A stretch of 64,000 nucleotides of DNA from Nitratireductor sp. XY-223 (GTDB lineage: Bacteria; Pseudomonadota; Alphaproteobacteria; Rhizobiales; Rhizobiaceae). Every line of letters begins with the position of its first letter. The stretch's first letter is position 1. The translations under genes were made by a program, and so were the position numbers. The stretch lies in the NCBI RefSeq assembly GCF_004959855.1, contig NZ_SPNT01000004.1, positions 124,001-188,000 on the forward strand, written 5' to 3'. The notes under the pieces are model-generated. The model worked only from the letters and a program-made list of their open reading frames with translations. It did no database searches and was not told the DNA's origin. Positions 1-64,000 of this stretch are shown one piece after another.

Positions 1-1
1 C

Positions 2-259
2 GTTGACAGGGCAGCGTTCGACCAGACGATACTGGAATGGGCGCACGACGTTGATCCGCAATGGTTTGAGGGTGACCTCTCCTGGTATTCTGGTGCGATC
101 GGCCGGGAACTGACCAGGCCCAAAAAGATACTGATCGTTCAGCTATTCAACCATCAGACACATCATCGAGGGCAAGTTCACGCGATGCTGACGGCAGCGG
201 GTGCAAGGCCGGACGACACGGATGTTCCCTTTATGCCGGAACGATTTCTCAACCTGTGA
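2..259 (+). CDS. DinB family protein, C-terminal part (5' cut by window edge)
   Basis: An open frame enters from the left edge and ends with TGA at 257-259, giving the last 85 residues. The segment NHQTHHRGQVHAMLTAAG is the hallmark third metal-binding motif of DinB/YfiT-like four-helix proteins (His-x3-His with HRGQ), and the spacing to the C-terminus suits a protein of about 160-170 residues, so roughly half is missing. DinB proteins bind a divalent metal; many are thiol-dependent transferases or of unknown role, and I cannot assign a substrate. The start and upstream context lie outside the window. Confidence 0.8.
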   Translation, partial: VDRAAFDQTILEWAHDVDPQWFEGDLSWYSGAIGRELTRPKKILIVQLFNHQTHHRGQVHAMLTAAGARPDDTDVPFMPERFLNL

Positions 260-510
260 GACCGAAAACAGACGGCATGCATGTGACGGCTTTGTGCTCG
301 CAACCGACATTCGGAAGCCGATTCAGAAGCAAATCGAATGCTCTCGAGCCGCTGAACCGATTCTGTAAAATTGAAGTTCCAGATCAAAAATGCGACCTTC
401 CTACCAGTAAATTGGTATTCGCATGTGCCGTTGCGCCGGATTGCCAGAACACGTGGAACTCCGCTCCTGTGGGTCTTGGTGATAGCAAATGTGAGAGGGA
501 TTGAACTGGA

Positions 511-1077
511 GTGAACATAGAGAAACTCGGCAACTCACGCATAATAAATATTCTCTCCAAAATTCCGATCATGGCCTGGGACAGCCGCCTGAGGCGCTGG
601 CTTTTTAACCCGAATAAAACACTGCAAGGCGCAAACCTCAGAGCGGGTCAGACCGTTCTCGAAGTCGGATGCGGCTCCGGGTTCTTCACGATACCAGCTG
701 CTCAGATGATAGGAGAATCCGGACGCCTGATTGCCATGGACCCAGTCTCGAGTTTTGTCGACGCGGTGAAGGAGAAATCGCAGACCGCGGGCCTGAAGAA
801 CGTAGAGGTTGTAAGGCGAGATGCCTTGAATTCAGGATTGGAGGCGGCGAGTGTCGATGTGGTTCTGCTGTTTGGCGTTGTTCCCTTTCCTACATTGCCA
901 CTTGGTAAGCTATTGCCTGAAATGCACAAAATTCTGAAGAGGAACGGAACGTTGGCGGTTTGGTTGTTCCCAACCACGGCCGGTGTGCCGACCACCATTG
1001 TGAAATCCGGTTTATTCCAGGAACTGGGCAAGAAAAACGGGGTTTACACATACGTGCGGTCCAACGGCCGTGAATGA
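511..1077 (+). CDS. class I SAM-dependent methyltransferase
   Basis: 188 residues from a GTG start. Residues about 50-60 read VLEVGCGSGFF, the glycine-rich SAM-binding motif I, followed by IAMDPVSSF (motif II acidic position) and RRDALNSGLEAASVDVV (motif III region), so this is a Rossmann-fold methyltransferase of the UbiE/Methyltransf_11 type. The substrate is unknown. It is short for the family (usually 200-270 residues) and ends soon after the motif around residue 145, so the C-terminal substrate region is reduced. Base composition is visibly more AT-rich than in the genes to the right. It stands alone, convergent with the CDGSH gene. The 251 bp before it show no gene. Confidence 0.85.
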   Translation: MNIEKLGNSRIINILSKIPIMAWDSRLRRWLFNPNKTLQGANLRAGQTVLEVGCGSGFFTIPAAQMIGESGRLIAMDPVSSFVDAVKEKSQTAGLKNVEVVRRDALNSGLEAASVDVVLLFGVVPFPTLPLGKLLPEMHKILKRNGTLAVWLFPTTAGVPTTIVKSGLFQELGKKNGVYTYVRSNGRE

Positions 1078-1172
1078 CCGCCGTTGACACCATGCCGACC
1101 GGCCCTATTCCATCGGGAACGGTAGACAAACTCCCCGAAACTGACATTTTGCCGGTAATCTGACCGCCGCCT

Positions 1173-1805
1173 TCAGCTTCCGTCGCTCCAGCCCTCGTCG
1201 GAGTGGGTGCCGTCGCAGAAGGGCTTGTTGCCCGATTTTCCGCAGCGGCACAGCACATATTTCTTCTCCGACTGGCCCTCGGCCCAGTAGCCGGCCTCGA
1301 CCGGGATATTGCACACCCGGTAGGGGCCGTTCTTTTCGACCGTAATGCTGACCGCACCGTCGGCCAGCATCTCGCCGTCGCCGCCGGTTTCGCTGTAACG
1401 CAGCGCGCCTGAGGGACAGGCCTGCATGACCTCGCGAATCTCGTCGATGCTCCCATTGTCGGGCTGTATCCAGGGCTTTTGCTTCGTATTGAATATGGCG
1501 GCCGCCCGGCGTCCGCACTCGCCGGCGTGGGAGCACAGGAGCGGGCTGTAATAGATGGTCACCTCGGCACCCTGGTAGGCCCGGACCTTGTCCTTGTCGG
1601 CGACATCGGACGCGCCGCTGTCGAAGCCGTTTTCCTTGTGCGATCCGTCACAGAAGGGCTTGTTCGACGAGCCGCCGCAACGGCACAGCGCCATCACCGG
1701 CCTTGTCTCGGCTTCCGCACCGTCCGCGAGGCGCAGATCGCCGAGGTTCTTGACCACGAGCGGTCCGTTTTCGCGCTGTTCGATGGTGACCTTGTCGTCG
1801 CTCAC
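1173..1805 (-). CDS. CDGSH iron-sulfur protein with two CDGSH domains and a ferredoxin-like middle
   Basis: 210 residues from GTG at 1805; a GGGAGG ribosome-binding site lies 8 nt upstream, which decides this start over a longer frame reaching to 2054. Two CDGSH motifs are intact: CRCGGSSNKPFCDGSH in the first third and CRCGKSGNKPFCDGTH near the C-terminus, each giving the 3-Cys/1-His ligand set of a 2Fe-2S cluster. Between them is a divergent 4Fe-4S mono-cluster domain (Fer4_19 type) with cysteines in LLCSHAGECG and QACPSGAL. Such proteins are thought to be cytosolic electron carriers or cluster-transfer proteins; the partner is unknown. No co-transcribed neighbour is evident. Confidence 0.9.
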   Translation of the reverse strand: MSDDKVTIEQRENGPLVVKNLGDLRLADGAEAETRPVMALCRCGGSSNKPFCDGSHKENGFDSGASDVADKDKVRAYQGAEVTIYYSPLLCSHAGECGRRAAAIFNTKQKPWIQPDNGSIDEIREVMQACPSGALRYSETGGDGEMLADGAVSITVEKNGPYRVCNIPVEAGYWAEGQSEKKYVLCRCGKSGNKPFCDGTHSDEGWSDGS

Positions 1806-1950
1806 TGCCTTGCCTCCCGTATCAGCTGGGTGTGATGACCGAATTGCGGCGCCGGTCATTCCGCGAAAGCAGAAGACCCGCACCCGACTTGAGCATATAT
1901 CGCCGAGCGACTTCAATGACAGGCTACGAAACGGTTCGTTCGCGAAAACG

Positions 1951-2613
1951 CTACAGTGACGCTCGCAGGTCGGCATGGCTGAAGAAAACATCATGCGCAC
2001 CGGCCTCGCGCAATCTCTGCGCCAGGCCGGCATCGGCGTGCCCGCCGCCGGCAAAGCCCCACACGGTCATGCCGGCGGCAAGGCCGCCCTTCACACCGTT
2101 GACACTGTCCTCGATGACGAGGCAGCCGGACGGCTCGGCGCCGAGCTTTTGCGCGGCCATCAGGAAGAGATCGGGCGCCGGCTTGCCGCGTGCCACCTGT
2201 GCCGCGTGATAGATATGCGGTTCGAAATGGCGCTTGAGGCCGGTGACCTCGAGCTTGATCTCCAGCGTGTCGGGGGCGCTGGACGTTGCAACGGCCTTCG
2301 GCCCGACAAAGCCGGCAATCACAGCCTCGATGCCGTCGACGATCCGCAACTCGGTGCGCAGGCGCGCGATCGAATCCTCGCGCAGGGCCGTTCCGAAATC
2401 CGCCGGCAGCGGTGCGTCCTTCCTGGCCCGGTGGTCGCGGTCGAGTTCGGCCAGGAAATCGTCGGCATTGAGGCCCATGAAGCGGCGCTGATATTCCACC
2501 GGCTCGTATTCGAGACCGATGCGTGTCAGGTGCTCCATCTCGACTTCATGATAGATTACTTCCGAATCCACCAGCACGCCGTCGCAGTCGAATATGATGG
2601 CGGAAAACGCCAT
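1951..2613 (-). CDS. HAD-IA family hydrolase (beta-phosphoglucomutase/phosphatase-like)
   Basis: 220 residues, start at 2613 preceded by an AGGGGA site. Motif I is FDCDGVLVDSE near the N-terminus (nucleophile Asp and acid/base Asp both present), with VATSSAP (motif II), GKPAPD (motif III Lys) and VIEDSVNGVKGG (motif IV). This is the beta-PGM/phosphoglycolate-phosphatase group of HAD-IA enzymes with an alpha-helical cap after motif I; the substrate cannot be read from sequence. It begins 14 nt after bluB ends, on the same strand, so the two are probably co-transcribed. A role in dephosphorylating a cobalamin-related phosphate is possible but only inferred from that position. Confidence 0.9.
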   Translation of the reverse strand: MAFSAIIFDCDGVLVDSEVIYHEVEMEHLTRIGLEYEPVEYQRRFMGLNADDFLAELDRDHRARKDAPLPADFGTALREDSIARLRTELRIVDGIEAVIAGFVGPKAVATSSAPDTLEIKLEVTGLKRHFEPHIYHAAQVARGKPAPDLFLMAAQKLGAEPSGCLVIEDSVNGVKGGLAAGMTVWGFAGGGHADAGLAQRLREAGAHDVFFSHADLRASL

Positions 2614-2627
2614 GTTTAATTCCCCTT

Positions 2628-3251
2628 CTACCGGTCGATCCAGACCGTTGCACAGTTTGCCTGCCAGCCGCGCCTGTGAAGTTCCGGCGCATCGCTGCAT
2701 TCCAGCGGATGGCCGACGCAAAGATAGGCAATGAATGTCCATTCGCGAGGTACCGCCAGCACGTCGTTCATGATTTGCGGATCGAGGATCGAGACCCAGC
2801 CGACACCGACATTGTGCGCGCGGGCCGTCAGCCACAGCGTGTGGATCGCCATCACTGTCGAATAGGCCAGTGTCTCGGGCATCGTCCTGCGGCCGAGGCC
2901 GCATCCTTCCGCCGGATCCGGATCGCAGAAGAACGCGTAATGCACCGGCGCTTCGCGCAAACCGGCCAGCTTCAGGGCCAGGTAATTCTGGCGGACAGCG
3001 TCTTCATAGCCGTGGCTGGCGGCGAGGTTTTCCCTTTCGAATGAATCGCATACGGCGCGGCGTTTATCTTCATCCATCACTCGAACAATGCGCCAGGGGC
3101 GGCTATTGCCGACGGAGGGCGCGAAGTCGACGGAGGCCTCGATCCTGGCGAGCACATCCGCCGCAACCGGCTGCGTGCTGAAGTGGCGCACATCCCGCCG
3201 CCATTTCAGGATATCGCCCAGGCGGGCGCTGTGGTCATGCGAAAGGTCCAT
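2628..3251 (-). CDS. bluB: 5,6-dimethylbenzimidazole synthase BluB
   Basis: 207 residues. BluB cannibalises reduced FMN with O2 to make 5,6-dimethylbenzimidazole, the lower ligand of vitamin B12. Diagnostic segments are WRRDVRHF near the N-terminus, PSVGNSRPWR (FMN phosphate contact), GVGWVSILDP and FIAYLCVGHP, all typical of BluB rather than of general nitroreductases. The ATG at 3251 fits the usual N-terminus (the HDHSARLGDILKWRRDVR region). It is followed 14 nt later by a HAD hydrolase. Unlike many B12 genes it has no recognisable cobalamin riboswitch upstream; the 111-bp gap before it holds only a short perfect hairpin. Confidence 0.93.
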   Translation of the reverse strand: MDLSHDHSARLGDILKWRRDVRHFSTQPVAADVLARIEASVDFAPSVGNSRPWRIVRVMDEDKRRAVCDSFERENLAASHGYEDAVRQNYLALKLAGLREAPVHYAFFCDPDPAEGCGLGRRTMPETLAYSTVMAIHTLWLTARAHNVGVGWVSILDPQIMNDVLAVPREWTFIAYLCVGHPLECSDAPELHRRGWQANCATVWIDR

Positions 3252-3290
3252 GCCTGAAAATCCGTAGTCCGGGTTATGGAATCGCCCCCG

Positions 3291-3312
3291 ACCGTCTTGG
3301 CAGCAAGACGGT
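3291..3312. repeat. perfect 9-bp inverted repeat between the LysR gene and bluB
   Basis: Arms ACCGTCTTG (3291-3299) and CAAGACGGT (3304-3312) with a GCAG loop form a perfect hairpin. It lies 50 bp after the end of the LysR gene and 40 bp before bluB, both on the minus strand. There is no T-run on either side, so it is not a canonical intrinsic terminator; it could be a factor-assisted terminator, an mRNA 3' end or a leader structure of bluB. Confidence 0.5.
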
Positions 3313-3362
3313 GTCCCGCGCAACCGAAATTTTCGCGGCGGCGCGAAACGGAAATCAATGCA

Positions 3363-4277
3363 CTACTGCAGCGCGGCGCGGATCATCTTCTGGCAGCGCG
3401 CGGCCATGAAATCGATGAAGAGCCGCAGCTTCGGATCCTGGAAATCCTTGTGCGGAAAGATCACCGCGAGCTTGGCGGGAACCGGCGGATTGTCCGGCAG
3501 GATTTCCACGAGCTGGCCGGAATTGATGAAACGCTGAACCTCGAAGCGCGGCTTGTTGACAACGCCGTGGCCGGCGAGCGCCCATTCCATCAGCACGTCG
3601 CCGTCGTCGGAATCGAAAACGCCGCTGACCTCCACCTTGCGCACGCCCTCGGGCGTTTGCAGCGACCAGACATATTCGCTGGAGCCGGGGAAACGCAGCA
3701 GAAGGCAATTGTGATCGTCCCTCAATAGATCGTCGATGCCGCCGGGCATGCCCACCTTCTTGATGTAGTCCGGCGAGGCGCACAACACGCGATCGCAATC
3801 CATGATGCCGCGCATGCGCAGCGACGAATCCTCGATGACGCCGAGGCGGAAGGCAAGGTCGATGCTTTCCTTGAGGATGTCGACATTGTGGTCCGACAGG
3901 CGCAGGCGCACCTCGATGTCGGGATACTGCTCGTGAAAATCGGGGATGCCGGATGCAATGAAACGGCGGCCGAAGCCAAGCGGCGCGGTGACCCGGATAA
4001 CGCCCTTGGGCTGGCCCGAAACCGAGGCGATCGACGCCTCGGCATCCTCGACCGCCTGGATGATGCGCCCGGCGCCGCGATAGAAGATCTTGCCGTGCTC
4101 GGTCGGCGTCAACTGCCTTGTCGTGCGGTTGAAAAGCCGCACGCCGAGATATTTTTCCAGCTCCTTGACGCGGTTGCTCGCCACGGCCGGGGATATGCGC
4201 AGATCGCGGCCGGCGGCCGACAGGTTGCCGAGTTCGACGACCCGCAAAAACACCTTGATATTTTCAAAATACGACAT
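3363..4277 (-). CDS. LysR-family transcriptional regulator, divergent from puuD
   Basis: 304 residues, the standard LysR length. The N-terminal winged helix-turn-helix is clear (NLSAAGRDLRISPAVASNRV, then LGVRLFNRTTRQLTPTEHG), followed by a type-2 periplasmic-binding-protein effector domain from about residue 90 (GVIRVTAPLGFGRR onward). It is divergent from puuD with a 108-bp shared intergenic region, the arrangement in which LysR proteins usually regulate the neighbouring gene. I infer control of urate catabolism; the effector could be urate or a downstream ureide. A LysR-like inverted repeat also sits upstream of puuE (10512-10525). Confidence 0.9.
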   Translation of the reverse strand: MSYFENIKVFLRVVELGNLSAAGRDLRISPAVASNRVKELEKYLGVRLFNRTTRQLTPTEHGKIFYRGAGRIIQAVEDAEASIASVSGQPKGVIRVTAPLGFGRRFIASGIPDFHEQYPDIEVRLRLSDHNVDILKESIDLAFRLGVIEDSSLRMRGIMDCDRVLCASPDYIKKVGMPGGIDDLLRDDHNCLLLRFPGSSEYVWSLQTPEGVRKVEVSGVFDSDDGDVLMEWALAGHGVVNKPRFEVQRFINSGQLVEILPDNPPVPAKLAVIFPHKDFQDPKLRLFIDFMAARCQKMIRAALQ

Positions 4278-4385
4278 GGGTCGATCCTAAGATTATTTAG
4301 AAAATTTTGAAAGTCATCCGGCGTCTTGCGCCTTTTTTTTAAGGCCCGCCGGCGTCAGAATGCGGCAAACGACAGGGGAATTCTC

Positions 4386-5636
4386 ATGTACGATTTTGCC
4401 ATTGCCTGGGACTGGCTGTCCTTTGCCGCGCGCTGGCTGCACGTGATCACGGCGATCGCGTGGATCGGTTCGTCCTTTTATTTCATCGCCCTGGATCTCG
4501 GACTGCGGCAGCGCAAAGGCCTGCCCGAGGGTGCCTACGGCGAGGAATGGCAGGTGCACGGCGGCGGCTTCTACCACATCCAGAAGTACCTCGTGGCGCC
4601 GGCGGAGATGCCGGAGCACCTGACCTGGTTCAAGTGGGAATCCTACATGACATGGATTTCCGGCTTTGCGCTGATGGCCATCGTCTACTACGCCGGCGCC
4701 GACCTTTACCTCGTCGATCCGGCGGTGCTCGACATTTCGGCTCCCGTAGCGATCCTCATCTCCGTCGCCTCACTGGCTTTCGGCTGGCTCGTCTACGATT
4801 TTGCCTGCAAGATGTTCCTCGGCAAGAGCGACACGGGGCTGATGATCTTCCTTTATGTCGTGCTCGTCGCCATGGCGTGGGGTTATACGCACCTCTTCAC
4901 CGGCAGGGCGGCGTTCCTGCATCTCGGCGCCTTCACCGCGACGGTCATGTCGGCCAACGTCTTCATGGTCATCATTCCCAACCAGAAGATCGTTGTCGAC
5001 GACCTGATCGCCGGCCGGAAGCCCGATCCGAAATACGGCCAGATCGCCAAGCAACGCTCGACGCACAACAACTACCTCACCCTGCCGGTGATCTTCCTGA
5101 TGCTGTCGAACCACTATCCGCTCGCCTTCGCGACGGAGTTCAACTGGGTGATCGCATCGCTGGTCTTCCTGATGGGCGTCACCATCCGCCACTGGTTCAA
5201 CACGCGCCACGCGCGCAAGGGCAATCCAACCTGGACCTGGCTGGCGACCGTGCTGCTTTTTATCGCCATCATGTGGCTCTCGACCGTGCCGAAGGTGCTC
5301 ACCGGCGAAGGCGAGGAAGAAAGTGCCGCGATCATGCCCGCCTTCGAACGCTTCGCGACCAACGTGCATTTCGACGACGCAAGGGAAATCGTCCTGTCGC
5401 GCTGTTCCATGTGCCATGCACAGGAACCGGTCTGGGAGGGTATAATCGTGCCGCCTAAGGGCGTTCTTCTGGAGAACGACGCGGAAATCGCGGCACAGGC
5501 GCGCGACATCTATCTGCAGGCCGGCCGCAGCCACGCCATGCCGCCCGCCAACATAACCCATATCGAACCATCCGAACGCGCCATGCTGGTCGCCTGGTTC
5601 GAGAGTGCGATCGCCGCCAAACCGGAGCAGGAATAA
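4386..5636 (+). CDS. puuD: membrane-bound urate oxidase (urate hydroxylase) PuuD with C-terminal cytochrome c domain
   Basis: 416 residues. PuuD oxidises urate to 5-hydroxyisourate at the membrane and passes electrons to its own haem domain. About eight hydrophobic segments fill residues 10-300 (WLHVITAIAWIGSSFYFIALD, then the GGGFYHIQKYLVAP stretch conserved in the family). The cytochrome c part follows at 318-412 with the haem motif CSMCH (C340, C343, H344) and a likely axial Met in HAMPPAN near 385. The start at 4386 has a GGGGAA site; an upstream in-frame ATG at 4326 lacks one. Its TAA is immediately followed by the GTG of guaD, so the two are co-transcribed. This replaces the soluble HpxO or uricase found elsewhere. 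Confidence 0.93.
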   Translation: MYDFAIAWDWLSFAARWLHVITAIAWIGSSFYFIALDLGLRQRKGLPEGAYGEEWQVHGGGFYHIQKYLVAPAEMPEHLTWFKWESYMTWISGFALMAIVYYAGADLYLVDPAVLDISAPVAILISVASLAFGWLVYDFACKMFLGKSDTGLMIFLYVVLVAMAWGYTHLFTGRAAFLHLGAFTATVMSANVFMVIIPNQKIVVDDLIAGRKPDPKYGQIAKQRSTHNNYLTLPVIFLMLSNHYPLAFATEFNWVIASLVFLMGVTIRHWFNTRHARKGNPTWTWLATVLLFIAIMWLSTVPKVLTGEGEEESAAIMPAFERFATNVHFDDAREIVLSRCSMCHAQEPVWEGIIVPPKGVLLENDAEIAAQARDIYLQAGRSHAMPPANITHIEPSERAMLVAWFESAIAAKPEQE

Positions 5637-6944
5637 GTGACCGCAAGATTGATCAGAGGACGGCTGCTGTCGTTCAAGGACGCACCGAAGGCCATAGACG
5701 ACACCGCTTCCTACACCTACGAGGAAGACGGCGCCCTGCTGATGCAGGACGGCCTTATCGTCGCGGCCGGCGATTATTCAACCGTGAAGGAAAAGGCACC
5801 GGCGGATGCGATCGAAACCGATCACCGGCCGCATCTGATCATGCCGGGTTTTATCGACGCCCATATCCATTTCCCGCAGATGCAGGTGATCGGCTCCTAC
5901 GCCGCCGCCCTGCTGGAATGGCTCAACACATACACGTTCGTCGAGGAACAGCGTTTCGCCGACGCCGCGCACGCGGCCCGCATCGCGACTGCCTATTTCG
6001 ACGAGCTCGTGCGCCACGGCACGACGACGGCCGTCACCTATTGCTCGGTGCACAAGACCTCCGCCGACGCATTCTTTACCGAAAGCCACCGGCGCAACAT
6101 GCGCATGGTCGCCGGCAAGGTGATGATGGACCGCAACGCGCCGCCGGAACTGCTGGACACGCCGCAGACCGGCTACGACGACACCAAGGCGGTGATCAAC
6201 GACTGGCACGGCAAGGGACGCCAGCTCGTCGCCATCACGCCGCGCTTCGCCATCACGTCCACGCCCGAGCAGATGGAGATGGCGGGCACGCTGATGCGCG
6301 AGCACCCGGACTTGCACATGCAGACCCACCTGTCGGAAAACAAGGCGGAAATCGAATTCGCCAAGGAACTCTATCCCTGGGCGAAGGACTACACGGACAT
6401 CTACGAGCGCTACGGAATGCTGGGGCCGGCGAGCCTGTTCGGCCATTCGATCCATTTGAGCGAGCGCGAGGCCGACGTGATGTCGGAAACCGGATCCGTC
6501 GCCGTGTTCTGCCCGACGTCGAACCTCTTCCTCGGCAGCGGCCTGTTCGACCTGAAGACGCTGGACGAGCGGTCCAACCCCGTGCGCATCGCTGTTGCCA
6601 CCGATGTCGGCGGCGGCACCAACTATTCGATGCTGCGTACCATCGACGAGGGCTACAAGGTGCTGCAGCTCCAGGGCCAGCGCATGACGCCGCTGGAGAG
6701 CTTCTACCGCATCACCCTCGGCAACGCCCGGGCGCTGTCGCTTGAAGACAAGATCGGATCGCTGGAGCCCGGACGGGAAGCCGACATCGTCGTGCTCGAC
6801 GCGGCGGCGACACCCGCCATGGCCCTGAAGATGGAAGCCGTCACAAAGCTCACCGAGGAGCTTTTCCTGCTGCAGACGCTCGGCGACGACCGGGCTATCG
6901 TCGAGACCTATGTGGCCGGCGAGCCGGCCAAGAGCACGCTTTAA
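5637..6944 (+). CDS. guaD: guanine deaminase
   Basis: 435 residues from a GTG that directly abuts the puuD stop codon. It hydrolyses guanine to xanthine and ammonia. Amidohydrolase metal ligands are visible: FIDAHIHFPQ (H76, H78), MQTHLSEN, GHSIHLSE and the final Asp in VATDVGGGTNYSML. The stretches LLEWLNTYTFVEEQRF and AVFCPTSNLFLGSGLF are characteristic of guanine deaminases rather than of other amidohydrolases. It feeds xanthine toward urate; the xanthine dehydrogenase needed for that step is not in this window. A bidirectional terminator follows. Confidence 0.93.
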   Translation: MTARLIRGRLLSFKDAPKAIDDTASYTYEEDGALLMQDGLIVAAGDYSTVKEKAPADAIETDHRPHLIMPGFIDAHIHFPQMQVIGSYAAALLEWLNTYTFVEEQRFADAAHAARIATAYFDELVRHGTTTAVTYCSVHKTSADAFFTESHRRNMRMVAGKVMMDRNAPPELLDTPQTGYDDTKAVINDWHGKGRQLVAITPRFAITSTPEQMEMAGTLMREHPDLHMQTHLSENKAEIEFAKELYPWAKDYTDIYERYGMLGPASLFGHSIHLSEREADVMSETGSVAVFCPTSNLFLGSGLFDLKTLDERSNPVRIAVATDVGGGTNYSMLRTIDEGYKVLQLQGQRMTPLESFYRITLGNARALSLEDKIGSLEPGREADIVVLDAAATPAMALKMEAVTKLTEELFLLQTLGDDRAIVETYVAGEPAKSTL

Positions 6945-6967
6945 GCAGCCGATCCCCATTCATAGAA

Positions 6968-7000
6968 AAACCCGCCAAGGTGTTGAACCATGGCGGGTTT
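6968..7000. terminator. bidirectional rho-independent terminator between guaD and uraH
   Basis: AAACCCGCCA (6968-6977) pairs with TGGCGGGTTT (6991-7000) around a 13-nt loop, with A-rich bases (6966-6970) before it and T-rich bases after it. It lies between two convergent genes (guaD ends 6944, uraH ends 7022), so it can stop transcription from both sides. Confidence 0.85.
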
Positions 7001-7021
7001 CCGCATTTGACGTTTTGCCGG

Positions 7022-7384
7022 TTAACTGCCCCGGTAGGTCGAATAGCCGTAAGGCGAGATCAGCAGCGGGACGTGATAATGCGCACCGGCATCGGCGATG
7101 CCGAAACGGATCGGGATAACGTCCAGGAAGGCCGGTTCGGGAAGCGCAACGCCGCTCCGCCTCAGATAGTCGCCGGCATGAAAGACGAGCTCGTACTGCC
7201 CGACCGTCAGCGTGTCGCCCGAGAGCAGCGGCGCGTCGCAACGGCCGTCGTCATTGGTCGCGACAGACTTGATATGCGTACGCGTCTCGCCCTCGATCGC
7301 GTAAAGATCGATGGAAAGGCCCGCCGCCGGATTGCCGGAGGCCGTGTCGAGAACATGCGTGGTGAGGCGTCCAGTTTCAGCCAT
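7022..7384 (-). CDS. uraH: 5-hydroxyisourate hydrolase (transthyretin-like)
   Basis: 120 residues, typical length. It converts 5-hydroxyisourate (the PuuD product) to OHCU. The N-terminal [14 protein letters not shown] carries the catalytic His (H10), and the protein ends in YRGS, the C-terminal tetrapeptide signature that separates HIU hydrolases from transthyretin. [21 protein letters not shown] before it also matches the family. It is the last gene of the minus-strand ureide operon puuE-uraD-alc-allA-uraH, 12 bp after allA. Confidence 0.95.
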
Positions 7385-7396
7385 CGGTAACTTCCT

Positions 7397-7903
7397 TCAC
7401 GCTTTCGCCCAATCACCGCTTTCGATCACGAAGGCGGCCGGATAGTCAATTTCTTCCAGATTCGTACCCTCACCGTCGCGGTCGACGACGAGGAACGTGC
7501 TCGTCTCATTCAGCGCCATCAGCGGGTGATGCCAGACATTGGCGCGGTAGTTCACGCCCTGGCGGCCGTGCGCCAGGAAGGCCTGCGGCCGTCCGGGCCG
7601 CCCGTCTTCGTCGCCAGCCGCGATCACCAGCCACGGCCGGTTGTCGAGGGGAAAGAAGGCCTGGCTGCCGAGCGGATGGCGTTCCATCATCGTCACTTGA
7701 TAAGGGAAACTGCGCGGCTGGCCGCGGAACAGGCTGACGATCGCCGTGCCGCTCGGGTCGAGTTCGGCGCGGGCAAGCGCATGGAACCGTTCGGTCGTGC
7801 CCTGGTTGATCATGCGCAGCTCGGCGCCATCGGTCTCCAGCACCTCGCCGAACGGCGCGAACGCCTCCCGGCTGAGCGGCTGAACGGTAAGGGCCTCGCC
7901 CAT
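7397..7903 (-). CDS. allA: ureidoglycolate lyase
   Basis: 168 residues. AllA splits ureidoglycolate into glyoxylate and urea, the last step of the pathway here. Family features are the cupin-like segments around LTVQPLSREAFAPFGEVLE at the N-terminus, MMERHPLGSQAFFPL, and GVNYRANVWHHPLMAL. It starts 1 bp after the allantoicase stop, so translation is probably coupled. Because the neighbouring gene is allantoicase rather than allantoate amidohydrolase, nitrogen leaves as two urea molecules; urease is not in the window. Confidence 0.92.
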   Translation of the reverse strand: MGEALTVQPLSREAFAPFGEVLETDGAELRMINQGTTERFHALARAELDPSGTAIVSLFRGQPRSFPYQVTMMERHPLGSQAFFPLDNRPWLVIAAGDEDGRPGRPQAFLAHGRQGVNYRANVWHHPLMALNETSTFLVVDRDGEGTNLEEIDYPAAFVIESGDWAKA

Positions 7904-7904
7904 A

Positions 7905-8951
7905 TCAGGCCTTGTTTCCGTAGATGCGCAACCGGCTCACGCCGCCGTCCGGACGGATGTTGAACCGGACATGGGTGAAGGGGCCGTTGTTTTCGATCGC
8001 ATCGGCGTCGAATTCGTGGATGTGATCCATCTGCAGCTTCTCGCCGGACAGGATCGGCGTCCAGTTCTCGGACGCGGCGATCTCGCTCTCGTCGAAGCCG
8101 CCGGAATGATCCGGCAGGTAGGCGCCGAGCAGATCGCAGCTGTCGGGATAGTTGCCCTTGAAATGCGCGGTGTCGACGACGATCCGGCTGATGCCGCCGG
8201 CATGGCCGAGCTTGAGAACGGTCCAGTCATAGCCGGGCCCGCGGCGGCGCGCGGTTTCCCAGCCGTCGCCCATATTGACTCCGCGTCCGGGGCCGAGCAG
8301 CCGCTCGGGCGCCCCGAAATGGGCGTCGGACCAGGCCAGGGCACGTCCGCCGTGGAAGACATAGGCGAGATCGACCTCCTGGTCGGCCTCGACCTTGTCC
8401 CAGTCGAAATGGGCGGCGCCGAAAACACGCAGCCGCGCCACGCCGCCGTCCGGATAGATATGCAGGCGCAGATGCGTCCATACGCGGCCGCGCATCGCCT
8501 CGTCGTCGATCCGGCGGAAGTGGTGCTGACCGGGACCGAGATCCGTCTTGCCGAGGATTTCAACCCATTCGGACTGGTCGTCCGGATCGCCCTCCTCCAG
8601 GAAGATGGCCTCGATGCTCGCCTGCGGCGGATAGTTGCCGGTGAAGTGGCTGGTATCGATGTCGAAGCCGAAGATGCGGCCGGGCATCGCCAGCTTGATG
8701 ACGCCCCAGTCGTGACCGGAAACGCGCTTGCGGCGCGATTCCCAGCCGTCCATCCACTTGCCGTTGTCGTCGTATTTGTCGGGGATGAACACCGCCGGCT
8801 CGTCCGACAGCATGCGTTCCAGCGGTGCGAAGAACTCGTCCGTTGAATAGAGCGCCTTCGCGCCGAGCCGCGCCGAGGCGAGGTTGATGGCGCCATTGGT
8901 GAATTCGGGCATCTCGGTGCCCAGATCTGACGATTTTACGATTTCGTTCAT
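7905..8951 (-). CDS. alc: allantoicase
   Basis: 348 residues, hydrolysing allantoate to ureidoglycolate and urea. The protein is two tandem allantoicase (jelly-roll) repeats: the first has VSGHDWGVIKLAMPGRI and FDIDTSHFTGNYPP, the second GPGYDWTVLKLGHAGGI and VVDTAHFKGNYPD, each followed by a THLRLHIYPDGGVARLRVFG-type ending (the second reads THVRFNIRPDGGVSRLRIYG). It sits between uraD and allA with only a few bases between genes, inside one operon. Confidence 0.94.
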   Translation of the reverse strand: MNEIVKSSDLGTEMPEFTNGAINLASARLGAKALYSTDEFFAPLERMLSDEPAVFIPDKYDDNGKWMDGWESRRKRVSGHDWGVIKLAMPGRIFGFDIDTSHFTGNYPPQASIEAIFLEEGDPDDQSEWVEILGKTDLGPGQHHFRRIDDEAMRGRVWTHLRLHIYPDGGVARLRVFGAAHFDWDKVEADQEVDLAYVFHGGRALAWSDAHFGAPERLLGPGRGVNMGDGWETARRRGPGYDWTVLKLGHAGGISRIVVDTAHFKGNYPDSCDLLGAYLPDHSGGFDESEIAASENWTPILSGEKLQMDHIHEFDADAIENNGPFTHVRFNIRPDGGVSRLRIYGNKA

Positions 8952-8954
8952 ATC

Positions 8955-9449
8955 CTACTCCGGCAGAATCGCATCAAGCCTGAGCCTGGCGATCTTCTCG
9001 ACCTGCGCACAGGCCGTCTGAAATTCTTCTTCCTCGCTGTTGGAAATGCGCTCGCGGAAGGCAGCGAGGATGTCATCCTTGTTCAATCCCTTGACCGCGA
9101 TGATGAAGGGAAAGCCGAAACGGCTCATATAGTCGGTATTGAGACTGGTGAACTCGGCATGTTCGCCGGCGCTCAAACGGTCGAGCCCGGCGCCGGCCTG
9201 TTCGGCCTTTGAATCTTCCGTGAGTTCACCGGCGACCGCCAGCTTGCCGGCGAGATCCGGGTGGGCGAGCAGAACATCGCGGCGCTCGTCGCGGCTCGCC
9301 TGGCGGAAGATGGCGCAGAGCGCCGCGTGAACGGCGCCGGCCCGCAAGGGATCGTAAACGGCGCCGGAATCATAGGCCCGCTCGGCAACCCACGGGGAAT
9401 GCTCGAAGACACCGCCGCATTGCGACAGGAAAGAGCTGCGCGCCGTCAT
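8955..9449 (-). CDS. uraD: OHCU decarboxylase
   Basis: 164 residues. It decarboxylates 2-oxo-4-hydroxy-4-carboxy-5-ureidoimidazoline to (S)-allantoin, following UraH. The catalytic His lies in LLAHPDLAGKLA (H63), and the SRFGFPFIIAVKGLNKDDIL segment is the family signature near residue 125. It overlaps the end of puuE by 4 bp (ATGA), indicating translational coupling, and alc follows 3 bp later. Confidence 0.94.
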   Translation of the reverse strand: MTARSSFLSQCGGVFEHSPWVAERAYDSGAVYDPLRAGAVHAALCAIFRQASRDERRDVLLAHPDLAGKLAVAGELTEDSKAEQAGAGLDRLSAGEHAEFTSLNTDYMSRFGFPFIIAVKGLNKDDILAAFRERISNSEEEEFQTACAQVEKIARLRLDAILPE

Positions 9450-10381
9450 TGCGAATCTCCCGCAGGCTTGTGGTGTTCGTGCCAGTGGCGGGCGATGTCG
9501 ATGCGGCGCGGCACCCAGACCTTCTCATGGCCGGCCACATAGTCGAGGAAGCGCGCCAGCGCAGCCGCCCTGCCTGGCCGCCCGATCAGTCGGCAGTGAA
9601 GTCCGACGGACATCATTTTCGGCGCACCGGCCTCCCCCTCGGCATAGAGGACGTCGAAGCTGTCCTTGAGATAGGCATAGAACTGGTGGCCGCTGTTGAA
9701 GCCCTGCGCCGTGGCAAACCGCATGTCGTTGGCATCGAGCGTATAGGGGATGATCAGGTGCGGGCCGCGGGGACCTTCCACCCAGTAGGGCAGATCGTCG
9801 GCATAGGCGTCGGACGTGTAGAGAAAACCGCCCTCCTCCATCGACAGTTCCACCGTGTTTTCGGAACTGCGGCCGGTGTACCAGCCGAGCGGGCGTTCGC
9901 CCGTCACCTCGGTGTGGATGCGGATGGCCTCGCGCATGTGCTCGGCCTCCTCCTCGCGGGTGAAATCGCGGTATTCGATCCATTTGAGGCCGTGCGAGGC
10001 AATTTCCCAGCCGGCTTCCTTCATGCCGGCGACTGCTTCCGGGTTGCGTTCCAGCGCGGTGGCGACCCCGTAGACGGTGACCGGAATATTGCGGCTGTTG
10101 AACATGCGCCACAGGCGCCAGAAGCCGGCGCGGGAGCCGTATTCGTAGATGGATTCCATGTTCATGTGGCGCTGGCCGGGCCAGGAGGCTGCGCCGACGA
10201 TTTCCGACAGGAACGCTTCCGAGCCGGCGTCGCCGTGCAGGATATTGTTCTCGCCGCCTTCCTCGTAATTGATCACGAACTGCACCGCCACATTGGCGCC
10301 GCCGGGCCATTTCGGGTCCGGTGTGTTGCGGCCATAGCCGATCATGTCGCGCGGATAATCCGTCACCGCTGCTGCTCCCAT
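9446..10381 (-). CDS. puuE: allantoinase PuuE (polysaccharide-deacetylase fold)
   Basis: 311 residues. PuuE is the metal-independent allantoinase that opens allantoin to allantoate; it belongs to the NodB/polysaccharide deacetylase family and not to the amidohydrolases. Family markers: YPRDMIGYGRNTPDPKWPGG at the N-terminus, NYEEGGENNILHGD, EIASHGLKWIEY, and GWYTGRSSENTVEL. It is the first gene of the minus-strand ureide operon; a candidate LysR-type site lies about 130 bp upstream. Confidence 0.94.
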   Translation of the reverse strand: MGAAAVTDYPRDMIGYGRNTPDPKWPGGANVAVQFVINYEEGGENNILHGDAGSEAFLSEIVGAASWPGQRHMNMESIYEYGSRAGFWRLWRMFNSRNIPVTVYGVATALERNPEAVAGMKEAGWEIASHGLKWIEYRDFTREEEAEHMREAIRIHTEVTGERPLGWYTGRSSENTVELSMEEGGFLYTSDAYADDLPYWVEGPRGPHLIIPYTLDANDMRFATAQGFNSGHQFYAYLKDSFDVLYAEGEAGAPKMMSVGLHCRLIGRPGRAAALARFLDYVAGHEKVWVPRRIDIARHWHEHHKPAGDSQ

Positions 10382-10511
10382 ATTTGCCGCAACGGTAGCA
10401 CCACCGGGGCGAAAACTCGACGCTCTACACCCCCCGCTTTTGTTGAAACTGTTTCAGCGTCGAAGGCCGGCAATTCCACTCAACCGAACCTGAACCGGCA
10501 GGTCCGATATT

Positions 10512-10525
10512 TTCAACCTATTGAA
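10512..10525. promoter_or_regulatory. candidate LysR-type operator upstream of puuE
   Basis: TTCAA-CCTA-TTGAA is a perfect 5-bp inverted repeat with a 4-bp centre, fitting the T-N11-A pattern of LysR boxes, embedded in AT-rich sequence (about 10508-10540) within the 191-bp gap between the DMT exporter and puuE. An AT-rich stretch with a related half (TTTCAA on the minus strand) occurs at 4295-4312 between the LysR gene and puuD. The assignment to that regulator is inference. Confidence 0.35.
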
Positions 10526-10572
10526 ATATATGCGTTTAATTTCGCAACGGGTGAGAAACCAAGGCCAGGCCG

Positions 10573-11463
10573 TCAGCCTTCGGCCGGTTCACGCACGGTC
10601 CGTGTCGCCGGCAAGCGGGCCAGCACCACGCCGCCGGCGAGCACCAGCAAGGCGCCCGCGATCTGAACCGCACCCAGCTTCTGGTTGAAGGCGGCAATGC
10701 CGAGGATCGCAGAGAACGGAATGGCGGCATAGCCGACCGGGACGACAATGACGGCATCGGCGTTCCGGAAAGCCTTGATCCAGCAGAACTGTCCGAAGAG
10801 CGCCAGCGGACCGATGGACAAGAGCCAGACCAGGTCGCCGCCGTGCATAGGCCGCCACACAAGAAACGTGGGAACGGCGAGCATGATGACCGCCAGGATA
10901 TTGACATAGAGCATGATCACCATCGGGCGTTCGCGCCCGGTCAGAAGTTTGATGAAGAAAAGCTCGGCCCCTGAGAGCACGGAGCCCATGACGGCAATGC
11001 CGATGCCGAGCAGGTTGGAGCCGGAGGCGCCGGTATGTTCTTGCGAACGCACGATCAGCATGGCGCCGATCAGGCAGGTCAGCGCGGCGAACCAGTGCAT
11101 CGGGCCGGCGCGCTCCTTCAGCAAAACGATGGCAAGCAGCATGGCGACGACGCCGTTGGTCAGCGTGATCGACGTGGCATCCTCATAGGCCATGAACAGG
11201 GGCGCCGATATGATGCAGATCTCGCCGGTGACCCCGCTCGCGGCGCGCGCCACGTGGAGGCCGGGCATATCGCTTTTCAACGGCGCGAGCCCCCGGTGGA
11301 TCCACAGCGCCACCGCGCAGATCACCACCGCCGCACCGAGATAGCGCATGAAAACGATCTGGACGGCGTCGACCTCGGTGCCGACAAATTCGGCGGAGGC
11401 GAAGATCAGTGTGAAGACAAAGGCCGCGAGAAGCGTCCAGAGCACCGCCCGAAGTGTGGACAT
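10573..11463 (-). CDS. EamA/DMT-family transporter
   Basis: 296 residues with about ten hydrophobic helices arranged as two EamA repeats (first repeat TLLAAFVFTLIFASAEFVG..., second ISVMGSVLSGAELFF-like around residue 150). The N-terminus at 11463 (MSTLRAVLWTLL) starts directly with a membrane helix; a longer frame up to 11529 would add a charged, unlikely leader, though the ribosome-binding site here is weak. DMT proteins export amino acids, nucleotides or drugs; the substrate is not readable. It lies 130 bp downstream of phnN on the same strand and may be read through from the phn operon, but that gap leaves room for its own promoter. Confidence 0.85.
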   Translation of the reverse strand: MSTLRAVLWTLLAAFVFTLIFASAEFVGTEVDAVQIVFMRYLGAAVVICAVALWIHRGLAPLKSDMPGLHVARAASGVTGEICIISAPLFMAYEDATSITLTNGVVAMLLAIVLLKERAGPMHWFAALTCLIGAMLIVRSQEHTGASGSNLLGIGIAVMGSVLSGAELFFIKLLTGRERPMVIMLYVNILAVIMLAVPTFLVWRPMHGGDLVWLLSIGPLALFGQFCWIKAFRNADAVIVVPVGYAAIPFSAILGIAAFNQKLGAVQIAGALLVLAGGVVLARLPATRTVREPAEG

Positions 11464-11593
11464 ATTGAGTTTCAATGCGTTCGATCCGCTCTCAAGGGGC
11501 CGGCCGGGCGCGCGCCGTGGTCCGAGCAAGCCGCTTCGTCTCGCCGAGAGAACGGCAATAGCGCAAAAAGGTCAACACGTTCGAACCGCAGGA

Positions 11594-12211
11594 TCAGGCG
11601 TCCGAAGAACCGCCGGCCGCCTTCAGTATGGCATCGACCAGCGCCCGGCCCGCGGTTTCGATGTCGCCGCTGTTGTCGACGATGACAGCGCCCGGCCAGT
11701 TGACCTTGAGATTGGCGCTGCGCGCCAGGCGTCCGAGGATCTCGTCCTCGCTCTCGCGGCCCCGCAAGGCCAGCCGCCGGGCCAGCACGTCGGGCGATGC
11801 GGTGATGTTGATGACGACGAAATTCGCGTAGCGCTCGCTGAGGCCCTGCAGGACGGCACGCGAGCCGTTGCAGACGGCACAATGGCCGGCACGAATGCGC
11901 GTGTCGATCTCGATTGGCAGCCCGTAACGCAAACCGTGCGCGGGCCAGTGGAAGGCGAATTTGCCCTGCTTCAGCTCTTCATCGAAGACCTCCGGCGTCG
12001 CCGGGATATGGTCTTCCGTCGCGCCGTCGGCCGGGCGGGTGATCACCCGGCGGACGAAGAACACCTCGTCGCGACCCGCCAGCGCGTCGCGAGCGAAATT
12101 CATGAGCGTGTCCTTGCCGGCACCGCTCGGCCCGATCACGGCGACGAACGCGCCACCCCCGACGGGCAAGCCCTCCGCCCCGCCTTCCAGCGATTCAGCC
12201 ATGGACGCCAC
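11594..12211 (-). CDS. phnN: ribose 1,5-bisphosphate phosphokinase PhnN
   Basis: 205 residues from a GTG whose G follows the TA of the phnM stop (TAGTG); an ATG three codons later is the alternative. PhnN phosphorylates ribose 1,5-bisphosphate to PRPP, recycling the sugar left by C-P lyase. The P-loop is GPSGAGKDT near residue 28, and RRVITRPADG plus the FHWPAHGLRYGLP segment match PhnN and its guanylate-kinase-like fold. It is the last gene of the phn cluster proper. Confidence 0.93.
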   Translation of the reverse strand: MASMAESLEGGAEGLPVGGGAFVAVIGPSGAGKDTLMNFARDALAGRDEVFFVRRVITRPADGATEDHIPATPEVFDEELKQGKFAFHWPAHGLRYGLPIEIDTRIRAGHCAVCNGSRAVLQGLSERYANFVVINITASPDVLARRLALRGRESEDEILGRLARSANLKVNWPGAVIVDNSGDIETAGRALVDAILKAAGGSSDA

Positions 12212-13350
12212 TATGCGACACGGCGGCCTTCGCGCCAGACCGTTCGGACGATCGGCACATGATGATCGACGCTGACGCGCACCAGGTCGCCGCGCTTGCC
12301 GATGGCGATCTCGCCGCGGTCGTGAAGACCGCAGGACTCGGCCGGGTTCTTCGAGACCATGCAGATGGCTTGCGGCAGGCTGATGCTGTCGACACGCTCA
12401 CCAAGCCCGAACGCAGACTGGATCAGGCTGAACGGGATGTAGTCGGACGACAGAATGTCCAGCAGGCCGTTCTCCGCGAGTTCCTGCGCGGCGATATTGC
12501 CGGAGTGGGAGCCGCCGCGCACGACGTTGGGCGCCCCCATCAACACGGCGAGACCGGCTTCCTTGGAGGCCTTGGCCGCCTCGAAGGTGGTCGGGAACTC
12601 GGCCACCTCGATGCCTTGCGCAACGGCTTCGTCGACATGTTCGAGCGTCGCATCGTCGTGGCTTGCGAGCACGATGCCGCGATCCTTGCAGGCCTCGGAA
12701 ATCGCCTTGCGGTTGCGGTCCGAATTGGCTTGCGAATCGGCGATCCGCTTGGCGCAAAAGGCCCGGAAGACCTCATCGGACATTTTCAGCTTCCCCTGGT
12801 AGTAGGTGCTGTAGGCGTCCATGTTGCGAAACTGGCGCTGGCCGGGCGCATGATCCATCAGCGACGCCAGCCGCACGCGGCGGTCGCCATCGAACTCGCG
12901 GAAACCGTCGAAGCAATCGGCGGCCGAGACCTCGCAGCGCAGGTGCAGGAAATGATCCGCCCGCAGGCGGTCGTTCCGGCAACCGTCGTCGATCGCATCG
13001 GCGAGCTTGCGCATGTCCTTTGCCGAAAGTTCGGCATCCTCGTCCATGCCGATGCGCAGCGCGTCGAACACGGTCGTGATGCCCGACGAGCAGATCTGCG
13101 CGTCATGCGCGAGGACCGCCGCAAAGGGGTTCCACCGGACCTTCGGGCGCGGCGCGTAATGGCCCTCGAGATGATCGGTGTGCAGTTCGACAAGGCCCGG
13201 AATGACATAGTCGGCTTCCATGTCCTCGGCGGACGGCACCGCGGTCGAACCGCCAATGTCGGCGATAAGGCCGCCGCGCACGACGATCGTGCCCTCGACG
13301 ATTTCATCCGTCAAAACGATCCTGGCATTCTTGAGTATCAACTCGGACAT
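12211..13350 (-). CDS. phnM: alpha-D-ribose 1-methylphosphonate 5-triphosphate diphosphatase PhnM
   Basis: 379 residues. PhnM removes pyrophosphate from RPnTP, giving ribose 1-methylphosphonate 5-phosphate for PhnJ. The amidohydrolase metal motif reads PGLVELHTDHLEGHYAPRP near residue 55, and LASHDDATLEHV plus LSSDYIPFSL are the later metal and active-site stretches. Its stop codon overlaps the phnN start. It follows the DUF1045 gene by 27 bp. Confidence 0.95.
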   Translation of the reverse strand: MSELILKNARIVLTDEIVEGTIVVRGGLIADIGGSTAVPSAEDMEADYVIPGLVELHTDHLEGHYAPRPKVRWNPFAAVLAHDAQICSSGITTVFDALRIGMDEDAELSAKDMRKLADAIDDGCRNDRLRADHFLHLRCEVSAADCFDGFREFDGDRRVRLASLMDHAPGQRQFRNMDAYSTYYQGKLKMSDEVFRAFCAKRIADSQANSDRNRKAISEACKDRGIVLASHDDATLEHVDEAVAQGIEVAEFPTTFEAAKASKEAGLAVLMGAPNVVRGGSHSGNIAAQELAENGLLDILSSDYIPFSLIQSAFGLGERVDSISLPQAICMVSKNPAESCGLHDRGEIAIGKRGDLVRVSVDHHVPIVRTVWREGRRVA

Positions 13351-13377
13351 CTTATCCTGCGTTCTTTGCGTTGTTTC

Positions 13378-14085
13378 TTAAGCCGACCGGCGTTGCTCGC
13401 CGAGCATCAGCGGAAACAGAGAATGGACCTGAAACGGCGCGCCGCGTTCGGCCTCGGTGAACAATGCGATATTGCGGACCTCGACGGGCTCGCTCAGCAC
13501 CGGATCGAAAAACGCATGAAGCGCCTGTTCGACCCGCGCCGCGTCACCGGCTCCGACCGGACCGGTCAGCGTCATGTGGAAGCGAAACTCGTCGAAGACG
13601 TAAGGATACCCCCAGCGCTGCAGATTCGCCAGTTGCGGAGGCGTTAATTTTTGCGGTGCCCGGCGTTCGACCTCGGCATCGCTCAAAGGCGCCCGGAAAC
13701 AGTCGAAATCGCGCACTGCGCGTCCGGCGAGATCATTGAGATCGGCCACCGGCTCGCTCGGAACCAGCGCGAAAAACGAGCCGATGCGCGCGATCGTCAG
13801 CTGCGGTATCTCGAAGGCGCGCACGGTGGCTGCAAAGGCCGTCATGGCCGCCACAAGCTCTGGTTCGCTGGTCTCGCCGGCAAGCCGGAACGGCGCTTTC
13901 AGTGTGCCGTGGAACCCGTAGCGGCGCGGGGCCGCCGTATGAAAGGCGATTTCGGCATCGTTCAACCCGGTGATCGCCGGCGCCTCGACGGTCTCGTCGG
14001 TAAACGCGTTGCGTCCCAGCCAGTTCGTCGCCACCCGGGTCAGCGGGTCGTTCGAAGGCGGAACAAAAAATATGGCGTACCGCAT
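13378..14085 (-). CDS. DUF1045 phosphonate-metabolism protein, 2H-phosphoesterase-like
   Basis: 235 residues from ATG at 14085 with an AGGAG site. DUF1045 genes are a regular companion of C-P lyase operons in rhizobia. Two H-x-T motifs are visible, FHGTLKAPF (about residue 62) and FHMTLTGPV (about residue 175), the arrangement of 2H phosphoesterases, which open cyclic or 2',3'-type phosphodiesters. PhnP, the usual enzyme for ribose 1,2-cyclic phosphate 5-phosphate, is absent from this cluster; this protein is the obvious candidate to replace it. That functional statement is inference. A 99-bp gap separates it from phnE2, so a separate promoter is possible. Confidence 0.85.
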   Translation of the reverse strand: MRYAIFFVPPSNDPLTRVATNWLGRNAFTDETVEAPAITGLNDAEIAFHTAAPRRYGFHGTLKAPFRLAGETSEPELVAAMTAFAATVRAFEIPQLTIARIGSFFALVPSEPVADLNDLAGRAVRDFDCFRAPLSDAEVERRAPQKLTPPQLANLQRWGYPYVFDEFRFHMTLTGPVGAGDAARVEQALHAFFDPVLSEPVEVRNIALFTEAERGAPFQVHSLFPLMLGEQRRSA

Positions 14086-14184
14086 CCCATCATCTCCTAG
14101 TTTCGCCGACTTCCTAAATCGCCCTTTTTTCGGTTGTCCGAATAAATAGCACACCTGTGCGATAATATAGTCAGAGGCAAGGCT

Positions 14185-15753
14185 TCAGCTTTCCGACCGG
14201 TCACGGCCCATCAGCCTGCTCCGGATCGCATTGGATATATTGTCGAATATAAACACCGTCGCCAGGATCAGCACGACCATGTAGGCGACATTCTCCCAGT
14301 CGGCATTCGTGCGCATGGCTTCCCAGAGCTTCAGGCCGATGCCGCCCGCACCGACGGCGCCGATAATGGTTGCCGACCGGGTATTCGATTCCCAGAAATA
14401 GAGCGACTGGCTGGCAAATACAGGCAGCACCTGCGGAACGACACCGTAGCGCTGCACAAGCACCGGCGCGGCGCCGACCGAACGGATGCCCTCGCGCTGG
14501 CGGTCGTCGATGTTTTCCAGCGCCTCCGAATAGAGCTTGCCGAGCGTTCCGGTGTCGGTGAAGAAGATCGCCGAGATGCCGGCTAGCGGCCCCGGGCCGA
14601 AGGCGCGGGTGAAGAACAATGCCCAGATCAGCATGTCGACACAGCGCAGGAAGTCGAACGCCCGCTTGAATAACTGGTTCACCAAGCGGTTCGGCGTGAT
14701 GTTGCGCGCCGCGATGAACGACAGCGGGAACGCGAGAATTGTCGCAAACAGCGTGCCGACAAAGGCCATGACGATGGTCTGCAGCAGCTTGATCCAGACA
14801 TCGGCATGCTGCCATTCGGCGTTGTAGAGGATGTTGTTCCAGGCAAGGGCCGCATTGGACTTGGCGGGATCGATGCGGTCGCCCGAAAACACCAGGCCGA
14901 CGACCTCGGAGAAGCTCTTGCCCCAGAACGGCGAACGGGTGTCGAACCAGAAGTTCTCCCAGCCGAAGAACCGGTGGCGGACCTTGACCTCGTCGCTTTC
15001 GACCTCGACCGTGCCAGAAAAGCCGAATCTCATCAGGATATCGCCGCCCGCTTCACGTTGGCTCGCCCATTCCGGCAGTTCTGCGCGCGCCGTGACCGAT
15101 TGTTCCGGAACGACATCGATAAGCAGCGTCTCGCCGCGATAGTCGACACTGACCTGCCGCGGCACGATCTCGACCTTCGCCGAGCCGACCGCGATTTCGA
15201 CGCGGGTGACCACGGATTCCGAGACCGTCCTCGTTTCGGGAGCGGTATTGTCGTCTTCCACCGGCTTTTCTGTACCCGGCGCCATGAAGCTGCTCGCGGC
15301 CGAATCCGTGCCACCTTCCTGGGTGCCGGGGGCGCCTGGGACCATGAAGCTATTGACCTTCGAGCGGGTGCTGGTCTCCGTGCCGATGCCGGCCCCGGCA
15401 TCGACGACGACCTCGCGTTCGACGATTTCGGTGGTCTTCTTCAGCCAGGCGGGATCGGGGTTCTTGCCGAGCGGCGAGAACCGCGGGAACTCGACATCGA
15501 GATAGTCGCCGTCATATTCGATGTCCGGCCGTGCCTCGTAGCTGACCCAGTCGGCGAGATAGTTGCCCGCGATGTTCCAGTTGCCATTGCGGAAGGCTTC
15601 GCCGATGCCGAACAGCGACCAGGCGAAGAACAGGTAGGCGATGATGACGAGGCCGATAAAGGGCGCGCGCCAGCGCTCCACAAAGGGCCGCTTGAAGACC
15701 GCCTGATGGCGCGATGCGATTTCCTCGACGGCGGAGGCGGACAAATTGTTCAT
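14185..15753 (-). CDS. phnE: phosphonate ABC transporter permease PhnE2, with long periplasmic insertion
   Basis: 522 residues, well above the roughly 260-300 usual for PhnE. After a cytoplasmic start and a first membrane helix (about 33-50), residues 55-320 form a large non-membrane region; the permease core with five helices occupies about 325-515 and contains the coupling loop EGIRSVGAAPVLVQRYGVVPQ. The insertion has a Ser/Thr/Gly-rich linker at about 118-180 with two similar units (NSFMVPGAPGT and SSFMAPGTEKP). It is the second of two adjacent permease genes, 3 bp after phnE1, and would pair with it over PhnC. Confidence 0.9.
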   Translation of the reverse strand: MNNLSASAVEEIASRHQAVFKRPFVERWRAPFIGLVIIAYLFFAWSLFGIGEAFRNGNWNIAGNYLADWVSYEARPDIEYDGDYLDVEFPRFSPLGKNPDPAWLKKTTEIVEREVVVDAGAGIGTETSTRSKVNSFMVPGAPGTQEGGTDSAASSFMAPGTEKPVEDDNTAPETRTVSESVVTRVEIAVGSAKVEIVPRQVSVDYRGETLLIDVVPEQSVTARAELPEWASQREAGGDILMRFGFSGTVEVESDEVKVRHRFFGWENFWFDTRSPFWGKSFSEVVGLVFSGDRIDPAKSNAALAWNNILYNAEWQHADVWIKLLQTIVMAFVGTLFATILAFPLSFIAARNITPNRLVNQLFKRAFDFLRCVDMLIWALFFTRAFGPGPLAGISAIFFTDTGTLGKLYSEALENIDDRQREGIRSVGAAPVLVQRYGVVPQVLPVFASQSLYFWESNTRSATIIGAVGAGGIGLKLWEAMRTNADWENVAYMVVLILATVFIFDNISNAIRSRLMGRDRSES

Positions 15754-15756
15754 GAC

Positions 15757-16725
15757 CTAACCTCCACGCCCGAACTCGAATGCCTGATTGCCGACGAGCC
15801 GCTTGCGCAGGTGCGCCGATATCTGATCGACCGCGACAATGGTGGCAAACAGGAGGATGATGATCGCCAGCGTCTTCGCCTCGTGGCCGCGGCTGATCGA
15901 AAGGCGTAGCGTTTCACCGATGCCACCGCCGCCGACCGCGCCTATGATGGTCGAGGCGCGCACGTTGATCTTGAAGCGCAGCAGCGCATAGGAAAGGAAG
16001 TTCGGCATGACCTGCGGGACGATGCCGAACCAGACGCGCTCCACCCAGTTGCCGCCGGACGCCCGCAGCCCCTCCTCCGGGCGCATGTCGGCGTTCTCCA
16101 CCACCTCGAAGAACATCTTGCCGAGCGCGCCGATGGTGTGGATGGCCACTGCGATGACCGCCGGGATCGGACCGAGCGACAGGATGGCGAGGAAGAAACC
16201 GGCGATGACGATTTCCGGAAACGCGCGAAGCAGTTCCATGAAACGGCGCACGAAGAACCGCAGCCAGCGGCGGGTCGTCAGGTTCCTGGCGGCCAGGAAG
16301 CACAGCAGGAAGCCGAAGGTGAAACCGATCAGCGTCGCGACCAGGGCGATGTTGATGGTCTCGATCATCTTGTACACATATTCGGGCACATAGATGTTCT
16401 CGGTCAGATAGAAGCGACCGTCGGGGTAGTTGTATTTCAAGCTCCCGTCCGCATAGGGCGACGGAAGATCGAACATGGCGCGCCAGATCTCGGCGCCGGA
16501 GCGCGGGATCAGGTCACCGATGAAATCGAAGAAATGCGGCAGCCGGTCGAAGAACTTGCCGGCATTGGTCTCGTTGGCGAACCACAGCGAGGCCGCCAGA
16601 ATCACGGCCAGTCCGAAAATCCCGCCCCAAGTGTAGAGGCGCCGCTTGAACAGCATTTCCTGCCAGTGTCGTTCGACAAGCCGGCCTTCAGCGGAACGCT
16701 GAACGGATGGAATGGCAGTGCTCAT
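15757..16725 (-). CDS. phnE: phosphonate ABC transporter permease PhnE1
   Basis: 322 residues with about six membrane helices. The first follows a short cytoplasmic tail (LYTWGGIFGLAVILAASLWFA), then a periplasmic loop to about residue 125, then the permease core with the coupling loop EEGLRASGGNWVERVWFGIVPQ and the helix around VRASTIIGAVGGGGIG, both shared with PhnE2. It works with PhnC, PhnD and PhnE2 to import phosphonates or related phosphate compounds. A stable hairpin separates it from phnD. Confidence 0.92.
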   Translation of the reverse strand: MSTAIPSVQRSAEGRLVERHWQEMLFKRRLYTWGGIFGLAVILAASLWFANETNAGKFFDRLPHFFDFIGDLIPRSGAEIWRAMFDLPSPYADGSLKYNYPDGRFYLTENIYVPEYVYKMIETINIALVATLIGFTFGFLLCFLAARNLTTRRWLRFFVRRFMELLRAFPEIVIAGFFLAILSLGPIPAVIAVAIHTIGALGKMFFEVVENADMRPEEGLRASGGNWVERVWFGIVPQVMPNFLSYALLRFKINVRASTIIGAVGGGGIGETLRLSISRGHEAKTLAIIILLFATIVAVDQISAHLRKRLVGNQAFEFGRGG

Positions 16726-16756
16726 GTCTCGATGATCCAGCGAAGTTGGATTAGAC

Positions 16757-16791
16757 GCCGCACCACGATCCTCGCCGGGTCGCGGTGCGGC
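16757..16791 (-). repeat. GC-rich hairpin between phnD and phnE1
   Basis: GCCGCACC (16757-16764) pairs with GGTGCGGC (16784-16791), extended by three more pairs after one mismatch. It sits 13 bp after the phnD stop codon and 31 bp before phnE1. No T-run follows. Placed directly behind a binding-protein gene, it resembles structures that protect or attenuate the message so that more binding protein than permease is made; that role is inferred. Confidence 0.55.
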
Positions 16792-16804
16792 TTGTTTCGG
16801 CCGG

Positions 16805-17713
16805 CTAGCTGCCGATCTTCGCCTTACGCGCGGCGATGATGGTCTTGTAGAAGTTTTCGTCGACTTCCGTGAAGCCGCTGTATTCGCCGCCCTGGATGGC
16901 GCCGAAGCACTCGGGATCCTTCTCGGGAAGCGCCATCATGAACGCCTTGAACTTGCCCTTCATGTCCGCGTCCATCGAGGAACGAACGACGATCGGGCCG
17001 TTCGGGATCTGCGGCGACTGCCAGACCTGGACGAGGTCGCCCATGTCGAGAATGCCCTTGTCGACCATTTTGCGCAGGTTGCCGGAGGTGTAGCCGTCCT
17101 CGAACTTGCCGACGCCGGAGGACCAGGTCGTGCCAGCATCGAAATTGCCCTTGACCACTTCGAGAACGAGGTTCTCGTGACCGCCGCCGAAGCCGGTCTC
17201 GCCAAAATACTCATCGATGCTGGTGCCGACGTCGTTGGGAAGCGAGACGCTCGGGACCAGGAAGCCGGAGGTGGAGTCCGGGTCGGCGAAGCCGAGTTTC
17301 TTGCCCTTCATGTCCTCAAGGTTCTTGATGCCTGAGTCCTTGCGGGCCACCATGACGGCGTAGTAGCCGGTCGAACCGTCCGTCTGGATGGTGGTGAGGA
17401 TCGGCTCAACGGCCTTCGGGTCCGCCAGGTAGACCTTGGCATAGCCGGATGCGCCGAGCTCGGCATAGTCGAGCGTTCCGCCGAGCAGGCCCTGGACAAC
17501 GCCGTCATAGTCGGCTGCCGGGAAGAGCGATACCTTCTCGACGCCGATGGCGGCCGGAAGCTGCTCGACCATGCACTGGAAGTTGCGCAGGCGGTCGGCT
17601 TCGTTTTCACCGCCGAGGATACCGATGCGGAATTCCTTCAGATCTTCTGCATGGGCCATGCCGGCGAGCATGGCGGTCAGTGCAACTGCGCCAAGAAGCG
17701 TTTTCTTGAACAT
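16805..17713 (-). CDS. phnD: phosphonate ABC transporter substrate-binding protein PhnD
   Basis: 302 residues with a clear signal peptide (MFKKTLLGAVALTAMLAGMAHA, cut near residue 22). The mature protein starts EDLKEFRIGILGGENEADR, typical of PhnD-type periplasmic proteins, and contains LGASGYAKVY and FADPDSTSGFLVPS, the phosphonate-binding Ser/Thr stretch of the family. It delivers phosphonates to PhnE1/E2/C. It lies between phnC (93-bp gap) and phnE1 (79-bp gap with a hairpin). Confidence 0.93.
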   Translation of the reverse strand: MFKKTLLGAVALTAMLAGMAHAEDLKEFRIGILGGENEADRLRNFQCMVEQLPAAIGVEKVSLFPAADYDGVVQGLLGGTLDYAELGASGYAKVYLADPKAVEPILTTIQTDGSTGYYAVMVARKDSGIKNLEDMKGKKLGFADPDSTSGFLVPSVSLPNDVGTSIDEYFGETGFGGGHENLVLEVVKGNFDAGTTWSSGVGKFEDGYTSGNLRKMVDKGILDMGDLVQVWQSPQIPNGPIVVRSSMDADMKGKFKAFMMALPEKDPECFGAIQGGEYSGFTEVDENFYKTIIAARKAKIGS

Positions 17714-17806
17714 GGGTCTCTCCTGTCTTAATCCCAGTCAAACTCAAAACAGTCTGTGTGGTTGGCCCTTCACGCGGGCAAAACGATCATGGTCCCCGTC
17801 CGGTTC

Positions 17807-18634
17807 TCAGGCTGCCGGTTCAAGGGAATCCAGCGATTCTTCGCGACCGCCATGCGGCTGGCCGAGGCTGGTCGATGTGATTTCTTCCGATAGTTCGTCG
17901 CCGTCGGCGCCGTAGATCATCCGCACCGCGTCCCTGGTCAGCTCATTGGCCGGCCCGTCGAACACGACCTTGCCCGCGGCCATCCCGATGATGCGTTCGC
18001 AATAGGTGCGCGCGGTGTCGAGCGTGTGCAGGTTGGTGACGACCGTGATGCCCTCTTCGCGGTTGATGCTCTTCAGCGAATCCATGACGATCTGTGCGTT
18101 GAGCGGGTCGAGCGAAGCGATCGGCTCGTCGGCCAGCAGCATTTTCGGCCGCTGCATGAGGGCCCGAGCGATGGCGACGCGCTGCTGCTGTCCGCCCGAG
18201 AGCGTGCCGGCACGCTGCAGCGCCGTCCGGGCGATGCCGAGACGCTCCAGCGCCATGATGCCCATGGCCCTTTCCTCGCGCGACCAGGAACCGACAAGGT
18301 TGAGAACCGTCGAACGGTGGTTGAGCCGCCCCAGAAGCACATTGGTCAGGACGTTGAGGCGCGGTACCAGATTGAACTGCTGGAAGATCATGGCGCAGTC
18401 GCGCTGCCAGCAGCGCAGCTCGGCGCCCCTGAGCGAAGAGACCTGCACCTCATTGAAGCGAATCACACCGCCGCTCGGATCGATGAGCCGGTTGAGCATG
18501 CGCAAAAGCGTTGACTTGCCGGCGCCGGAGCGGCCGATGACACCAACCATCTGGCCCTGCGGGATCGTAACGGTGACATTGTCGACCGCCACGAAGTCTC
18601 CGAACCTTCTCGTGACATTCTCAAGCTTCAGCAT
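17807..18634 (-). CDS. phnC: phosphonate ABC transporter ATP-binding protein PhnC
   Basis: 275 residues, start at 18634 with a purine-rich site. Walker A is GRSGAGKST, the signature [15 protein letters not shown], Walker [14 protein letters not shown], and the Q-loop IFQQFNLV; the [19 protein letters not shown] end is characteristic of PhnC. The C-terminus carries an extra acidic Ser-rich tail after [11 protein letters not shown]. It is the first gene of the phnCDE1E2 block; the 210-bp gap before it is long enough for a second phn promoter and holds one TTGTCTA half-site. Confidence 0.93.
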
Positions 18635-18751
18635 CGCCAACCCCCGGTCGCGTTCTTGATTGTTCTCAGGGGTTACCGGTAGAGCCTGTCCGTGACCGCA
18701 CAATTACACTTTTGTGTCACGGGTATTACAAAATCCGCAACTTGCTTTTTC

Positions 18752-18771
18752 TTGTCTACAATTGGACTAGT
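18752..18771. promoter_or_regulatory. possible PhnF-type half-site upstream of phnC
   Basis: TTGTCTA at 18752-18758 is identical to the half-site of the inverted repeat between phnF and phnG (24084-24103). The expected partner TAGACAA is not intact here; only GACTAG follows. It lies 118 bp upstream of phnC in the 210-bp gap between the transferase gene and phnC. The remainder of this gap shows no gene. Confidence 0.3.
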
Positions 18772-18844
18772 TCTTTGAAAAAGCACAATAATCCCGCCGA
18801 ACTGATCGGCAGGAACAGAGCTGCTCAAAAACCGGACCCGGTGG

Positions 18845-19462
18845 CTACCAGGCGTATGCGTCCAAAAACTGCTCAGCGGTCAGCGAACGGAAATCCGACA
18901 ACGCGGTATGCAGCCGATCGTGTTCCCAATCCCACCAGGCGAGCGCGTCCATCCGGGCCGCCGTTTCCTCGGAAAAACGTCTGCGGATCGGCTTTGCCGG
19001 CACGCCGGCGACGACGGTATATGGGGCGACGTCTTTCGAAACCACGGCGCCGGCGCCGACCACCGCCCCGTTACCGACGCTGACACCCGGCAGCAGGATC
19101 GCGCCGTGCCCGATCCAAACGTCGTGACCGATCGTGACCCGATTGTCGCGGCGCCATTCGAAGAAGCCCTCCTCATGGGCCTCGCCCTCAAAATAGTCGC
19201 CTGCACGGTAGGTAAAGTGATGCTGCGTGGCGCGCCAGGTCGGATGGTTCGGCGCATTAATGCGGACATGGCTGGCGATGTTGACGAATTTGCCGATCTT
19301 CGCGGCCCAGGCCTCGGTCTCTTGGATGGCGTAGGAATAATCGCCCACCTCGCATTCAACGATGCGGCAGCCTTCGTCGATCTCGGTGTAACGTCCGAGC
19401 GTGCAGTCGCGGACCACGGCCGATTCATGGATCCATGGCTGTTCCGAGAGTTTCTTTTCCAT
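18845..19462 (-). CDS. phosphonate-metabolism hexapeptide-repeat transferase
   Basis: 205 residues of left-handed beta-helix repeats: VGDYSYAIQETE, IGKFVNIASHVRINAPNHP, IGHDVWIGHGAILLPGVSVG, NGAVVGAGAVVSKDVAPYT, and the ending VVAGVPAKPIRRRF found in CatB/LacA-type acyltransferases. This matches the transferase subgroup that sits in C-P lyase operons. Likely role: acetylation of an aminophosphonate or of an operon intermediate, comparable to PhnO, but the substrate is not established. Start ATG overlaps the phnL stop by one base (TGATG). Confidence 0.85.
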   Translation of the reverse strand: MEKKLSEQPWIHESAVVRDCTLGRYTEIDEGCRIVECEVGDYSYAIQETEAWAAKIGKFVNIASHVRINAPNHPTWRATQHHFTYRAGDYFEGEAHEEGFFEWRRDNRVTIGHDVWIGHGAILLPGVSVGNGAVVGAGAVVSKDVAPYTVVAGVPAKPIRRRFSEETAARMDALAWWDWEHDRLHTALSDFRSLTAEQFLDAYAW

Positions 19463-20169
19463 CACGCGGCTTCCTTCGGAGCGCTGAACAGGGACACGTC
19501 GATGATCCGGTCGGCAACCGCCTCGCGCACATCCTGATCGTGGAATATCCCGAGAAGCGCGGTGCCGGCTTCCTTCTTGGCCCGGATAAGGTCGACGACG
19601 ACGGCCCGGTTCGCCGCGTCCAGCGAGGCGGTCGGCTCGTCGAGCAGCAACAGCGGATGATCGGTGATGAAGCCGCGCGCGATGTTCACGCGCTGCTGTT
19701 CGCCGCCGGAAAACGTCGCCGGCGGCAGCGACCACAGACGCTCCGGCAGGTTCAGGCGCGCCAAGAGGGCGCCGGCCCTGTCGCGCGCCTCGTCGTGCGC
19801 AACGCCTTTTGCGAGGAGCGGCTCGGCAACGACATCCACGGCGGCGACACGCGGCACGGTCCGAAGGAACTGGCTGACATAGCCGACAACATCGCGGCGG
19901 ATCGTCAAAATGGCCCTCGGATCGGCGCCGGCGATGTCGACCGTCACATCGTCACAGGTGATCAGCACCTGCCCTGAATCGACGGAATAATTGCCGTAAA
20001 GTATTTTGAGGATTGAGCTTTTTCCGATTCCGGACGGCCCGCCAAGGACTGCGCATTCGCCGGCGGCCACCGAGAAATTGACATTTTCGACAACCGGCAG
20101 GCGGACGCCGTCGCGCAGATGCATGGTGAAGCTCTTGCAGACTTCGGAAACAACAAGCGGTGTGGCCAT
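19462..20169 (-). CDS. phnL: C-P lyase accessory ATPase PhnL
   Basis: 235 residues. Walker A GGPSGIGKSS, signature FSGGEQQRVNIARGF, Walker B LLLLDEPTASLDA. The N-terminal VVSEVCKSFTMHLRDGVRLPVVENVNF is typical of PhnL, an ABC-type ATPase that binds the C-P lyase core rather than a transporter. It follows phnK by 12 bp and couples to the transferase gene. Confidence 0.94.
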   Translation of the reverse strand: MATPLVVSEVCKSFTMHLRDGVRLPVVENVNFSVAAGECAVLGGPSGIGKSSILKILYGNYSVDSGQVLITCDDVTVDIAGADPRAILTIRRDVVGYVSQFLRTVPRVAAVDVVAEPLLAKGVAHDEARDRAGALLARLNLPERLWSLPPATFSGGEQQRVNIARGFITDHPLLLLDEPTASLDAANRAVVVDLIRAKKEAGTALLGIFHDQDVREAVADRIIDVSLFSAPKEAA

Positions 20170-20181
20170 TTTGGAGATCTC

Positions 20182-20958
20182 CTAAACCTGCAAAATCGAA
20201 GACACGAGCAATTGCGTGTAGGGCTCGCGCGGATCGTCGAGCACCCGGTCGGTCAGGCCGTGCTCGATGACATTGCCGTCCTTCATGACCATCATGCGGT
20301 GCGACAGCAGCCGGGCGACGGCCAGATCATGGGTGACGACGATCGCGGCAAGGCCGAGATCGTTGACGAGACCGCGCACAAGGTCGAGGAGACGGGCCTG
20401 GACCGACACGTCGAGGCCGCCGGTCGGCTCGTCCATGAAGACAAGGCGTGGGCCGGTCACCAGGTTGCGGGCGATCTGCAGGCGCTGGCGCATGCCGCCG
20501 GAGAAATTGCGCGGCTGGTCGTCGATGCGGTCCGTATCGATCTCGACGCGGCCCAGCCATTGCGAGGCGGTATCACGGATGTTGCCGTAGTGACGGTCGC
20601 CGATCGCCATCAGCCGTTCGCCGACATTGGCCCCGGCCGACACCGTCATGCGCAGCCCGTCGGCCGGGTTCTGGTGTACGAAGCCCCAGTCGGTTCGCAT
20701 CAGGAAGCGGCGCTCCGCCTCGCCCATGCGGTAGAGATCGCGGAACCGGCCGTCGCGCATGCGGTACTCGACCGTGCCCGAGGTGGGCAACAGACGCGTC
20801 GAAATCGCGTTCAGCAGTGTCGTCTTGCCGGATCCGGATTCGCCGACAACGGCCAGAACCTCGCCGGGCCAAAGCTCGAAGGACACGTCGCGGCATCCGA
20901 CGCGGGCGCCGTAGAACTTCGTCACGGCGTTCACCCGCAGGAGAGGATGATCACTCAT
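20182..20958 (-). CDS. phnK: C-P lyase accessory ATPase PhnK
   Basis: 258 residues from an ATG that overlaps the phnJ stop (ATGA), which fixes the start although the frame stays open far upstream. Walker A GESGSGKTT, signature FSGGMRQRLQIARNL, Walker B RLVFMDEPTGGLDV. PhnK binds the PhnGHIJ core complex and, despite resembling oligopeptide ABC ATPases, is not a transporter subunit. Confidence 0.95.
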   Translation of the reverse strand: MSDHPLLRVNAVTKFYGARVGCRDVSFELWPGEVLAVVGESGSGKTTLLNAISTRLLPTSGTVEYRMRDGRFRDLYRMGEAERRFLMRTDWGFVHQNPADGLRMTVSAGANVGERLMAIGDRHYGNIRDTASQWLGRVEIDTDRIDDQPRNFSGGMRQRLQIARNLVTGPRLVFMDEPTGGLDVSVQARLLDLVRGLVNDLGLAAIVVTHDLAVARLLSHRMMVMKDGNVIEHGLTDRVLDDPREPYTQLLVSSILQV

Positions 20959-21845
20959 TGCGCGGTCTCCGAAGTCTCGGCCGCGAGGTGCCCGACATGG
21001 CCCTCCTCGCGGCGTTTTTCGCAATTGTCGGTATCGGAGCAGACGAACATGCGGCCGCCCTTGTCGTCGAGGACGACCTCGTCCAGATAGACACCCCGGG
21101 CGCCGCAAAGCGCGCACGGTTCCTCGAATTTCTGCACCTCGAACGGGTGATCCTCGAAATCGAGGCTGACGACATCCGTGTAGGGCGGAACGGCATAGAT
21201 GCGCTTCTCGCGACCCGCCCCGAAGAGCTGCAGCGCCTCGGAACGGTGCATTTTCGGATTGTCGAATTTCGGTGTCGGCGACGGGTCCATCACGTAGCGT
21301 CCCTCGACCTTCACCGGATAGGCGTAGGTGGTGGCGATATGGCCGTTCTTGGCGATGTCCTCGTAAAGCTTGACGTGCATGAGACCGTATTCCTCGAGCG
21401 CGTGCATCTTGCGGGTCTCTGTCTCGCGCGGCTCGAGAAAGCGCAGCGGTTCGGGGATCGGCACCTGGTAGACGAGGATCTGGCCCTCGGTCAGCTTTTC
21501 CTCGGGAATGCGGTGACGCGTCTGGATGATCGTCGCCTCGGCCGTCCTGGTGGTCACGGCGACATTCGCCACCTTCTGGAAGAAGGCGCGGATCGAGACC
21601 GCGTTGGTGGTGTCGTCGGCGCCCTGGTCGATCACCTTCAGCGTATCGTCGGGCCCCAGCACCGACGCGGTGACCTGAACACCGCCGGTGCCCCAGCCAT
21701 AGGGCATCGGCATTTCGCGGCTTGCAAACGGCACCTGGTAGCCGGGAATGGCGATGGCTTTCAGGATCGCCCGGCGGATCATGCGCTTGGTCTGCTCGTC
21801 GAGATAGGCGAAATTGTAGGTCGCCAGTTGCGTGTGCGTGTTCAT
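20955..21845 (-). CDS. phnJ: alpha-D-ribose 1-methylphosphonate 5-phosphate C-P lyase PhnJ
   Basis: 296 residues. PhnJ is the radical-SAM-type enzyme that cleaves the C-P bond. The unusual cluster motif is intact: C-x2-C at EEPCALCG, then 21 residues to C in FVCSDTDNC, which also gives the following Cys. The N-terminal YNFAYLDEQTKRMIRRAILKA and GWGTGGVQVT (region of the glycyl-radical Gly) match the family. Starts and stops overlap by ATGA with both phnI and phnK, so the core is translationally coupled. Confidence 0.97.
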   Translation of the reverse strand: MNTHTQLATYNFAYLDEQTKRMIRRAILKAIAIPGYQVPFASREMPMPYGWGTGGVQVTASVLGPDDTLKVIDQGADDTTNAVSIRAFFQKVANVAVTTRTAEATIIQTRHRIPEEKLTEGQILVYQVPIPEPLRFLEPRETETRKMHALEEYGLMHVKLYEDIAKNGHIATTYAYPVKVEGRYVMDPSPTPKFDNPKMHRSEALQLFGAGREKRIYAVPPYTDVVSLDFEDHPFEVQKFEEPCALCGARGVYLDEVVLDDKGGRMFVCSDTDNCEKRREEGHVGHLAAETSETAQ

Positions 21846-22957
21846 TCGGCGGCCTCCAGATTGTCGCCCTGTTGCCCGGTGGCATTCTGGCGTGCCTCGA
21901 ACTCGCCGCGCATGCGGCGCACGAGGTCGAGCTCGGCCTGGAAATCCACGTAATGCGGCAGTTTGAGGTGTTCGACGAAGCCGGTCGCCTGGACATTGTC
22001 CGAATGGGAGATGACGAATTCCTCGTCCTGTGCCGGCGCCGTCAGGTCCTCGCCCAGTTCGGTCGCCCGCAGCGTCCGGTCGACCAGCGACATGGCCATC
22101 GCCTTGCGCTCGCTCTGGCCGAAGACGAGGCCGTAGCCGCGGGTGAATTGCGGCGGCTGCTTGGCCGATCCCTGGAACTGGTTGATCATCTGGCACTCCG
22201 TGACGCGAATGCGCCCCAGGATGACGGCGAAGCCGAGCTCGGGAACGTCGATCTCCACCTCGACCTCGCCAATGCGTATCTCGCCGGCGAAGGGGTGGCT
22301 GCGGGCATAGCCGCGCTGCGTCGAATAGCCGAGCGCCAGCAGGAAGCCCTCATCGCCCCGCGACAGCGCCTGGAGGCGCACGTCGCGGGTCATCGGAAAC
22401 TCCATCGGCTCGCGCGTCAGATCGCCCGTCCGGTGGTCGTCCGGCAACTCGCCGTCGCCTTCGATGAGCCCTTCCTGGTCGAGGATTTCCGATACGCGCG
22501 GCGTGTGGCCGGTCTCGGCCTCGCGGCTCTGCGGCTCGTCCACCGCCCCGTCGCCCATCAGCTCGGGATCGAGCAGGCGGTGCGTATAGTCGAAGGTCGG
22601 CCCCAGGAGCTGTCCGCCCGGCAGGTCCTTGTAGGTTGCCGATATGCGCCGCTCGATCAGCATGTTGCCGGTATCGATCGGATTGGAGTAGCCGAAGCGC
22701 GGCAGCGTCGTGCGGTAGGCCCGCAGCAGGAAAATCGCCTCGATCATGTCGCCGCGCGCCTGCTTGAAGGCCAGCGCGGCCAGTTCCTTGTCGTAGAGCG
22801 ATCCTTCGCTCATGACCCGGTCGACGGCGAGGCCGAGCTGCTCGACGATCTGCTCGATCGTCATGGCCGGAACCGAACGGTCTCCGCGGCGGCGGTCGGC
22901 GAGCAGCTGATGCGCATTGCTGATGGCGGCTTCCCCGCCCTTGACGGCTACATACAT
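21842..22957 (-). CDS. phnI: C-P lyase core subunit PhnI
   Basis: 371 residues. PhnI is the nucleosidase that couples phosphonate to the C1 of ribose using ATP, with PhnGHL. The start MYVAVKGGEAAISNAHQLLADRRRGD and LPRFGYSNPIDTGNMLIERRISATYKDLPGGQLLGP segments (read here in shorter conserved pieces) are the family hallmarks. It starts 3 bp after phnH ends and overlaps phnJ by ATGA. Confidence 0.96.
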   Translation of the reverse strand: MYVAVKGGEAAISNAHQLLADRRRGDRSVPAMTIEQIVEQLGLAVDRVMSEGSLYDKELAALAFKQARGDMIEAIFLLRAYRTTLPRFGYSNPIDTGNMLIERRISATYKDLPGGQLLGPTFDYTHRLLDPELMGDGAVDEPQSREAETGHTPRVSEILDQEGLIEGDGELPDDHRTGDLTREPMEFPMTRDVRLQALSRGDEGFLLALGYSTQRGYARSHPFAGEIRIGEVEVEIDVPELGFAVILGRIRVTECQMINQFQGSAKQPPQFTRGYGLVFGQSERKAMAMSLVDRTLRATELGEDLTAPAQDEEFVISHSDNVQATGFVEHLKLPHYVDFQAELDLVRRMRGEFEARQNATGQQGDNLEAAE

Positions 22958-22960
22958 CCG

Positions 22961-23578
22961 CTAGCTCCCGGTCTCAATCTTGACTGTGCGCGGCAGGCCG
23001 ACAATGCCCTCCGGCGCAGCGAGGATGACGTCAACGCCGCGGGGAAAGCGCGTCCGGTTGCCTGCCCACTGTTCGATGAAGTGGTCCGGCAGGCCCGCCG
23101 GCGCAATCGATGCGGCATCCTTGATCCCCGGGCCCGTGAGACGCAGTTCCGGCCCGCCCTCGAGCGCGCCGATCTGGATGATGAGCGTGGTCGAACGATC
23201 CGGATATTCCTGCGTGCCCTGGGCGAAGCTCTCGAGCGACGGCAATGCGGCGCTGTCGGCGATGACGGCAAAATCGGCATCAAGCATCTGGGGGGTCAGC
23301 GGCGCCGAGGTGTTGAAGGTCAGCCAGCCGGTGACCGCTTCGTTCTGCGAAAGCAGCGGATCCAGCCAGATCTTCGTATCATGATCGAACAGGGTCGCGG
23401 CGATGCTGCCGACGGAGGCAAACAGCGATTCCGGCGGCTTTGTCAGCCCCTCGAACGCCGTCCGCGTTCCGGGGCGTGCCAGTGCGTTCATGACCTGGCG
23501 GAAAACCGCCTGCGCGTTCAATACGGGATCGGCAAAGCCGCCCTGGAACGCGGATGCGTGCGCGGCCCGGGCGGTCAT
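22961..23578 (-). CDS. phnH: C-P lyase core subunit PhnH
   Basis: 205 residues. Typical opening FQGGFADPVLNAQAVFRQVM and later segments DHDTKIWLDP, FAQGTQEYPDRSTTL and GVDVILAAPEGIVGLPRT. PhnH is a PLP-transferase-fold protein without PLP that sits in the PhnGHIJ complex. Its ATG overlaps the phnG TGA by one base. Confidence 0.95.
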   Translation of the reverse strand: MTARAAHASAFQGGFADPVLNAQAVFRQVMNALARPGTRTAFEGLTKPPESLFASVGSIAATLFDHDTKIWLDPLLSQNEAVTGWLTFNTSAPLTPQMLDADFAVIADSAALPSLESFAQGTQEYPDRSTTLIIQIGALEGGPELRLTGPGIKDAASIAPAGLPDHFIEQWAGNRTRFPRGVDVILAAPEGIVGLPRTVKIETGS

Positions 23579-24066
23579 CAGTCTTCCCCCCGTACCATGG
23601 TGAAGAAATCGACCCGGGTCGCGGCGGATTCATCGCGGCGCCTTGCGTCGTCGTCGCCCAGCCTGCGGCGGACGGGCGCGACGAGGCGTTCCTCGACTGT
23701 GGGCCGCGTCGCTTCGTCCTGCCAAAGGGCGTCGAATATCGCCGCATGACGGACCTTGTCCTTGTCGGCGCCCAGCGCATAGGCGTGTCCGATCCGGCCG
23801 GTGGACAGCTTGACGGTCGCCCGCGTCACGGTGGCCTCGCCGAAATTGAAGGGTGCGCCGCCGCCGCCGATGCGCCCGCGCACCATGACCAGCCCGGTCT
23901 CCGGGCCGCGCACTGGGCTGACCTCGGGCCGGTCCGGCCAGGCGTCCCAGGCCTCAGACAGTTCGTCACCTGAAGCGCGCGCCAGGACGGCCATCGCCTG
24001 CTGGCGCGCCGCCTGATCCGGGTCTGACGGTTCCTGATTGCGCAACTGGTCCGTTGCCTCTTTCAT
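23578..24066 (-). CDS. phnG: C-P lyase core subunit PhnG
   Basis: 162 residues. PhnG carries the segments RQQAMAVLARASGDEL, GLVMVRGRIGGGGAPFNFGEATVTRA and GHAYALGADKDKVRHAAIFDALWQ that define the family. It is the first gene of the phn operon, divergent from phnF with 106 bp between start codons; the operator-like repeat lies 18 bp upstream of its start codon, where it would block initiation. Confidence 0.95.
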   Translation of the reverse strand: MKEATDQLRNQEPSDPDQAARQQAMAVLARASGDELSEAWDAWPDRPEVSPVRGPETGLVMVRGRIGGGGAPFNFGEATVTRATVKLSTGRIGHAYALGADKDKVRHAAIFDALWQDEATRPTVEERLVAPVRRRLGDDDARRRDESAATRVDFFTMVRGED

Positions 24067-24083
24067 GTTCCATTTTCCCTTAC

Positions 24084-24110
24084 TTGTCTATTTATCTAGA
24101 CAATTAGACA
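24084..24110. promoter_or_regulatory. candidate PhnF operator between phnG and phnF
   Basis: TTGTCTA (24084-24090) and TAGACAA (24097-24103) form a perfect inverted repeat with 6 bp between arms; a third half-site TAGACA follows at 24105-24110. This is the size and symmetry expected for a GntR-family dimer. Its position in the divergent promoter region suggests autoregulation of phnF and repression of phnG. The match to a half-site before phnC supports, but does not prove, the assignment. Confidence 0.6.
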
Positions 24111-24172
24111 TCTTGGCTTTATGGGTTATAGCGCAAAGATGACCGCTGTGTGACAGGGGACGGAAAATAAAT

Positions 24173-24922
24173 ATGGAATTTGTGGAACGCCGCAGCGGGA
24201 TTTCGCTGTGGCGACAGATCGCCGACCAGATCCGCATTGCGATCAGCAACGGGGAATTCAAGGAAACCAACATGCTGCCGGGCGAGCTGGCGCTCGCCAA
24301 GCGGTTCGAGGTCAACCGACACACCGTGCGCAGCGCCATCGCGTCGCTGGCGCGCGAGGGCGTGGTGCAGGTCGAACAGGGACGCGGCACATTCATCGCC
24401 CGGCACACGCGGCTGCAATATCCGATCGGCCGGCGCACGCGGTTTTCCGCCGGCCTCGCGGGACAGACCCGCACCCTGTCGGGAACCGTAAGGGAAAGCC
24501 GCATTGAGGAAGCACCCGTCAACGTCGCCGACGCCCTGGCGCTTGACGCCGGCGCGCCCGTCTTGCGGCTGGTTCGCGTGTCGATGGCCGACGGGGTGCC
24601 GCTGTCGCGTGCGATCAGCTGGTTCGACGCGGCGCGCTTCCCGGATTTCGCCGAGCGCCTCGAGAAGCAGCGCTCCATAACGGCGGTCCTGAAGTCTTTC
24701 GGCGTCGACGACTATGTCCGCATCTCGACACGCATCTCGGCCCACCACGCGGACCCGCAAACCCTCGAGGATCTCAGGCTCTCGCCCGGGGCGATCGTGC
24801 TGCGGACCGAGGCGATCAACGCCGAGGTCGACGGGCGGCGGGTCGAATACTCGAACACGTATTTTGCAGCCGACCGGATCGAGCTCGACATCGATCACGG
24901 CACGGCCTCAGCCGGGATGTAG
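24173..24922 (+). CDS. phnF: GntR-family phosphonate operon regulator PhnF
   Basis: 249 residues. GntR winged helix at residues 8-75 (LWRQIADQIRIAISNGEF, LPGELALAKRFEVNRHTVRSAI-type core, GRGTFIARH) followed by a UTRA effector-binding domain (residues 90-245). This HutC/PhnF subgroup architecture and the divergent position to phnG identify it as the local regulator of the phn genes. The 3' end overlaps the convergent FAD oxidoreductase gene by 15 bp. Confidence 0.93.
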   Translation: MEFVERRSGISLWRQIADQIRIAISNGEFKETNMLPGELALAKRFEVNRHTVRSAIASLAREGVVQVEQGRGTFIARHTRLQYPIGRRTRFSAGLAGQTRTLSGTVRESRIEEAPVNVADALALDAGAPVLRLVRVSMADGVPLSRAISWFDAARFPDFAERLEKQRSITAVLKSFGVDDYVRISTRISAHHADPQTLEDLRLSPGAIVLRTEAINAEVDGRRVEYSNTYFAADRIELDIDHGTASAGM

Positions 24923-26089
24923 GCCGGCCTTTTGCAGATGGGTTTCGATGCGGAAGCTCTCGGGCAGCGCATCGCAACGCCCGTCCAACGCAACTTCGAG
25001 GGCGCAGGCAGCCATCTTGTGGGCGATGCCGAAGGTGATCTTGAAACCGCCGGTGGCGACCGTCGCGTTCCGATGACCCGGGACCGCCCCGATCATCGGA
25101 TCGCGACCGACCGCCTTCGGCCGGACACCGGCCCAGCGTTCCAGGACGGGCGCGTCCCTGAGCCGCGGGCACATGGTTCCGGCGCTGTCGATCAGCGCCT
25201 CGAGTTGCGCATCGGTATTGCTTTCGTCAGCGAACCGCGTCTCGCTGGTGCTGCCGACCGCGACTTTCCCGTCCTCATGGGGCACGACATAAAGGCCGTC
25301 CGTGAATATCAGCGGCAGGTCGTCGCCGATATCGGCCTGCAGCAGCGCGGCCTGCCCCTTGACGGCCGATCCCAGTTGCGATGAAGGCCGTGAGAGCATG
25401 GCGCCGAGCAGCGTAAAACTCTCGACGCCCGCCGCGATTATCGTGTGACCGGCGGCAATGGTCCTGCCGGCGCCGGTGACAACCGCGCCGGTCGCCGCGT
25501 CCAGCCTTTGAAATCCCTCGCGCTCGATCAGCGTATCCGCGGCCGAGGCGCGCAATGCCTCAAGATATCTGCGCGGGCTGATGCGGGCGGCCAGCGTTTC
25601 GTGGACCAGCCCGTGCGGCATCGACGCCGCATCGGGCCAGCCATCCGTGAATGGGGCGTCGACAAGCCGCCACATGAACCCGGATTCAGCGGTGTGCCAG
25701 ACAGTCTGCACCTGCGCCGACCGTTCTTCCGAAAGCCCTCGGTGATGCGGTTTCACAAGTGGCAGGAGACGCCCGCAGCGCCGATAGCCGCAGGTCATGC
25801 CGGTTTCGTCCTCCAGTTTTCGCACCTCATCCCCGAGGCACGCCAGGGCTTCGAACTGGAACTGCTTCTTCGGGTTCCAGCGCTCCGGCATATGCGGCAT
25901 CAGGGCGCCGAGCAGACCGCCGCTGGCGCCGGCGCCCGGACTGCGTTTTTCCAGAACCAGGGTCTCCAGTCCCGCCTGTCTTGCCAGCCGGGCGATCCAC
26001 AGACCCACGACACCGGCACCGACGACCACAAGATCGCAAGACAATTGCCCCTTTGCGGTTGTATAGGGGGTGTGACTTGCAAGCGTCAT
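24908..26089 (-). CDS. FAD-dependent oxidoreductase (DAO family), possibly MnmC oxidoreductase-like
   Basis: 393 residues. CDLVVVGAGVVGLWIARLA is the FAD dinucleotide-binding motif, followed by EKRSPGAGASGGLLGALMPH; the C-terminal APVLERWAGVRPKAVGRDPMIGAVP with VATGGFKITFGIAHKMA is typical of DAO/ThiO/MnmC-type oxidases. The GASG-x-GAL-P pattern resembles the oxidoreductase half of MnmC. It is divergent from the MnmC-type methyltransferase gene with only 11 bp between start codons, suggesting that the two halves of a fused MnmC are separate genes here. Glycine-oxidase-like activity is the alternative. Confidence 0.82.
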   Translation of the reverse strand: MTLASHTPYTTAKGQLSCDLVVVGAGVVGLWIARLARQAGLETLVLEKRSPGAGASGGLLGALMPHMPERWNPKKQFQFEALACLGDEVRKLEDETGMTCGYRRCGRLLPLVKPHHRGLSEERSAQVQTVWHTAESGFMWRLVDAPFTDGWPDAASMPHGLVHETLAARISPRRYLEALRASAADTLIEREGFQRLDAATGAVVTGAGRTIAAGHTIIAAGVESFTLLGAMLSRPSSQLGSAVKGQAALLQADIGDDLPLIFTDGLYVVPHEDGKVAVGSTSETRFADESNTDAQLEALIDSAGTMCPRLRDAPVLERWAGVRPKAVGRDPMIGAVPGHRNATVATGGFKITFGIAHKMAACALEVALDGRCDALPESFRIETHLQKAGLHPG

Positions 26090-26100
26090 GAGGACGAACC

Positions 26101-26817
26101 ATGAGCCGGCAGAACGATACGGGCGGCCCGACGGGGCGCGAAATTGAGTGGCATGCGGGTGATATGCCCTATTCACCGGTATTTGGCGACCATTTTTATT
26201 CGCGCAGCGACGGCCGCGCGGAATGCGGACATGTCTTCCTGGGCGGCAACGATCTTCCTGACCGATGGCGGGACAGCCCGAATTTCACGGTCGCGGAGCT
26301 CGGGTTCGGGACCGGCCTGAATTTCTGTGAAACCTGGCGGCTCTGGCGGGAAGTCCAGGGTGCGGACGGTCATCTGCTGTTCGTCAGTTTTGAAAAATTC
26401 CCGCTGCATGGCGACGAGATCGCAAGGGCGCTTTCCGCCTGGCCGGAACTCGCCGAATTCAGTCGAAGACTCACCGAACACTGGCCAGAAAGCCCGCCCG
26501 GTTCCGTCCGCATCGATTTCGACGACAGCGTGGCGCTCGAACTGCATGTCGGCGATGCGCTGGAGCGGCTATCGCATTGGGAGGATCAGGCAGATGCCTG
26601 GTTCCTCGACGGGTTCGCGCCGGACCGCAATCCCGACATGTGGTCGAAGGCGCTCATGGAACAGGTTTTCGCGCACACGGCGCCCGGCGGCAGCTTCGCC
26701 ACCTACTCGGCGGCCGGATGGGTCCGCCGCAATCTCGAGGCCGCCGGATTTGCCGTCGAAAAACGGCGGGGCTTTGGCGGCAAACGCGAGATGAGTGCCG
26801 GTCGGAAGACGGAATAG
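26101..26817 (+). CDS. mnmD: tRNA (mnm5s2U34)-methyltransferase, MnmC methyltransferase-domain type
   Basis: 238 residues, start at 26101 with an AGGA site just after the neighbouring divergent start. EIEWHAGDMPYSPVFGDHFYS at the N-terminus and AECGHVFLGGNDLP, FTVAELGFGTGLNFCETW (SAM motif I), then AWFLDGFAPDRNPDMWS and FATYSAAGWVRRNLEAAGF define the MnmC methyltransferase domain (DUF752). It methylates nm5(s2)U34 in tRNA. Stand-alone versions are called MnmD. It ends 6 bp before the convergent histidine kinase gene. Confidence 0.9.
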   Translation: MSRQNDTGGPTGREIEWHAGDMPYSPVFGDHFYSRSDGRAECGHVFLGGNDLPDRWRDSPNFTVAELGFGTGLNFCETWRLWREVQGADGHLLFVSFEKFPLHGDEIARALSAWPELAEFSRRLTEHWPESPPGSVRIDFDDSVALELHVGDALERLSHWEDQADAWFLDGFAPDRNPDMWSKALMEQVFAHTAPGGSFATYSAAGWVRRNLEAAGFAVEKRRGFGGKREMSAGRKTE

Positions 26818-26823
26818 CTGAGT

Positions 26824-29313
26824 TTATGCGGTTCGCTCGTCAGCCACACCGGGAAGCCACGTTTGGAGCCTGTCGCGCAGCTTCTCCGCGCTTATGGGTT
26901 TTGCCAGGCAATCGTCCATTCCGGCTTCCAGGCATCTCTGCTGGTCGCTCGCCACGGCAAAGGCGGTGACGCCGATGATCGGTACGCGGTTGCCCAGCAC
27001 GGTTTCGGCAGCGCGGATATCCGACGTCGCCTGAAGCCCGTTCCTGACCGGCATCGCCACATCCATCAGCACGATATCGGGCCGCAACTTGCGCCATGCG
27101 GCAACCGCCTGCGCACCGTCGGAGACAATCTGGTAGGCGTAGCCCAGTTGCTGCAACGTCTCGGCGAAGACGATCTGGTTGACCTCATTGTCCTCGGCCA
27201 CCAGCACCATCGTCGCACCCGGCGCGCGCTCCGGTTGGGGGGCCGCCGCCAGATCCTCCGGTCCGTGTTCCCGATCGGCCTCGCCGACCGGAGCGCCCTC
27301 GGCGGGGTCGCGGTATTTCAGCGCCGACAGGACCGCCCGCCGCAGCGCAGCGGCATCGGTCGCGGACGGAATCTGCGCGGCAATGCCGAGCCCCGTCATT
27401 TGAACGGCGTCGCGATCCAGGTTTCCGGGACCGGCCAATATGACCGGCGGAGCGGAGCCCGCACAATCGCCGTGCATCTGTGCGGCTACCGCCATGGCAC
27501 CGTTGATGTCATGTGCGCTGCACACCACCACGAGATCGATCGGCAAATCCAGTTGCCGCGCCGCCTGCAACACCCTCGCCCCCTCCCCGGCACTTTCCGC
27601 GACACAGCAGTCCAGCGGAAGGCCGGACAGGGCATCGGATGGCTGTTCGCACTCCATGTCGTCGGCACAGACAATGAGGATGCGGGAGCCGGAATACGCC
27701 TCAATGGCTTTGGGATCGTCAACATCGGCCTGCGCGACGGGCAACGTCAATTCGAACCAGAATTCCGATCCTGTGTCGCCACCGCTTTCGATGCCGATCT
27801 TTCCTCCCATCAGTCTGACGAGACGGGCACACAGGGCAAGGCCCAGCCCGACGCCGTCCCCGCCCTGCGACGCTGCGTGCTCCGCCCTTGCGAACATATC
27901 GAACATCGACCGCTGCTGTTCCGCAGTCATACCCGGACCGCAGTCCCGGACAGCAATCCTGATAACCGCTTCGTCCCGGTTGCCGGCGATGCGATGGGCG
28001 CTGAGCGTTATCTGGCCGATGTCGCTGTGCGCGATCGCATTGCCGAGCAGGTTGTTGACGATCTGGCGGATGCGGAAGGCGTCGCCGACAAGCGGCCCCG
28101 GCAATTCGGCATCCATGTCTATCCGCAGGGACAGGTCCTTTTCAGCAAAACGGGCGGAATAGACGGAGGCAACGTCGTTGATCACATCGTCGAGATTGAA
28201 TGGCTCTTCCTCGATACTGAGGACCCCGACCTCGCTGCGCGAGTAGTCGACAACGTCATTGAAGATATCGAGCAGCGCCTGCGCCGATTTGGTGATCACA
28301 TCCGCGAACATTTGCTGTTTCTGGTCCAGCCCCGAGGTTCGCAGCAGTTCGGCCATGCCGAGGATTCCGTTCATGGGCGTGCGGATATCGTGGCTGACAT
28401 TGGCGAAGAAGGCCGGATTTACAGCTCCCCCGGCAGCGTCTTGCCGTTCCGTGTCGATGATGCTCGTCACGTCGGTGGCAATGAGGACCCGGTCGCCGCC
28501 GGCCGTCGTATGACCGCGCCACAGGACGGTTTTGCCCGTGGCGGTACGCAGTGCGACGTCCTTGCCCATTTCCGTGGTCAGCCGGGCCAGGGCCCGATCG
28601 ATCCATGCCTCCCGGTTCGCGGCGGCATTCCGGATCAAGCCGTTGTCAGCGGCCTCGGCGACCATGTCCTCGATGCTGCGTCCCTGGGTCCAGTCCTTTA
28701 CCAGCGGAAAACGGTCCGTGAACGCGCGGTTGCAGGCAACAAGACGGTTGTTCCGGTCCCAGACGACAAATGCGCTCTCGAGCGCATCGAGCACCGTTTG
28801 CATGTCCGTGGCAGGTCCGGACCGGGCGCCGTCGCCGGCCGGCCGAAGCGGGATCACGCTGGCGCCGGCCGTCTCGTTCCGTTCCCCGCGGCCGGCATCA
28901 GCGGCGGAAACCACAGGAGTGTCCTGCCAGCCCTCGAACCGGATCGTGTCCTTCGACTCGAGCACGCCAATGATGTAGCGGAAACCGTCGCGGTCGCAAA
29001 TCTGGTGGAGCCTTGCCCGGAATTGCCGCCCTTCGTCCCTGTGCTGGATGACCGCCGTCTGCTGCTTTCCGAAAACCAGCGCCCGACGCTCCTTTTCGTC
29101 ACGGTCGTAGCCGACAAGCTGCGCTGCCGCGCGCCGCGTTTCGTATCCGACCAGCCGCTCCGCGCCGAGCTGCGCCAAAGCGCAATAGGCGTCGTTCACC
29201 GCGACATAGCGCAGATCGCCGTCCTTGATATATGCCGGCTGATTCAGGGACGCGATCTCGTTACGGACCGTCTCGAAATCGCGTCCCGTCAGACCAGTCA
29301 ATCCGCCCCTCAC
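26824..29313 (-). CDS. hybrid sensor histidine kinase with two PAS-like and two receiver-like domains
   Basis: 829 residues, no membrane segments, so cytosolic. PAS-like domains at about 13-120 (NQPAYIKDGDLRYVAVNDAY) and 168-285 (ALESAFVVWDRNNRLVACNRAF); HisKA with the phospho-accepting H308 in ANVSHDIRTPMNG; HATPase_c at about 405-525 (RDCGPGM, GDGVGLGLAL); a receiver-like domain at 543-665 in which the acceptor Asp is replaced (VVVCSAHD); and a complete receiver at 702-820 with acceptor D751 in VLMDVAMP and K805 in LAKP. No response regulator or target operon lies beside it, so its output is unknown. Confidence 0.92.
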   Translation of the reverse strand: MRGGLTGLTGRDFETVRNEIASLNQPAYIKDGDLRYVAVNDAYCALAQLGAERLVGYETRRAAAQLVGYDRDEKERRALVFGKQQTAVIQHRDEGRQFRARLHQICDRDGFRYIIGVLESKDTIRFEGWQDTPVVSAADAGRGERNETAGASVIPLRPAGDGARSGPATDMQTVLDALESAFVVWDRNNRLVACNRAFTDRFPLVKDWTQGRSIEDMVAEAADNGLIRNAAANREAWIDRALARLTTEMGKDVALRTATGKTVLWRGHTTAGGDRVLIATDVTSIIDTERQDAAGGAVNPAFFANVSHDIRTPMNGILGMAELLRTSGLDQKQQMFADVITKSAQALLDIFNDVVDYSRSEVGVLSIEEEPFNLDDVINDVASVYSARFAEKDLSLRIDMDAELPGPLVGDAFRIRQIVNNLLGNAIAHSDIGQITLSAHRIAGNRDEAVIRIAVRDCGPGMTAEQQRSMFDMFARAEHAASQGGDGVGLGLALCARLVRLMGGKIGIESGGDTGSEFWFELTLPVAQADVDDPKAIEAYSGSRILIVCADDMECEQPSDALSGLPLDCCVAESAGEGARVLQAARQLDLPIDLVVVCSAHDINGAMAVAAQMHGDCAGSAPPVILAGPGNLDRDAVQMTGLGIAAQIPSATDAAALRRAVLSALKYRDPAEGAPVGEADREHGPEDLAAAPQPERAPGATMVLVAEDNEVNQIVFAETLQQLGYAYQIVSDGAQAVAAWRKLRPDIVLMDVAMPVRNGLQATSDIRAAETVLGNRVPIIGVTAFAVASDQQRCLEAGMDDCLAKPISAEKLRDRLQTWLPGVADERTA

Positions 29314-29550
29314 CAGTCATCCTCGAAACAAGAGCCCAATGGGTATGTCAGCGGCAATTGTGACAAAGTTTCAGCAAATTGCATCTATGAGGAATCGCAG
29401 TATGCGGTTAACCGGACATTAACCTGTCAATACACGTCGTATACAAATGCAAGGGGGTCGGAAAATTACTTGATATTCCGGGGCTTGGCCAAAGGGCCTG
29501 TCATGCAGGGCGGGCCGGCAACCCCTGTCGCGAGCGACTGAAAACAAAAA

Positions 29551-29576
29551 AACCGCGGACGTTGCCGCCCGCGGTT
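29551..29576 (-). terminator. rho-independent terminator after the first Liv binding-protein gene
   Basis: AACCGCGG (29551-29558) pairs with CCGCGGTT (29569-29576); read on the minus strand the stem is followed by a run of T residues (complement of 29541-29552). It lies 20 bp after the end of the binding-protein gene at 29596 and closes the minus-strand liv operon. Confidence 0.85.
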
Positions 29577-29595
29577 GGTCAATCGGATCGGACGC

Positions 29596-30696
29596 CTAGC
29601 GATAGTCGTAGGTGCCGTTCTTCCACTCGTACCAGACATAGCCGGGCAGCGTCACGTCGCCCTTGTCGTTGAAGCTCAGATCGCCGAGAACGGTCGAGAA
29701 CGAGCCGGAATTCAACGCGGGAATGACCTTTTCCGGATCGGACGAGCCGGCAGCCTTCGCGGCTTCGGCCCACGCCTGGATGGCGGCGTAGGTGTAAAGG
29801 ACGTAGCCTTCCGGCTCGATGCCCTTGTCGCGGAACTTCTTGACGACGTCGGCGGCCGCGTCGTTCTTGCGCGGATCCGGCGAGAAGGTCATCAGCGTAC
29901 CCTGACCGGCATCGCCGGTGATCGACCAGTATTCGTCGGTCACAAGCGCGTCGCCCGAAACGAGCTGCGTGTTCATGCCCTGGTCGCGCATCTGACGCAC
30001 GATCAGGCCGGCCTCCGTGTGATAGCCGCCGACATAGGCGACATCGATGGCCTCCTGCTTCATCTTGGAGACAAGCGCCGTGTAGTCCTTTTCACCGGCG
30101 GTGTAGGCTTCGTACATCTTTGCCGAGCCGCCAAGGTCTTCCAGGACCGTTTTCGTGGCATCGGCAAGGCCTTTTCCGTAGGCTGTCTTGTCGTGCAGGA
30201 TGGCGATGTTCTTTTCGTTGTACTCCTCGAAAAGAAGACCGCCGGCCACCAGGCCCTGCTGGTCGTCGCGACCGCAGACGCGATAGACGTTCGGTCCGCC
30301 TTCGTCGGTCAGCTTCGGATTGGTCGAGGCCGGAGAAATCTGCACGATTCCCTCTTCCTCGTAGACCTTCGAGGCCGGAATGGACGAACCGGAGCAGAAG
30401 TGCCCGGCCATGAAGACGACGCCCTTGGACACCATCTGGTTGGCAACGGCCACGGCCTGTTTCGGATCGCAGGCATCGTCGCCGACGTTGAGGATCAGCT
30501 TTTCGCCATTGACGCCGCCGGCGGCGTTGATGTCTTCGACCGCCTGTTCGGCACCGGCCTTCATCTGCGCGCCGAAACTTGCGTACTGACCGGTCATCGG
30601 ACCGGCGGTGGCAATCTCGATATCGGCCCAGGCGGTGCCCGCGCTCAAACCGATGCTAAACGCAAGGGCGGTGGTTGCGAGTAGATATTTCCTCAT
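29596..30696 (-). CDS. livK: branched-chain amino-acid ABC transporter substrate-binding protein
   Basis: 366 residues with a signal peptide (MRKYLLATTALAFSIGLSAGTAWA). The mature start ADIEIATAGPMTGQYASFG and segments VGDDACDPKQAVAVANQMV, GHFCSGSSIPASKVYEEEGI and SPASTNPKLTDEG are those of LivJ/LivK periplasmic proteins, the last holding the Ser/Thr ligands for the amino-acid backbone. It is the final gene of the liv operon livHMGF-DUF6867-livK, 108 bp after the DUF6867 gene, with its own strong GGGAG site and a palindrome in the gap. Confidence 0.93.
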   Translation of the reverse strand: MRKYLLATTALAFSIGLSAGTAWADIEIATAGPMTGQYASFGAQMKAGAEQAVEDINAAGGVNGEKLILNVGDDACDPKQAVAVANQMVSKGVVFMAGHFCSGSSIPASKVYEEEGIVQISPASTNPKLTDEGGPNVYRVCGRDDQQGLVAGGLLFEEYNEKNIAILHDKTAYGKGLADATKTVLEDLGGSAKMYEAYTAGEKDYTALVSKMKQEAIDVAYVGGYHTEAGLIVRQMRDQGMNTQLVSGDALVTDEYWSITGDAGQGTLMTFSPDPRKNDAAADVVKKFRDKGIEPEGYVLYTYAAIQAWAEAAKAAGSSDPEKVIPALNSGSFSTVLGDLSFNDKGDVTLPGYVWYEWKNGTYDYR

Positions 30697-30774
30697 GCTT
30701 TATACTCCCATTGAGGTTGGTTATCAGGCTAAGGTCCGCTTTCCACGCTACTCTTCCGCAATCCGAATAGAATT

Positions 30775-30788
30775 GCAATTACAATTGC
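30775..30788. promoter_or_regulatory. perfect palindrome upstream of livK
   Basis: GCAATT (30775-30780), AC, AATTGC (30783-30788) forms a 14-bp palindrome with 6-bp arms, 78 bp upstream of the livK start inside the 108-bp gap. It could be an operator for a separate livK promoter; no regulator is identifiable nearby. Confidence 0.35.
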
Positions 30789-30804
30789 GTAGATCGTCTT
30801 TTTG

Positions 30805-31155
30805 TCACCCCTCAGCTTTCTTTTCTCGCCAGCTGAACGGCCCTGAACGTTCGTACAGCCAGCTGTATTGGGTTACCATCTGACGCACGCGCGTTATCCG
30901 GTAACCGAGAAGCGCGGCGGAAATGAGAACCGCCGCGTCAACCACGTAGTAATGCAATGACAGGAGCGCGCCGCCGAAGAGCGCGTAATGGAAAAACCGC
31001 ACCACCGCCGCCAAAAGCAGTGTGTAGAGCACGGGCTGAATGATCGGCCGCCAGTGGGCGGCAAGGGCACGCCCGGTCATGTAGGCCGCCGCGCCGCCGA
31101 TCACGACGGTCAGCATCAGGAACGTCGGAAAACTGGTATCCCACAATATGCCCAT
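30805..31155 (-). CDS. DUF6867 small membrane protein of the liv operon
   Basis: 116 residues with about three hydrophobic helices (LWDTSFPTFLMLTVVIGGAA, PVLYTLLLAAVVRFFHYALF, VVDAAVLISAALLGYRITRV) and a charged C-terminal tail. Its start overlaps the livF stop by one base (TGATG), so it is part of the operon. DUF6867-type proteins occur in liv operons of Hyphomicrobiales; the role is unknown, perhaps assembly or regulation of the LivHM permease. Confidence 0.85.
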   Translation of the reverse strand: MGILWDTSFPTFLMLTVVIGGAAAYMTGRALAAHWRPIIQPVLYTLLLAAVVRFFHYALFGGALLSLHYYVVDAAVLISAALLGYRITRVRQMVTQYSWLYERSGPFSWREKKAEG

Positions 31156-31883
31156 CAGTGCGCCCCTCCCTCGAGATAGGCGGCCCGCACCTCTTCGCGG
31201 GCCAGGAGTTCGGCGCCGGTGCCGCTCATGGTGATCTTGCCGTTGACAATCACATGGCCCTGGTGGGCCAGCTTCAGCGCATGGTAGGCGTTCTGCTCGA
31301 CCAGAAAAACAGTCAGGCCCTGCTTCTCGTTGAGCTCCTTGATCACCTCGAAAATCTGCTTGACGACCAGCGGCGCGAGGCCGAGCGACGGCTCGTCCAG
31401 CAACAGCAGTTTCGGGCGCGCCATCAGCGCCCGGGCGATCGCCAGCATCTGCTGTTCGCCGCCGGACAGGGTGCCGCCGCGCTGGTCCTTGCGGTCCCTG
31501 AGGCGCGGGAAAAGCTCGAAGGCCCGCTCGGCATCCTCGTCGAAGTGCTCCGGATCGGCCACGGCCGCGCCCATCAGGAGGTTCTCCACCACAGTCATGC
31601 GCGGGAAGATGCGGCGTCCCTCCGGCGACTGCGAAATCCGAAGGCGCATGATCTCGTGCGTGGGCATGCGGGTGATGTCCCGGCCTTCGTAGAGGATCTG
31701 CCCCGAACGGGCGCGCGGATCGCCGCAGATGGTCATCATCAGGGTCGATTTGCCGGCGCCGTTGGCGCCGATCAGGGTTACGATCTCGCCCTCGTGCACA
31801 TCGAGGGTAATGCCGCGCAACGCCTGGATCTTGCCGTAGAACGTCTCGATGTCGCGGATCTGAAGCAGCGGGGCCGTGCTCAT
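31155..31883 (-). CDS. livF: branched-chain amino-acid ABC transporter ATP-binding protein LivF
   Basis: 242 residues from an ATG overlapping the livG stop (ATGA), which fixes the start. Walker A GANGAGKST, signature LSGGEQQMLAIARAL, Walker B LLLLDEPSLGLAP, and the LivF-specific SQSPEGRRIFPRMTVVENLLMGA. It energises LivHM together with LivG. Confidence 0.95.
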   Translation of the reverse strand: MSTAPLLQIRDIETFYGKIQALRGITLDVHEGEIVTLIGANGAGKSTLMMTICGDPRARSGQILYEGRDITRMPTHEIMRLRISQSPEGRRIFPRMTVVENLLMGAAVADPEHFDEDAERAFELFPRLRDRKDQRGGTLSGGEQQMLAIARALMARPKLLLLDEPSLGLAPLVVKQIFEVIKELNEKQGLTVFLVEQNAYHALKLAHQGHVIVNGKITMSGTGAELLAREEVRAAYLEGGAH

Positions 31884-32743
31884 TGGCGTACCTCCGCCGC
31901 GGTTTCCTCGATCTCGTGGCCGACGGCGTCCACCTCCTCGTCCTCGACCCCGAGATAGGCGGCGATCACCTTCGGATCGCTGCGGACCTCCTCGGCGGTG
32001 CCGTCGGCGATCTTGACGCCGTAATCGAGCACGATGATGTGGTCCGAAATGCCCATCACGACATTCATGTCGTGCTCGATGAGCAGGATGCCTGTGTCGC
32101 ATTCGGCGCGCACAAAAAGCAGGAGCTTGTTGAGTTCCTCCGATTCGGCCGGATTGAGTCCGGCCGCCGGCTCGTCCAAGCACAGAAGCTCGGGACCGGT
32201 GCACATGGCACGGGCGATTTCCAGCTTGCGCTGGTCGCCATAGGGAAGGTCGGCCGCCGCGTCGTCGGCACGCTGGGTCAGGTTGATGTGCTCGAGCCAG
32301 TATTCGGCCCGCTCGATCGCCTCCTTCTCCGCGCGCTTGAAACTCGCAATGCCGAAAATGCCCCCGATGGTCTGTTTCGATGCCCGCATCAGTGGATTGT
32401 GCTGGGCGATCATCAGGTTCTCCAAAACCGTCATGCCGCCGAACAGGCGGATGTTCTGGAAGGTGCGCGCGAAGCGGGCATTCTTGGTGATGCGGAAATC
32501 ATCCATGCGCTCCAGCAGGAAGTCCTCGCCGTCGTTGCGATGCATGGTGATCCTGCCCTCGGTCGGCTTGTAGAACCCGGTCAGGCAGTTGAAAACCGTC
32601 GTCTTGCCGGCGCCATTGGGCCCGATCAGCGCGGTGATGTCTCCACGGTACGCGGTCATGGACAGATCGTTGACGGCCAGGAGGCCGCCGAAACGCATGG
32701 TCAGGTGCTCTACCGTCAGGAGCGGGGCTTTCTTGTCCGCCAT
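31880..32743 (-). CDS. livG: branched-chain amino-acid ABC transporter ATP-binding protein LivG
   Basis: 287 residues. Walker A GPNGAGKTT, the LivG-type signature LPYGDQRKLEIARAM, Walker B LLCLDEPAAGLNP, and LLIEHDMNVVMGISDHI-type His loop. The C-terminus has an acidic extension after IAAYLG (EDEEVDAVGHEIEE). It is 1 bp after livM and overlaps livF. Confidence 0.95.
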   Translation of the reverse strand: MADKKAPLLTVEHLTMRFGGLLAVNDLSMTAYRGDITALIGPNGAGKTTVFNCLTGFYKPTEGRITMHRNDGEDFLLERMDDFRITKNARFARTFQNIRLFGGMTVLENLMIAQHNPLMRASKQTIGGIFGIASFKRAEKEAIERAEYWLEHINLTQRADDAAADLPYGDQRKLEIARAMCTGPELLCLDEPAAGLNPAESEELNKLLLFVRAECDTGILLIEHDMNVVMGISDHIIVLDYGVKIADGTAEEVRSDPKVIAAYLGVEDEEVDAVGHEIEETAAEVRQ

Positions 32744-32744
32744 C

Positions 32745-34082
32745 TCAGTGCCCCTCGCCCTGTGCGACCATGTCCGCCGAAACGGCCTTCTTCTCCTTCA
32801 GGAAGATGGACGGCTCGCGTGTCGCGATCAGGCCGCGCGGCCGCCAGATCATGATCATCACCATGGCAAGACCGAAGATCAGCATGCGGTATTGCTCTGC
32901 TTCGCGGAATATTTCGAAACCGCCGATCATGGCGACCGAGGCGATCACCACCCCGATCTGAGACCCCATGCCGCCGAGCACGACGATGGCGAGGATCAGC
33001 GCCGATTCGATGAAGGTGAAACTCTCGGGCGAGATGAACCCCTGCCGCGTTGCGAAGAACGACCCGGCAAAGCCGGCGAACATGGCGCCGGTGGCAAAAG
33101 CCGTCAGCTTGATCGACGTCGTGTTGAGACCGAGCGACCGGCAGGCGATCTCGTCCTCCCGCAACGCCTCCCAGGCGCGCCCGATAGGCAGGCGCCGCAG
33201 CCGGATGGTAACGAAATTGGTGATCAACGCCAGTATAAGGATCAGAAAATAGAGGAAGATGATGCGGTGGATCGAGGAATAGTCGAGACCGAAGAAATCG
33301 GCAAAACCGCCCTCGCCGCGCTTGAAGGGTATGCCGAAGAAGCTGGGCCTTGGAATGCCGGATATGCCGTCCGGACCGCCGGTGAAATTGTACCAGTTCA
33401 AAAGCACGATGCGGATGATCTCACCGAACGCGAGCGTCACGATGGCGAGATAGTCGCCGCGCAGGCGCAGGACCGGGAAGCCGAGGATGATGCCCCAGAA
33501 CGCCGCGAGGATGCCGGCAAGCGGCAGGCAAATCCAGAAGGACAGGCCGAAATACTGGGCCAGCAGCGCGTAGGAATAGGCACCGACCGCGTAAAACGCC
33601 ACGTAACCGAGATCGAGCAGGCCGGCGAGTCCGACAACGATGTTCAGGCCCCATCCGAGCATGACATAGGTCAGGATGAGGATGCCGAGATCGAGCAGGT
33701 AACGGTCGGTGAACGGCAGGAACGGAAACACGACGGCAAACAGCAGGACGATGGGTACGAACGCCTTGCCCGTTTTGGCCAGAAAGTCGGCATAACGTAA
33801 CTGGAGCGCCTGGGGCACGAAGGTGCGGTCGCCGCCAGTGGGCCGCCGCCAAACGGTGAGCAGCAGGATCAGCCGGCCGACGACGACGGCCGCGATGACG
33901 AAGAATGCCGATTCAAACCGCAGGACGAGAGACAGCCCGCCGGTCGCGGTTTCCGTCTTGAAGGCGATGGTGGAGCCGAAGAGCGCGGCACCGAGCAGCG
34001 CGGTGATTGCCAGGTCCTTGCCGATCTCGGAAAGGTCGAGACCACCGCCGGCCGCGGCGCCCGTTTGCGTCGCTTCAGCCAT
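32745..34082 (-). CDS. livM: branched-chain amino-acid ABC transporter permease LivM
   Basis: 445 residues. Two extra N-terminal membrane segments (about 28-45 and 65-82) precede the usual LivM core, which begins around [16 protein letters not shown] and contains [40 protein letters not shown] and the coupling region [19 protein letters not shown]. The E. coli LivM has a comparable N-terminal extension. Start overlaps the livH stop by one base. Confidence 0.94.
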
Positions 34083-35029
34083 CAGACCTTCTCAACCTCC
34101 GGCTTTCCAAGCAGTCCCTGCGGCAGGAATATGAGCACAATTGCCAGCATTGAGAACGCCGCGACGTCCTTGTATTCCACCGAGAAATAGGCCGACCACA
34201 GGGTCTCGATCAGCCCGATGACCAGGCCGCCGAGCATGGCGCCCGGAAGCGATCCGATACCGCCGAGGACCGCCGCGGTGAAGGCCTTAACGCCGGCAAC
34301 AAAGCCGATGTAGAAATCGATCACGCCGTAATAGAGCAGATACATCAGCCCGGCGACAGCGGCCAGCGCCGCGCCCATGACGAATGTGGTCGAGATGGTC
34401 CGGTCGACATTGATGCCCAGCAGCGACGCCATCTTGCGGTCCTGCTCGCAAGCACGCTGGGCACGCCCGAGGGACGTCTTTGCGATGATCAGTGAAAACA
34501 CCGTCATGAGGACAACGGTAACCGTGATGATCAGGATCTGCATGTTGGAGATCTGGACGACGAACTCGCCGTTCTCGTCGACCCGCCGCATGATCGTGTG
34601 GCCGCCGGAGATGATCGGCTGAAGCGGCTTGACCCGTGCGCCCTGCGAGATCTGGATGTAGTTCTGCAGCACGATGGATACGCCGATCGCCGTGATCAGC
34701 GGCGCCAGCCGGAAAGATCCGCGCAGCGGCCGGTAGGCAAGCCTCTCAAGCGTCCATCCGAATACCGAGGATATGACCATCGCGCAGGCCAGCACCAGGA
34801 TCAGCGCCAGGATAATGACGAACAGGCTGGAGGAAGCGGCCAGCCCCACCGCGGTTATCACGATCAGGGAAATAAAGGCGCCGACCATGAAAATGTCGCC
34901 GTGGGCGAAATTGATCATGCCGATAATGCCGTAGACCATGGTGTATCCGATGGCGATCAGTCCGTAGATCGATCCCAGGGTCACGCCGTTTATCAGTTGT
35001 TGTACGAAATATTCCACAAGCTTCCCCAA
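34082..35029 (-). CDS. livH: branched-chain amino-acid ABC transporter permease LivH
   Basis: 315 residues with about eight membrane helices. [20 protein letters not shown] and [20 protein letters not shown] are the classical LivH N-terminal signatures; the coupling loop is [20 protein letters not shown] and [19 protein letters not shown] ends the core. First gene of the minus-strand liv operon; its promoter must lie in the 571-bp gap shared with the second liv operon. Confidence 0.95.
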
Positions 35030-35600
35030 TACTCCTGCATTCCGAATTCCGCGCGATGATGCGGCACCGCAGCCGTAGCGACGGGCTCCCTAGACGTCTC
35101 GATCGTGAATTGAGGTGAACGCGGGCGCCGGCGAAGCGCTCACGTCCTGCCATGTCGATGGATTGTCAAAGAAACAGACATTCGGGGCAGCGCACCGCGC
35201 CGGCCGGATTGTTCCAAAGAACCGGCCGACCGCTACCCAATCCGCTTGCCAAACTCCTGCCGGCAGCATACTTCCCCGATCTGCGCCTTGGCGACGCTTT
35301 TTGTTCAAGTCGCTAGAATGGCCAAATTTGTTTTGAGATCAACCCCTATTTATACCCCATAATCGCTGGTCGCCGCGGGCGCAATCGAGGCGGCAGTCGC
35401 TGCGCAAATTCCTCGAAGACAACGGCTTTCGGTCATATCCACGCCGTATTGAGCGGCAAAACGCGGTTTTCCTTCCCATCCCGACACGCGGATGTTAAGG
35501 GAAGCCTCAAAAGCCCGGTTGTTTGCCGGCGAGCGCTGCAATCTTCCCATGAAGACGGCCCCGGACCGCAAGCAATCGAAAACAACAAAATCGGGGAAGC
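35030..35600. other. 571-bp divergent intergenic region between two liv operons
   Basis: No open frame here looks like a gene: those present are short and lack ribosome-binding sites and family features. The region must hold the promoters of livH (leftward) and of the second livG (rightward). I see a strong inverted repeat at 35201-35228 and an AT-rich stretch near 35325-35360 that could contain a promoter, but no clear -35/-10 pair I would defend. Confidence 0.6.
35201..35228. repeat. 7-bp GC inverted repeat in the liv-liv intergenic region
   Basis: CGGCCGG (35201-35207) and CCGGCCG (35222-35228) flank 14 bp that contain a nested TTC/GAA pair. No T-run follows. It may be a regulatory stem in the leader of one of the operons or a protein-binding site. 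Confidence 0.45.
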
Positions 35601-36410
35601 ATGAGCGCAATCATCGATGTGCGGGATGTGACGAAGCGTTTCGGCGGCTTTTTTGCCGTGGACGCGTGCACATTGTCGATCCAGAAAGGCTCGATCACCG
35701 GACTGATCGGCCCCAATGGGGCCGGAAAAACCACACTTTTCAACATGGTAGCGGGTACTTTTGCGCCGACGTCAGGACAGATATTCCTGGACGGCGAGGA
35801 GGTGACGGGACTGCCCGCGCACGAATTGTTCAATCGTGGACTGCTGCGCACCTTCCAGATCGCCCACGAGTTCTCGCACATGACGGTAACGGAGAACCTG
35901 ATGATGGTTCCGGCCGGACAGCGCGGCGAGAACCTGGGCTCCGCCTGGTTCCGTCCGGCGCGCGTCTCCCGCGAGGAGGCGGAAGTGCGGCGCAAGGCCG
36001 AGGAAGTCATGGACTTCCTCAAGATCACCCATGTGAAGAACGAACTGGCGGGCAACCTTTCCGGCGGCCAGAAAAAGCTTCTGGAACTCGGCCGCACGAT
36101 GATGGTCGACGCCAAGGTGGTCCTGCTCGACGAGATCGCCGCCGGTGTCAACCGGACGCTGCTCAACGATCTGGTTTCCAATATCGAGCGGCTCAACCAG
36201 GAACTCGGCTATACGTTTTTCGTCATCGAGCACGACATGGACATGATCGCCCGGCTTTGCGATCCGGTGATCGTCATGGCGGCCGGATCGGTGATGACCG
36301 AGGGCCATATCGAGGAAATCCAGAAGAACGAAGCGGTTATCGAGGCCTATTTCGGCGGCTCGCCCACCGGCGAGGCGACGATCGAGAACAGCCCGGAGGC
36401 GCCGCAATGA
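35601..36410 (+). CDS. second Liv-type ABC transporter ATP-binding protein (LivG-like)
   Basis: 269 residues, GGGGA site before the ATG. Walker A GPNGAGKTT, signature LSGGQKKLLELGRTM, Walker B VVLLDEIAAGVNR (Ile replaces the usual Pro after DE), and FFVIEHDMDMIARLCD. Together with the next three genes it forms a second complete membrane and ATPase set of the HAAT family. It is only moderately like LivG at 31880-32743, so the two operons are not a recent duplication. Confidence 0.93.
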   Translation: MSAIIDVRDVTKRFGGFFAVDACTLSIQKGSITGLIGPNGAGKTTLFNMVAGTFAPTSGQIFLDGEEVTGLPAHELFNRGLLRTFQIAHEFSHMTVTENLMMVPAGQRGENLGSAWFRPARVSREEAEVRRKAEEVMDFLKITHVKNELAGNLSGGQKKLLELGRTMMVDAKVVLLDEIAAGVNRTLLNDLVSNIERLNQELGYTFFVIEHDMDMIARLCDPVIVMAAGSVMTEGHIEEIQKNEAVIEAYFGGSPTGEATIENSPEAPQ

Positions 36411-37111
36411 GCCTCCTGGAAATATCTGACCTGCACGCCGGCTACGGCCAGATGAGCATTCTCAAGGGAGTCAATCTCACCCTTGAGCAAGGCGAGATCG
36501 GCGTCATTGTCGGCCCCAACGGCGCCGGCAAGTCGACAACGCTCAAGGCGATCTTCGGCATGCTCAACATCACCGAGGGATCGATCCGATTCGACGGCAA
36601 GGACATCACCGGCATCCGCTCCGAACAGCTGGCCGATCACCGCATCGCGTTCGTCCCGCAGGAGCAAAACGTGTTTCCGACACTATCGGTGCACGAGAAC
36701 CTGGAAATGGGCGCCTATGTGCGCCGCGACGATTTCTCGTCGGTGATGGACCATGTCTACGACATCTTCCCGCCCCTGAAGGACAAGCGCGGACAGGCGG
36801 CGGGCGAGCTTTCCGGCGGCCAACGGCAGATGGTCGCCTTCGGCCGCGCGCTGATGATCGAACCGAAACTGATCCTGCTCGACGAGCCGACGGCCGGCCT
36901 TTCGCCGATGTTCATGTCGCAGATCTTCGACCGGGTGATCGCCATCAACCGGACCGGCGTGACCGTCGCCATGGTGGAGCAGAACGCCAAGCAGGCGCTG
37001 GCCATCGCCCATAAGGGCTTCGTCCTGGCGGGCGGGCGCAACTCCTACACCGACACCGGTCAGAACCTTCTGAACAACCCCGAAGTCGCCGCAAGTTTCC
37101 TGGGCGGGTAG
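36407..37111 (+). CDS. second Liv-type ABC transporter ATP-binding protein (LivF-like)
   Basis: 234 residues; the ATG overlaps the preceding stop (ATGA), which sets the start although the frame is open to 35492. Walker A GPNGAGKST, signature LSGGQRQMVAFGRAL, Walker B LILLDEPTAGLSP, with IAFVPQEQNVFPTLSVHENL. It pairs with the LivG-like protein to power the permeases downstream. Confidence 0.94.
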   Translation: MSLLEISDLHAGYGQMSILKGVNLTLEQGEIGVIVGPNGAGKSTTLKAIFGMLNITEGSIRFDGKDITGIRSEQLADHRIAFVPQEQNVFPTLSVHENLEMGAYVRRDDFSSVMDHVYDIFPPLKDKRGQAAGELSGGQRQMVAFGRALMIEPKLILLDEPTAGLSPMFMSQIFDRVIAINRTGVTVAMVEQNAKQALAIAHKGFVLAGGRNSYTDTGQNLLNNPEVAASFLGG

Positions 37112-37125
37112 CGGGAGAGACACAC

Positions 37126-38121
37126 GTGAACGAACTCGTATTTTTCATCAACAAGGGACTGGTTTCGGGCCTCATCATCGGTTCGATCTACGCTCTCGGC
37201 GCCATCGGCGTGACGCTCATTTTCGGGATCCTGCGCTTCGCGCATTTCGCCCATGGCGACATGATGACCCTTGGCGCGTTCGTCACACTGATCCTGACGG
37301 CGGCGCTTGCCGCGCTCGGCATAACGCTGCCCGTTCCCCTCGCCTTCATCGCCATGTTCCCGGCCATGGTCATCACCGCGTTTATCGCCATCGGGCTGGA
37401 CCGGACCTTCTACAAGCCGCTGCGGCAGGCCGGCGCGCGGCCGGTCGTACTGGTCATGGCCTCCGTCGGCGTGACGCTGATGCTGCAGGGTCTGATCCGG
37501 CTGTTTGCCGGCGTCAGGGCCCGCGACATGTTCATCGAGGCGCCGAAGGAGATCTTCCGCATCCCCTTCCCCGGCGCCACCCGCCCGGTGATCGTCACCG
37601 AGCCCCAGGTCCTGCTGATCGGCTTTGTCGTCGTCGCGGTCATTGCCCTGCACTGGTTCCTGACACGCTCGCGCCTCGGCAAGGCGATGCGGGCCGTCTC
37701 CGACAATCCGGAACTGGCGCGCATCACCGGCATCAACACGAACCACGTTGTATGGGCCACCTGGATCATCGGCGGCGCGCTCGCCTGCGCCGCCGGCACC
37801 CTGCTGTCGATGGACGTGACGCTGAAACCGGATCTTTCCTTCAACATCCTGCTGCCGATCTTCGCGGCGACGATCGTCGGCGGCATCGGCCAGCCCTACG
37901 GCGCCATCGCCGGCGGCTTCCTCGTCGGTTTCTGCGAGACGCTCGCCGTGTTCAACTGGTCCATCCTGCTCCGTCCGTTCCGTGACGAACTGTGGTTCGA
38001 GCTGCCGAACAGCATGGCGCTGGTGCCGACGCAGTACAAACTGATGGTTCCGTTCCTGATCCTCATCATTGTTCTGATTTTCCGGCCCACCGGCATCTTC
38101 AGAGGGAGGGTGCTGGCATGA
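37126..38121 (+). CDS. second Liv-type ABC transporter permease (LivH-like)
   Basis: 331 residues from GTG at 37126 with a GGGAG site. About eight helices; GLIIGSIYALGAIGVTLIFG and ILRFAHFAHGDMMTLGAF are LivH signatures, the coupling loop is KAMRAVSDNPELARITGIN and the ending IVGGIGQPYGAIAGGFLVG. It follows the LivF-like gene by 14 bp and overlaps the next gene by 4 bp. Confidence 0.94.
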   Translation: MNELVFFINKGLVSGLIIGSIYALGAIGVTLIFGILRFAHFAHGDMMTLGAFVTLILTAALAALGITLPVPLAFIAMFPAMVITAFIAIGLDRTFYKPLRQAGARPVVLVMASVGVTLMLQGLIRLFAGVRARDMFIEAPKEIFRIPFPGATRPVIVTEPQVLLIGFVVVAVIALHWFLTRSRLGKAMRAVSDNPELARITGINTNHVVWATWIIGGALACAAGTLLSMDVTLKPDLSFNILLPIFAATIVGGIGQPYGAIAGGFLVGFCETLAVFNWSILLRPFRDELWFELPNSMALVPTQYKLMVPFLILIIVLIFRPTGIFRGRVLA

Positions 38122-39395
38122 GCGAAGAACGGCAGTATTCCGTGATGCGCGATGTGGTGCTTTTCGCCGCTCTCGGCCTGCTGATCCTGTTCATTTTCGT
38201 CAGCCAGGGCCCGGTCTACTCGCTGCGCATGATGGTCGAGGCGGGCTGCTATGCCATCATCGCGCTGGGCCTGACCATCCAGTGGGGCTATGCCGGCCTT
38301 TTCAATGTCGGCATCATGGGCTTTATCGCCGCCGGCGCGGCGACCTCGATGATCGTCTCCTTCCCGCAGAACGCCGATTTCTGGAACTCCGGCGGACCGG
38401 GTCTGGTTGCCATGTTCATCGTCAAACTGGCGGTGAGCGGCGCCGCGCTGTGGGCGATCTACCGCTCGGAACGCTGGGGCATCGGCCCGAAGCTACGGGC
38501 GCTGCTGACCGCCATCGCGATCGCGGTCGCCTATCTCGTTTTGTCCGAGCACATGGCGGAAATGTCCGACGAGATCGAACAGGCCAGCGGCTGGATGGGC
38601 GGTCTCGGCATGCCGGTGTTCGTCGGCTGGATCGTCGCCGGCATTGTCGCAGGCGTCATCGCCTGGCTGGTCGGAAAAATCTGCCTCGGCCTGCGGGCCG
38701 ACTACCTGGCCATCGCGACGCTGGGCATCGCGCAGATCATCAAGCACTTCCTGAAAAACGCCGACTGGCTGACGCGCGGCACGCTCACCGTCTCGCCGCT
38801 TCCCTGGCCGGTGCAGACACCCGCCGACGGCGAGTTCATCATGGCGCGCGCCTCCTACCTGACGGTGGTCGCGATCGCCATCGTCATCATCTACCTGCTC
38901 CTGCAGCGCGCCTACCATTCGCCCTGGGGCCGGATGATGCGGGCCATCCGTGACAACGAGAACGCCGCGGCGTCGATGGGTAAGGACGTCAACCGGCGAC
39001 GCCTGGAGATCTTTGTCCTGGGCTGCATCCTGATGGGTTTCGGCGGCGCGGTCCTGATCCACTTCGCCTCGATCTACGACCCTTCAGGCTTCCTCGATCT
39101 CAACCACACCTTCCTGATCTGGGTGATGGTCATCCTCGGCGGTTCGGGCAACAATCGCGGCGCCATCTTCGGCGCGATCTTCGTCTACATCGTCTGGGTC
39201 ATGTCCGAGCCGGTCGCCCTGATGCTGTTCAACCTGATCGGCACCTACGGACAGGCATGGCTGGGCTGGGAGCCGCCTTCGGATCTTGCCAGCCGGGCAC
39301 TGCAGATGCGGGTCTTCGTGATCGGGCTGACGATCACGCTGGTCCTGCGTTTCGCGCCGCAGGGCGTGCTGCCGGAACGCCAGGCACGGCACTAG
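38118..39395 (+). CDS. second Liv-type ABC transporter permease (LivM-like)
   Basis: 425 residues; the ATG overlaps the LivH-like stop (ATGA). GYAGLFNVGIMGFIAAGA and GLRADYLAIATLGIAQIIKH are LivM signatures, with the coupling loop RMMRAIRDNENAAASMGKDV. A region of about 80 residues between the third and fourth core helices (RSERWGIGPKLRALLTAIAI and following) is longer than usual. The operon has no binding-protein gene of its own; the orphan binding protein at 42599-43804 is the likely partner. Confidence 0.92.
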   Translation: MSEERQYSVMRDVVLFAALGLLILFIFVSQGPVYSLRMMVEAGCYAIIALGLTIQWGYAGLFNVGIMGFIAAGAATSMIVSFPQNADFWNSGGPGLVAMFIVKLAVSGAALWAIYRSERWGIGPKLRALLTAIAIAVAYLVLSEHMAEMSDEIEQASGWMGGLGMPVFVGWIVAGIVAGVIAWLVGKICLGLRADYLAIATLGIAQIIKHFLKNADWLTRGTLTVSPLPWPVQTPADGEFIMARASYLTVVAIAIVIIYLLLQRAYHSPWGRMMRAIRDNENAAASMGKDVNRRRLEIFVLGCILMGFGGAVLIHFASIYDPSGFLDLNHTFLIWVMVILGGSGNNRGAIFGAIFVYIVWVMSEPVALMLFNLIGTYGQAWLGWEPPSDLASRALQMRVFVIGLTITLVLRFAPQGVLPERQARH

Positions 39396-39401
39396 ATCGG
39401 C

Positions 39402-40343
39402 CTAGGCGCCCAAGTATTCGCGTGACAGCACCGTCGCGTTCTCGATGAACCGGCCGCAGCGCTCCGTTGCACCCGGTTCATGCATGCGCGGCACGATCCA
39501 GCCGAGATAGGTGAAGGCGCGCAGCAGCACGAAAAGCGGCAGCGCCCTCGTGTCAATCGGTCGGACCCGCCGGTAACCCTCCAGCAAGGCGGCTTGCAGC
39601 TCCGGATAATCGGGTTCCCCGCGGTTCTTCAGCAGCGTGGTGGCAATGTCGAAAAGGCGAAAGCCGTAGCCGCCATCGTCGAAATCGATCAGTTGCGGCG
39701 CACCGTTCGAAATCAGCACGTTCTCGCGCACGAGGTCGGCGTGGATCAGCCCGTAATCCAGCGCGGACTGCCGGATTTGCAGATCGGCGCGCGCCCGCTC
39801 ACTGGCTTCGGCGATGACCGCTGCCTGACGCGCGGTCAATTGCGGGTTTTCCCGGAACCGGCCCCACAGCGGCTCATCGCCGATGAGACCTTCCGCATCC
39901 CAGGCGCAGCGCACGAAACCGGCTGGCGGTGTCCAGGCATCCGATAAGGCGTGCATCCGGGCCATGGTTTCGCCGACCGAGGCGAAAACGGCCGTGCGGT
40001 CATTGATGTCGAGCGGCTCGCCCGTCCTGCCCATGGCGGCGCCGTCCAGCCAGGTCAGCAGGCTGATCCTTGTGCCGTCGATTTGTTGCAGGAGCCGTTG
40101 TTCTTTCGATGCGACCGGCAGCGGCACCCGCAGACCGCCGCAGCTGAGCGCCGTCAGCCAATCGAGCTCCGACTGGAGTTCCGCATCGCTGCGATAGTCC
40201 GGACGGTGGAGTCGCAGGGCAAAGCGTCTGCCGTCCGGCGCGTCGACACGATAGACCCTGTTCTCCCGTCGGGCGACGAGTTTCGCGCCAGTGCCGCTCA
40301 GGCCCCAAAGCCCAAGCGCCTGGTCGACAAGACGGTCACTCAT
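39402..40343 (-). CDS. APH-fold small-molecule kinase (hydroxylysine kinase/homoserine kinase-like)
   Basis: 313 residues from an ATG overlapping the stop of the class-III PLP gene (ATGA). The aminoglycoside-phosphotransferase fold is shown by the catalytic loop GLIHADLVRENVLI (catalytic Asp) and the metal motif LIDFDDGGYGFRLFD. RVYRVDAPDGRRFALRLHRP is the N-lobe with the ATP lysine replaced by Arg-rich sequence. The pairing with a class-III PLP protein is the arrangement of hydroxylysine kinase with 5-phosphohydroxylysine phospho-lyase. I infer phosphorylation of an amino-alcohol hydroxyl; antibiotic resistance is unlikely in this context. Confidence 0.85.
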   Translation of the reverse strand: MSDRLVDQALGLWGLSGTGAKLVARRENRVYRVDAPDGRRFALRLHRPDYRSDAELQSELDWLTALSCGGLRVPLPVASKEQRLLQQIDGTRISLLTWLDGAAMGRTGEPLDINDRTAVFASVGETMARMHALSDAWTPPAGFVRCAWDAEGLIGDEPLWGRFRENPQLTARQAAVIAEASERARADLQIRQSALDYGLIHADLVRENVLISNGAPQLIDFDDGGYGFRLFDIATTLLKNRGEPDYPELQAALLEGYRRVRPIDTRALPLFVLLRAFTYLGWIVPRMHEPGATERCGRFIENATVLSREYLGA

Positions 40344-41644
40344 GCGTCCACCGGCAAATCGGTCAGGACCGCATCCAGTGTGGACAGGAGGAGATCGGCA
40401 TTGTCCCGCGTGAACGGCATTGGCGGGCGGATCTTCAGGGTGTTGTAATGGATGCCGAGCCTGTTCAGGAGGATGCCGCGCCTGCGCATCTCGTTGGCCA
40501 CCCGCGCTGTATATTGGGTCGCCGGCTCCTTCGTCGCGCGGTCGAGGACCATTTCGGCGCCGAAGAAAAGCCCGGAACCGCGCACGTCGCCGATGACGGC
40601 ATGTCTTTCGGCAAGGCGCTTCAGACCGTCTCGCGCATAGGCCCCGACGGCATCGGCGTTCCGCATCAGATTTTCGTCCTCGAGCACATCGAGAACCGCG
40701 CTCGCCGCGGCGCAGGAGACCGGGTTGCCGCCGAACGTGTTGAAATAGCGGAACGACTTGCGGAAGGCCGCCATCACATCCGGCGCGGTGACGACACCGC
40801 CGACCGGGTGACCGTTGGCCATCGGCTTGCCGAGCGTAACGATATCCGGGGTCAGACCGATGCGCTGGTGCCCCCACATATGGGTTCCGATGCGGCCGAA
40901 ACCCGGCTGCACCTCGTCGGCGATGATGATCCCGCCCGCCCAGCGAACGACTTCCGAGGCCGGATCGAGCCAGCCGGCCGGCAGGTCCGGGAAACCCTCA
41001 TTGGCGAAGTACGGACATATTATGATGGCAGAGAAGCCGTGCCCGGCTTTCTCGAGGGAGGCGATGGCCTCCTCGATCTTCGTCGCAAACGCGCTCGCGT
41101 GGGCCTCGCCCGGCTCGCCGCCGAGCGGGCGATAGCTGTCCGGCGCCGGTACGTGGCGGACATGGCTTCCGTAACCGCCCGTCGGCGGATTGGTGCGGCT
41201 GAGCTGGGAAACGGCGGTGGTGTTGCCGTGATAGGTGTGATCGGTGGCGATGACGCCGCGCTTGCCGGTCACTGCCTCTGCCATGCGCAGGGCAATGTCG
41301 TTGGCCTCAGAGCCGGTGCAGGTCAGGATGCCGGTGGACAGCGGCTCGGCGAAGGTGCCGGTGAGCCGTTCGATATAGTCGAGTATGCCCTCGTGCAGGT
41401 AGCGGGTGTGGGTGTTCAGGGTCGCGGCCTGCCGGCAGATCGCTTCGACCACCGTCGGGTGGCAGTGCCCGACATGCGGGACATTGTTGTAGCAGTCGAG
41501 ATAGCGGTTGCCGCCGGCATCCCACACCCAGACGCCCTCGCCCTTCACCAGATGGACTGGCTCGTCGTAGAAGGTCGACACGTTCGGCCCCATGAGGCGT
41601 GCACGGCGTTCCAGAAGCTCTGCGGTGGACGGCTGGGCGCTCAC
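40340..41644 (-). CDS. class-III PLP-dependent aminotransferase/ammonia-phospholyase-like enzyme
   Basis: 434 residues from GTG at 41644 (GAAAG site; an in-frame ATG at 41764 would extend across the IclR promoter). ETNPPL/AGXT2-like features: CTGSEANDIALRMA (phosphate-binding), DHTYHGNTTAVSQLS, IADEVQPGFGRIG, and the PLP lysine in VTLGKPMANGHPVGGV. The last two match the subgroup containing ethanolamine-phosphate and phosphohydroxylysine phospho-lyases as well as alanine-glyoxylate aminotransferase 2. With the coupled kinase I favour elimination of phosphate and ammonia from a phosphorylated amino alcohol. Confidence 0.87.
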   Translation of the reverse strand: MSAQPSTAELLERRARLMGPNVSTFYDEPVHLVKGEGVWVWDAGGNRYLDCYNNVPHVGHCHPTVVEAICRQAATLNTHTRYLHEGILDYIERLTGTFAEPLSTGILTCTGSEANDIALRMAEAVTGKRGVIATDHTYHGNTTAVSQLSRTNPPTGGYGSHVRHVPAPDSYRPLGGEPGEAHASAFATKIEEAIASLEKAGHGFSAIIICPYFANEGFPDLPAGWLDPASEVVRWAGGIIIADEVQPGFGRIGTHMWGHQRIGLTPDIVTLGKPMANGHPVGGVVTAPDVMAAFRKSFRYFNTFGGNPVSCAAASAVLDVLEDENLMRNADAVGAYARDGLKRLAERHAVIGDVRGSGLFFGAEMVLDRATKEPATQYTARVANEMRRRGILLNRLGIHYNTLKIRPPMPFTRDNADLLLSTLDAVLTDLPVDA

Positions 41645-41754
41645 GATCGATCTTTCTATCGGTTTATTATTTGAAATAGTGTTGCAATAATTAAAATGAT
41701 CCAATAGTCTCGAATTGTCAAGAATCGAACCCAGTGCACCGGGAGCCCCAATCC

Positions 41755-42543
41755 GTGGGAACAATCAGCAACGCCCTGAGCCTTCTCAACCACTATTCGG
41801 AAACGCGGGCCGAGATCGGCCTCGCCGAATTCAAGCAGTTGTCGGGTCGGGACAAGGCGACCACATACCGCTACCTGACCGAACTGGTGGATTTCGGGCT
41901 GCTGGAGCAGGATCCGGTCTCCCGCCACTACCGGTTGGGACCGGCGGTGCTGCGGCTCGCCAATGTGCGCGAGAGCGTGTTTCCCCTGCGCAACGCCATC
42001 CAGGCCATCATCGACCGGCTGTCGGAGGCGACCAGCGAAACGGCCCATGCCTCGCTCATGCAGGGCCTCACGCTGTCGACACTGGCAAAACGGGAAAGCC
42101 CGAAACACGCGGCCCGCGTGTCGTTCAGCCAGTCGCAGATTATTCCGCTGCACGCGACCGCCTCGGGCCTTGCGATCCTTGCCACATCCGATGACAAGCT
42201 GCTGGAGCAGGTGATCAAGGGAACGCCGGAACGCTACACAGTGTTCACGCATGCCGATGAAGCAGCGCTCCGGGACGCGGTCGCCAAAGCGGCGCAAAGC
42301 GGCTTCGGAATCTCCGACCAGGGCTACGAGGAGGAGGTGTACGGCATTGCCGTACCCTTCTTCGACGAACACGCGTGCGCCATCGGAACGGTCGCCGTGG
42401 CCTGCCCGACATCGCGGGTGTCGCCGGAGCTGACAGAGCTTGTCAAACGCGAACTGATCGTCGCGGGCCGGGCCAGCACCAAGACGCGGGGCGGCACGAT
42501 CCCGGCAAAACTCGAAGAGGCGTGGAGCCGAAGCGGCTTTTGA
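41755..42543 (+). CDS. IclR-family transcriptional regulator
   Basis: 262 residues from GTG at 41755, chosen because GGGAG lies 9 nt upstream; a GTG at 41734 would add seven residues. N-terminal winged helix (TISNALSLLNHYSETRAEIGL, GRDKATTYRYLTELV) and C-terminal IclR effector domain (QIIPLHATASGLAILA, GYEEEVYGIAVPFFDEHACAIGTVAVA). It is divergent from the PLP enzyme/kinase operon across about 110 bp and ends at a bidirectional terminator shared with the binding-protein gene; it most likely controls the kinase-lyase pair and possibly the transporter. Confidence 0.9.
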   Translation: MGTISNALSLLNHYSETRAEIGLAEFKQLSGRDKATTYRYLTELVDFGLLEQDPVSRHYRLGPAVLRLANVRESVFPLRNAIQAIIDRLSEATSETAHASLMQGLTLSTLAKRESPKHAARVSFSQSQIIPLHATASGLAILATSDDKLLEQVIKGTPERYTVFTHADEAALRDAVAKAAQSGFGISDQGYEEEVYGIAVPFFDEHACAIGTVAVACPTSRVSPELTELVKRELIVAGRASTKTRGGTIPAKLEEAWSRSGF

Positions 42544-42551
42544 ACACAAAA

Positions 42552-42575
42552 AAGGCCCGGATCGCTCCGGGCCTT
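42552..42575. terminator. bidirectional rho-independent terminator
   Basis: AAGGCCCGG (42552-42560) and CCGGGCCTT (42567-42575) with a 6-nt loop form a perfect 9-bp stem. A-rich bases precede it and T-rich bases follow, so it terminates both the IclR gene (ends 42543) and the convergent binding-protein gene (ends 42599). Confidence 0.9.
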
Positions 42576-42598
42576 CCTTTTATTAGACGCGCACCAGC

Positions 42599-43804
42599 CT
42601 ATTCGGCTGCGCCGGTGCTCATGATTTTGCCGTCCTCGATGGCGATCGTCTCGTAGGTGCCCGGAACATCGCCGTTCTCATCGAAGGACTGAGGCCCTGC
42701 GGCGCCTTCGTAGTTGATGTCCTTGCCGGCGGCGATCAGTTCCTTGGCCTTCTTCCACTCGGTCGGAAGAATGGTCTCGCCCGGCTGGTTGGCGACATCC
42801 CTGATCGCGCCGGCAATCGCTGCCCGATCCGTGCTGCCGGCTTTTTCAGCGGCGAGCGCGAGGATGAACGCAGCATCATAGCTGTTCGAGACGAACGTGC
42901 CGTTGCCGTCAACGCCGGCAGCGGAAGCCGCTACGTTGAAGGCATCCGCGCCCGGCAGATCCGGCGTCGACGGACGCGTCATGATGATCTTGCCGTTAGC
43001 GGCCGGAACGTTGTCCGCCATGGCCTGGGAGACCATGCCGTCACCGCCGTAGAAGACGTCGAAGTCGCCGCCTTCCAGCGCCTGGCGCAGAATGGTCTGA
43101 CCGGAGCCGTCACCATAGGCTAGAATGACCAGCGCCTCGGCGCCCGTCGCCGAGAGCGAGCCGACTTCCGCACGATAGTCGGCCTTGCCGTCCTCGTGGG
43201 CCTCGGATGCGGCGACCGTGCCGCCGGCTGCCGTGAAGGCGGCCGCGAACGCGTCGGCAAAACCCTTGCCGTAGTCGTTGTTGACATAGGTCACGGCGAC
43301 ATTGCCCTTGCCGGCCGCGCGCACCACGCGGGCGAGCACGCCGCCCTGAAAGGCATCGGACGTGGCCGTGCGGAAAACCAGGCCCTTGTCGTCAAGCGTC
43401 GTCAGTGCCGGCGAGGTGGATGCCGGCGAGATCATGGCAACGCCGCCCGGAATGCCGGCATTGTTGGCGGCCGAGATCGTTGCGCCCGAACACAGGGCGC
43501 CGACGATGGCCGAGACATTGTCGACATTGACGATGCGGTCAGCCGCGTCCGCGGCCTTGGTCGCGTCGGCGCAGGTCGTGTCGCCGACGATCAGCTCCAC
43601 GGTCTTGCCGTCCATCAGACCGCCCTGTTCGTTGACATGCGTCAGCGCAAGATTGGCGCCGTCGATGATCGGCGGCACAAGGCTTTCGATCGGCCCGGTA
43701 ACACCGCCGAGGAAGCCGAACTTGACGTCGGCAGCCGTCGCAGCGCCCGAAAGGCCGGCCAGTGCAATGCTTGCGGCAAGTGCCACTTTGATTTTTGGCA
43801 ACAT
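42599..43804 (-). CDS. Liv-type ABC transporter substrate-binding protein, probable partner of the 35.6-39.4 kb transporter
   Basis: 401 residues with a signal peptide ending ...LSGAATA before ADVKFGFLGG. VGDTTCADATKAADAADRIV, VGALCSGATISAANNAGIP and ISPASTSPALTTLDDKG show the type-1 periplasmic fold and ligand Ser/Thr residues of LivK-like proteins. It stands alone with its own promoter region and 5' leader hairpin. The Liv-type operon to the left lacks a binding protein, so pairing is likely. A GGGAG site precedes the ATG. Confidence 0.92.
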   Translation of the reverse strand: MLPKIKVALAASIALAGLSGAATAADVKFGFLGGVTGPIESLVPPIIDGANLALTHVNEQGGLMDGKTVELIVGDTTCADATKAADAADRIVNVDNVSAIVGALCSGATISAANNAGIPGGVAMISPASTSPALTTLDDKGLVFRTATSDAFQGGVLARVVRAAGKGNVAVTYVNNDYGKGFADAFAAAFTAAGGTVAASEAHEDGKADYRAEVGSLSATGAEALVILAYGDGSGQTILRQALEGGDFDVFYGGDGMVSQAMADNVPAANGKIIMTRPSTPDLPGADAFNVAASAAGVDGNGTFVSNSYDAAFILALAAEKAGSTDRAAIAGAIRDVANQPGETILPTEWKKAKELIAAGKDINYEGAAGPQSFDENGDVPGTYETIAIEDGKIMSTGAAE

Positions 43805-43826
43805 TAAAGATTACTCCCATAGATAC

Positions 43827-43886
43827 GGGCCGGTTCTTCCGGCCCTCGTCCGTTTAAACGGTTCCTTTCCGCTATGTTACGGAAAG
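43827..43886. promoter_or_regulatory. three symmetric elements in the leader/promoter of the second binding-protein gene
   Basis: Upstream of the minus-strand start at 43804 lie, in order, a 7-bp perfect stem GGGCCGG/CCGGCCC with 5-nt loop (43827-43845), a 12-bp palindrome CCGTTTAAACGG (43850-43861), and an inverted repeat CTTTCCG-N8-CGGAAAG (43865-43886). The first would be an mRNA leader stem just before the ribosome-binding site; the other two look like protein-binding sites, the third with the geometry of an IclR-type operator. Roles are inferred. Confidence 0.5.
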
Positions 43887-44018
43887 TTGAGCGCAATCAT
43901 AGCGAAACAATCGTGACTGCAAAGCCGAAAATGCAATTTTGGTATACGTCCGGCGCCGCCCTTCGGCCCGCGGGTTTATTCGCCGGTTCAGCGGTTTTCT
44001 TTGCCGGCGATGCGTGGA

Positions 44019-44906
44019 TCAACCGACTGCGGATTGAGGACGGTTGGTGAGGTAAACGCCGATCACGACGATCGCCGTTCCGACGATCATCGGCAGCGAT
44101 AGCCGCTCGCCGAAAAGCAGCAATGCCTCAATTGCCACGGCCGGCGGCACGAGATAGATGAGCGACGCGGCCCGCGAGACCTGACCGCGCCGGATCAGGT
44201 AGAGAAGCAGCACAATCGCGCCGATGGAAAGGCCGAACACCGACCAGAAAAGCGCGATCGACAGATGGATGTTCCAGGTCATGGCGAAATCCTCGAACAA
44301 CCATGCCAGCGGCAGCGTGAACGCCAGCGCGCCGATATATTGCAGCATGGCCGTCGAACGCAGATCGCCGGTCTGGAGGAAACGCTTCTGATAGATGGTT
44401 CCGGCCGTGACGGCGATCATGGCAACGACATTGACGGCGAGCGGGATGACGGCCGTGGCGACCTCGGACCAGTGCAGCGCCGTCAGCCGCGGCACGATGG
44501 CGATCAGCAGGCCGAGGAGACCGAAGACGATGCCGAGCCACTGTCCGCGCGTCAGCCGTTCCCCGACGATGAACGGCGCCGACATCGCGGTGAGCAGGGG
44601 CTGCAGGGCCGCGATCAACCCGGAAAGCGCCGTCGGCACGCCGACATCGATAGCCCACCAGACACCACCGAGATAGACGCCGTGCAACAAGACACCGGAA
44701 AAGACCGCGTGCCACCATTCGGCGCGCCGTTTCGGCCAGGCTGCCCTGACCGCAAAACACAGGATGAGAAGCACCGCTGCGGCGCACGCATAGCGCACGG
44801 ACAGAAATGCCAGCGGCTCCGTGTGCGGCGCGGCATAGCGGGCCACAATCCACCCGGTCGACCACAACAGGACAAACAGCGCTGGTGCCAGGCGGTCGAT
44901 GGTCAT
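44019..44906 (-). CDS. EamA/DMT-family transporter
   Basis: 295 residues from ATG at 44906, ten predicted helices in two EamA repeats (FVLLWSTGWIVARYAAPHTE; GVWWAIDVGVPTALSGLIAA with the EamA GERLTRGQWLGI and GERLSLPMIVGTAIVVIGVY ends). It follows soeC by 35 bp on the same strand and is probably co-transcribed. A role in exporting a sulfur compound is possible by position only. Confidence 0.87.
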   Translation of the reverse strand: MTIDRLAPALFVLLWSTGWIVARYAAPHTEPLAFLSVRYACAAAVLLILCFAVRAAWPKRRAEWWHAVFSGVLLHGVYLGGVWWAIDVGVPTALSGLIAALQPLLTAMSAPFIVGERLTRGQWLGIVFGLLGLLIAIVPRLTALHWSEVATAVIPLAVNVVAMIAVTAGTIYQKRFLQTGDLRSTAMLQYIGALAFTLPLAWLFEDFAMTWNIHLSIALFWSVFGLSIGAIVLLLYLIRRGQVSRAASLIYLVPPAVAIEALLLFGERLSLPMIVGTAIVVIGVYLTNRPQSAVG

Positions 44907-44941
44907 GAAGGCTGAGTCCGGTTGAGGCAGGAACCGGATAA

Positions 44942-45871
44942 TTAGGCGCCCGGCCCGCCATAGTAAAGCGAAACCGCATGCTCGGCCTCGGCGAAGAACA
45001 GCCAGCGCTCGACGAAGAGACCCGCCATCAGGGCGACGAAGGCCGGGATCAGCCAAATCGTCGAGGCGGCGAAGAACCATATGGCCAGCGTTATGACCAG
45101 CGGCAATACGGCGCCCAGGAGAAGGGCGATGGACCTCAGTTTCGCAGCGTGTTTTCGGCCGATCACGTGGACCATCTCGCGGGTCAGGTAATTCTCGCCG
45201 GTGTGCGGGCGCTCCAGCAGCCGGACCTTGCCGATGGCGCCAAGGCCGGTTGCCGTTTCCATGGTCGAGCCGGTCGAGGCGAGGCCGGCCCTTGCCGCCC
45301 GCGTCCACCAGGCGACCTTGACGGCCCAGGCGATCAGGATGGCGAAGAATGCGAATCCGGCTGCACCCGGTTCTCCGCCGGTCAGCCCGTTCAGGCCCGC
45401 TGCCAGCAAAAATCCGCAGGTCAGGGAGAAAACGAGGTAACAGGCGGGCGTCAGCCCGGTGTGCCAGCGCGGCACCGTCCTGAGCTGCGCATAGATCATC
45501 GCCGTCGTGTAGACGGTCAGGACCGCACAGGCGGCAACCGGGACGCCGAGCAGCAGGCTGCGTTCACCGCTGACCATCCAAAGGAGTGTGTAGAACCCGA
45601 ACAGGACAAGGGTGACGATCGCCGAAACGCCCTCCCGCGAGAGCCACGAAGAGCGCCACTGGGATAGGGCGCGCCAGGCACGCTCGGGATGGCCAAGATG
45701 GAAGGTCGACGACACCAGGCCGGCAATGGCGAGGCCGCCGGCCAGCGCCGGGATGAGAAACGCCGCCGCAAGGCCGCCGGGCAAAGGCGCGCCGAGGCCG
45801 ATCAGCGCGATCAGGCCAAAGCCGGCGCCCGACATGACGGTGAAGAAGATGACGGAAACAGCCGGATGCAT
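44942..45871 (-). CDS. soeC: sulfite dehydrogenase membrane anchor SoeC (DmsC family)
   Basis: 309 residues with about eight membrane helices. The N-terminus HPAVSVIFFTVMSGAGFGL and FHLGHPERAWRALSQWRSSWLSRE match DmsC/SoeC anchors, which hold the complex in the inner membrane and pass electrons to quinone. It follows soeB by 3 bp. The alternative is a DMSO-reductase-type anchor, but the catalytic subunit fits SoeA better. Confidence 0.85.
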   Translation of the reverse strand: MHPAVSVIFFTVMSGAGFGLIALIGLGAPLPGGLAAAFLIPALAGGLAIAGLVSSTFHLGHPERAWRALSQWRSSWLSREGVSAIVTLVLFGFYTLLWMVSGERSLLLGVPVAACAVLTVYTTAMIYAQLRTVPRWHTGLTPACYLVFSLTCGFLLAAGLNGLTGGEPGAAGFAFFAILIAWAVKVAWWTRAARAGLASTGSTMETATGLGAIGKVRLLERPHTGENYLTREMVHVIGRKHAAKLRSIALLLGAVLPLVITLAIWFFAASTIWLIPAFVALMAGLFVERWLFFAEAEHAVSLYYGGPGA

Positions 45872-45874
45872 GGT

Positions 45875-46615
45875 CTAACCCAGCCTTTCCAAGGCCCGGT
45901 CGAGCCAACCAAGGAAGCCCTCCGGCGCCGGTTCGTTCGCGGAAGTGGACGCTGCTGCCGTATCGGGCCGTGTCTTCGGTCTCGGCGGCAGGTACTTGTT
46001 GACCGGCGCCGTTCCCATTTCCGGCATCAGATCCATCCCGCCGCGCTCGGCAACCAGCCTCGAGACATTGGAAGCGGGATCGGAAAAGTCGCCGAAATGC
46101 CGGGCGCCCGCCGGGCAGGTGCGCACACAGGCCGGCTCGCGGTCCTCCTTCGGGATGTTCTCGTTGTAGATCCGGTCGACGCAGAGCGTGCATTTCTTCA
46201 TGACGTTCTCGACCGGATCCATCTCGCGGGCGCCGTAGGGGCATGCCCAGGCACACAGTCCGCAGCCGATGCACATGGATTCATCGACCAGGACGATGCC
46301 GTCCTCCGAGCGCTTGTAGCTTGCCCCGGTGGGACAGACGGTCACACACGGCGCGTCGGCGCAATGGAGGCAGGATTTCGGGAAATGAACGATCGAGGCG
46401 GGCGCGTCGTCGGGACTGACCTCGAATGTATGAATGCGGTTGAGGAACGAGCCCACCGGTTCGTCGCCATAGGGATCGAGATCGCCAAGCGGCGCGCCAT
46501 AGCCGCCGGTGTTCCACTCCTTGCAATTGACCACGCAGGCGTGACACCCGACGCAGGTGTCGAGATCGATAACCAGGCCGAGCGCCTTTTCGGTTGCCGG
46601 TGGGAGGCTGGTCAT
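45875..46615 (-). CDS. soeB: sulfite dehydrogenase iron-sulfur subunit SoeB
   Basis: 246 residues from ATG at 46615, which overlaps the soeA stop (ATGA) and has GGAGG seven bases upstream; this is preferred over an upstream ATG at 46630. Four cysteine groups (CVGCHACVVNC, CLHCADAPCVTVC, CIGCGLCAWAC, and CTLC with a later CVRTC) bind four 4Fe-4S clusters, as in DmsB. It passes electrons from SoeA to SoeC. A Pro/Ala-rich tail follows the last cluster. Confidence 0.9.
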   Translation of the reverse strand: MTSLPPATEKALGLVIDLDTCVGCHACVVNCKEWNTGGYGAPLGDLDPYGDEPVGSFLNRIHTFEVSPDDAPASIVHFPKSCLHCADAPCVTVCPTGASYKRSEDGIVLVDESMCIGCGLCAWACPYGAREMDPVENVMKKCTLCVDRIYNENIPKEDREPACVRTCPAGARHFGDFSDPASNVSRLVAERGGMDLMPEMGTAPVNKYLPPRPKTRPDTAAASTSANEPAPEGFLGWLDRALERLG

Positions 46616-49491
46616 TGTTTTGCCTCCCATTCCTCGCCGTAGGCAATCACGGAAGGCGGTTCGGCAAGGCCGTCCTTCTGCGGCGGAAACTGCGGCAGCG
46701 AGACCGGATGTTCCTCTGCCTCGGCCTTTTCGATGCGGACCCTCAAGTCGAACCAGGCCGCCTGGCCGGTGATCGGATCGGAATTCGACCAGCGCAGCCC
46801 GTCGGCCTTCGGCGGCAGCAATTCATGAATCAGATGGTTAAGCAGGAATCCCCGTTTGGCCTCGGGTGCATTCTCGTCCAGCGCCCAGGCGCCCGGACGC
46901 TTGCCGATGGCGTTCCAGGTCCACATCGTCTTGCCGTTGACCGCCTCCATGCGGCGCACCGGGACCTTGATTCGTCCGTGATGGGAAATGACCCATGCCC
47001 AGTCGCCGTCCTTCAGGCCGGCCTCGTCGCAGATCGGGCCGGGCACATAGAGCGGATTGCTGCCGTGGATCTGTCGCAGCCAGGCGTTTTGCGAGCCCCA
47101 GGAATGGTACATGGCGGCCGGGCGCTGGGTGATGGCGTGGTATGGAAATTCGTCCTTCGATAACCCCTCGCCCTCGAATGGCGCATACCAGACCGGCAGC
47201 GGATCGAAGGTCGCCTTTATGCGTTCGCGGTGGCTGTCCGGCGGCTGGCGGTCGCCGTGGCCCTCGGCGGCGAGCTGGAACTTGCGCAACGGCTCCAGAT
47301 AGAGCTGGAAGACGTTTTCCACCGCGCCGTCCTGTAATCCCATTTCGATGGCCCAGTCGGACCAGGCCCGGTTGGCGTGCTTGAAGTACTGCGCTTCCTC
47401 CGGCACGTGCGCCTCGAAGAATCCGCCGTTCTCGATATAGCGGTTGATCTGTCCGGGATTGGGATCGCCACGGCCATGGGTTCCGCCGTTCTTGCCGCGC
47501 CATCCGGCCAGCGGGCCGACGCCCGGACGCCGCTGATGGTTGACCATGTAGTCGGCATAGTCGGCGTAGAGCGGATCGCCATTGCCATCGATCATGCCGG
47601 GAAGTCCGAGCCGGGCGCCGAGATCGAGCAGCACCGACTGGAAGCCGCGCACGTCGCGGCCCTCCCCTTGCGTCGCCGGATCGACGACGGGCCAGCGGAT
47701 GGAATCGGCCAGCGCCTCCGGTTCCGATATCGGCCGGTCGAGAAGCGAGATGCAGTCGTGCCGCTCGAGATAGGTCGTATCGGGCAGCACCAGATCGGCA
47801 TAGGCGACCATTTCGGAATTATAGGCATCCGAATAAATGATCCTGGGGATGCGGTAGTTGCCGTCCGCATCCTTGTCGGAGAGCATTTCCATGACGCCGC
47901 CGGAATTCATCGACGAATTCCACGACATGTTGGCCATGTACATGAACAGGACGTCGATCGGGTACGGATCGCCGGCATGGGCATTGGATATGACCATGTG
48001 CATCAGGCCGTGCGAGGACATCGGCGCGTCCCAGCTGAAGGCATGGTCGATGCGCTGCGGCGTGACGCCGTCCTCCTGCAGCAGCAGCTCCTCCGGCCCG
48101 CGCAGGAAGCCCAGATGCGGCCCCGGCAGCGGCTCGCCCGGCTTGCAGCCGCCATGCGGCCTGGGCTGGCCGTCGATCGGCCTCGGATAGGGCGGCTTGA
48201 AGCGGAAACCCCCGGGGCAGTCGATGGAGCCCAGGAGAATCTGCAACAGGTGCAGCGCGCGGCAGGTCTGGAAACCGTTTGAATGGGCGGAGATGCCGCG
48301 CATGGCGTGAAAGGAGACGGGCCGCCCGACCATCCGTTCGTGGCGTTCGCCCTTCATGTCCGTCCAGGGCTGCTCGACGACGACCTCGCGCTCGAAGGCG
48401 GCGTCCGCGATCTCCGCCGCAAGCCGGCGTGTCTGGGCAGCGGAGACACCGGTTTCCCGGGCGACCGCCTCCGGCGCATAATCCTCGCCGAGATATTTCT
48501 TCGCCAGCAATTCGAACACCGGGCGGGCCGTGCGTCCGTCCGGCAGGGTCACCGCGCCTTTCAATGCAGGTTTGAGGCCACTCGATTTGGATGACAGGCA
48601 TTCTTGTTTGTGCCGGTCGAAAACCAGCGGCTCGCCCGCTTCGTTGCGGGCAAACAGCCCGTGATCGGCGCTGTCTTCGTCTTCGATGACCAGCCAGGGC
48701 GCATTGGTGTAACGGATAAGGTAGTCGAGATCGATCCTGCCCGCCTTCAGCAGTTCGTGGACCAGCGCCAAAATGAAGAGACCGTCGGTGCCGGGCGTGA
48801 TGCCGACCCATTCGTCGGCGACCGCGTTGTAACCGGTGCGCACCGGATTGACGCCGATGACCTTGATGCCGCGTTCCTTGAGGCGGCCGAGACCCATCTT
48901 TATCGGGTTGGAATCGTGGTCCTCGGCAACACCGAAGATCATGAAGAGTTCGGTCTTCTCCCAGTCGGGGGAGCCGAATTCCCAGAAGGCGCCGCCGAAG
49001 GTGTAGATGCCGCCGGCGGCCATGTTCACCGAGCAGAAACCGCCATGGGCGGCGAAATTGGGGGTTCCGAACTGCTGCGCCCACCAGCCGGTCAGCGACT
49101 GGCTCTGGTCGCGACCGGTGAAGAAGGCCAGCTTCTTGGGATCGCGCTCGCGCACCTCGCCCAGCCATTCGGTGGCCAGCGCCAGTGCCTCGGCCCACTC
49201 AATTTCCCTGAATTCGCCGCTGCCGCGCTCGCCGGTGCGCAAAAGGGGCTTGTTGAGCCGCGCCGGCGAATAATGCTGCATGATGCCGGCCGAGCCCTTG
49301 GCGCACAGGACCCCGCGATTGATCGGATGATCGCGGTTGCCCTCGATATAGCGGACCTTGGGCCGGCCGTCGGGGCCGTTTCTCAGATGTACGTTGATGC
49401 CGCAGCGGCAGGCGCACATGTAACAGGTGGTCTTGCGGATTTCATCGGACACATGGGGCGAGCGCTCCACATCGTGCCTGTCTCCGCCCAT
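46612..49491 (-). CDS. soeA: molybdopterin oxidoreductase, sulfite dehydrogenase catalytic subunit SoeA
   Basis: 959 residues, GGGGAG site before the ATG. The N-terminal 4Fe-4S motif is C23-x2-C26-x3-C30-x32-C63 (TCYMCACRCG ... VLCAKG). The probable Mo ligand is C153 in GGFCSVNMAAGG. There is no Tat signal, as expected for the cytoplasmic SoeA, which oxidises sulfite to sulfate. The IRYIEGNRDHPINRGVLCAKG-type region (here VRYIEGNRDHPINRG) is characteristic of SoeA and relatives. A polysulfide/thiosulfate-reductase role cannot be fully excluded. The 231 bp before it hold the promoter region and no gene. Confidence 0.85.
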   Translation of the reverse strand: MGGDRHDVERSPHVSDEIRKTTCYMCACRCGINVHLRNGPDGRPKVRYIEGNRDHPINRGVLCAKGSAGIMQHYSPARLNKPLLRTGERGSGEFREIEWAEALALATEWLGEVRERDPKKLAFFTGRDQSQSLTGWWAQQFGTPNFAAHGGFCSVNMAAGGIYTFGGAFWEFGSPDWEKTELFMIFGVAEDHDSNPIKMGLGRLKERGIKVIGVNPVRTGYNAVADEWVGITPGTDGLFILALVHELLKAGRIDLDYLIRYTNAPWLVIEDEDSADHGLFARNEAGEPLVFDRHKQECLSSKSSGLKPALKGAVTLPDGRTARPVFELLAKKYLGEDYAPEAVARETGVSAAQTRRLAAEIADAAFEREVVVEQPWTDMKGERHERMVGRPVSFHAMRGISAHSNGFQTCRALHLLQILLGSIDCPGGFRFKPPYPRPIDGQPRPHGGCKPGEPLPGPHLGFLRGPEELLLQEDGVTPQRIDHAFSWDAPMSSHGLMHMVISNAHAGDPYPIDVLFMYMANMSWNSSMNSGGVMEMLSDKDADGNYRIPRIIYSDAYNSEMVAYADLVLPDTTYLERHDCISLLDRPISEPEALADSIRWPVVDPATQGEGRDVRGFQSVLLDLGARLGLPGMIDGNGDPLYADYADYMVNHQRRPGVGPLAGWRGKNGGTHGRGDPNPGQINRYIENGGFFEAHVPEEAQYFKHANRAWSDWAIEMGLQDGAVENVFQLYLEPLRKFQLAAEGHGDRQPPDSHRERIKATFDPLPVWYAPFEGEGLSKDEFPYHAITQRPAAMYHSWGSQNAWLRQIHGSNPLYVPGPICDEAGLKDGDWAWVISHHGRIKVPVRRMEAVNGKTMWTWNAIGKRPGAWALDENAPEAKRGFLLNHLIHELLPPKADGLRWSNSDPITGQAAWFDLRVRIEKAEAEEHPVSLPQFPPQKDGLAEPPSVIAYGEEWEAKQ

Positions 49492-49722
49492 CGATGTACT
49501 CCCCTGTTATCATTGAAGACCGCGCCTTTTCCGGGTCTTCTATATTATATCTTTTTGTACTTCCATAGCGCGTCGCGACCGCACAGGCTTTTCACATAGA
49601 AAACGCATCCGGACGCGGGGAGGACCAGAGTATCCAAAGACACGGAACCAGAGCACGCACGGGCGGGCCCGGATCCGCGAGCAAGCAGTGGCCGGAAGCT
49701 CACAGGTCACGCCGGCGCACCC

Positions 49723-50751
49723 CTATGCCGGACGTGCGGCCGATAGAGCGTGGCGCCTCGGCCGGCGGACGGAGTTGCGTTCGACAATCGAAGCCTCAAG
49801 GCGAACGGATTCAATCGAATCACCGTGGTCGAGGTGCCTGACCAGCGACTGGGCAACGCAAATGCCCATCCGGGCCGTCGGAAGACGCACCGTTGTCAGC
49901 GGGGGCGCACTGTGGGCGGACCAGTCGAGGTCATCGCAACCCATGAGGCTCAGTTCATCCGGCACGGCGATCCGGCGGCGATCGGCCTCGAAAAGCACCC
50001 CCAGGGCAATGACGTCGGAAAGACTTAGGACCGCGGTGACGTCTGCGATGTCCCCGAACAACTGCTGCGCGGCGGCAACCCCGCCCTCGACGTCGAGCGT
50101 CGATTCGCGGAGGGAAACCGATACACCGGTCGCCCGGGCGCCCCTTTCGACACCGGATATTCTCAGGCGCGTCCGGTCATTGTCGGAGACCGGACCATGG
50201 ACGACAGCAACGGAGCGATGGCCGACCTCGGCCAGGTGCCGGATCGCCGCCTCACCGATCACCGCATTGTCGTAGCCGATGGCCGGCAGGCCGTTGTTCG
50301 TCTCGCACACACTCGTGCAGACGGCGGGTATGCCGCGTCCCACCAGCCCGTCAAGCAGCGCCTTGCTGTGCTCCGCACCGGACAGGATCAACGCTTCCGC
50401 GCCAAGGTTCATCAGTTCGCCGACACGCCGCTCCTCGGCTTCCGGCCTGCCTTCCGTCGTCGCGATGACGAGTGCATAGCCGTGTTGCGCCAGTTCCCTT
50501 TCGACGGCGTTGAGGAACCGGGCGAAGATCGAGTGTGCCAGCGTCGGCACGACGGCACCGATGGTCTTGGTCCGACTGGTGGCAAGCGCCCGCGCGGCCG
50601 GGTTGGGCGCATAGCCGACCTCGCGCATGGCGTTCAGGACGCGCTCACGGGTCTGCTTGTTGACGTTGTCGGCGTTGTTCAGAACCCGCGATATCGTGGC
50701 GACGGACAGGCCGGTCGCTTTCGCCAGACCCCTCACTCCGGTTTTTTTCAT
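49723..50751 (-). CDS. LacI-family transcriptional repressor
   Basis: 342 residues. HTH at residues 5-50 (VRGLAKATGLSVATISRVLN, minor-groove hinge PNPAARALATSRTKTIG), then a periplasmic-binding-protein-like effector domain (GAVVPTLAHSIFARFLNAVE, LMGCDDLDWSAHSAPPLTTV). Start at 50751 gives the canonical LacI N-terminus. It is divergent from the DUF1989-GcvT gene and two LacI-type operators lie in the 171-bp space between the start codons, so it almost certainly represses that operon and perhaps itself; the inducer is probably the transported substrate or a catabolite. Confidence 0.93.
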   Translation of the reverse strand: MKKTGVRGLAKATGLSVATISRVLNNADNVNKQTRERVLNAMREVGYAPNPAARALATSRTKTIGAVVPTLAHSIFARFLNAVERELAQHGYALVIATTEGRPEAEERRVGELMNLGAEALILSGAEHSKALLDGLVGRGIPAVCTSVCETNNGLPAIGYDNAVIGEAAIRHLAEVGHRSVAVVHGPVSDNDRTRLRISGVERGARATGVSVSLRESTLDVEGGVAAAQQLFGDIADVTAVLSLSDVIALGVLFEADRRRIAVPDELSLMGCDDLDWSAHSAPPLTTVRLPTARMGICVAQSLVRHLDHGDSIESVRLEASIVERNSVRRPRRHALSAARPA

Positions 50752-50847
50752 GCTGTCAGGGCATCCTCCGGGCCGGTTTTCGCAAAGAGAATCGGTTTTC
50801 CAAACAAGTCGATACGTCAAAAATTAGCATATCCACCGGCAAAGTCA

Positions 50848-50876
50848 TTGACTTATGTAACCGTTTACAGTTTTAT
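50848..50876 (+). promoter_or_regulatory. sigma70-type promoter of the DUF1989-GcvT operon
   Basis: TTGACT (50848-50853), a 17-bp spacer and TTTTAT (50871-50876) form a good -35/-10 pair. The first LacI-type palindrome fills the spacer and the second covers the expected start of transcription near 50883, the classical layout for steric repression. Confidence 0.6.
50856..50869. promoter_or_regulatory. LacI-type operator 1
   Basis: TGTAACCGTTTACA: a 14-bp palindrome with one mismatched pair and the central CG typical of LacI/GalR operators. It lies between the -35 and -10 elements of the promoter at 50848-50876. Confidence 0.8.
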
Positions 50877-50879
50877 TGA

Positions 50880-50893
50880 TGTAACCGGTTACA
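50880..50893. promoter_or_regulatory. LacI-type operator 2
   Basis: TGTAACCGGTTACA: a perfect 14-bp palindrome 24 bp (centre to centre) from operator 1, 29 bp before the proposed TTG start codon. The two copies differ at one position. It overlaps the predicted transcription start. Confidence 0.85.
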
Positions 50894-50922
50894 TTGAACT
50901 GGATAACACCGAGGACAGGGCG

Positions 50923-53247
50923 TTGCAACTATTTGCTCCCGAATCCGGCGGACTGATCAGCCCAGGCATTCGTTATGTCGGCTTTGCGGACCGGAGCCAG
51001 ACTGAAAGCCGTGAAATACGCTACGGCGAAACCGGCAGAGTGGCACTTTGCGACGGCGACCTGGTTACCATCACCTGCGTCGACGGCGGCGTTTCGATCC
51101 TGTTGGCCGCGTTCGATGAATCCGGCTCGGATGCTCTGCAGCAACTGAATTTGAAACAACACGAAACCCCGGTTGAGGACTTCGGTACGCTTGACCGGAC
51201 GGCGCTCGACGGCTGGCTCGGAGCACGTGGTGCGGACTTTTCGACGGTGTGCTTCGCCCGCTTGTTCGGCGCGGGAACGCCAGCCGCCGAGCGCTTTACT
51301 TTCAGATCGCGGACAGATTGCACGCTCTGGCTGGCCTTGCCGGCCGACGGCGCAATGATATCAACGGGCGGCGGCGGAACGTTTTCCATCGAAGTCGCGC
51401 GCGCCGCGTCAAACAGCTTTCTTCCCGATCCGGTGGGAGACGTGCGCGACGAATTCACCGTCGATAGCGGCACCGCGCGCGCCTATGAACTGCGCAAGGG
51501 CGATTTCGTCCAGATCATCGATATCGAGGGTCGTCAATGTTCCGATTTCATGGCCATGCGCGCCGACGCGCTCCACCGGGGCATCGAGCGCCACATCGAC
51601 TCGACGGTCACCCGCACCTTCGCGGGCGGCGCCTATCCGGCACCGGGCCTGTTCGACAAATTCTTCGACCAGGACATGCAGCCGCTCCTTAACGTGACCC
51701 AGGACAGTGTCGGACGTCACGACACGTTTGCACTGGCCTGCACGGCGCGCGGCTACGAGGAGCGCGGGTTTCCCGGGCACCTCAATTGTTCGGACAACAT
51801 CTCCGCAGCGTATGAGCCGTTCGGCATTGCAATGCGCAGCGCCTGGCCGGCGATCAATTTCTTCTTCAATTCCAGCATCCAGCCGACCGACAACCGTCTG
51901 CGGGTCGACGAGGCCTGCTCCCGCCCGGGCGATCACGTTATCATGCGCGCCCTGACCGACCTGGTGTGCGTGTCGACGGCATGCCCGGACGACATAGATC
52001 CGATCAACGGATGGAACCCGACGGACATCCACGTGCGCATTTACAAGCCGGATACACCGATCCAGCGGGCCGTTGCGTATCGGCCCTTCAATGACAGCGA
52101 GGTTTCCATGACCCAAGAGAGCGCATTCAACACTCGCACGAGTGCGCTGACGCGATCGTTCCAGGTCGCCAGGGACCTGTGGCTGCCGAGCAGTTACGAG
52201 GCGACCCGCGCCATCGACGAGTACTGGGCCTGTCGCAAGGCCGTCACCATCCAGGACACGTCATCGCTGCTGAAGTTCGACGTTCTCGGCCCGGACGCCG
52301 AGAGGCTCTTGCAGAAATGCTTGACCCGGGACGTCTCGCGGCTCTCGGTCAACAGAGGCGTTTACGCGCTCGCGGCCGCGGAGGACGGCAGCGTGCTCGA
52401 CGACGGAACGCTCTTCCGGCTCGGGCCGGATCTCTTCCGCTGGTGCTGCGGATCGGAGGAGAGCGCCCGCCATTTCCGCGAGGCCGCGCAAGAGGACGGC
52501 ATGAAGGTCTGGATCAAGGCCTATGGCCCGGCGATGCCAAGCCTGGCGCTGCAGGGCCCGAACAGCCGCAAATTGCTGGAGCGCCTGGTTTTCATCCAAC
52601 CCCACCAGCCGGCGCTCGAGGCCATCAAATGGTTCGGCGTCACGGTCGCCAGGCTGCACGACAGAAACGGCCCGGCTTTCATGCTGTCGCGAACAGGTTT
52701 TACCGGGGAACTCGGATACGAGATCTTCTGCGCGCAGGACGCGGCCGTCGGCATCTGGGACGCGCTGATGGAGGCCGGTTCGGACATCGGCATCACGCCC
52801 ATGGGTCTGGACGCGCTCGAAACCATTCGCATCGAGGCGGGTCTGATGGTGGCGGGAGCGGAATTCTCACCGGGAACGGACGCGTTCGAAGCCGGACTGG
52901 GTTTCGCGGTCGACCTCAAGAAGGACGCATTCATCGGTCGCGATGCTCTGCTGCGCAACAGGGCGGCGCCGCGCCGCGCGCTGGTCGGGCTTCTTTTTGA
53001 GGGCAACGAGGTGCCGAACCATGGCGATCCGGTCATCGTCGGCAGACGGGAAGTCGGCACGGTGACCAGCGCCACGCGTTCGCCGATGCTTGGCCGGCCG
53101 ATCGCCATGGCGCGTGTCGCCGTCGAGCACGCACAGGAGGGCAGCACGATCGAAATCGGACAACTGGACAGGCACAGCAAACGCTTGCAGGCCACGATCA
53201 CCAGTATTCCGTTCATCGACCCCAAACGGGAAAGGGCCAGAGCCTGA
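50923..53247 (+). CDS. DUF1989-GcvT fusion protein, putative folate-dependent demethylase
   Basis: 774 residues from a proposed TTG at 50923, which has GAGGAC 8 nt upstream; no ATG or GTG in frame lies between the promoter and residue 145, and further upstream the frame runs through the operators. Three parts: residues 1-165 unassigned beta-rich; 166-392 a DUF1989 (urea-carboxylase-associated) domain with QCSDFMAM, HLNCSDNISAAYEPFGI and WNPTDIHVRIY; 400-774 a GcvT/DmdA-like aminomethyltransferase (RTGFTGELGYEIF, LDALETIRIEAGLMVAG, FEAGLGFAVDLKKDAFIGRD). GcvT relatives move a methyl or methylene group to tetrahydrofolate. With the betaine-type importer downstream, demethylation of a methylated amine is inferred; the DUF1989 role is unknown. 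Confidence 0.82.
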   Translation: MQLFAPESGGLISPGIRYVGFADRSQTESREIRYGETGRVALCDGDLVTITCVDGGVSILLAAFDESGSDALQQLNLKQHETPVEDFGTLDRTALDGWLGARGADFSTVCFARLFGAGTPAAERFTFRSRTDCTLWLALPADGAMISTGGGGTFSIEVARAASNSFLPDPVGDVRDEFTVDSGTARAYELRKGDFVQIIDIEGRQCSDFMAMRADALHRGIERHIDSTVTRTFAGGAYPAPGLFDKFFDQDMQPLLNVTQDSVGRHDTFALACTARGYEERGFPGHLNCSDNISAAYEPFGIAMRSAWPAINFFFNSSIQPTDNRLRVDEACSRPGDHVIMRALTDLVCVSTACPDDIDPINGWNPTDIHVRIYKPDTPIQRAVAYRPFNDSEVSMTQESAFNTRTSALTRSFQVARDLWLPSSYEATRAIDEYWACRKAVTIQDTSSLLKFDVLGPDAERLLQKCLTRDVSRLSVNRGVYALAAAEDGSVLDDGTLFRLGPDLFRWCCGSEESARHFREAAQEDGMKVWIKAYGPAMPSLALQGPNSRKLLERLVFIQPHQPALEAIKWFGVTVARLHDRNGPAFMLSRTGFTGELGYEIFCAQDAAVGIWDALMEAGSDIGITPMGLDALETIRIEAGLMVAGAEFSPGTDAFEAGLGFAVDLKKDAFIGRDALLRNRAAPRRALVGLLFEGNEVPNHGDPVIVGRREVGTVTSATRSPMLGRPIAMARVAVEHAQEGSTIEIGQLDRHSKRLQATITSIPFIDPKRERARA

Positions 53248-53292
53248 GAAAATCAACCAGAAACGTGTGATGAAAAAGAAGGGAACACGGAA

Positions 53293-54252
53293 ATGAAGAA
53301 ACTGATGCTTGCGGCATTGTTCGCCGCCTCGACAAGCCTGAGCGCGCAGGCCGCCGATACCGTGATGATCGGCGAGCCGAGCTGGCCGGGCGCCAAGATC
53401 ATCGCCAACCTGATCAAGGTGGTGATCGAGGAAAAACTCGGCGGCGAGGCCGAACTCGTGCCGGGAACCAACCCGGTCATCTTCGCGGCAATGGACGGCG
53501 GCCGCGGGGACATCGACGTTCATCCCGATGTCTGGCTTCCGAACCAGAAGAGCCTGACGGACGAATATGTCGACGACAAGGGTACCGTCGGCCTGTCCTC
53601 TGGGGCCTATGAAGGCCGTTCCGGCTTCTGCGTTCCGAGCTACGTCGCCGACGAGCACAATGTGAAGTCGGTCTATGACCTGGCGACGCCCGAGGCGCAG
53701 GCGCTGTTCGATTCCGACGGCGACGGCAAGGGCGAAATCTGGGTCGGCGCATCCGGCTGGGCATCGACCAACGTGCACAAGGTCAAGGCGCGCGACTATG
53801 GCATCGAGACCTTCCTGGAGCCGGGAACCGAAGACGAAACCGTTTTCTACGCGAAGCTGAAGGCCATCGTCTCGCAGAAAAAGGGCGCGGTATTTTATTG
53901 CTACAAGCCCCACTATGTGCACGCGCTCTATGACGTGACCATGCTGGACGAGCCGCCGCACGATCCGGAAAACTACACGATCGTGCAGCCTGATGCCGAT
54001 GCCGACTGGTACGACAAGTCGAAGATCACGACGGGCGATTCCGTAAAATCCGTGCGGATCGCCCACTCCAAGTCGCTCGAGGAACGCGCGCCCGATGCCG
54101 CCAAGCTGCTTGCAAACATGGCGCTCAACTCCGACGATGTGTCCGCCTGGACCTTTGAGGTCGTTGTCAACGGCAAGGAACCGGAGGACGTCGTGAAGGC
54201 CTGGGTAGCTGAAAACGGCAAGACCGTCGATACCTGGCTTGGCATCAAATAG
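53293..54252 (+). CDS. proX: glycine betaine/proline-type ABC transporter substrate-binding protein
   Basis: 319 residues with signal peptide (MKKLMLAALFAASTSLSAQA). OpuAC/ProX-type fold: MIGEPSWPGAKIIANLIKVV, GGRGDIDVHPDVWLPNQ and GASGWASTNVHKVKARDYGI contain the aromatic residues (Trp, Tyr) expected to form the cage for a quaternary ammonium group, for example W in the first and last segments and FYCYKPHYVHALYD. It follows the fusion gene by 45 bp and precedes a stable hairpin. Confidence 0.9.
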   Translation: MKKLMLAALFAASTSLSAQAADTVMIGEPSWPGAKIIANLIKVVIEEKLGGEAELVPGTNPVIFAAMDGGRGDIDVHPDVWLPNQKSLTDEYVDDKGTVGLSSGAYEGRSGFCVPSYVADEHNVKSVYDLATPEAQALFDSDGDGKGEIWVGASGWASTNVHKVKARDYGIETFLEPGTEDETVFYAKLKAIVSQKKGAVFYCYKPHYVHALYDVTMLDEPPHDPENYTIVQPDADADWYDKSKITTGDSVKSVRIAHSKSLEERAPDAAKLLANMALNSDDVSAWTFEVVVNGKEPEDVVKAWVAENGKTVDTWLGIK

Positions 54253-54265
54253 CCGGCCGAATCCG

Positions 54266-54288
54266 GCCCGCCGCCCCCGGCGGCGGGC
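54266..54288 (+). repeat. very stable hairpin between the binding-protein and ATPase genes
   Basis: GCCCGCCGCC (54266-54275) pairs perfectly with GGCGGCGGGC (54279-54288) around a CCC loop, 14 bp after the binding-protein stop and 6 bp before the ATPase start codon. There is no T-run. It can protect the upstream message and lower translation of the downstream genes, because the purine-rich ribosome-binding bases lie inside the stem. Confidence 0.75.
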
Positions 54289-54294
54289 AGACCA

Positions 54295-55401
54295 ATGAAC
54301 GGAACCGATCCCATGGAGACCACCCCGGAAGACCATCCGATCATCGCGCGAAACGTCTGGAAAATCTTCGGCGACAGAGCCGCGGAAGCCCACGCGGCAA
54401 TCCTTGCCGACGGACTTTCGAAGGCCGAAGTGCTGGAACAGTTCGGCTGCGTCGTCGGCGTCGCGGATGCCAGTTTCTCGATCGCGGAAGGCGAGATCTT
54501 CTGCATCATGGGATTGTCCGGTTCCGGAAAATCGACGCTGGTGCGGCACATCAACCGGCTGCTGGAGCCGACCGCCGGCGAGATCCTCATCGAGGGCAAC
54601 GATGTCATGAAGCTCAACGAAGCGCAGTTGCGGGAGCTTCGCAATCACAAGGTTGCCATGGTGTTTCAGAATTTCGGACTGATGCCGCACCGGACCGTGC
54701 GCGACAATGTGGCGATGCCGCTGGAAATCCGCGGCTCGTCGAAGCGCCAGCGCTGGACCGAGGCGGACCGCGTTCTCGACATGGTGAACCTGACCGGCTG
54801 GGAGGACAAGTACGCGCACGAACTGTCGGGCGGCATGCAGCAAAGGGTGGGGCTTGCCAGGGCCCTCGCCTCCAACCCCGCCATCCTCTTGATGGACGAG
54901 CCGTTCTCGGCGCTCGATCCGCTTATCCGCCGACAGTTGCAGGATCAGTTCATGGATCTTTCCGACCGGCTCAAAAAGACCACCATATTCATCACCCACG
55001 ATCTCGACGAGGCCATTCGCATCGGAAACCGCATTGCGATCATGAAGGATGGCCGGATCGTGCAGACCGGAACGCCCGAAGAGATCGTGATGAACCCGGC
55101 CGACGATTACGTGTCGGATTTCGTGGCCGGGATCTCCAAGCTCGATCTCGTCTACGCCCACTCCATCATGGAACCCGTGGAGCGTTACAGCAGCGAGAAC
55201 GGCACCATCGCCGCGAATGCCGCCAGGGCGCATCACAACAGCGATCTGAACACGTTGATCAACGTCGCGGTCGAGACGGACGGCCCCATCCTGATCGACG
55301 ACGACGACGGCAATGCAGTCGGTGTCGTCGACCGTACCCGGCTGATGCGCGCCATCCAGGGCAATCGCAAACAGGAGGCAGCATCCCATGAGCCCGCGTG
55401 A
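54295..55401 (+). CDS. proV: glycine betaine/proline-type ABC transporter ATP-binding protein
   Basis: 368 residues (an ATG at 54313 is the alternative start). Walker A GLSGSGKST, signature LSGGMQQRVGLARAL, Walker B ILLMDEPFSALDP. The N-terminal NVWKIFGDRAAEAHAAILADGLSKAEVLEQFGC insertion before the core, seen here in two pieces, is typical of ProV. After the ABC core residues 280-368 hold a shortened CBS-like region (ILIDDDDGNAVGVVDRTRLM), compared with two CBS domains in longer ProV proteins. It overlaps the permease gene by 14 bp. Confidence 0.92.
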   Translation: MNGTDPMETTPEDHPIIARNVWKIFGDRAAEAHAAILADGLSKAEVLEQFGCVVGVADASFSIAEGEIFCIMGLSGSGKSTLVRHINRLLEPTAGEILIEGNDVMKLNEAQLRELRNHKVAMVFQNFGLMPHRTVRDNVAMPLEIRGSSKRQRWTEADRVLDMVNLTGWEDKYAHELSGGMQQRVGLARALASNPAILLMDEPFSALDPLIRRQLQDQFMDLSDRLKKTTIFITHDLDEAIRIGNRIAIMKDGRIVQTGTPEEIVMNPADDYVSDFVAGISKLDLVYAHSIMEPVERYSSENGTIAANAARAHHNSDLNTLINVAVETDGPILIDDDDGNAVGVVDRTRLMRAIQGNRKQEAASHEPA

Positions 55402-56893
55402 CAGCAGCGACAGCAGCCTTGAGAACCTCGTCGCCACATTCGCCGGCAGCAATTCGGGCTATTACAGCCGCCAGTTTGCCTATCTCAGCGAGGCGCCGGG
55501 ATTCCGGGCGAGTTTCAATCCCATGGCGGGGCTCGCAAGCCCGGTGTGGTTCGGCGCCCGGGGCCTTTGGTCCTGGTTCCTGGTGTTCCTGCTCGCCGAG
55601 ACCTTCGCCTATATCCAGATCTTCCGGGGCTGGCTGGGCAATCTCGGCCAGGATCAGCTCGAGCGCGCCGAGGCCATACGCCGGACACTGGCGACAAGGC
55701 TGGAGCAGATCGAGGCAGCCAGGCAATCGGGCGACAGCAGCCTTGAGGCACTGGAACGCGCAGCTCAGTCGCTTCAGCGGGCGCTCGATGATTCCCTTTC
55801 CGCCGCGCAGGCGGCATCGGGTGACGCCCTGGCCCTCGTCCTGTTCGGCCTCGCCATCCTGGCCGCGGCCAAGCTGAGCGCAGCGGTGATTGCCAACTGG
55901 GCGCTGGAGACGCGTTTCACGCGTTGGCGGTCCGACCAGTCGCTGGCGAGCGGACTTTCAACCGGGCGCGTCATTGCGGCGACCGTGGTCTTTGTCTGCG
56001 CCGCCGGGCTTTCGTCCCTGCGCTTCGCGCGCCCCGACATCGTGCCGATGCTGCTCGATTTTCCCACCGATAAGAATTTCAGGATCGCGACCGCCGACTG
56101 GATCAAGGACGGCTTCGAGTGGGCCAAGAGCAGCGGCGCCGAATTCTTCAATGCGATCACGCTCGGCGTGCGTTCCCTGCTCGACGGGCTGGAGATCGTC
56201 TTCGTCGGCACGCCCTGGCCGGTCATCATCATCTTCGTCGGCATGCTCGCATGGCTGACCGGCGGCAGCCGCGTCGCCATATTCACCATCGCGGCGCTGG
56301 CCTATCTCGGCATCCTCGGCTTCTGGGAAAAGGCGATGACGACCATCTCGCTGCTCGGCGCGGCCGCCATGGTGTCGATCACGCTGGGCATACCGCTCGG
56401 CATATTGTGCGCCCGCCGTCCGAGGCTGTTCGCCATCATCCGGCCGATCCTGGACTTCATGCAATCCATGCCGTCCTTCGTCTACCTCATACCGGTGATC
56501 GCCTTCTTCGGCGCCGGCAAGCCGGCGGCGATCGTCGCGACCCTGATCTTCGGATCGCCACCCGTTATCCGCCTGACCGTGCTCGGCCTGCAGCAGGTGC
56601 CGGGCACCGTCCGCGAGGCGGCGCTGGCTTTCGGGGCAACGCCCGCCTATCTGCTTTTCAAGGTCGATCTGCCGCTTGCCGCCAGGACGATCATGGCGGG
56701 CGTCAACCAGACGATCCTAATGTCGCTGGCAATGGTCGTGGTGGCATCGCTGATCGGCGCGAAGGGCCTTGGCGAGGATGTTCTCGAAGCGCTGCAGTTT
56801 GCCTCTGAGGGACAGGGCATACTCGCAGGCCTCGCCATCCTGTTCTGCGCTTTGATCCTTGACCGGATCGTCGCCGGAAAACCGCAGAACTGA
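55388..56893 (+). CDS. proW: glycine betaine/proline-type ABC transporter permease with extra N-terminal half
   Basis: 501 residues, against about 280-350 usual. Residues 300-500 are the ProW core, with IPLGILCARRPRLFAIIRPI, LGLQQVPGTVREAALAFGAT (coupling loop) and IGAKGLGEDVLEALQF. The first 230 residues are unusual: a soluble start with GYYSRQFAYLSEAPGF and SFNPMAGLASPVWFGARG, resembling the N-terminal motif of DUF2628-like membrane proteins, then a helix, a likely coiled coil (about 97-142, LEQIEAARQ...LEALERAAQ) and two more helices. The start has GGAGG nine bases upstream. Last gene of the operon. Confidence 0.9.
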   Translation: MSPRDSSDSSLENLVATFAGSNSGYYSRQFAYLSEAPGFRASFNPMAGLASPVWFGARGLWSWFLVFLLAETFAYIQIFRGWLGNLGQDQLERAEAIRRTLATRLEQIEAARQSGDSSLEALERAAQSLQRALDDSLSAAQAASGDALALVLFGLAILAAAKLSAAVIANWALETRFTRWRSDQSLASGLSTGRVIAATVVFVCAAGLSSLRFARPDIVPMLLDFPTDKNFRIATADWIKDGFEWAKSSGAEFFNAITLGVRSLLDGLEIVFVGTPWPVIIIFVGMLAWLTGGSRVAIFTIAALAYLGILGFWEKAMTTISLLGAAAMVSITLGIPLGILCARRPRLFAIIRPILDFMQSMPSFVYLIPVIAFFGAGKPAAIVATLIFGSPPVIRLTVLGLQQVPGTVREAALAFGATPAYLLFKVDLPLAARTIMAGVNQTILMSLAMVVVASLIGAKGLGEDVLEALQFASEGQGILAGLAILFCALILDRIVAGKPQN

Positions 56894-56920
56894 TCGCGGT
56901 TCTCCGACGGAAGGCGGCGG

Positions 56921-57388
56921 CTAGTTCGCCGCCTGGAGCGTGAAACGCGATACGCCAGCGGCGATGTTCAGGCCGGTCTGGAGCTGAATGTTGACCGGCT
57001 GCAGGGAGATCGAGTTCTCGAAGCCGCCAACCAGCACATTTGCACCGGCGCCGACGCCGACGGTCGCCTCTGCGGACGCGCCGACATAGGTGCCGTTGAG
57101 GGCGCCATTGGGCACGCTCCTGGTCGGTGCGAAGACCCACCAGATGAGGTCGGTGCGATCCGCCTTGCCGAGGTCAAGGCCGAACTTCTCGACGGATCCG
57201 TCATAGCGTTCGGTCGAGCCGTCGATCGAGGTGTATTCGCAGCCCAGCGTCTTATATGAGACGAGGATGTGATTGCCGACATCGGCGACGGAACAGCCGA
57301 GCTGTCCAATCTTGATCAGGTCCGATGCCGTTGCCGGTGTGGCGCCGACTGCTGCGGCGAACAGCAGAGCCAAAGTCAGTTTTTTCAT
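56921..57388 (-). CDS. DUF992 family exported protein
   Basis: 155 residues from ATG at 57388 with a GGAG site. Signal peptide MKKLTLALLFAAAVGATPATA; the mature protein has IGQLGCSVADVGNHILVSYKTLGCEY and the glycine/alanine-rich stretch YVGASAEATVGVGAGANVLVGG that define DUF992. These proteins are common in Hyphomicrobiales and of unknown function, probably periplasmic or outer-membrane associated. Convergent with the ProW-type gene, 27 bp apart. Confidence 0.88.
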   Translation of the reverse strand: MKKLTLALLFAAAVGATPATASDLIKIGQLGCSVADVGNHILVSYKTLGCEYTSIDGSTERYDGSVEKFGLDLGKADRTDLIWWVFAPTRSVPNGALNGTYVGASAEATVGVGAGANVLVGGFENSISLQPVNIQLQTGLNIAAGVSRFTLQAAN

Positions 57389-57538
57389 TTTTGATGCTCC
57401 TGGAATTCGGTCCGCGCCCGGCGCCATGCCGGACGTGCCGATGAGAATTGCGCTTAGAACGCGCAAATATGATGAGGATGTGGCAAATTCAATGGCTTGC
57501 GACAATTTCGCAAAGCCGATGGTTTACAAAGACTTTTG

Positions 57539-59425
57539 CTATTCCGCCTTGCTTCCCGGCGGCAACCAGGCGCGCTTGACCCGGTCGTGGACGGAAGGGT
57601 TGTCGGAAAGCGCCTCCTCCGTCTCTTTCTCGATCTCGCGCGCCATCTTCATGTAGGGCTCGTTCTCGAAGGGCGGAATCTCCGGGTCGTAGAGCTGCGC
57701 CAGGCGCCGGATCCCGTCCCGGTCGCGCTCCACGAAGACGGTAATCAGCTTCTCGACCTCGTGCGGGTGCACGCCGAAGGCCTCCAGCGCGTATCGCGCG
57801 GCCCGAACCGCGCTGTCGAAGGTCTCGCGCACAATGTCGTCGGCGCCGGCCTTGTAGAGCTCGTAGACATAGTGGCGGTTGCGGGCGCGCGCGACGATGT
57901 GCAGATCCGGCTTTTCGCGCCGCGCATGTTTGACGATCTCGACGGCCCGGTCCATGTCGTCGATGGCGACGACCAGCAGGCCCGCCTCTTCAAGACCCGC
58001 CGCGTGCAGCAGGTCCGGGCGGGAGGCATCACCGTAGAAGGTGCGTATGCCGTAGCGGTTGAACCCGTCGACCATGTCGGCGCTGAGATCGAGCACCACC
58101 GTCTTGTAGCCGTTGCCCTTGAGCACCCGGTTGATCACCTGGCCGAAACGGCCGATGCCGCAGATGATCGCGGCACCCTTCTCGTCGATCTCGTCCGCCG
58201 CCCTGCCCTGCTCCTCGTCGAGGCGCGGCAGAACCACCCGGTCGAAGACGATGAAAAGGGCCGGTGTCAGAAGCATCGACAGCGCAACGACCAGCAGCAG
58301 CAGGTCGGCGAGGTCCGTCGGTATCACCGCGTTCTGCACCGAAAACGAGAGCAGCACGAAACCGAATTCGCCGGCCTGGGCGAGCGACAGGGTGAAGAGC
58401 CACTGATCGGCGCCGCGCAGCCGGAAGATGAAGGACAGCGCCAGAAGGACAGCGGCCTTCAGCGCCATCAGGCCGATGGTGAGGCCGATGACGAGCAGCG
58501 CGTTGTCGAACAACAGCACGAAGTTGATGCCGGCGCCGACGGTGATGAAGAACAGGCCGAGCAGCAGTCCCTTGAACGGCTCGATATCGCTTTCCAGCTC
58601 GTGCCGGAATTCGCTGTTGGCGAGCACCACACCCGCCAGGAACGTGCCGAGCGCCGGCGACAGCCCGACGAGCGTCATAAGGAAGGCAATGGCAACGACG
58701 AGAAGCAGCGCCGCCGCGGTGAATATCTCGCGCAGCTTTGCCGATGCGATGAACCGGAACAACGGCCGCGACAGGTAGTGGCCGCCTGCCACGACGGCGG
58801 CAATCGCGGCGATATTGACGATGGCGACCTGCCAGCCGGAAAGGCCCTCGATCAGGCTGAGTTCGGCGCCGTGCCCGCCTTCCGCGTGGGCCTCGGCCCC
58901 GTGGTGGACGAGTTCAGGCAGGGCAAGAAGCGGAATCAGCGCCAGCATCGGAATGACGGCGATATCCTGAAACAGCAGCACGGAAAAACTCGACTGGCCG
59001 CCGTCGCTCTTCATCAGGCCCTTCTCGTTGAGCGTCTGCAACACGATCGCCGTCGACGACAGCGAGAACACCAGTCCGATCGCCAGGGCGACGCTCCAGC
59101 CGAGACCCAGCGCCATGCCCGCCGCCATCACCAGGACGGTGGTCACGCCGACCTGCAGGCCGCCGAGACCGAGCAGACGGTTGCGCATGGTCCACAGCGT
59201 TCGCGGCTCCAGCTCCAGCCCGACGAGGAACAACATCATCACGACGCCGAACTCGGCGATGTGCTGGATGCTCTCGGTATCCCCGACGAGCCCGAGCACC
59301 GGCCCGATGACGATGCCGGCGATGAGGTAGCCGAGCACGGAGCCCAGCCCCATGCGTTTCGCAACCGGGACCGCAATTACGGCGGCGCACAGATAGATGA
59401 AGGCCTGGAAAAGCAGACCGGTCAC
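57539..59425 (-). CDS. kefB: Kef-type K+/H+ antiporter
   Basis: 628 residues from a GTG that overlaps the preceding gene's stop (GTGA) and has GGAGG 7 nt upstream. CPA2 exchanger domain with about 13 helices over residues 1-385 (VLGYLIAGIVIGPVLGLV, FLVGLELEPRTLW, LLFQDIAVIPMLALIPL, SLAQAGEFGFVLLSFSVQ), then an RCK/TrkA-N domain from about 405 with IICGIGRFGQVINRVLKGNG. Glutathione-gated K+ efflux during electrophile stress is the family role; KefB and KefC cannot be separated by eye. A His-rich loop (HHGAEAHAEGGH) lies at about 180. Confidence 0.92.
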   Translation of the reverse strand: MTGLLFQAFIYLCAAVIAVPVAKRMGLGSVLGYLIAGIVIGPVLGLVGDTESIQHIAEFGVVMMLFLVGLELEPRTLWTMRNRLLGLGGLQVGVTTVLVMAAGMALGLGWSVALAIGLVFSLSSTAIVLQTLNEKGLMKSDGGQSSFSVLLFQDIAVIPMLALIPLLALPELVHHGAEAHAEGGHGAELSLIEGLSGWQVAIVNIAAIAAVVAGGHYLSRPLFRFIASAKLREIFTAAALLLVVAIAFLMTLVGLSPALGTFLAGVVLANSEFRHELESDIEPFKGLLLGLFFITVGAGINFVLLFDNALLVIGLTIGLMALKAAVLLALSFIFRLRGADQWLFTLSLAQAGEFGFVLLSFSVQNAVIPTDLADLLLLVVALSMLLTPALFIVFDRVVLPRLDEEQGRAADEIDEKGAAIICGIGRFGQVINRVLKGNGYKTVVLDLSADMVDGFNRYGIRTFYGDASRPDLLHAAGLEEAGLLVVAIDDMDRAVEIVKHARREKPDLHIVARARNRHYVYELYKAGADDIVRETFDSAVRAARYALEAFGVHPHEVEKLITVFVERDRDGIRRLAQLYDPEIPPFENEPYMKMAREIEKETEEALSDNPSVHDRVKRAWLPPGSKAE

Positions 59426-60048
59426 GGCTGCGCCTCCTCGGCGATCGGCAGTGTGTGCGCGGTCAGCACCGACAGTTCCGCCGCCGCATCGAGATCGAGG
59501 CGGTCGTCGCGCAGCGCTTTGAGAAACCGGCCATAGCCCTCGATATGCTCGGCAAGCCCATCGTCGCCCGCCGCCTTCAGCGCGGCGTAGAGCGTATAGG
59601 GCGGCACGAAACGCAGCCCGCACAGATTGGCCGTCTGCTCGATCGGCGTCAGCAGGTCCCGCAGCGGATAGTTGTTGCGCCCGCCGACCTGATAGAACTC
59701 TTCCGGGCCGCCGGTGGTGACCACCGGCACGAAAAGCTTGCCGGCGATCATGACGCCGCCCTCGCCATAGGCGAAGCCGTATTCGAGCACCAGGTCCTGC
59801 CACTCCTTGAGAAGGGCCGGCGTCGAATACCAGAACAGCGGGAACTGGAACACGATGACATCGTGATCGAGGAGACGCTGCTGTTCGGTCTCCACGTCTA
59901 TTTTGAAGCGCGGATACTCGGCATAAAGATCGACAAGCGTCACGCCCCTTGTCTGCCGCGCGATCTTCGCCAGTTCGATATTCGCCCGGGAGTAGCGCTG
60001 GCCCGGATGTGCAAACAAGACAAGTATTTTCCGGCTCTGCTGCGCCAC
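59422..60048 (-). CDS. kefG: Kef-associated NAD(P)H-dependent oxidoreductase (KefF/KefG type)
   Basis: 208 residues with a flavodoxin-like fold: KILVLFAHPGQRYSRANIEL at the N-terminus, VIVFQFPLFWYSTPALLKEW and GKLFVPVVTTGGPEEFYQ. These quinone-reductase-like proteins bind the Kef antiporter on its cytosolic side and are needed for full activity. The gene overlaps the antiporter gene by 4 bp, supporting a complex. KefF versus KefG is not resolvable by eye. Confidence 0.9.
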   Translation of the reverse strand: MAQQSRKILVLFAHPGQRYSRANIELAKIARQTRGVTLVDLYAEYPRFKIDVETEQQRLLDHDVIVFQFPLFWYSTPALLKEWQDLVLEYGFAYGEGGVMIAGKLFVPVVTTGGPEEFYQVGGRNNYPLRDLLTPIEQTANLCGLRFVPPYTLYAALKAAGDDGLAEHIEGYGRFLKALRDDRLDLDAAAELSVLTAHTLPIAEEAQP

Positions 60049-60229
60049 GCGCCCTCCCCTCGGTTCGTCCTCCGACCGACTTTTCCGGTCCCGGCGGAGC
60101 TTGTCAATATCGAGCGTCCCGGCGACTTTTCAAGGGCGTGCGGCGATACGGGCGGCGCTCCGCCCAATCAGCGCTTGCCCGACTCAACGCAAGCGCGCAT
60201 GATGGAGAAGAACAGGAGAACCGCGTCCC

Positions 60230-61033
60230 ATGATCATCCCGATCAGCCAGTCTTGTCCGATCCGTATGCGGGTCCGGGCAGCGACCTGTGCTGCCCTGAT
60301 GCTGGCAGCGCTCGGCAACGCGGCCGCCCACGATCAGGAAGTTTCGTCCATCGGCCCGCGAACGACATTGTTTGTGTTCGGCCCCGAGCTTCCTTTCATG
60401 TTCGACATTGTGGGCGAACGGCTCGATTTTCGCTGGGCGGACCTGGTAACCTACGGCAACACGGCCATCGGCACGCTCGAAAACGGTGCCGGCGAGGTCA
60501 TCGGGATCAACCGCGAGTACTGGGTCGCGGACCCGACCGATCCGACACCGAGGAAGCTGACGGAAGAAATCACCCCTTCGGGAGTAGTCGCGACTTTCGT
60601 TCCGGATCAAAAATACACCGTTTCAACGACCGTCGACCTGGAAGCGCTACAGACCATCCTGGACGAGCAGTTCGTCGACACGGAAGCCTATGCCTATCTG
60701 TTCCGCATTTCCGCAACGCTGGATTTCGTCGAGTACCAGCTTTCCGGCCCGGTACCCAACGGCGAGATCCTTGCACAGATCGATGCCGGGGACAGCCAGA
60801 AGGCGGCAACGATCGGAACGCAAAAATACACCGCGAACGATGTACCCGCGACGATCGTGGGCCTGCGAGCGCCCGGCTATCTCAACACGGTGCTCGAGGT
60901 TCCCTACCACATCCATTTCCTGGCCGATGACCGCAGCATGCTCGGCCATGTGACCGATCTGCAGGCGGATGACCTCGCGGTCGAGTGGACAAGGGTCAAT
61001 GCGGTCAACATCCACATGTGGGACGTGAAATAG
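60230..61033 (+). CDS. exported acetolactate-decarboxylase-like protein
   Basis: 267 residues. The N-terminus is a likely signal peptide (RVRAATCAALMLAALGNAAA). The rest aligns by eye with AldC/BudA: YGNTAIGTLENGAGEVIGIN with E89; YLFRISATLDFVEY with R159; VGLRAPGYLNTVLEVPYHIH and then FLADDRSMLGHVTD, giving H227, H229 and H240 with the same His-x-His-x10-His spacing as the zinc site of acetolactate decarboxylase. All recognised metal and active-site positions that I can check are kept. Export and location beside a sulfatase are odd for this cytosolic fermentation enzyme, so the substrate may differ. AGGAG upstream of ATG at 60230. Confidence 0.72.
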   Translation: MIIPISQSCPIRMRVRAATCAALMLAALGNAAAHDQEVSSIGPRTTLFVFGPELPFMFDIVGERLDFRWADLVTYGNTAIGTLENGAGEVIGINREYWVADPTDPTPRKLTEEITPSGVVATFVPDQKYTVSTTVDLEALQTILDEQFVDTEAYAYLFRISATLDFVEYQLSGPVPNGEILAQIDAGDSQKAATIGTQKYTANDVPATIVGLRAPGYLNTVLEVPYHIHFLADDRSMLGHVTDLQADDLAVEWTRVNAVNIHMWDVK

Positions 61034-61097
61034 GGAGAAATTTCCACAACCGTTTCAATGGGGTAGCGCCAACTGCCTTTTGCAGCGGAGGAATAGC

Positions 61098-62462
61098 ATG
61101 GTTCTAAGACTGCCCCTGCTCGCGCTTATGGCGCTTGCTTCAATGATTGTGCTGCCGGGCCTGCGCGGACCGGCGCTCAGCGCACCGAATATATTGCTGA
61201 TCATTGCCGATGACATGGGGCTGGATGCAAGCCCCTGCTATGACGTCGGCGCCTGGAAGCCGGCGATGCCCAATCTCGAGCGGCTGTGCCGCGAGGGCCT
61301 GGTTTTCGACAATTTCTACGCGGCGCCCATGTGCTCGCCCACGCGGGCGACGATCATGACCGGGCGATACGGGTTTCGCACCGGTGTCGGTTCGGCCGTC
61401 GGGCGGCGCTCGGACAATGCACTCAGCCCGTCCGAGACCACCCTGTTCCAGTTCCTCGACGCCTATGCGGACGATCCATATGCACACGGCGTCGTCGGCA
61501 AGTGGCACTTGTCCAACGATACCAACGGCGGAAGCGACCATCCAAGGCGCGCCGGTGTCGGCTACTATGCCGGGGTGATCGAGGGAACGCTGGACGACTA
61601 CTACGACTGGCCGCGCACGGAGAACGGCAGCACCGAGCAGGTCAACAGCTATGTCACCACGGCCATGACGGACGATGCCATCACCTGGATCGCCGCCCAG
61701 GAGGGACGTCCGTGGTTCCTGTGGCTTGCCTATGTGGCGCCGCATCTGCCGCTTCACGTCCCGCCGCAGGAACTGCACACGGTGGCCGGGCTGACGGGCC
61801 AGGAACAGGATATCCAGGCCCGCGCGCTGGACTACTATTTCGCGGCGCTGGAAGCGATGGATTCGGAAATGGGCCGGCTGCTCGATAGCCTGCCAAATGC
61901 TGTGCGCGACGACACGGTCGTCTTCTTTATCGGCGATAACGGCACGCCGAACCGCACCGTCCAGCCCCCTTTCGAACGCCGGCGCGCCAAGGCCAGCCTC
62001 TACGAAGGCGGGACGCACGTGCCGCTGATCGTCGCCGGCAAGGGCGTGACGCGACAGGGCAAACGGGAGGCGGCGCTGGTCAACTCGACCGATCTTTTCG
62101 CGACCATCGCGCAGCTCGCCGGCATCGATGTGCCTGCCGCGCCCGACAGCCCCGAGGACAGCATCAGCTTCGCGCCGCTTCTGACCGAAAGCGGCGCCGG
62201 CGGGCGGCGGTACGTTTACACGGAATTGTTCGGCGAGATGCCCGGCGCCAGGCGGAACAAAAGGCCGAGCCGCAACGGATGGGCGATCCGCGACGACCGC
62301 TGGAAATACCTCCATCTCGATGAACAGGGCGATGCGTTCTACGACCTGGCAAGCGATCCGTTCGAACAGGACAATCTCCTGAACGGCGGGCTCAGCGGCG
62401 AAGAAAAAGCGGCCTATGAGAGACTGAGAACGGCCGGCTACGAGCTGCGCGCGGGTTACTAG
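61098..62462 (+). CDS. arylsulfatase-type sulfatase
   Basis: 454 residues from ATG at 61098 with GGAGG six bases upstream. A signal peptide or anchor (LPLLALMALASMIVLPGLRG) precedes NILLIIADDMGLD with the metal ligands D38 and D39. The formylglycine motif is CSPTRATIMTGRYGFRTG with C79, the C-x-P-x-R form matured by formylglycine-generating enzyme. HGVVGKWHL, LAYVAPHLPLHVP and FFIGDNGTP are further active-site stretches. It probably cleaves a sulfate ester outside the cytoplasm. It is 64 bp after the AldC-like gene on the same strand. Confidence 0.93.
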   Translation: MVLRLPLLALMALASMIVLPGLRGPALSAPNILLIIADDMGLDASPCYDVGAWKPAMPNLERLCREGLVFDNFYAAPMCSPTRATIMTGRYGFRTGVGSAVGRRSDNALSPSETTLFQFLDAYADDPYAHGVVGKWHLSNDTNGGSDHPRRAGVGYYAGVIEGTLDDYYDWPRTENGSTEQVNSYVTTAMTDDAITWIAAQEGRPWFLWLAYVAPHLPLHVPPQELHTVAGLTGQEQDIQARALDYYFAALEAMDSEMGRLLDSLPNAVRDDTVVFFIGDNGTPNRTVQPPFERRRAKASLYEGGTHVPLIVAGKGVTRQGKREAALVNSTDLFATIAQLAGIDVPAAPDSPEDSISFAPLLTESGAGGRRYVYTELFGEMPGARRNKRPSRNGWAIRDDRWKYLHLDEQGDAFYDLASDPFEQDNLLNGGLSGEEKAAYERLRTAGYELRAGY

Positions 62463-62533
62463 CCCGTACGGCCGCTTGGCGGCGTCCGGCAACCGGCCGC
62501 CGCCGATTGTCCCGAAACACCACGGTGTCGACC

Positions 62534-62971
62534 ATGGCCGAAAACATCGAAATTCAAATCGGAGACGAGGAAGACGCAAGGCAGATCGAAACCGCGCTGC
62601 TTGCCGCCTTGCGGGGAGCGCAGCCGCAATCCGCCAATGCGCGCTTCGTGCTTTGCGCCCGGACGGGCGACGGCCGGCTTGTCGCCGGCGCGACCGTTGA
62701 AACATCCTATGGCTGGGCCGCCGTCAAGACCCTTTGGGTCGCGGATGAATTCCGCCGCCGCGGAATTGCACACGCGCTGATGCGCAAAGCCGAGGAAAAG
62801 GCGCTGGACCTCGGCTGCCACGGCGCCTGGCTGGACACGTCCAACCCGGATGCCAGGACGTTTTACGAGAAGCTGGGCTACACCGAATTCGGCTCTTTGG
62901 CCAACGCGCACGGCCAGCACCCGGAAACCCACCGGCGCTGGTTCCTCAAGAAGGCGCTGACAGAAACATGA
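62534..62971 (+). CDS. GNAT family N-acetyltransferase
   Basis: 145 residues. The acetyl-CoA loop is LWVADEFRRRGIAHALMRKAE (Q/R-x-x-G-x-A form), followed by GAWLDTSNPDARTFYEKLGYTEFG, the typical GNAT C-terminal half. Substrate unknown. ATG at 62534 is preferred over a TTG at 62507. It is 71 bp after the sulfatase and may share its transcript; it ends 22 bp before the convergent HAD gene. Confidence 0.9.
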   Translation: MAENIEIQIGDEEDARQIETALLAALRGAQPQSANARFVLCARTGDGRLVAGATVETSYGWAAVKTLWVADEFRRRGIAHALMRKAEEKALDLGCHGAWLDTSNPDARTFYEKLGYTEFGSLANAHGQHPETHRRWFLKKALTET

Positions 62972-62993
62972 CGTTGTTCAGCCAAAGTCCGCG

Positions 62994-63773
62994 CTAGGAA
63001 CCGGTCAACGACTCTGCGGCTTGCAGAAGATCATCGAATTCCGCCGTCGGCTGGACATCAAGTCCCTCGGAGCAGCCCGGTTGCCACTTTCCCGTGCGGA
63101 CCAGGTAGCCCGAAAGGCCGGACTTGATTGCCGCCGCCACATCGAACTCCGCGTCGTCGCCGATCATGACGACATCCTTCGGTTCCAGTTTCATGTCGTC
63201 AACGGCAAGGTGAAAGAAATCCGGGGACGGCTTTCCCAGCACCGTCGCCTCCCGTCCCGATGCAAATTCCAGCGCGGCGACGAAGGCGCCGACATCGAGG
63301 CTGAGATTTCCGTCATCGTCGCGGAAATAACGGTTGCCGGCGAGCGCGATGAACGCGGCACCGGCCATGATGCGGCGGAAAGCCTCGTTGAGGCTGTCAT
63401 AGGAAAACCCCTCGCGGGCATCGGCCACGATAACTGCCGGCCGGCTTCCGGCCGGCAAGTCGCTGAAATCCTGCATCAGCGATGGCCGGACCAGAAAGTG
63501 TGGATCGAGCCCCTCGCGAACGATATGCGAGCGGGCCGCCTGGGAAGGCGTGAATATTTCATGGGGTTCGACGGGAATGCCCAGCCCTTCCAGCTTGGCG
63601 CGGATGGCACCCAGCGGCTGGCTCGTGGTGTTGGTCAGAAACCGTGTCGGTATCCCCGCCCGTTTCAAACGCAATATCGCTTCGCCCGAACCCGGAAGGA
63701 CGGCGCCGCCCTGATAGACAACACCGCCCAGATCGACCAGAACTCCCTTCGGCTTTGCCATGTTTGCGTCCAT
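62994..63773 (-). CDS. HAD-IIA family protein, LHPP-like
   Basis: 259 residues. It matches the LHPP/NagD-like HAD-IIA group: GVLVDLGGVVYQG (motif I), RFLTNTTSQPLGAIRAKLEG (motif II), AVIVADAREGFSYDSLNEAF and NRYFRDDDGNLSLDVGAF (cap), VLGKPSPDFF (motif III) and VMIGDDAEFDVAAAIKSGLSG (motif IV). In motif I the second Asp of DxD is Gly (DLG), as the LHPP group has Ser there, so ordinary phosphatase chemistry may be changed. Phosphohistidine or pyrophosphate are known LHPP substrates; none is assigned here. An ATG at 63761 is an alternative start. Confidence 0.85.
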   Translation of the reverse strand: MDANMAKPKGVLVDLGGVVYQGGAVLPGSGEAILRLKRAGIPTRFLTNTTSQPLGAIRAKLEGLGIPVEPHEIFTPSQAARSHIVREGLDPHFLVRPSLMQDFSDLPAGSRPAVIVADAREGFSYDSLNEAFRRIMAGAAFIALAGNRYFRDDDGNLSLDVGAFVAALEFASGREATVLGKPSPDFFHLAVDDMKLEPKDVVMIGDDAEFDVAAAIKSGLSGYLVRTGKWQPGCSEGLDVQPTAEFDDLLQAAESLTGS

Positions 63774-63882
63774 CCCGCGCGATTTGTCACTCAGAGTATC
63801 GAATTCCGCCCCGCAAATTAATATCCCGCGGTGACCTTATGAACACACCCGCGGATAACCGTCATCCGATGCGATCGCGACA

Positions 63883-63912
63883 TTGAACCTCAGCGTCCGT
63901 TTCGCCTATGCT
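63883..63912 (+). promoter_or_regulatory. possible promoter for the gene at the right edge
   Basis: TTGAAC (63883-63888), an 18-bp spacer and TATGCT (63907-63912) resemble a sigma70 promoter. A hairpin GGACGC-TTGT-GCGTCC (63921-63936) would form in the short leader just upstream of the ribosome-binding site. Confidence 0.45.
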
Positions 63913-63955
63913 GGCCCGACGGACGCTTGTGCGTCCGGCAGGGAGGGAGTTGCAG

Positions 63956-64000
63956 GTGATTTCGCGGTTTTTCAGACGGCGCGACCCGACCGCACGGCTA
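63956..64000 (+). CDS. start of a gene cut by the right edge, possibly ubiquinol-cytochrome c chaperone-like
   Basis: Only 15 codons are inside the window, from GTG at 63956 with GGGAGGGAG six to nine bases upstream: (M)ISRFFRRRDPTARL. The basic start followed by ARL resembles the N-terminus of alphaproteobacterial ubiquinol-cytochrome c chaperone (CBP3-like) proteins, but so short a piece cannot be assigned with confidence. Confidence 0.5.
   Translation, partial: MISRFFRRRDPTARL

Follow-up and report, generated by a model that had tools for sequence, protein, structure and literature searches.

The closest described system is Tdm, the TMAO demethylase of Methylocella silvestris (WP_012592556.1; PDB 9q59/9q5l/9q5a). 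Tdm is built from a DUF1989-like domain, a DUF1989 domain that holds Zn and a proposed Fe site, and a GcvT domain; it does not require THF and releases formaldehyde (PMC12560246). Ligand roles have been assigned to D198, C263, H276, C279, C343 and D346, of which D198 is disputed as a bridging residue (PMC12560246). In Ruegeria pomeroyi the binding protein of the TmoXWV importer, TmoX (PDB 4xz6), binds the TMAO oxygen through Glu131 (PMC8918994). Control of methylated-amine demethylation genes is described in PMC13390433 for TmaR (AraC type) and TmoR (GntR type), and the word LacI is absent from its main text.

The locus examined here lies in a 64,000-nucleotide stretch of the Nitratireductor sp. 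XY-223 genome (the window). A fusion gene encoding 774 amino acids (50923..53247, + strand) runs uninterrupted from a TTG start at 50923, closely preceded by GAGGACAG, to its stop at 53247. After a stop-to-start gap of 45 bp it is followed on the same strand by genes for a ProX-type substrate-binding protein whose pocket is of the aromatic-cage type (53293..54252; OpuAC 4e-49), a ProV-type ATPase (54295..55401; ABC_tran 4e-36; TIGR01186 366.3 bits, above the cut-off of 326.6) and a ProW-type permease extended at its N terminus by ~230 residues (55388..56893; BPD_transp_1 2.7e-22), which together make up a betaine-type ABC importer. ProW scored 264.8 bits against TIGR03416 across residues 232-495, below the cut-off of 363, and neither ProX nor ProW passed an equivalog cut-off in the profile search. 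Divergent from the operon is a LacI-family regulator gene (49723..50751, - strand; 342 aa from ATG 50751) with an HTH and a sugar-binding-type domain (Pfam LacI 9.6e-15, Peripla_BP_3 2.3e-27). Open reading frames and Pfam matches thus bear out the initial annotation, which described a continuous frame of about 774 residues with ProXVW genes 45 bp behind it and a LacI gene facing it. Two operator palindromes (50856 and 50880) and a second, canonical tdm in the genome were absent from that description.

The fusion protein is an example of the known Tdm architecture. PDB 9q59 was matched at 7.3e-199 over residues 15-773, making the window protein a full-length three-domain Tdm chain. Residues 1-178 (50923..51456, + strand) have no Pfam match up to E 1, are covered from residue 15 by the 9q59 alignment and correspond to the DUF1989-like domain described for Tdm (PMC12560246). 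They are followed by DUF1989 (residues 179-348; 51457..51966, + strand; whole-protein E 1.4e-40) and by the GcvT folate-binding-fold and C-terminal barrel domains (52159..53220, + strand), matched by GCV_T (413-662, 2.8e-56), GCV_T_C (685-766, 3.9e-19) and, in Foldseek, 1yx2 (1.9e-34). The AlphaFold model has a mean pLDDT of 86.2 and a pTM of 0.86, and 9q59 is not among the 50 Foldseek matches listed for it. Scores for the urea amidolyase-associated proteins UAAP1/2 fell well below their cut-offs (TIGR03424, 84.9 against 284.7; TIGR03425, 50.1 against 205.95).

The probable Zn/Fe ligands of the window protein are D208, C273, H286, C289, C354 and D357, mapped from the M. silvestris numbering by motif and spacing. 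C354 and D357 fall just past the DUF1989 Pfam match, and all six residues are invariant across both clades described below (alignment A1, 43 sequences). Leu632 aligns with the Arg of the GARDT motif in 1yx2 and with a Leu in 9q59. The 1yx2 Arg probably corresponds to R223 of E. coli GcvT, which contacts THF (PMC12560246), and this residue is lost in the window protein as it is in Tdm. Three expectations of the initial annotation are not supported: that no characterised protein has the three-part layout, that DUF1989 chemistry is unsettled, and that the GcvT part moves one-carbon units to tetrahydrofolate.

The window protein is nevertheless separate from the solved Tdm. In a tree of 111 of the 112 possible sequences (the contig-cut fragment L014 was excluded) it belongs to a clade of 70 leaves, for which the label Tdm2 is coined here. 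The canonical side has 41 leaves, including 9q59 and a tmo-linked copy from the same genome, and is split from its sister Tdm2 by a single long branch of 0.81 substitutions per site, with a FastTree local support of 1.0. The window protein scored 1086.5 bits against NF053776, the NCBIfam equivalog for TMAO demethylase, missing the cut-off of 1100 by 14 bits. Four of the five other Tdm2 proteins scanned were also below 1100 and one, the congener copy L011, was above it; scores ranged from 968.7 to 1141.4 bits (L011) in six Tdm2 members versus 1143.6 to 1275.2 in five canonical proteins. Position 277, near the metal ligands in sequence, is Gly in 70/70 Tdm2 proteins versus Tyr in 41/41 canonical ones, and position 361 is Ile in 69/70 versus Ala in 38/41. 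Judged from sequence, G277 would face the pocket. Literature searches found no paper on the Tdm2 clade; of the claim that the module is undescribed, the part concerning architecture is lost and a weaker form, that the protein belongs to a sister clade of Tdm, stands.

The best 80 of 503 relatives divide into 66 of the window type (at least 51% identity) and 14 of the canonical type. A phylum survey of 398 genomes, in which two candidates were scored per genome, found 27 with a Tdm relative, two of them Tdm2-type (the window's own genome and G318), and the Tdm2 operon is present in several bacterial groups. The second cluster in the window's own genome is an ordinary tmoX-V-W-tdm with a gmaS-like gene nearby. 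Its Tdm is 46% identical to the window copy, and it contains a true TmoX relative (4xz6 match 4.2e-176).

Conserved neighbours and an operator common to enzyme and importer bear out the initial annotation in treating the importer, the regulator and the fusion enzyme as a single unit. Among loci with enough flank, a divergent LacI homologue was found at 30/61 Tdm2 loci versus 0/14 canonical loci, and ProX plus ProV at 28/45 versus 0/12. Linkage of the demethylase gene to tmoXWV and to dimethylamine/methylamine genes was not seen at Tdm2 loci. Two palindromes, neither assigned to a strand, lie between the divergent genes: a perfect one, TGTAACCGGTTACA (50880..50893), 29 bp upstream of the TTG start, and an operator-like TGTAACCGTTTACA with one mismatch (50856..50869). 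Exact matches to TGTAACCGNTTACA occur in the window's own genome solely at these two palindromes. With one mismatch allowed there, the TGTAACCGNTTACA-type pattern and a reversed-pattern control each gave 6 strand matches, and a further one-mismatch site (C33) was rejected as meaningless because the control was equally frequent. Exact TGTAACCGGTTACA was found in 19/48 Tdm2 genomes and its reversed control in 1/48 (43 of the 44 Tdm2 genomes defined below, without G000, plus the genomes of L060, L084, L103, L100 and L057). Each has a single site at the tdm2 promoter except G231, which has a second upstream of an unlinked proVWX, the one additional regulon member found at zero mismatches in the 48 genomes. 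The regulator thus has its own operator and differs in family from AraC-type TmaR and GntR-type TmoR (PMC13390433).

That the enzyme demethylates an imported methylated amine, as the initial annotation proposed, is very probable from its family membership. With confidence just short of even, we read the locus as a LacI-controlled uptake and demethylation module with a Tdm-type demethylase whose imported substrate is an N-oxide distinct from TMAO. ProXVW would import a small methylated compound, positively charged or zwitterionic. The Zn/Fe site of DUF1989 would then convert an N-methyl N-oxide, with neither external oxidant nor external reductant, to a demethylated amine and formaldehyde, and the GcvT domain may receive the formaldehyde. 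The substrate is perhaps larger than TMAO and carboxylated, and its demethylated product would enter ordinary metabolism. The LacI protein would act at one or two TGTAACCGGTTACA-type operators to repress the genes on both sides.

A weaker but serious contender is a second TMAO demethylase served by an alternative TMAO importer and regulator, with dimethylamine excreted or used by other enzymes and formaldehyde supplying energy. It draws on the shared Tdm architecture and metal ligands and on the importer model, whose top Foldseek match is TmoX-TMAO, followed by DmpX-DMSP, choline and glycine betaine proteins. This match, the 14-bit miss of NF053776 and the score of L011 above the cut-off count for it and against a substrate other than TMAO. 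The pocket argues the other way. Window ProX belongs to the same transporter family as TmoX and shares its cage tryptophans at 31, 81 and 156, but is only 18-19% identical to it. In an alignment (A2) of window ProX with 29 of the 33 substrate-binding proteins found (L042, L062, L065 and L075 excluded), the Glu131 position of TmoX is S/T/Q/A in 30/30 (S110 in the window), and the Trp222 position is Tyr in 21/30. DmpX (PDB 7yle) and glycine betaine ProX (PDB 1r9l) have the same OpuAC-type fold and cage at 18-20% identity, with Glu113 of DmpX not kept. Ala157 of window ProX was considered as the carboxylate-binding counterpart of DmpX Ala153 and rejected, since the alignment puts the Trp152-Ala153 pair of DmpX elsewhere.

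A second TMAO demethylase also fits poorly with the invariant Tyr replaced by Gly and with a canonical tdm co-occurring in 17/44 unique Tdm2 genomes. These come from 40 of the 66 named loci and a further 5 searched genomes, picked by hand with isolates first, and G202 (L043), which has the same coordinates as G164, was counted once. The canonical set of 48 comprises 37 of 38 other matching genomes (the G089 fragment was left out) and 11 of 14 named canonical loci; where a genome had no locus, its type was decided on identity alone. A GmaS-like or high-scoring PF11927 protein, representing candidate GmaS or DmmA only, was found in 1/27 Tdm2-only genomes, 16/17 with both types and 47/48 canonical genomes, groups that differ in taxa and completeness, at a PF11927 line of 218 bits that was set after the Tdm2 set was inspected and is not clean because second paralogues reach 217 bits. 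At any score, PF11927 was present in 21/44 Tdm2 genomes versus 43/48 canonical ones. This scarcity of dimethylamine/methylamine-disposal candidates argues against TMAO, although SAR11 HTCC1062 uses TMAO with no dmmDABC homologue found there (PMC8918994). A GmaS-like protein alone (12/45 Tdm2 versus 9/48 canonical genomes) was uninformative about substrate, and so was sarcosine oxidase alpha, considered as a marker for sarcosine as the product but near-universal in the set (43/44).

Less probable still is a re-purposed metal site at which a non-N-oxide such as a betaine is demethylated or otherwise cleaved, possibly by means of O2 or, as first annotated, tetrahydrofolate. The importer is of betaine type and the solved sequence nearest to the ProX profile is E. 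coli ProX (2.5e-18); residues close to the metal ligands are altered. DUF1989 proteins outside Tdm carry out other chemistry, for example carboxyguanidine deiminase. Some Tdm2 genes adjoin TRAP transporter genes instead of ProXVW; TRAP binding proteins bind solutes with an acidic group, so these neighbours would be consistent with an acidic substrate, a point that counts for the N-oxide reading favoured above as well. For the TRAP partner DctP, 83 solved sequences lay within E <=1e-5 (best 4.3e-22), from which no ligand could be read. Against a re-purposed site, every probable Zn and Fe ligand is retained, the THF-contacting Arg is Leu here as in 9q59, and redox partners such as a reductase or ferredoxin are absent from the recurrent neighbours of Tdm2. 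That two normally separate genes were joined by a local frameshift or assembly artefact can be dismissed, because the 66 window-type relatives keep the same continuous frame (701 to 911 codons, a few truncated at contig ends) and the solved Tdm is also one chain, and no point in its favour was found.

In marine surveys, counts of tdm genes serve as a proxy for TMAO use, with a cut-off of e-50 in one example (PMC5520151). Tdm2 proteins would be expected to pass this cut-off, and if they act on a different compound, the counts combine two functions. More tentatively than for the N-oxide module itself, Tdm2 may be a deep second Tdm branch with a different substrate, an N-methyl N-oxide or similar onium zwitterion, scattered among Alpha- and Gammaproteobacteria, induced through a LacI sensor of its own and served by interchangeable importers (ProX of two types, and TRAP). 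If so, part of the annotated TMAO demethylases would belong to an undiscovered nutrient cycle. A small, well-delimited operon with a single enzyme, importer and regulator would offer a direct route to the substrate, if it is other than TMAO.

The locus layout given by the initial annotation was correct, coordinates included. The LacI gene, the single 774-residue frame and the ProX, ProV and ProW importer genes were all re-found at 49723-56893, with the LacI gene divergent (49723..50751, minus strand) and two palindromes in the intergenic region. The 774-residue frame (50923..53247, plus strand) begins with TTG. Its product has as top NCBIfam model NF053776, trimethylamine N-oxide (TMAO) demethylase, scoring 1086.5 bits over residues 21-774, slightly below the cut-off of 1100. 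The nearest solved sequences are the TMAO demethylase chains 9q59 (E 7e-199) and 9q5a (E 1e-196), aligned over residues 15-773. We refer to this protein and its clade as Tdm2.

As described in PMC12560246, Tdm of Methylocella silvestris has exactly the three-part layout of Tdm2: a DUF1989-like N-terminal domain lacking the Zn cysteines, then DUF1989, which holds both the Zn site and the proposed Fe site, then GcvT. The same paper reports that this enzyme converts TMAO to dimethylamine and formaldehyde whether oxygen is present or absent, and that tetrahydrofolate is unnecessary. The arginine with which GcvT contacts tetrahydrofolate is replaced by leucine in the window Tdm2, as it is in 9q59. 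Judged by motif and spacing, the Tdm residues named in that paper correspond in the window protein to D208, C273, H286, C289, C354 and D357, and all six are invariant across 43 aligned proteins of both clades. An AlphaFold model of Tdm2 (pTM 0.86; lower confidence, 63-76, at residues 261-290) resembles GcvT and DUF1989 structures.

The other DUF1989 protein of the same genome sits in an ordinary TMAO cluster of tmoX, tmoV, tmoW and tdm, near a contig end (L007 3612-10136, equivalent to 440.6-447.1 kb of contig C44). A glutamine-synthetase-type gene, called gmaS-like by position, lies about 5 kb before tmoX. TmoX is close to that of Ruegeria (4xz6, 4.2e-176) and retains Glu131, and the canonical Tdm scores 1228.9 against NF053776 and shares 46% identity with the Tdm2 of the window. 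The tmoW frame encodes a long permease of 656 aa.

A tree of 111 proteins divides into the Tdm2 clade of 70, which includes the window protein, and a canonical clade of 41, which includes 9q59 and the tmo-linked copy; the branch between the two clades has a length of 0.81 and local support of 1.0. Record titles in the Tdm2 clade include Rhizobiaceae, Rhodobacteraceae, Roseibium, Pelagibius, Marinomonas, Marinobacterium, Ideonella and Granulosicoccaceae. Tdm2 is sparse, being found in 2 of 398 genomes of a phylum sample, in which second copies may have been missed, versus 26 with a canonical-type match; strain XY-223 has both. The clades are distinguished by 21 positions, most sharply by residue 277, which is glycine in 70/70 Tdm2 proteins versus tyrosine in 41/41 canonical ones. 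This residue lies four residues past a Zn cysteine and nine ahead of the proposed Fe histidine, and it may line the pocket. A second, LacI-linked Tdm branch was absent from the titles and abstracts listed in the open literature on DUF1989, GcvT, TMAO, Tdm and TmoX.

Recurrent neighbours at 66 Tdm2 loci were ProV (37), ProW (32), ProX (32) and LacI (31). The remaining clusters present in at least four loci are probably antisense or shifted frames. Among loci with enough flank, a divergent LacI gene accompanies 30/61 Tdm2 genes versus 0/14 canonical genes from the same search, and ProX plus ProV accompany 28/45 versus 0/12. Consequently, one or both are missing from roughly half of the Tdm2 loci, including many Granulosicoccaceae contigs. 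Two ProX types occur near Tdm2, the window type in the order X-V-W and another, about 40% identical, in the order V-W-X. At one locus (L077 21196-22158) the gene for an additional ProX-type protein, 50% identical to that of the window, lies downstream of Tdm2 at a distance of about 9 kb. In the window ProW (55388-56893) the NCBIfam match starts at residue 232, and the preceding ~230 residues give weak coiled-coil-like Pfam matches (E 0.29-0.4).

TRAP transporter genes adjoin Tdm2 at L047 and L083 (Pfam DctP and DctM) and at L074 (by resemblance). A LysR-type gene also stands beside Tdm2 at L074 and at L083 (Pfam for L083), and the genomes of these two loci, G213 and G218, carry a second Tdm2 copy linked to X-V-W and LacI. 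Regions in which Tdm2 adjoins LysR-type and TRAP genes, in genomes of this two-copy kind, are L151 (4617-11383) and L152 (3231-9934). Near transporter-less Tdm2 genes lie an amidase gene (L067 8306-9742, Pfam) and an amidase look-alike recognized by eye (L110 14544-16028), on contigs titled gammaproteobacterial or Granulosicoccaceae; these genes are a possible substrate clue.

Immediately upstream of lacI in the window is a three-gene molybdopterin oxidoreductase set (44942-49491, minus strand), which we take to be SoeABC-like. It comprises a 959-aa catalytic subunit, an Fe-S subunit and a 309-aa protein without an NCBIfam match; no NCBIfam cut-off was reached by the set. Frames of about equal lengths are also upstream in a congener (L148). 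On the other side, at 57539-60048 (minus strand), are genes for a KefC-like potassium efflux protein and a KefF/KefG-like oxidoreductase.

The sequence TGTAACCGGTTACA or a near variant precedes most LacI-linked Tdm2 genes. The only two exact matches to TGTAACCGNTTACA in the XY-223 genome are those at 50856 and 50880. When one mismatch is allowed, a reversed control is just as frequent there. The exact palindrome is present in 19/48 Tdm2 genomes, in each as a single site at the tdm2 promoter except in G231, which has two; the reversed-pattern control is present in 1/48. The second site of G231 directly precedes an unlinked importer set, proV-proW-proX (L147). The association of regulator, enzyme and importer therefore holds even where their genes are not adjacent. 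By analogy with its family, the LacI protein would repress the module. PMC13390433 gives TmaR and TmoR as known regulators of the pathway.

The chemistry of Tdm2 is most likely that of Tdm, with the N-oxide's own oxygen used and formaldehyde released. Since no second catabolic gene was seen to recur in the module, and since the dimethylamine pathway is for the most part missing, the demethylated product is probably one already handled by ordinary metabolism. A carboxylate-binding site was sought in ProX and could not be demonstrated. As a guess, the substrate might be a carboxylated N-oxide, for example dimethylglycine N-oxide yielding sarcosine, which would suit an importer of the betaine type as well as the TRAP partners.
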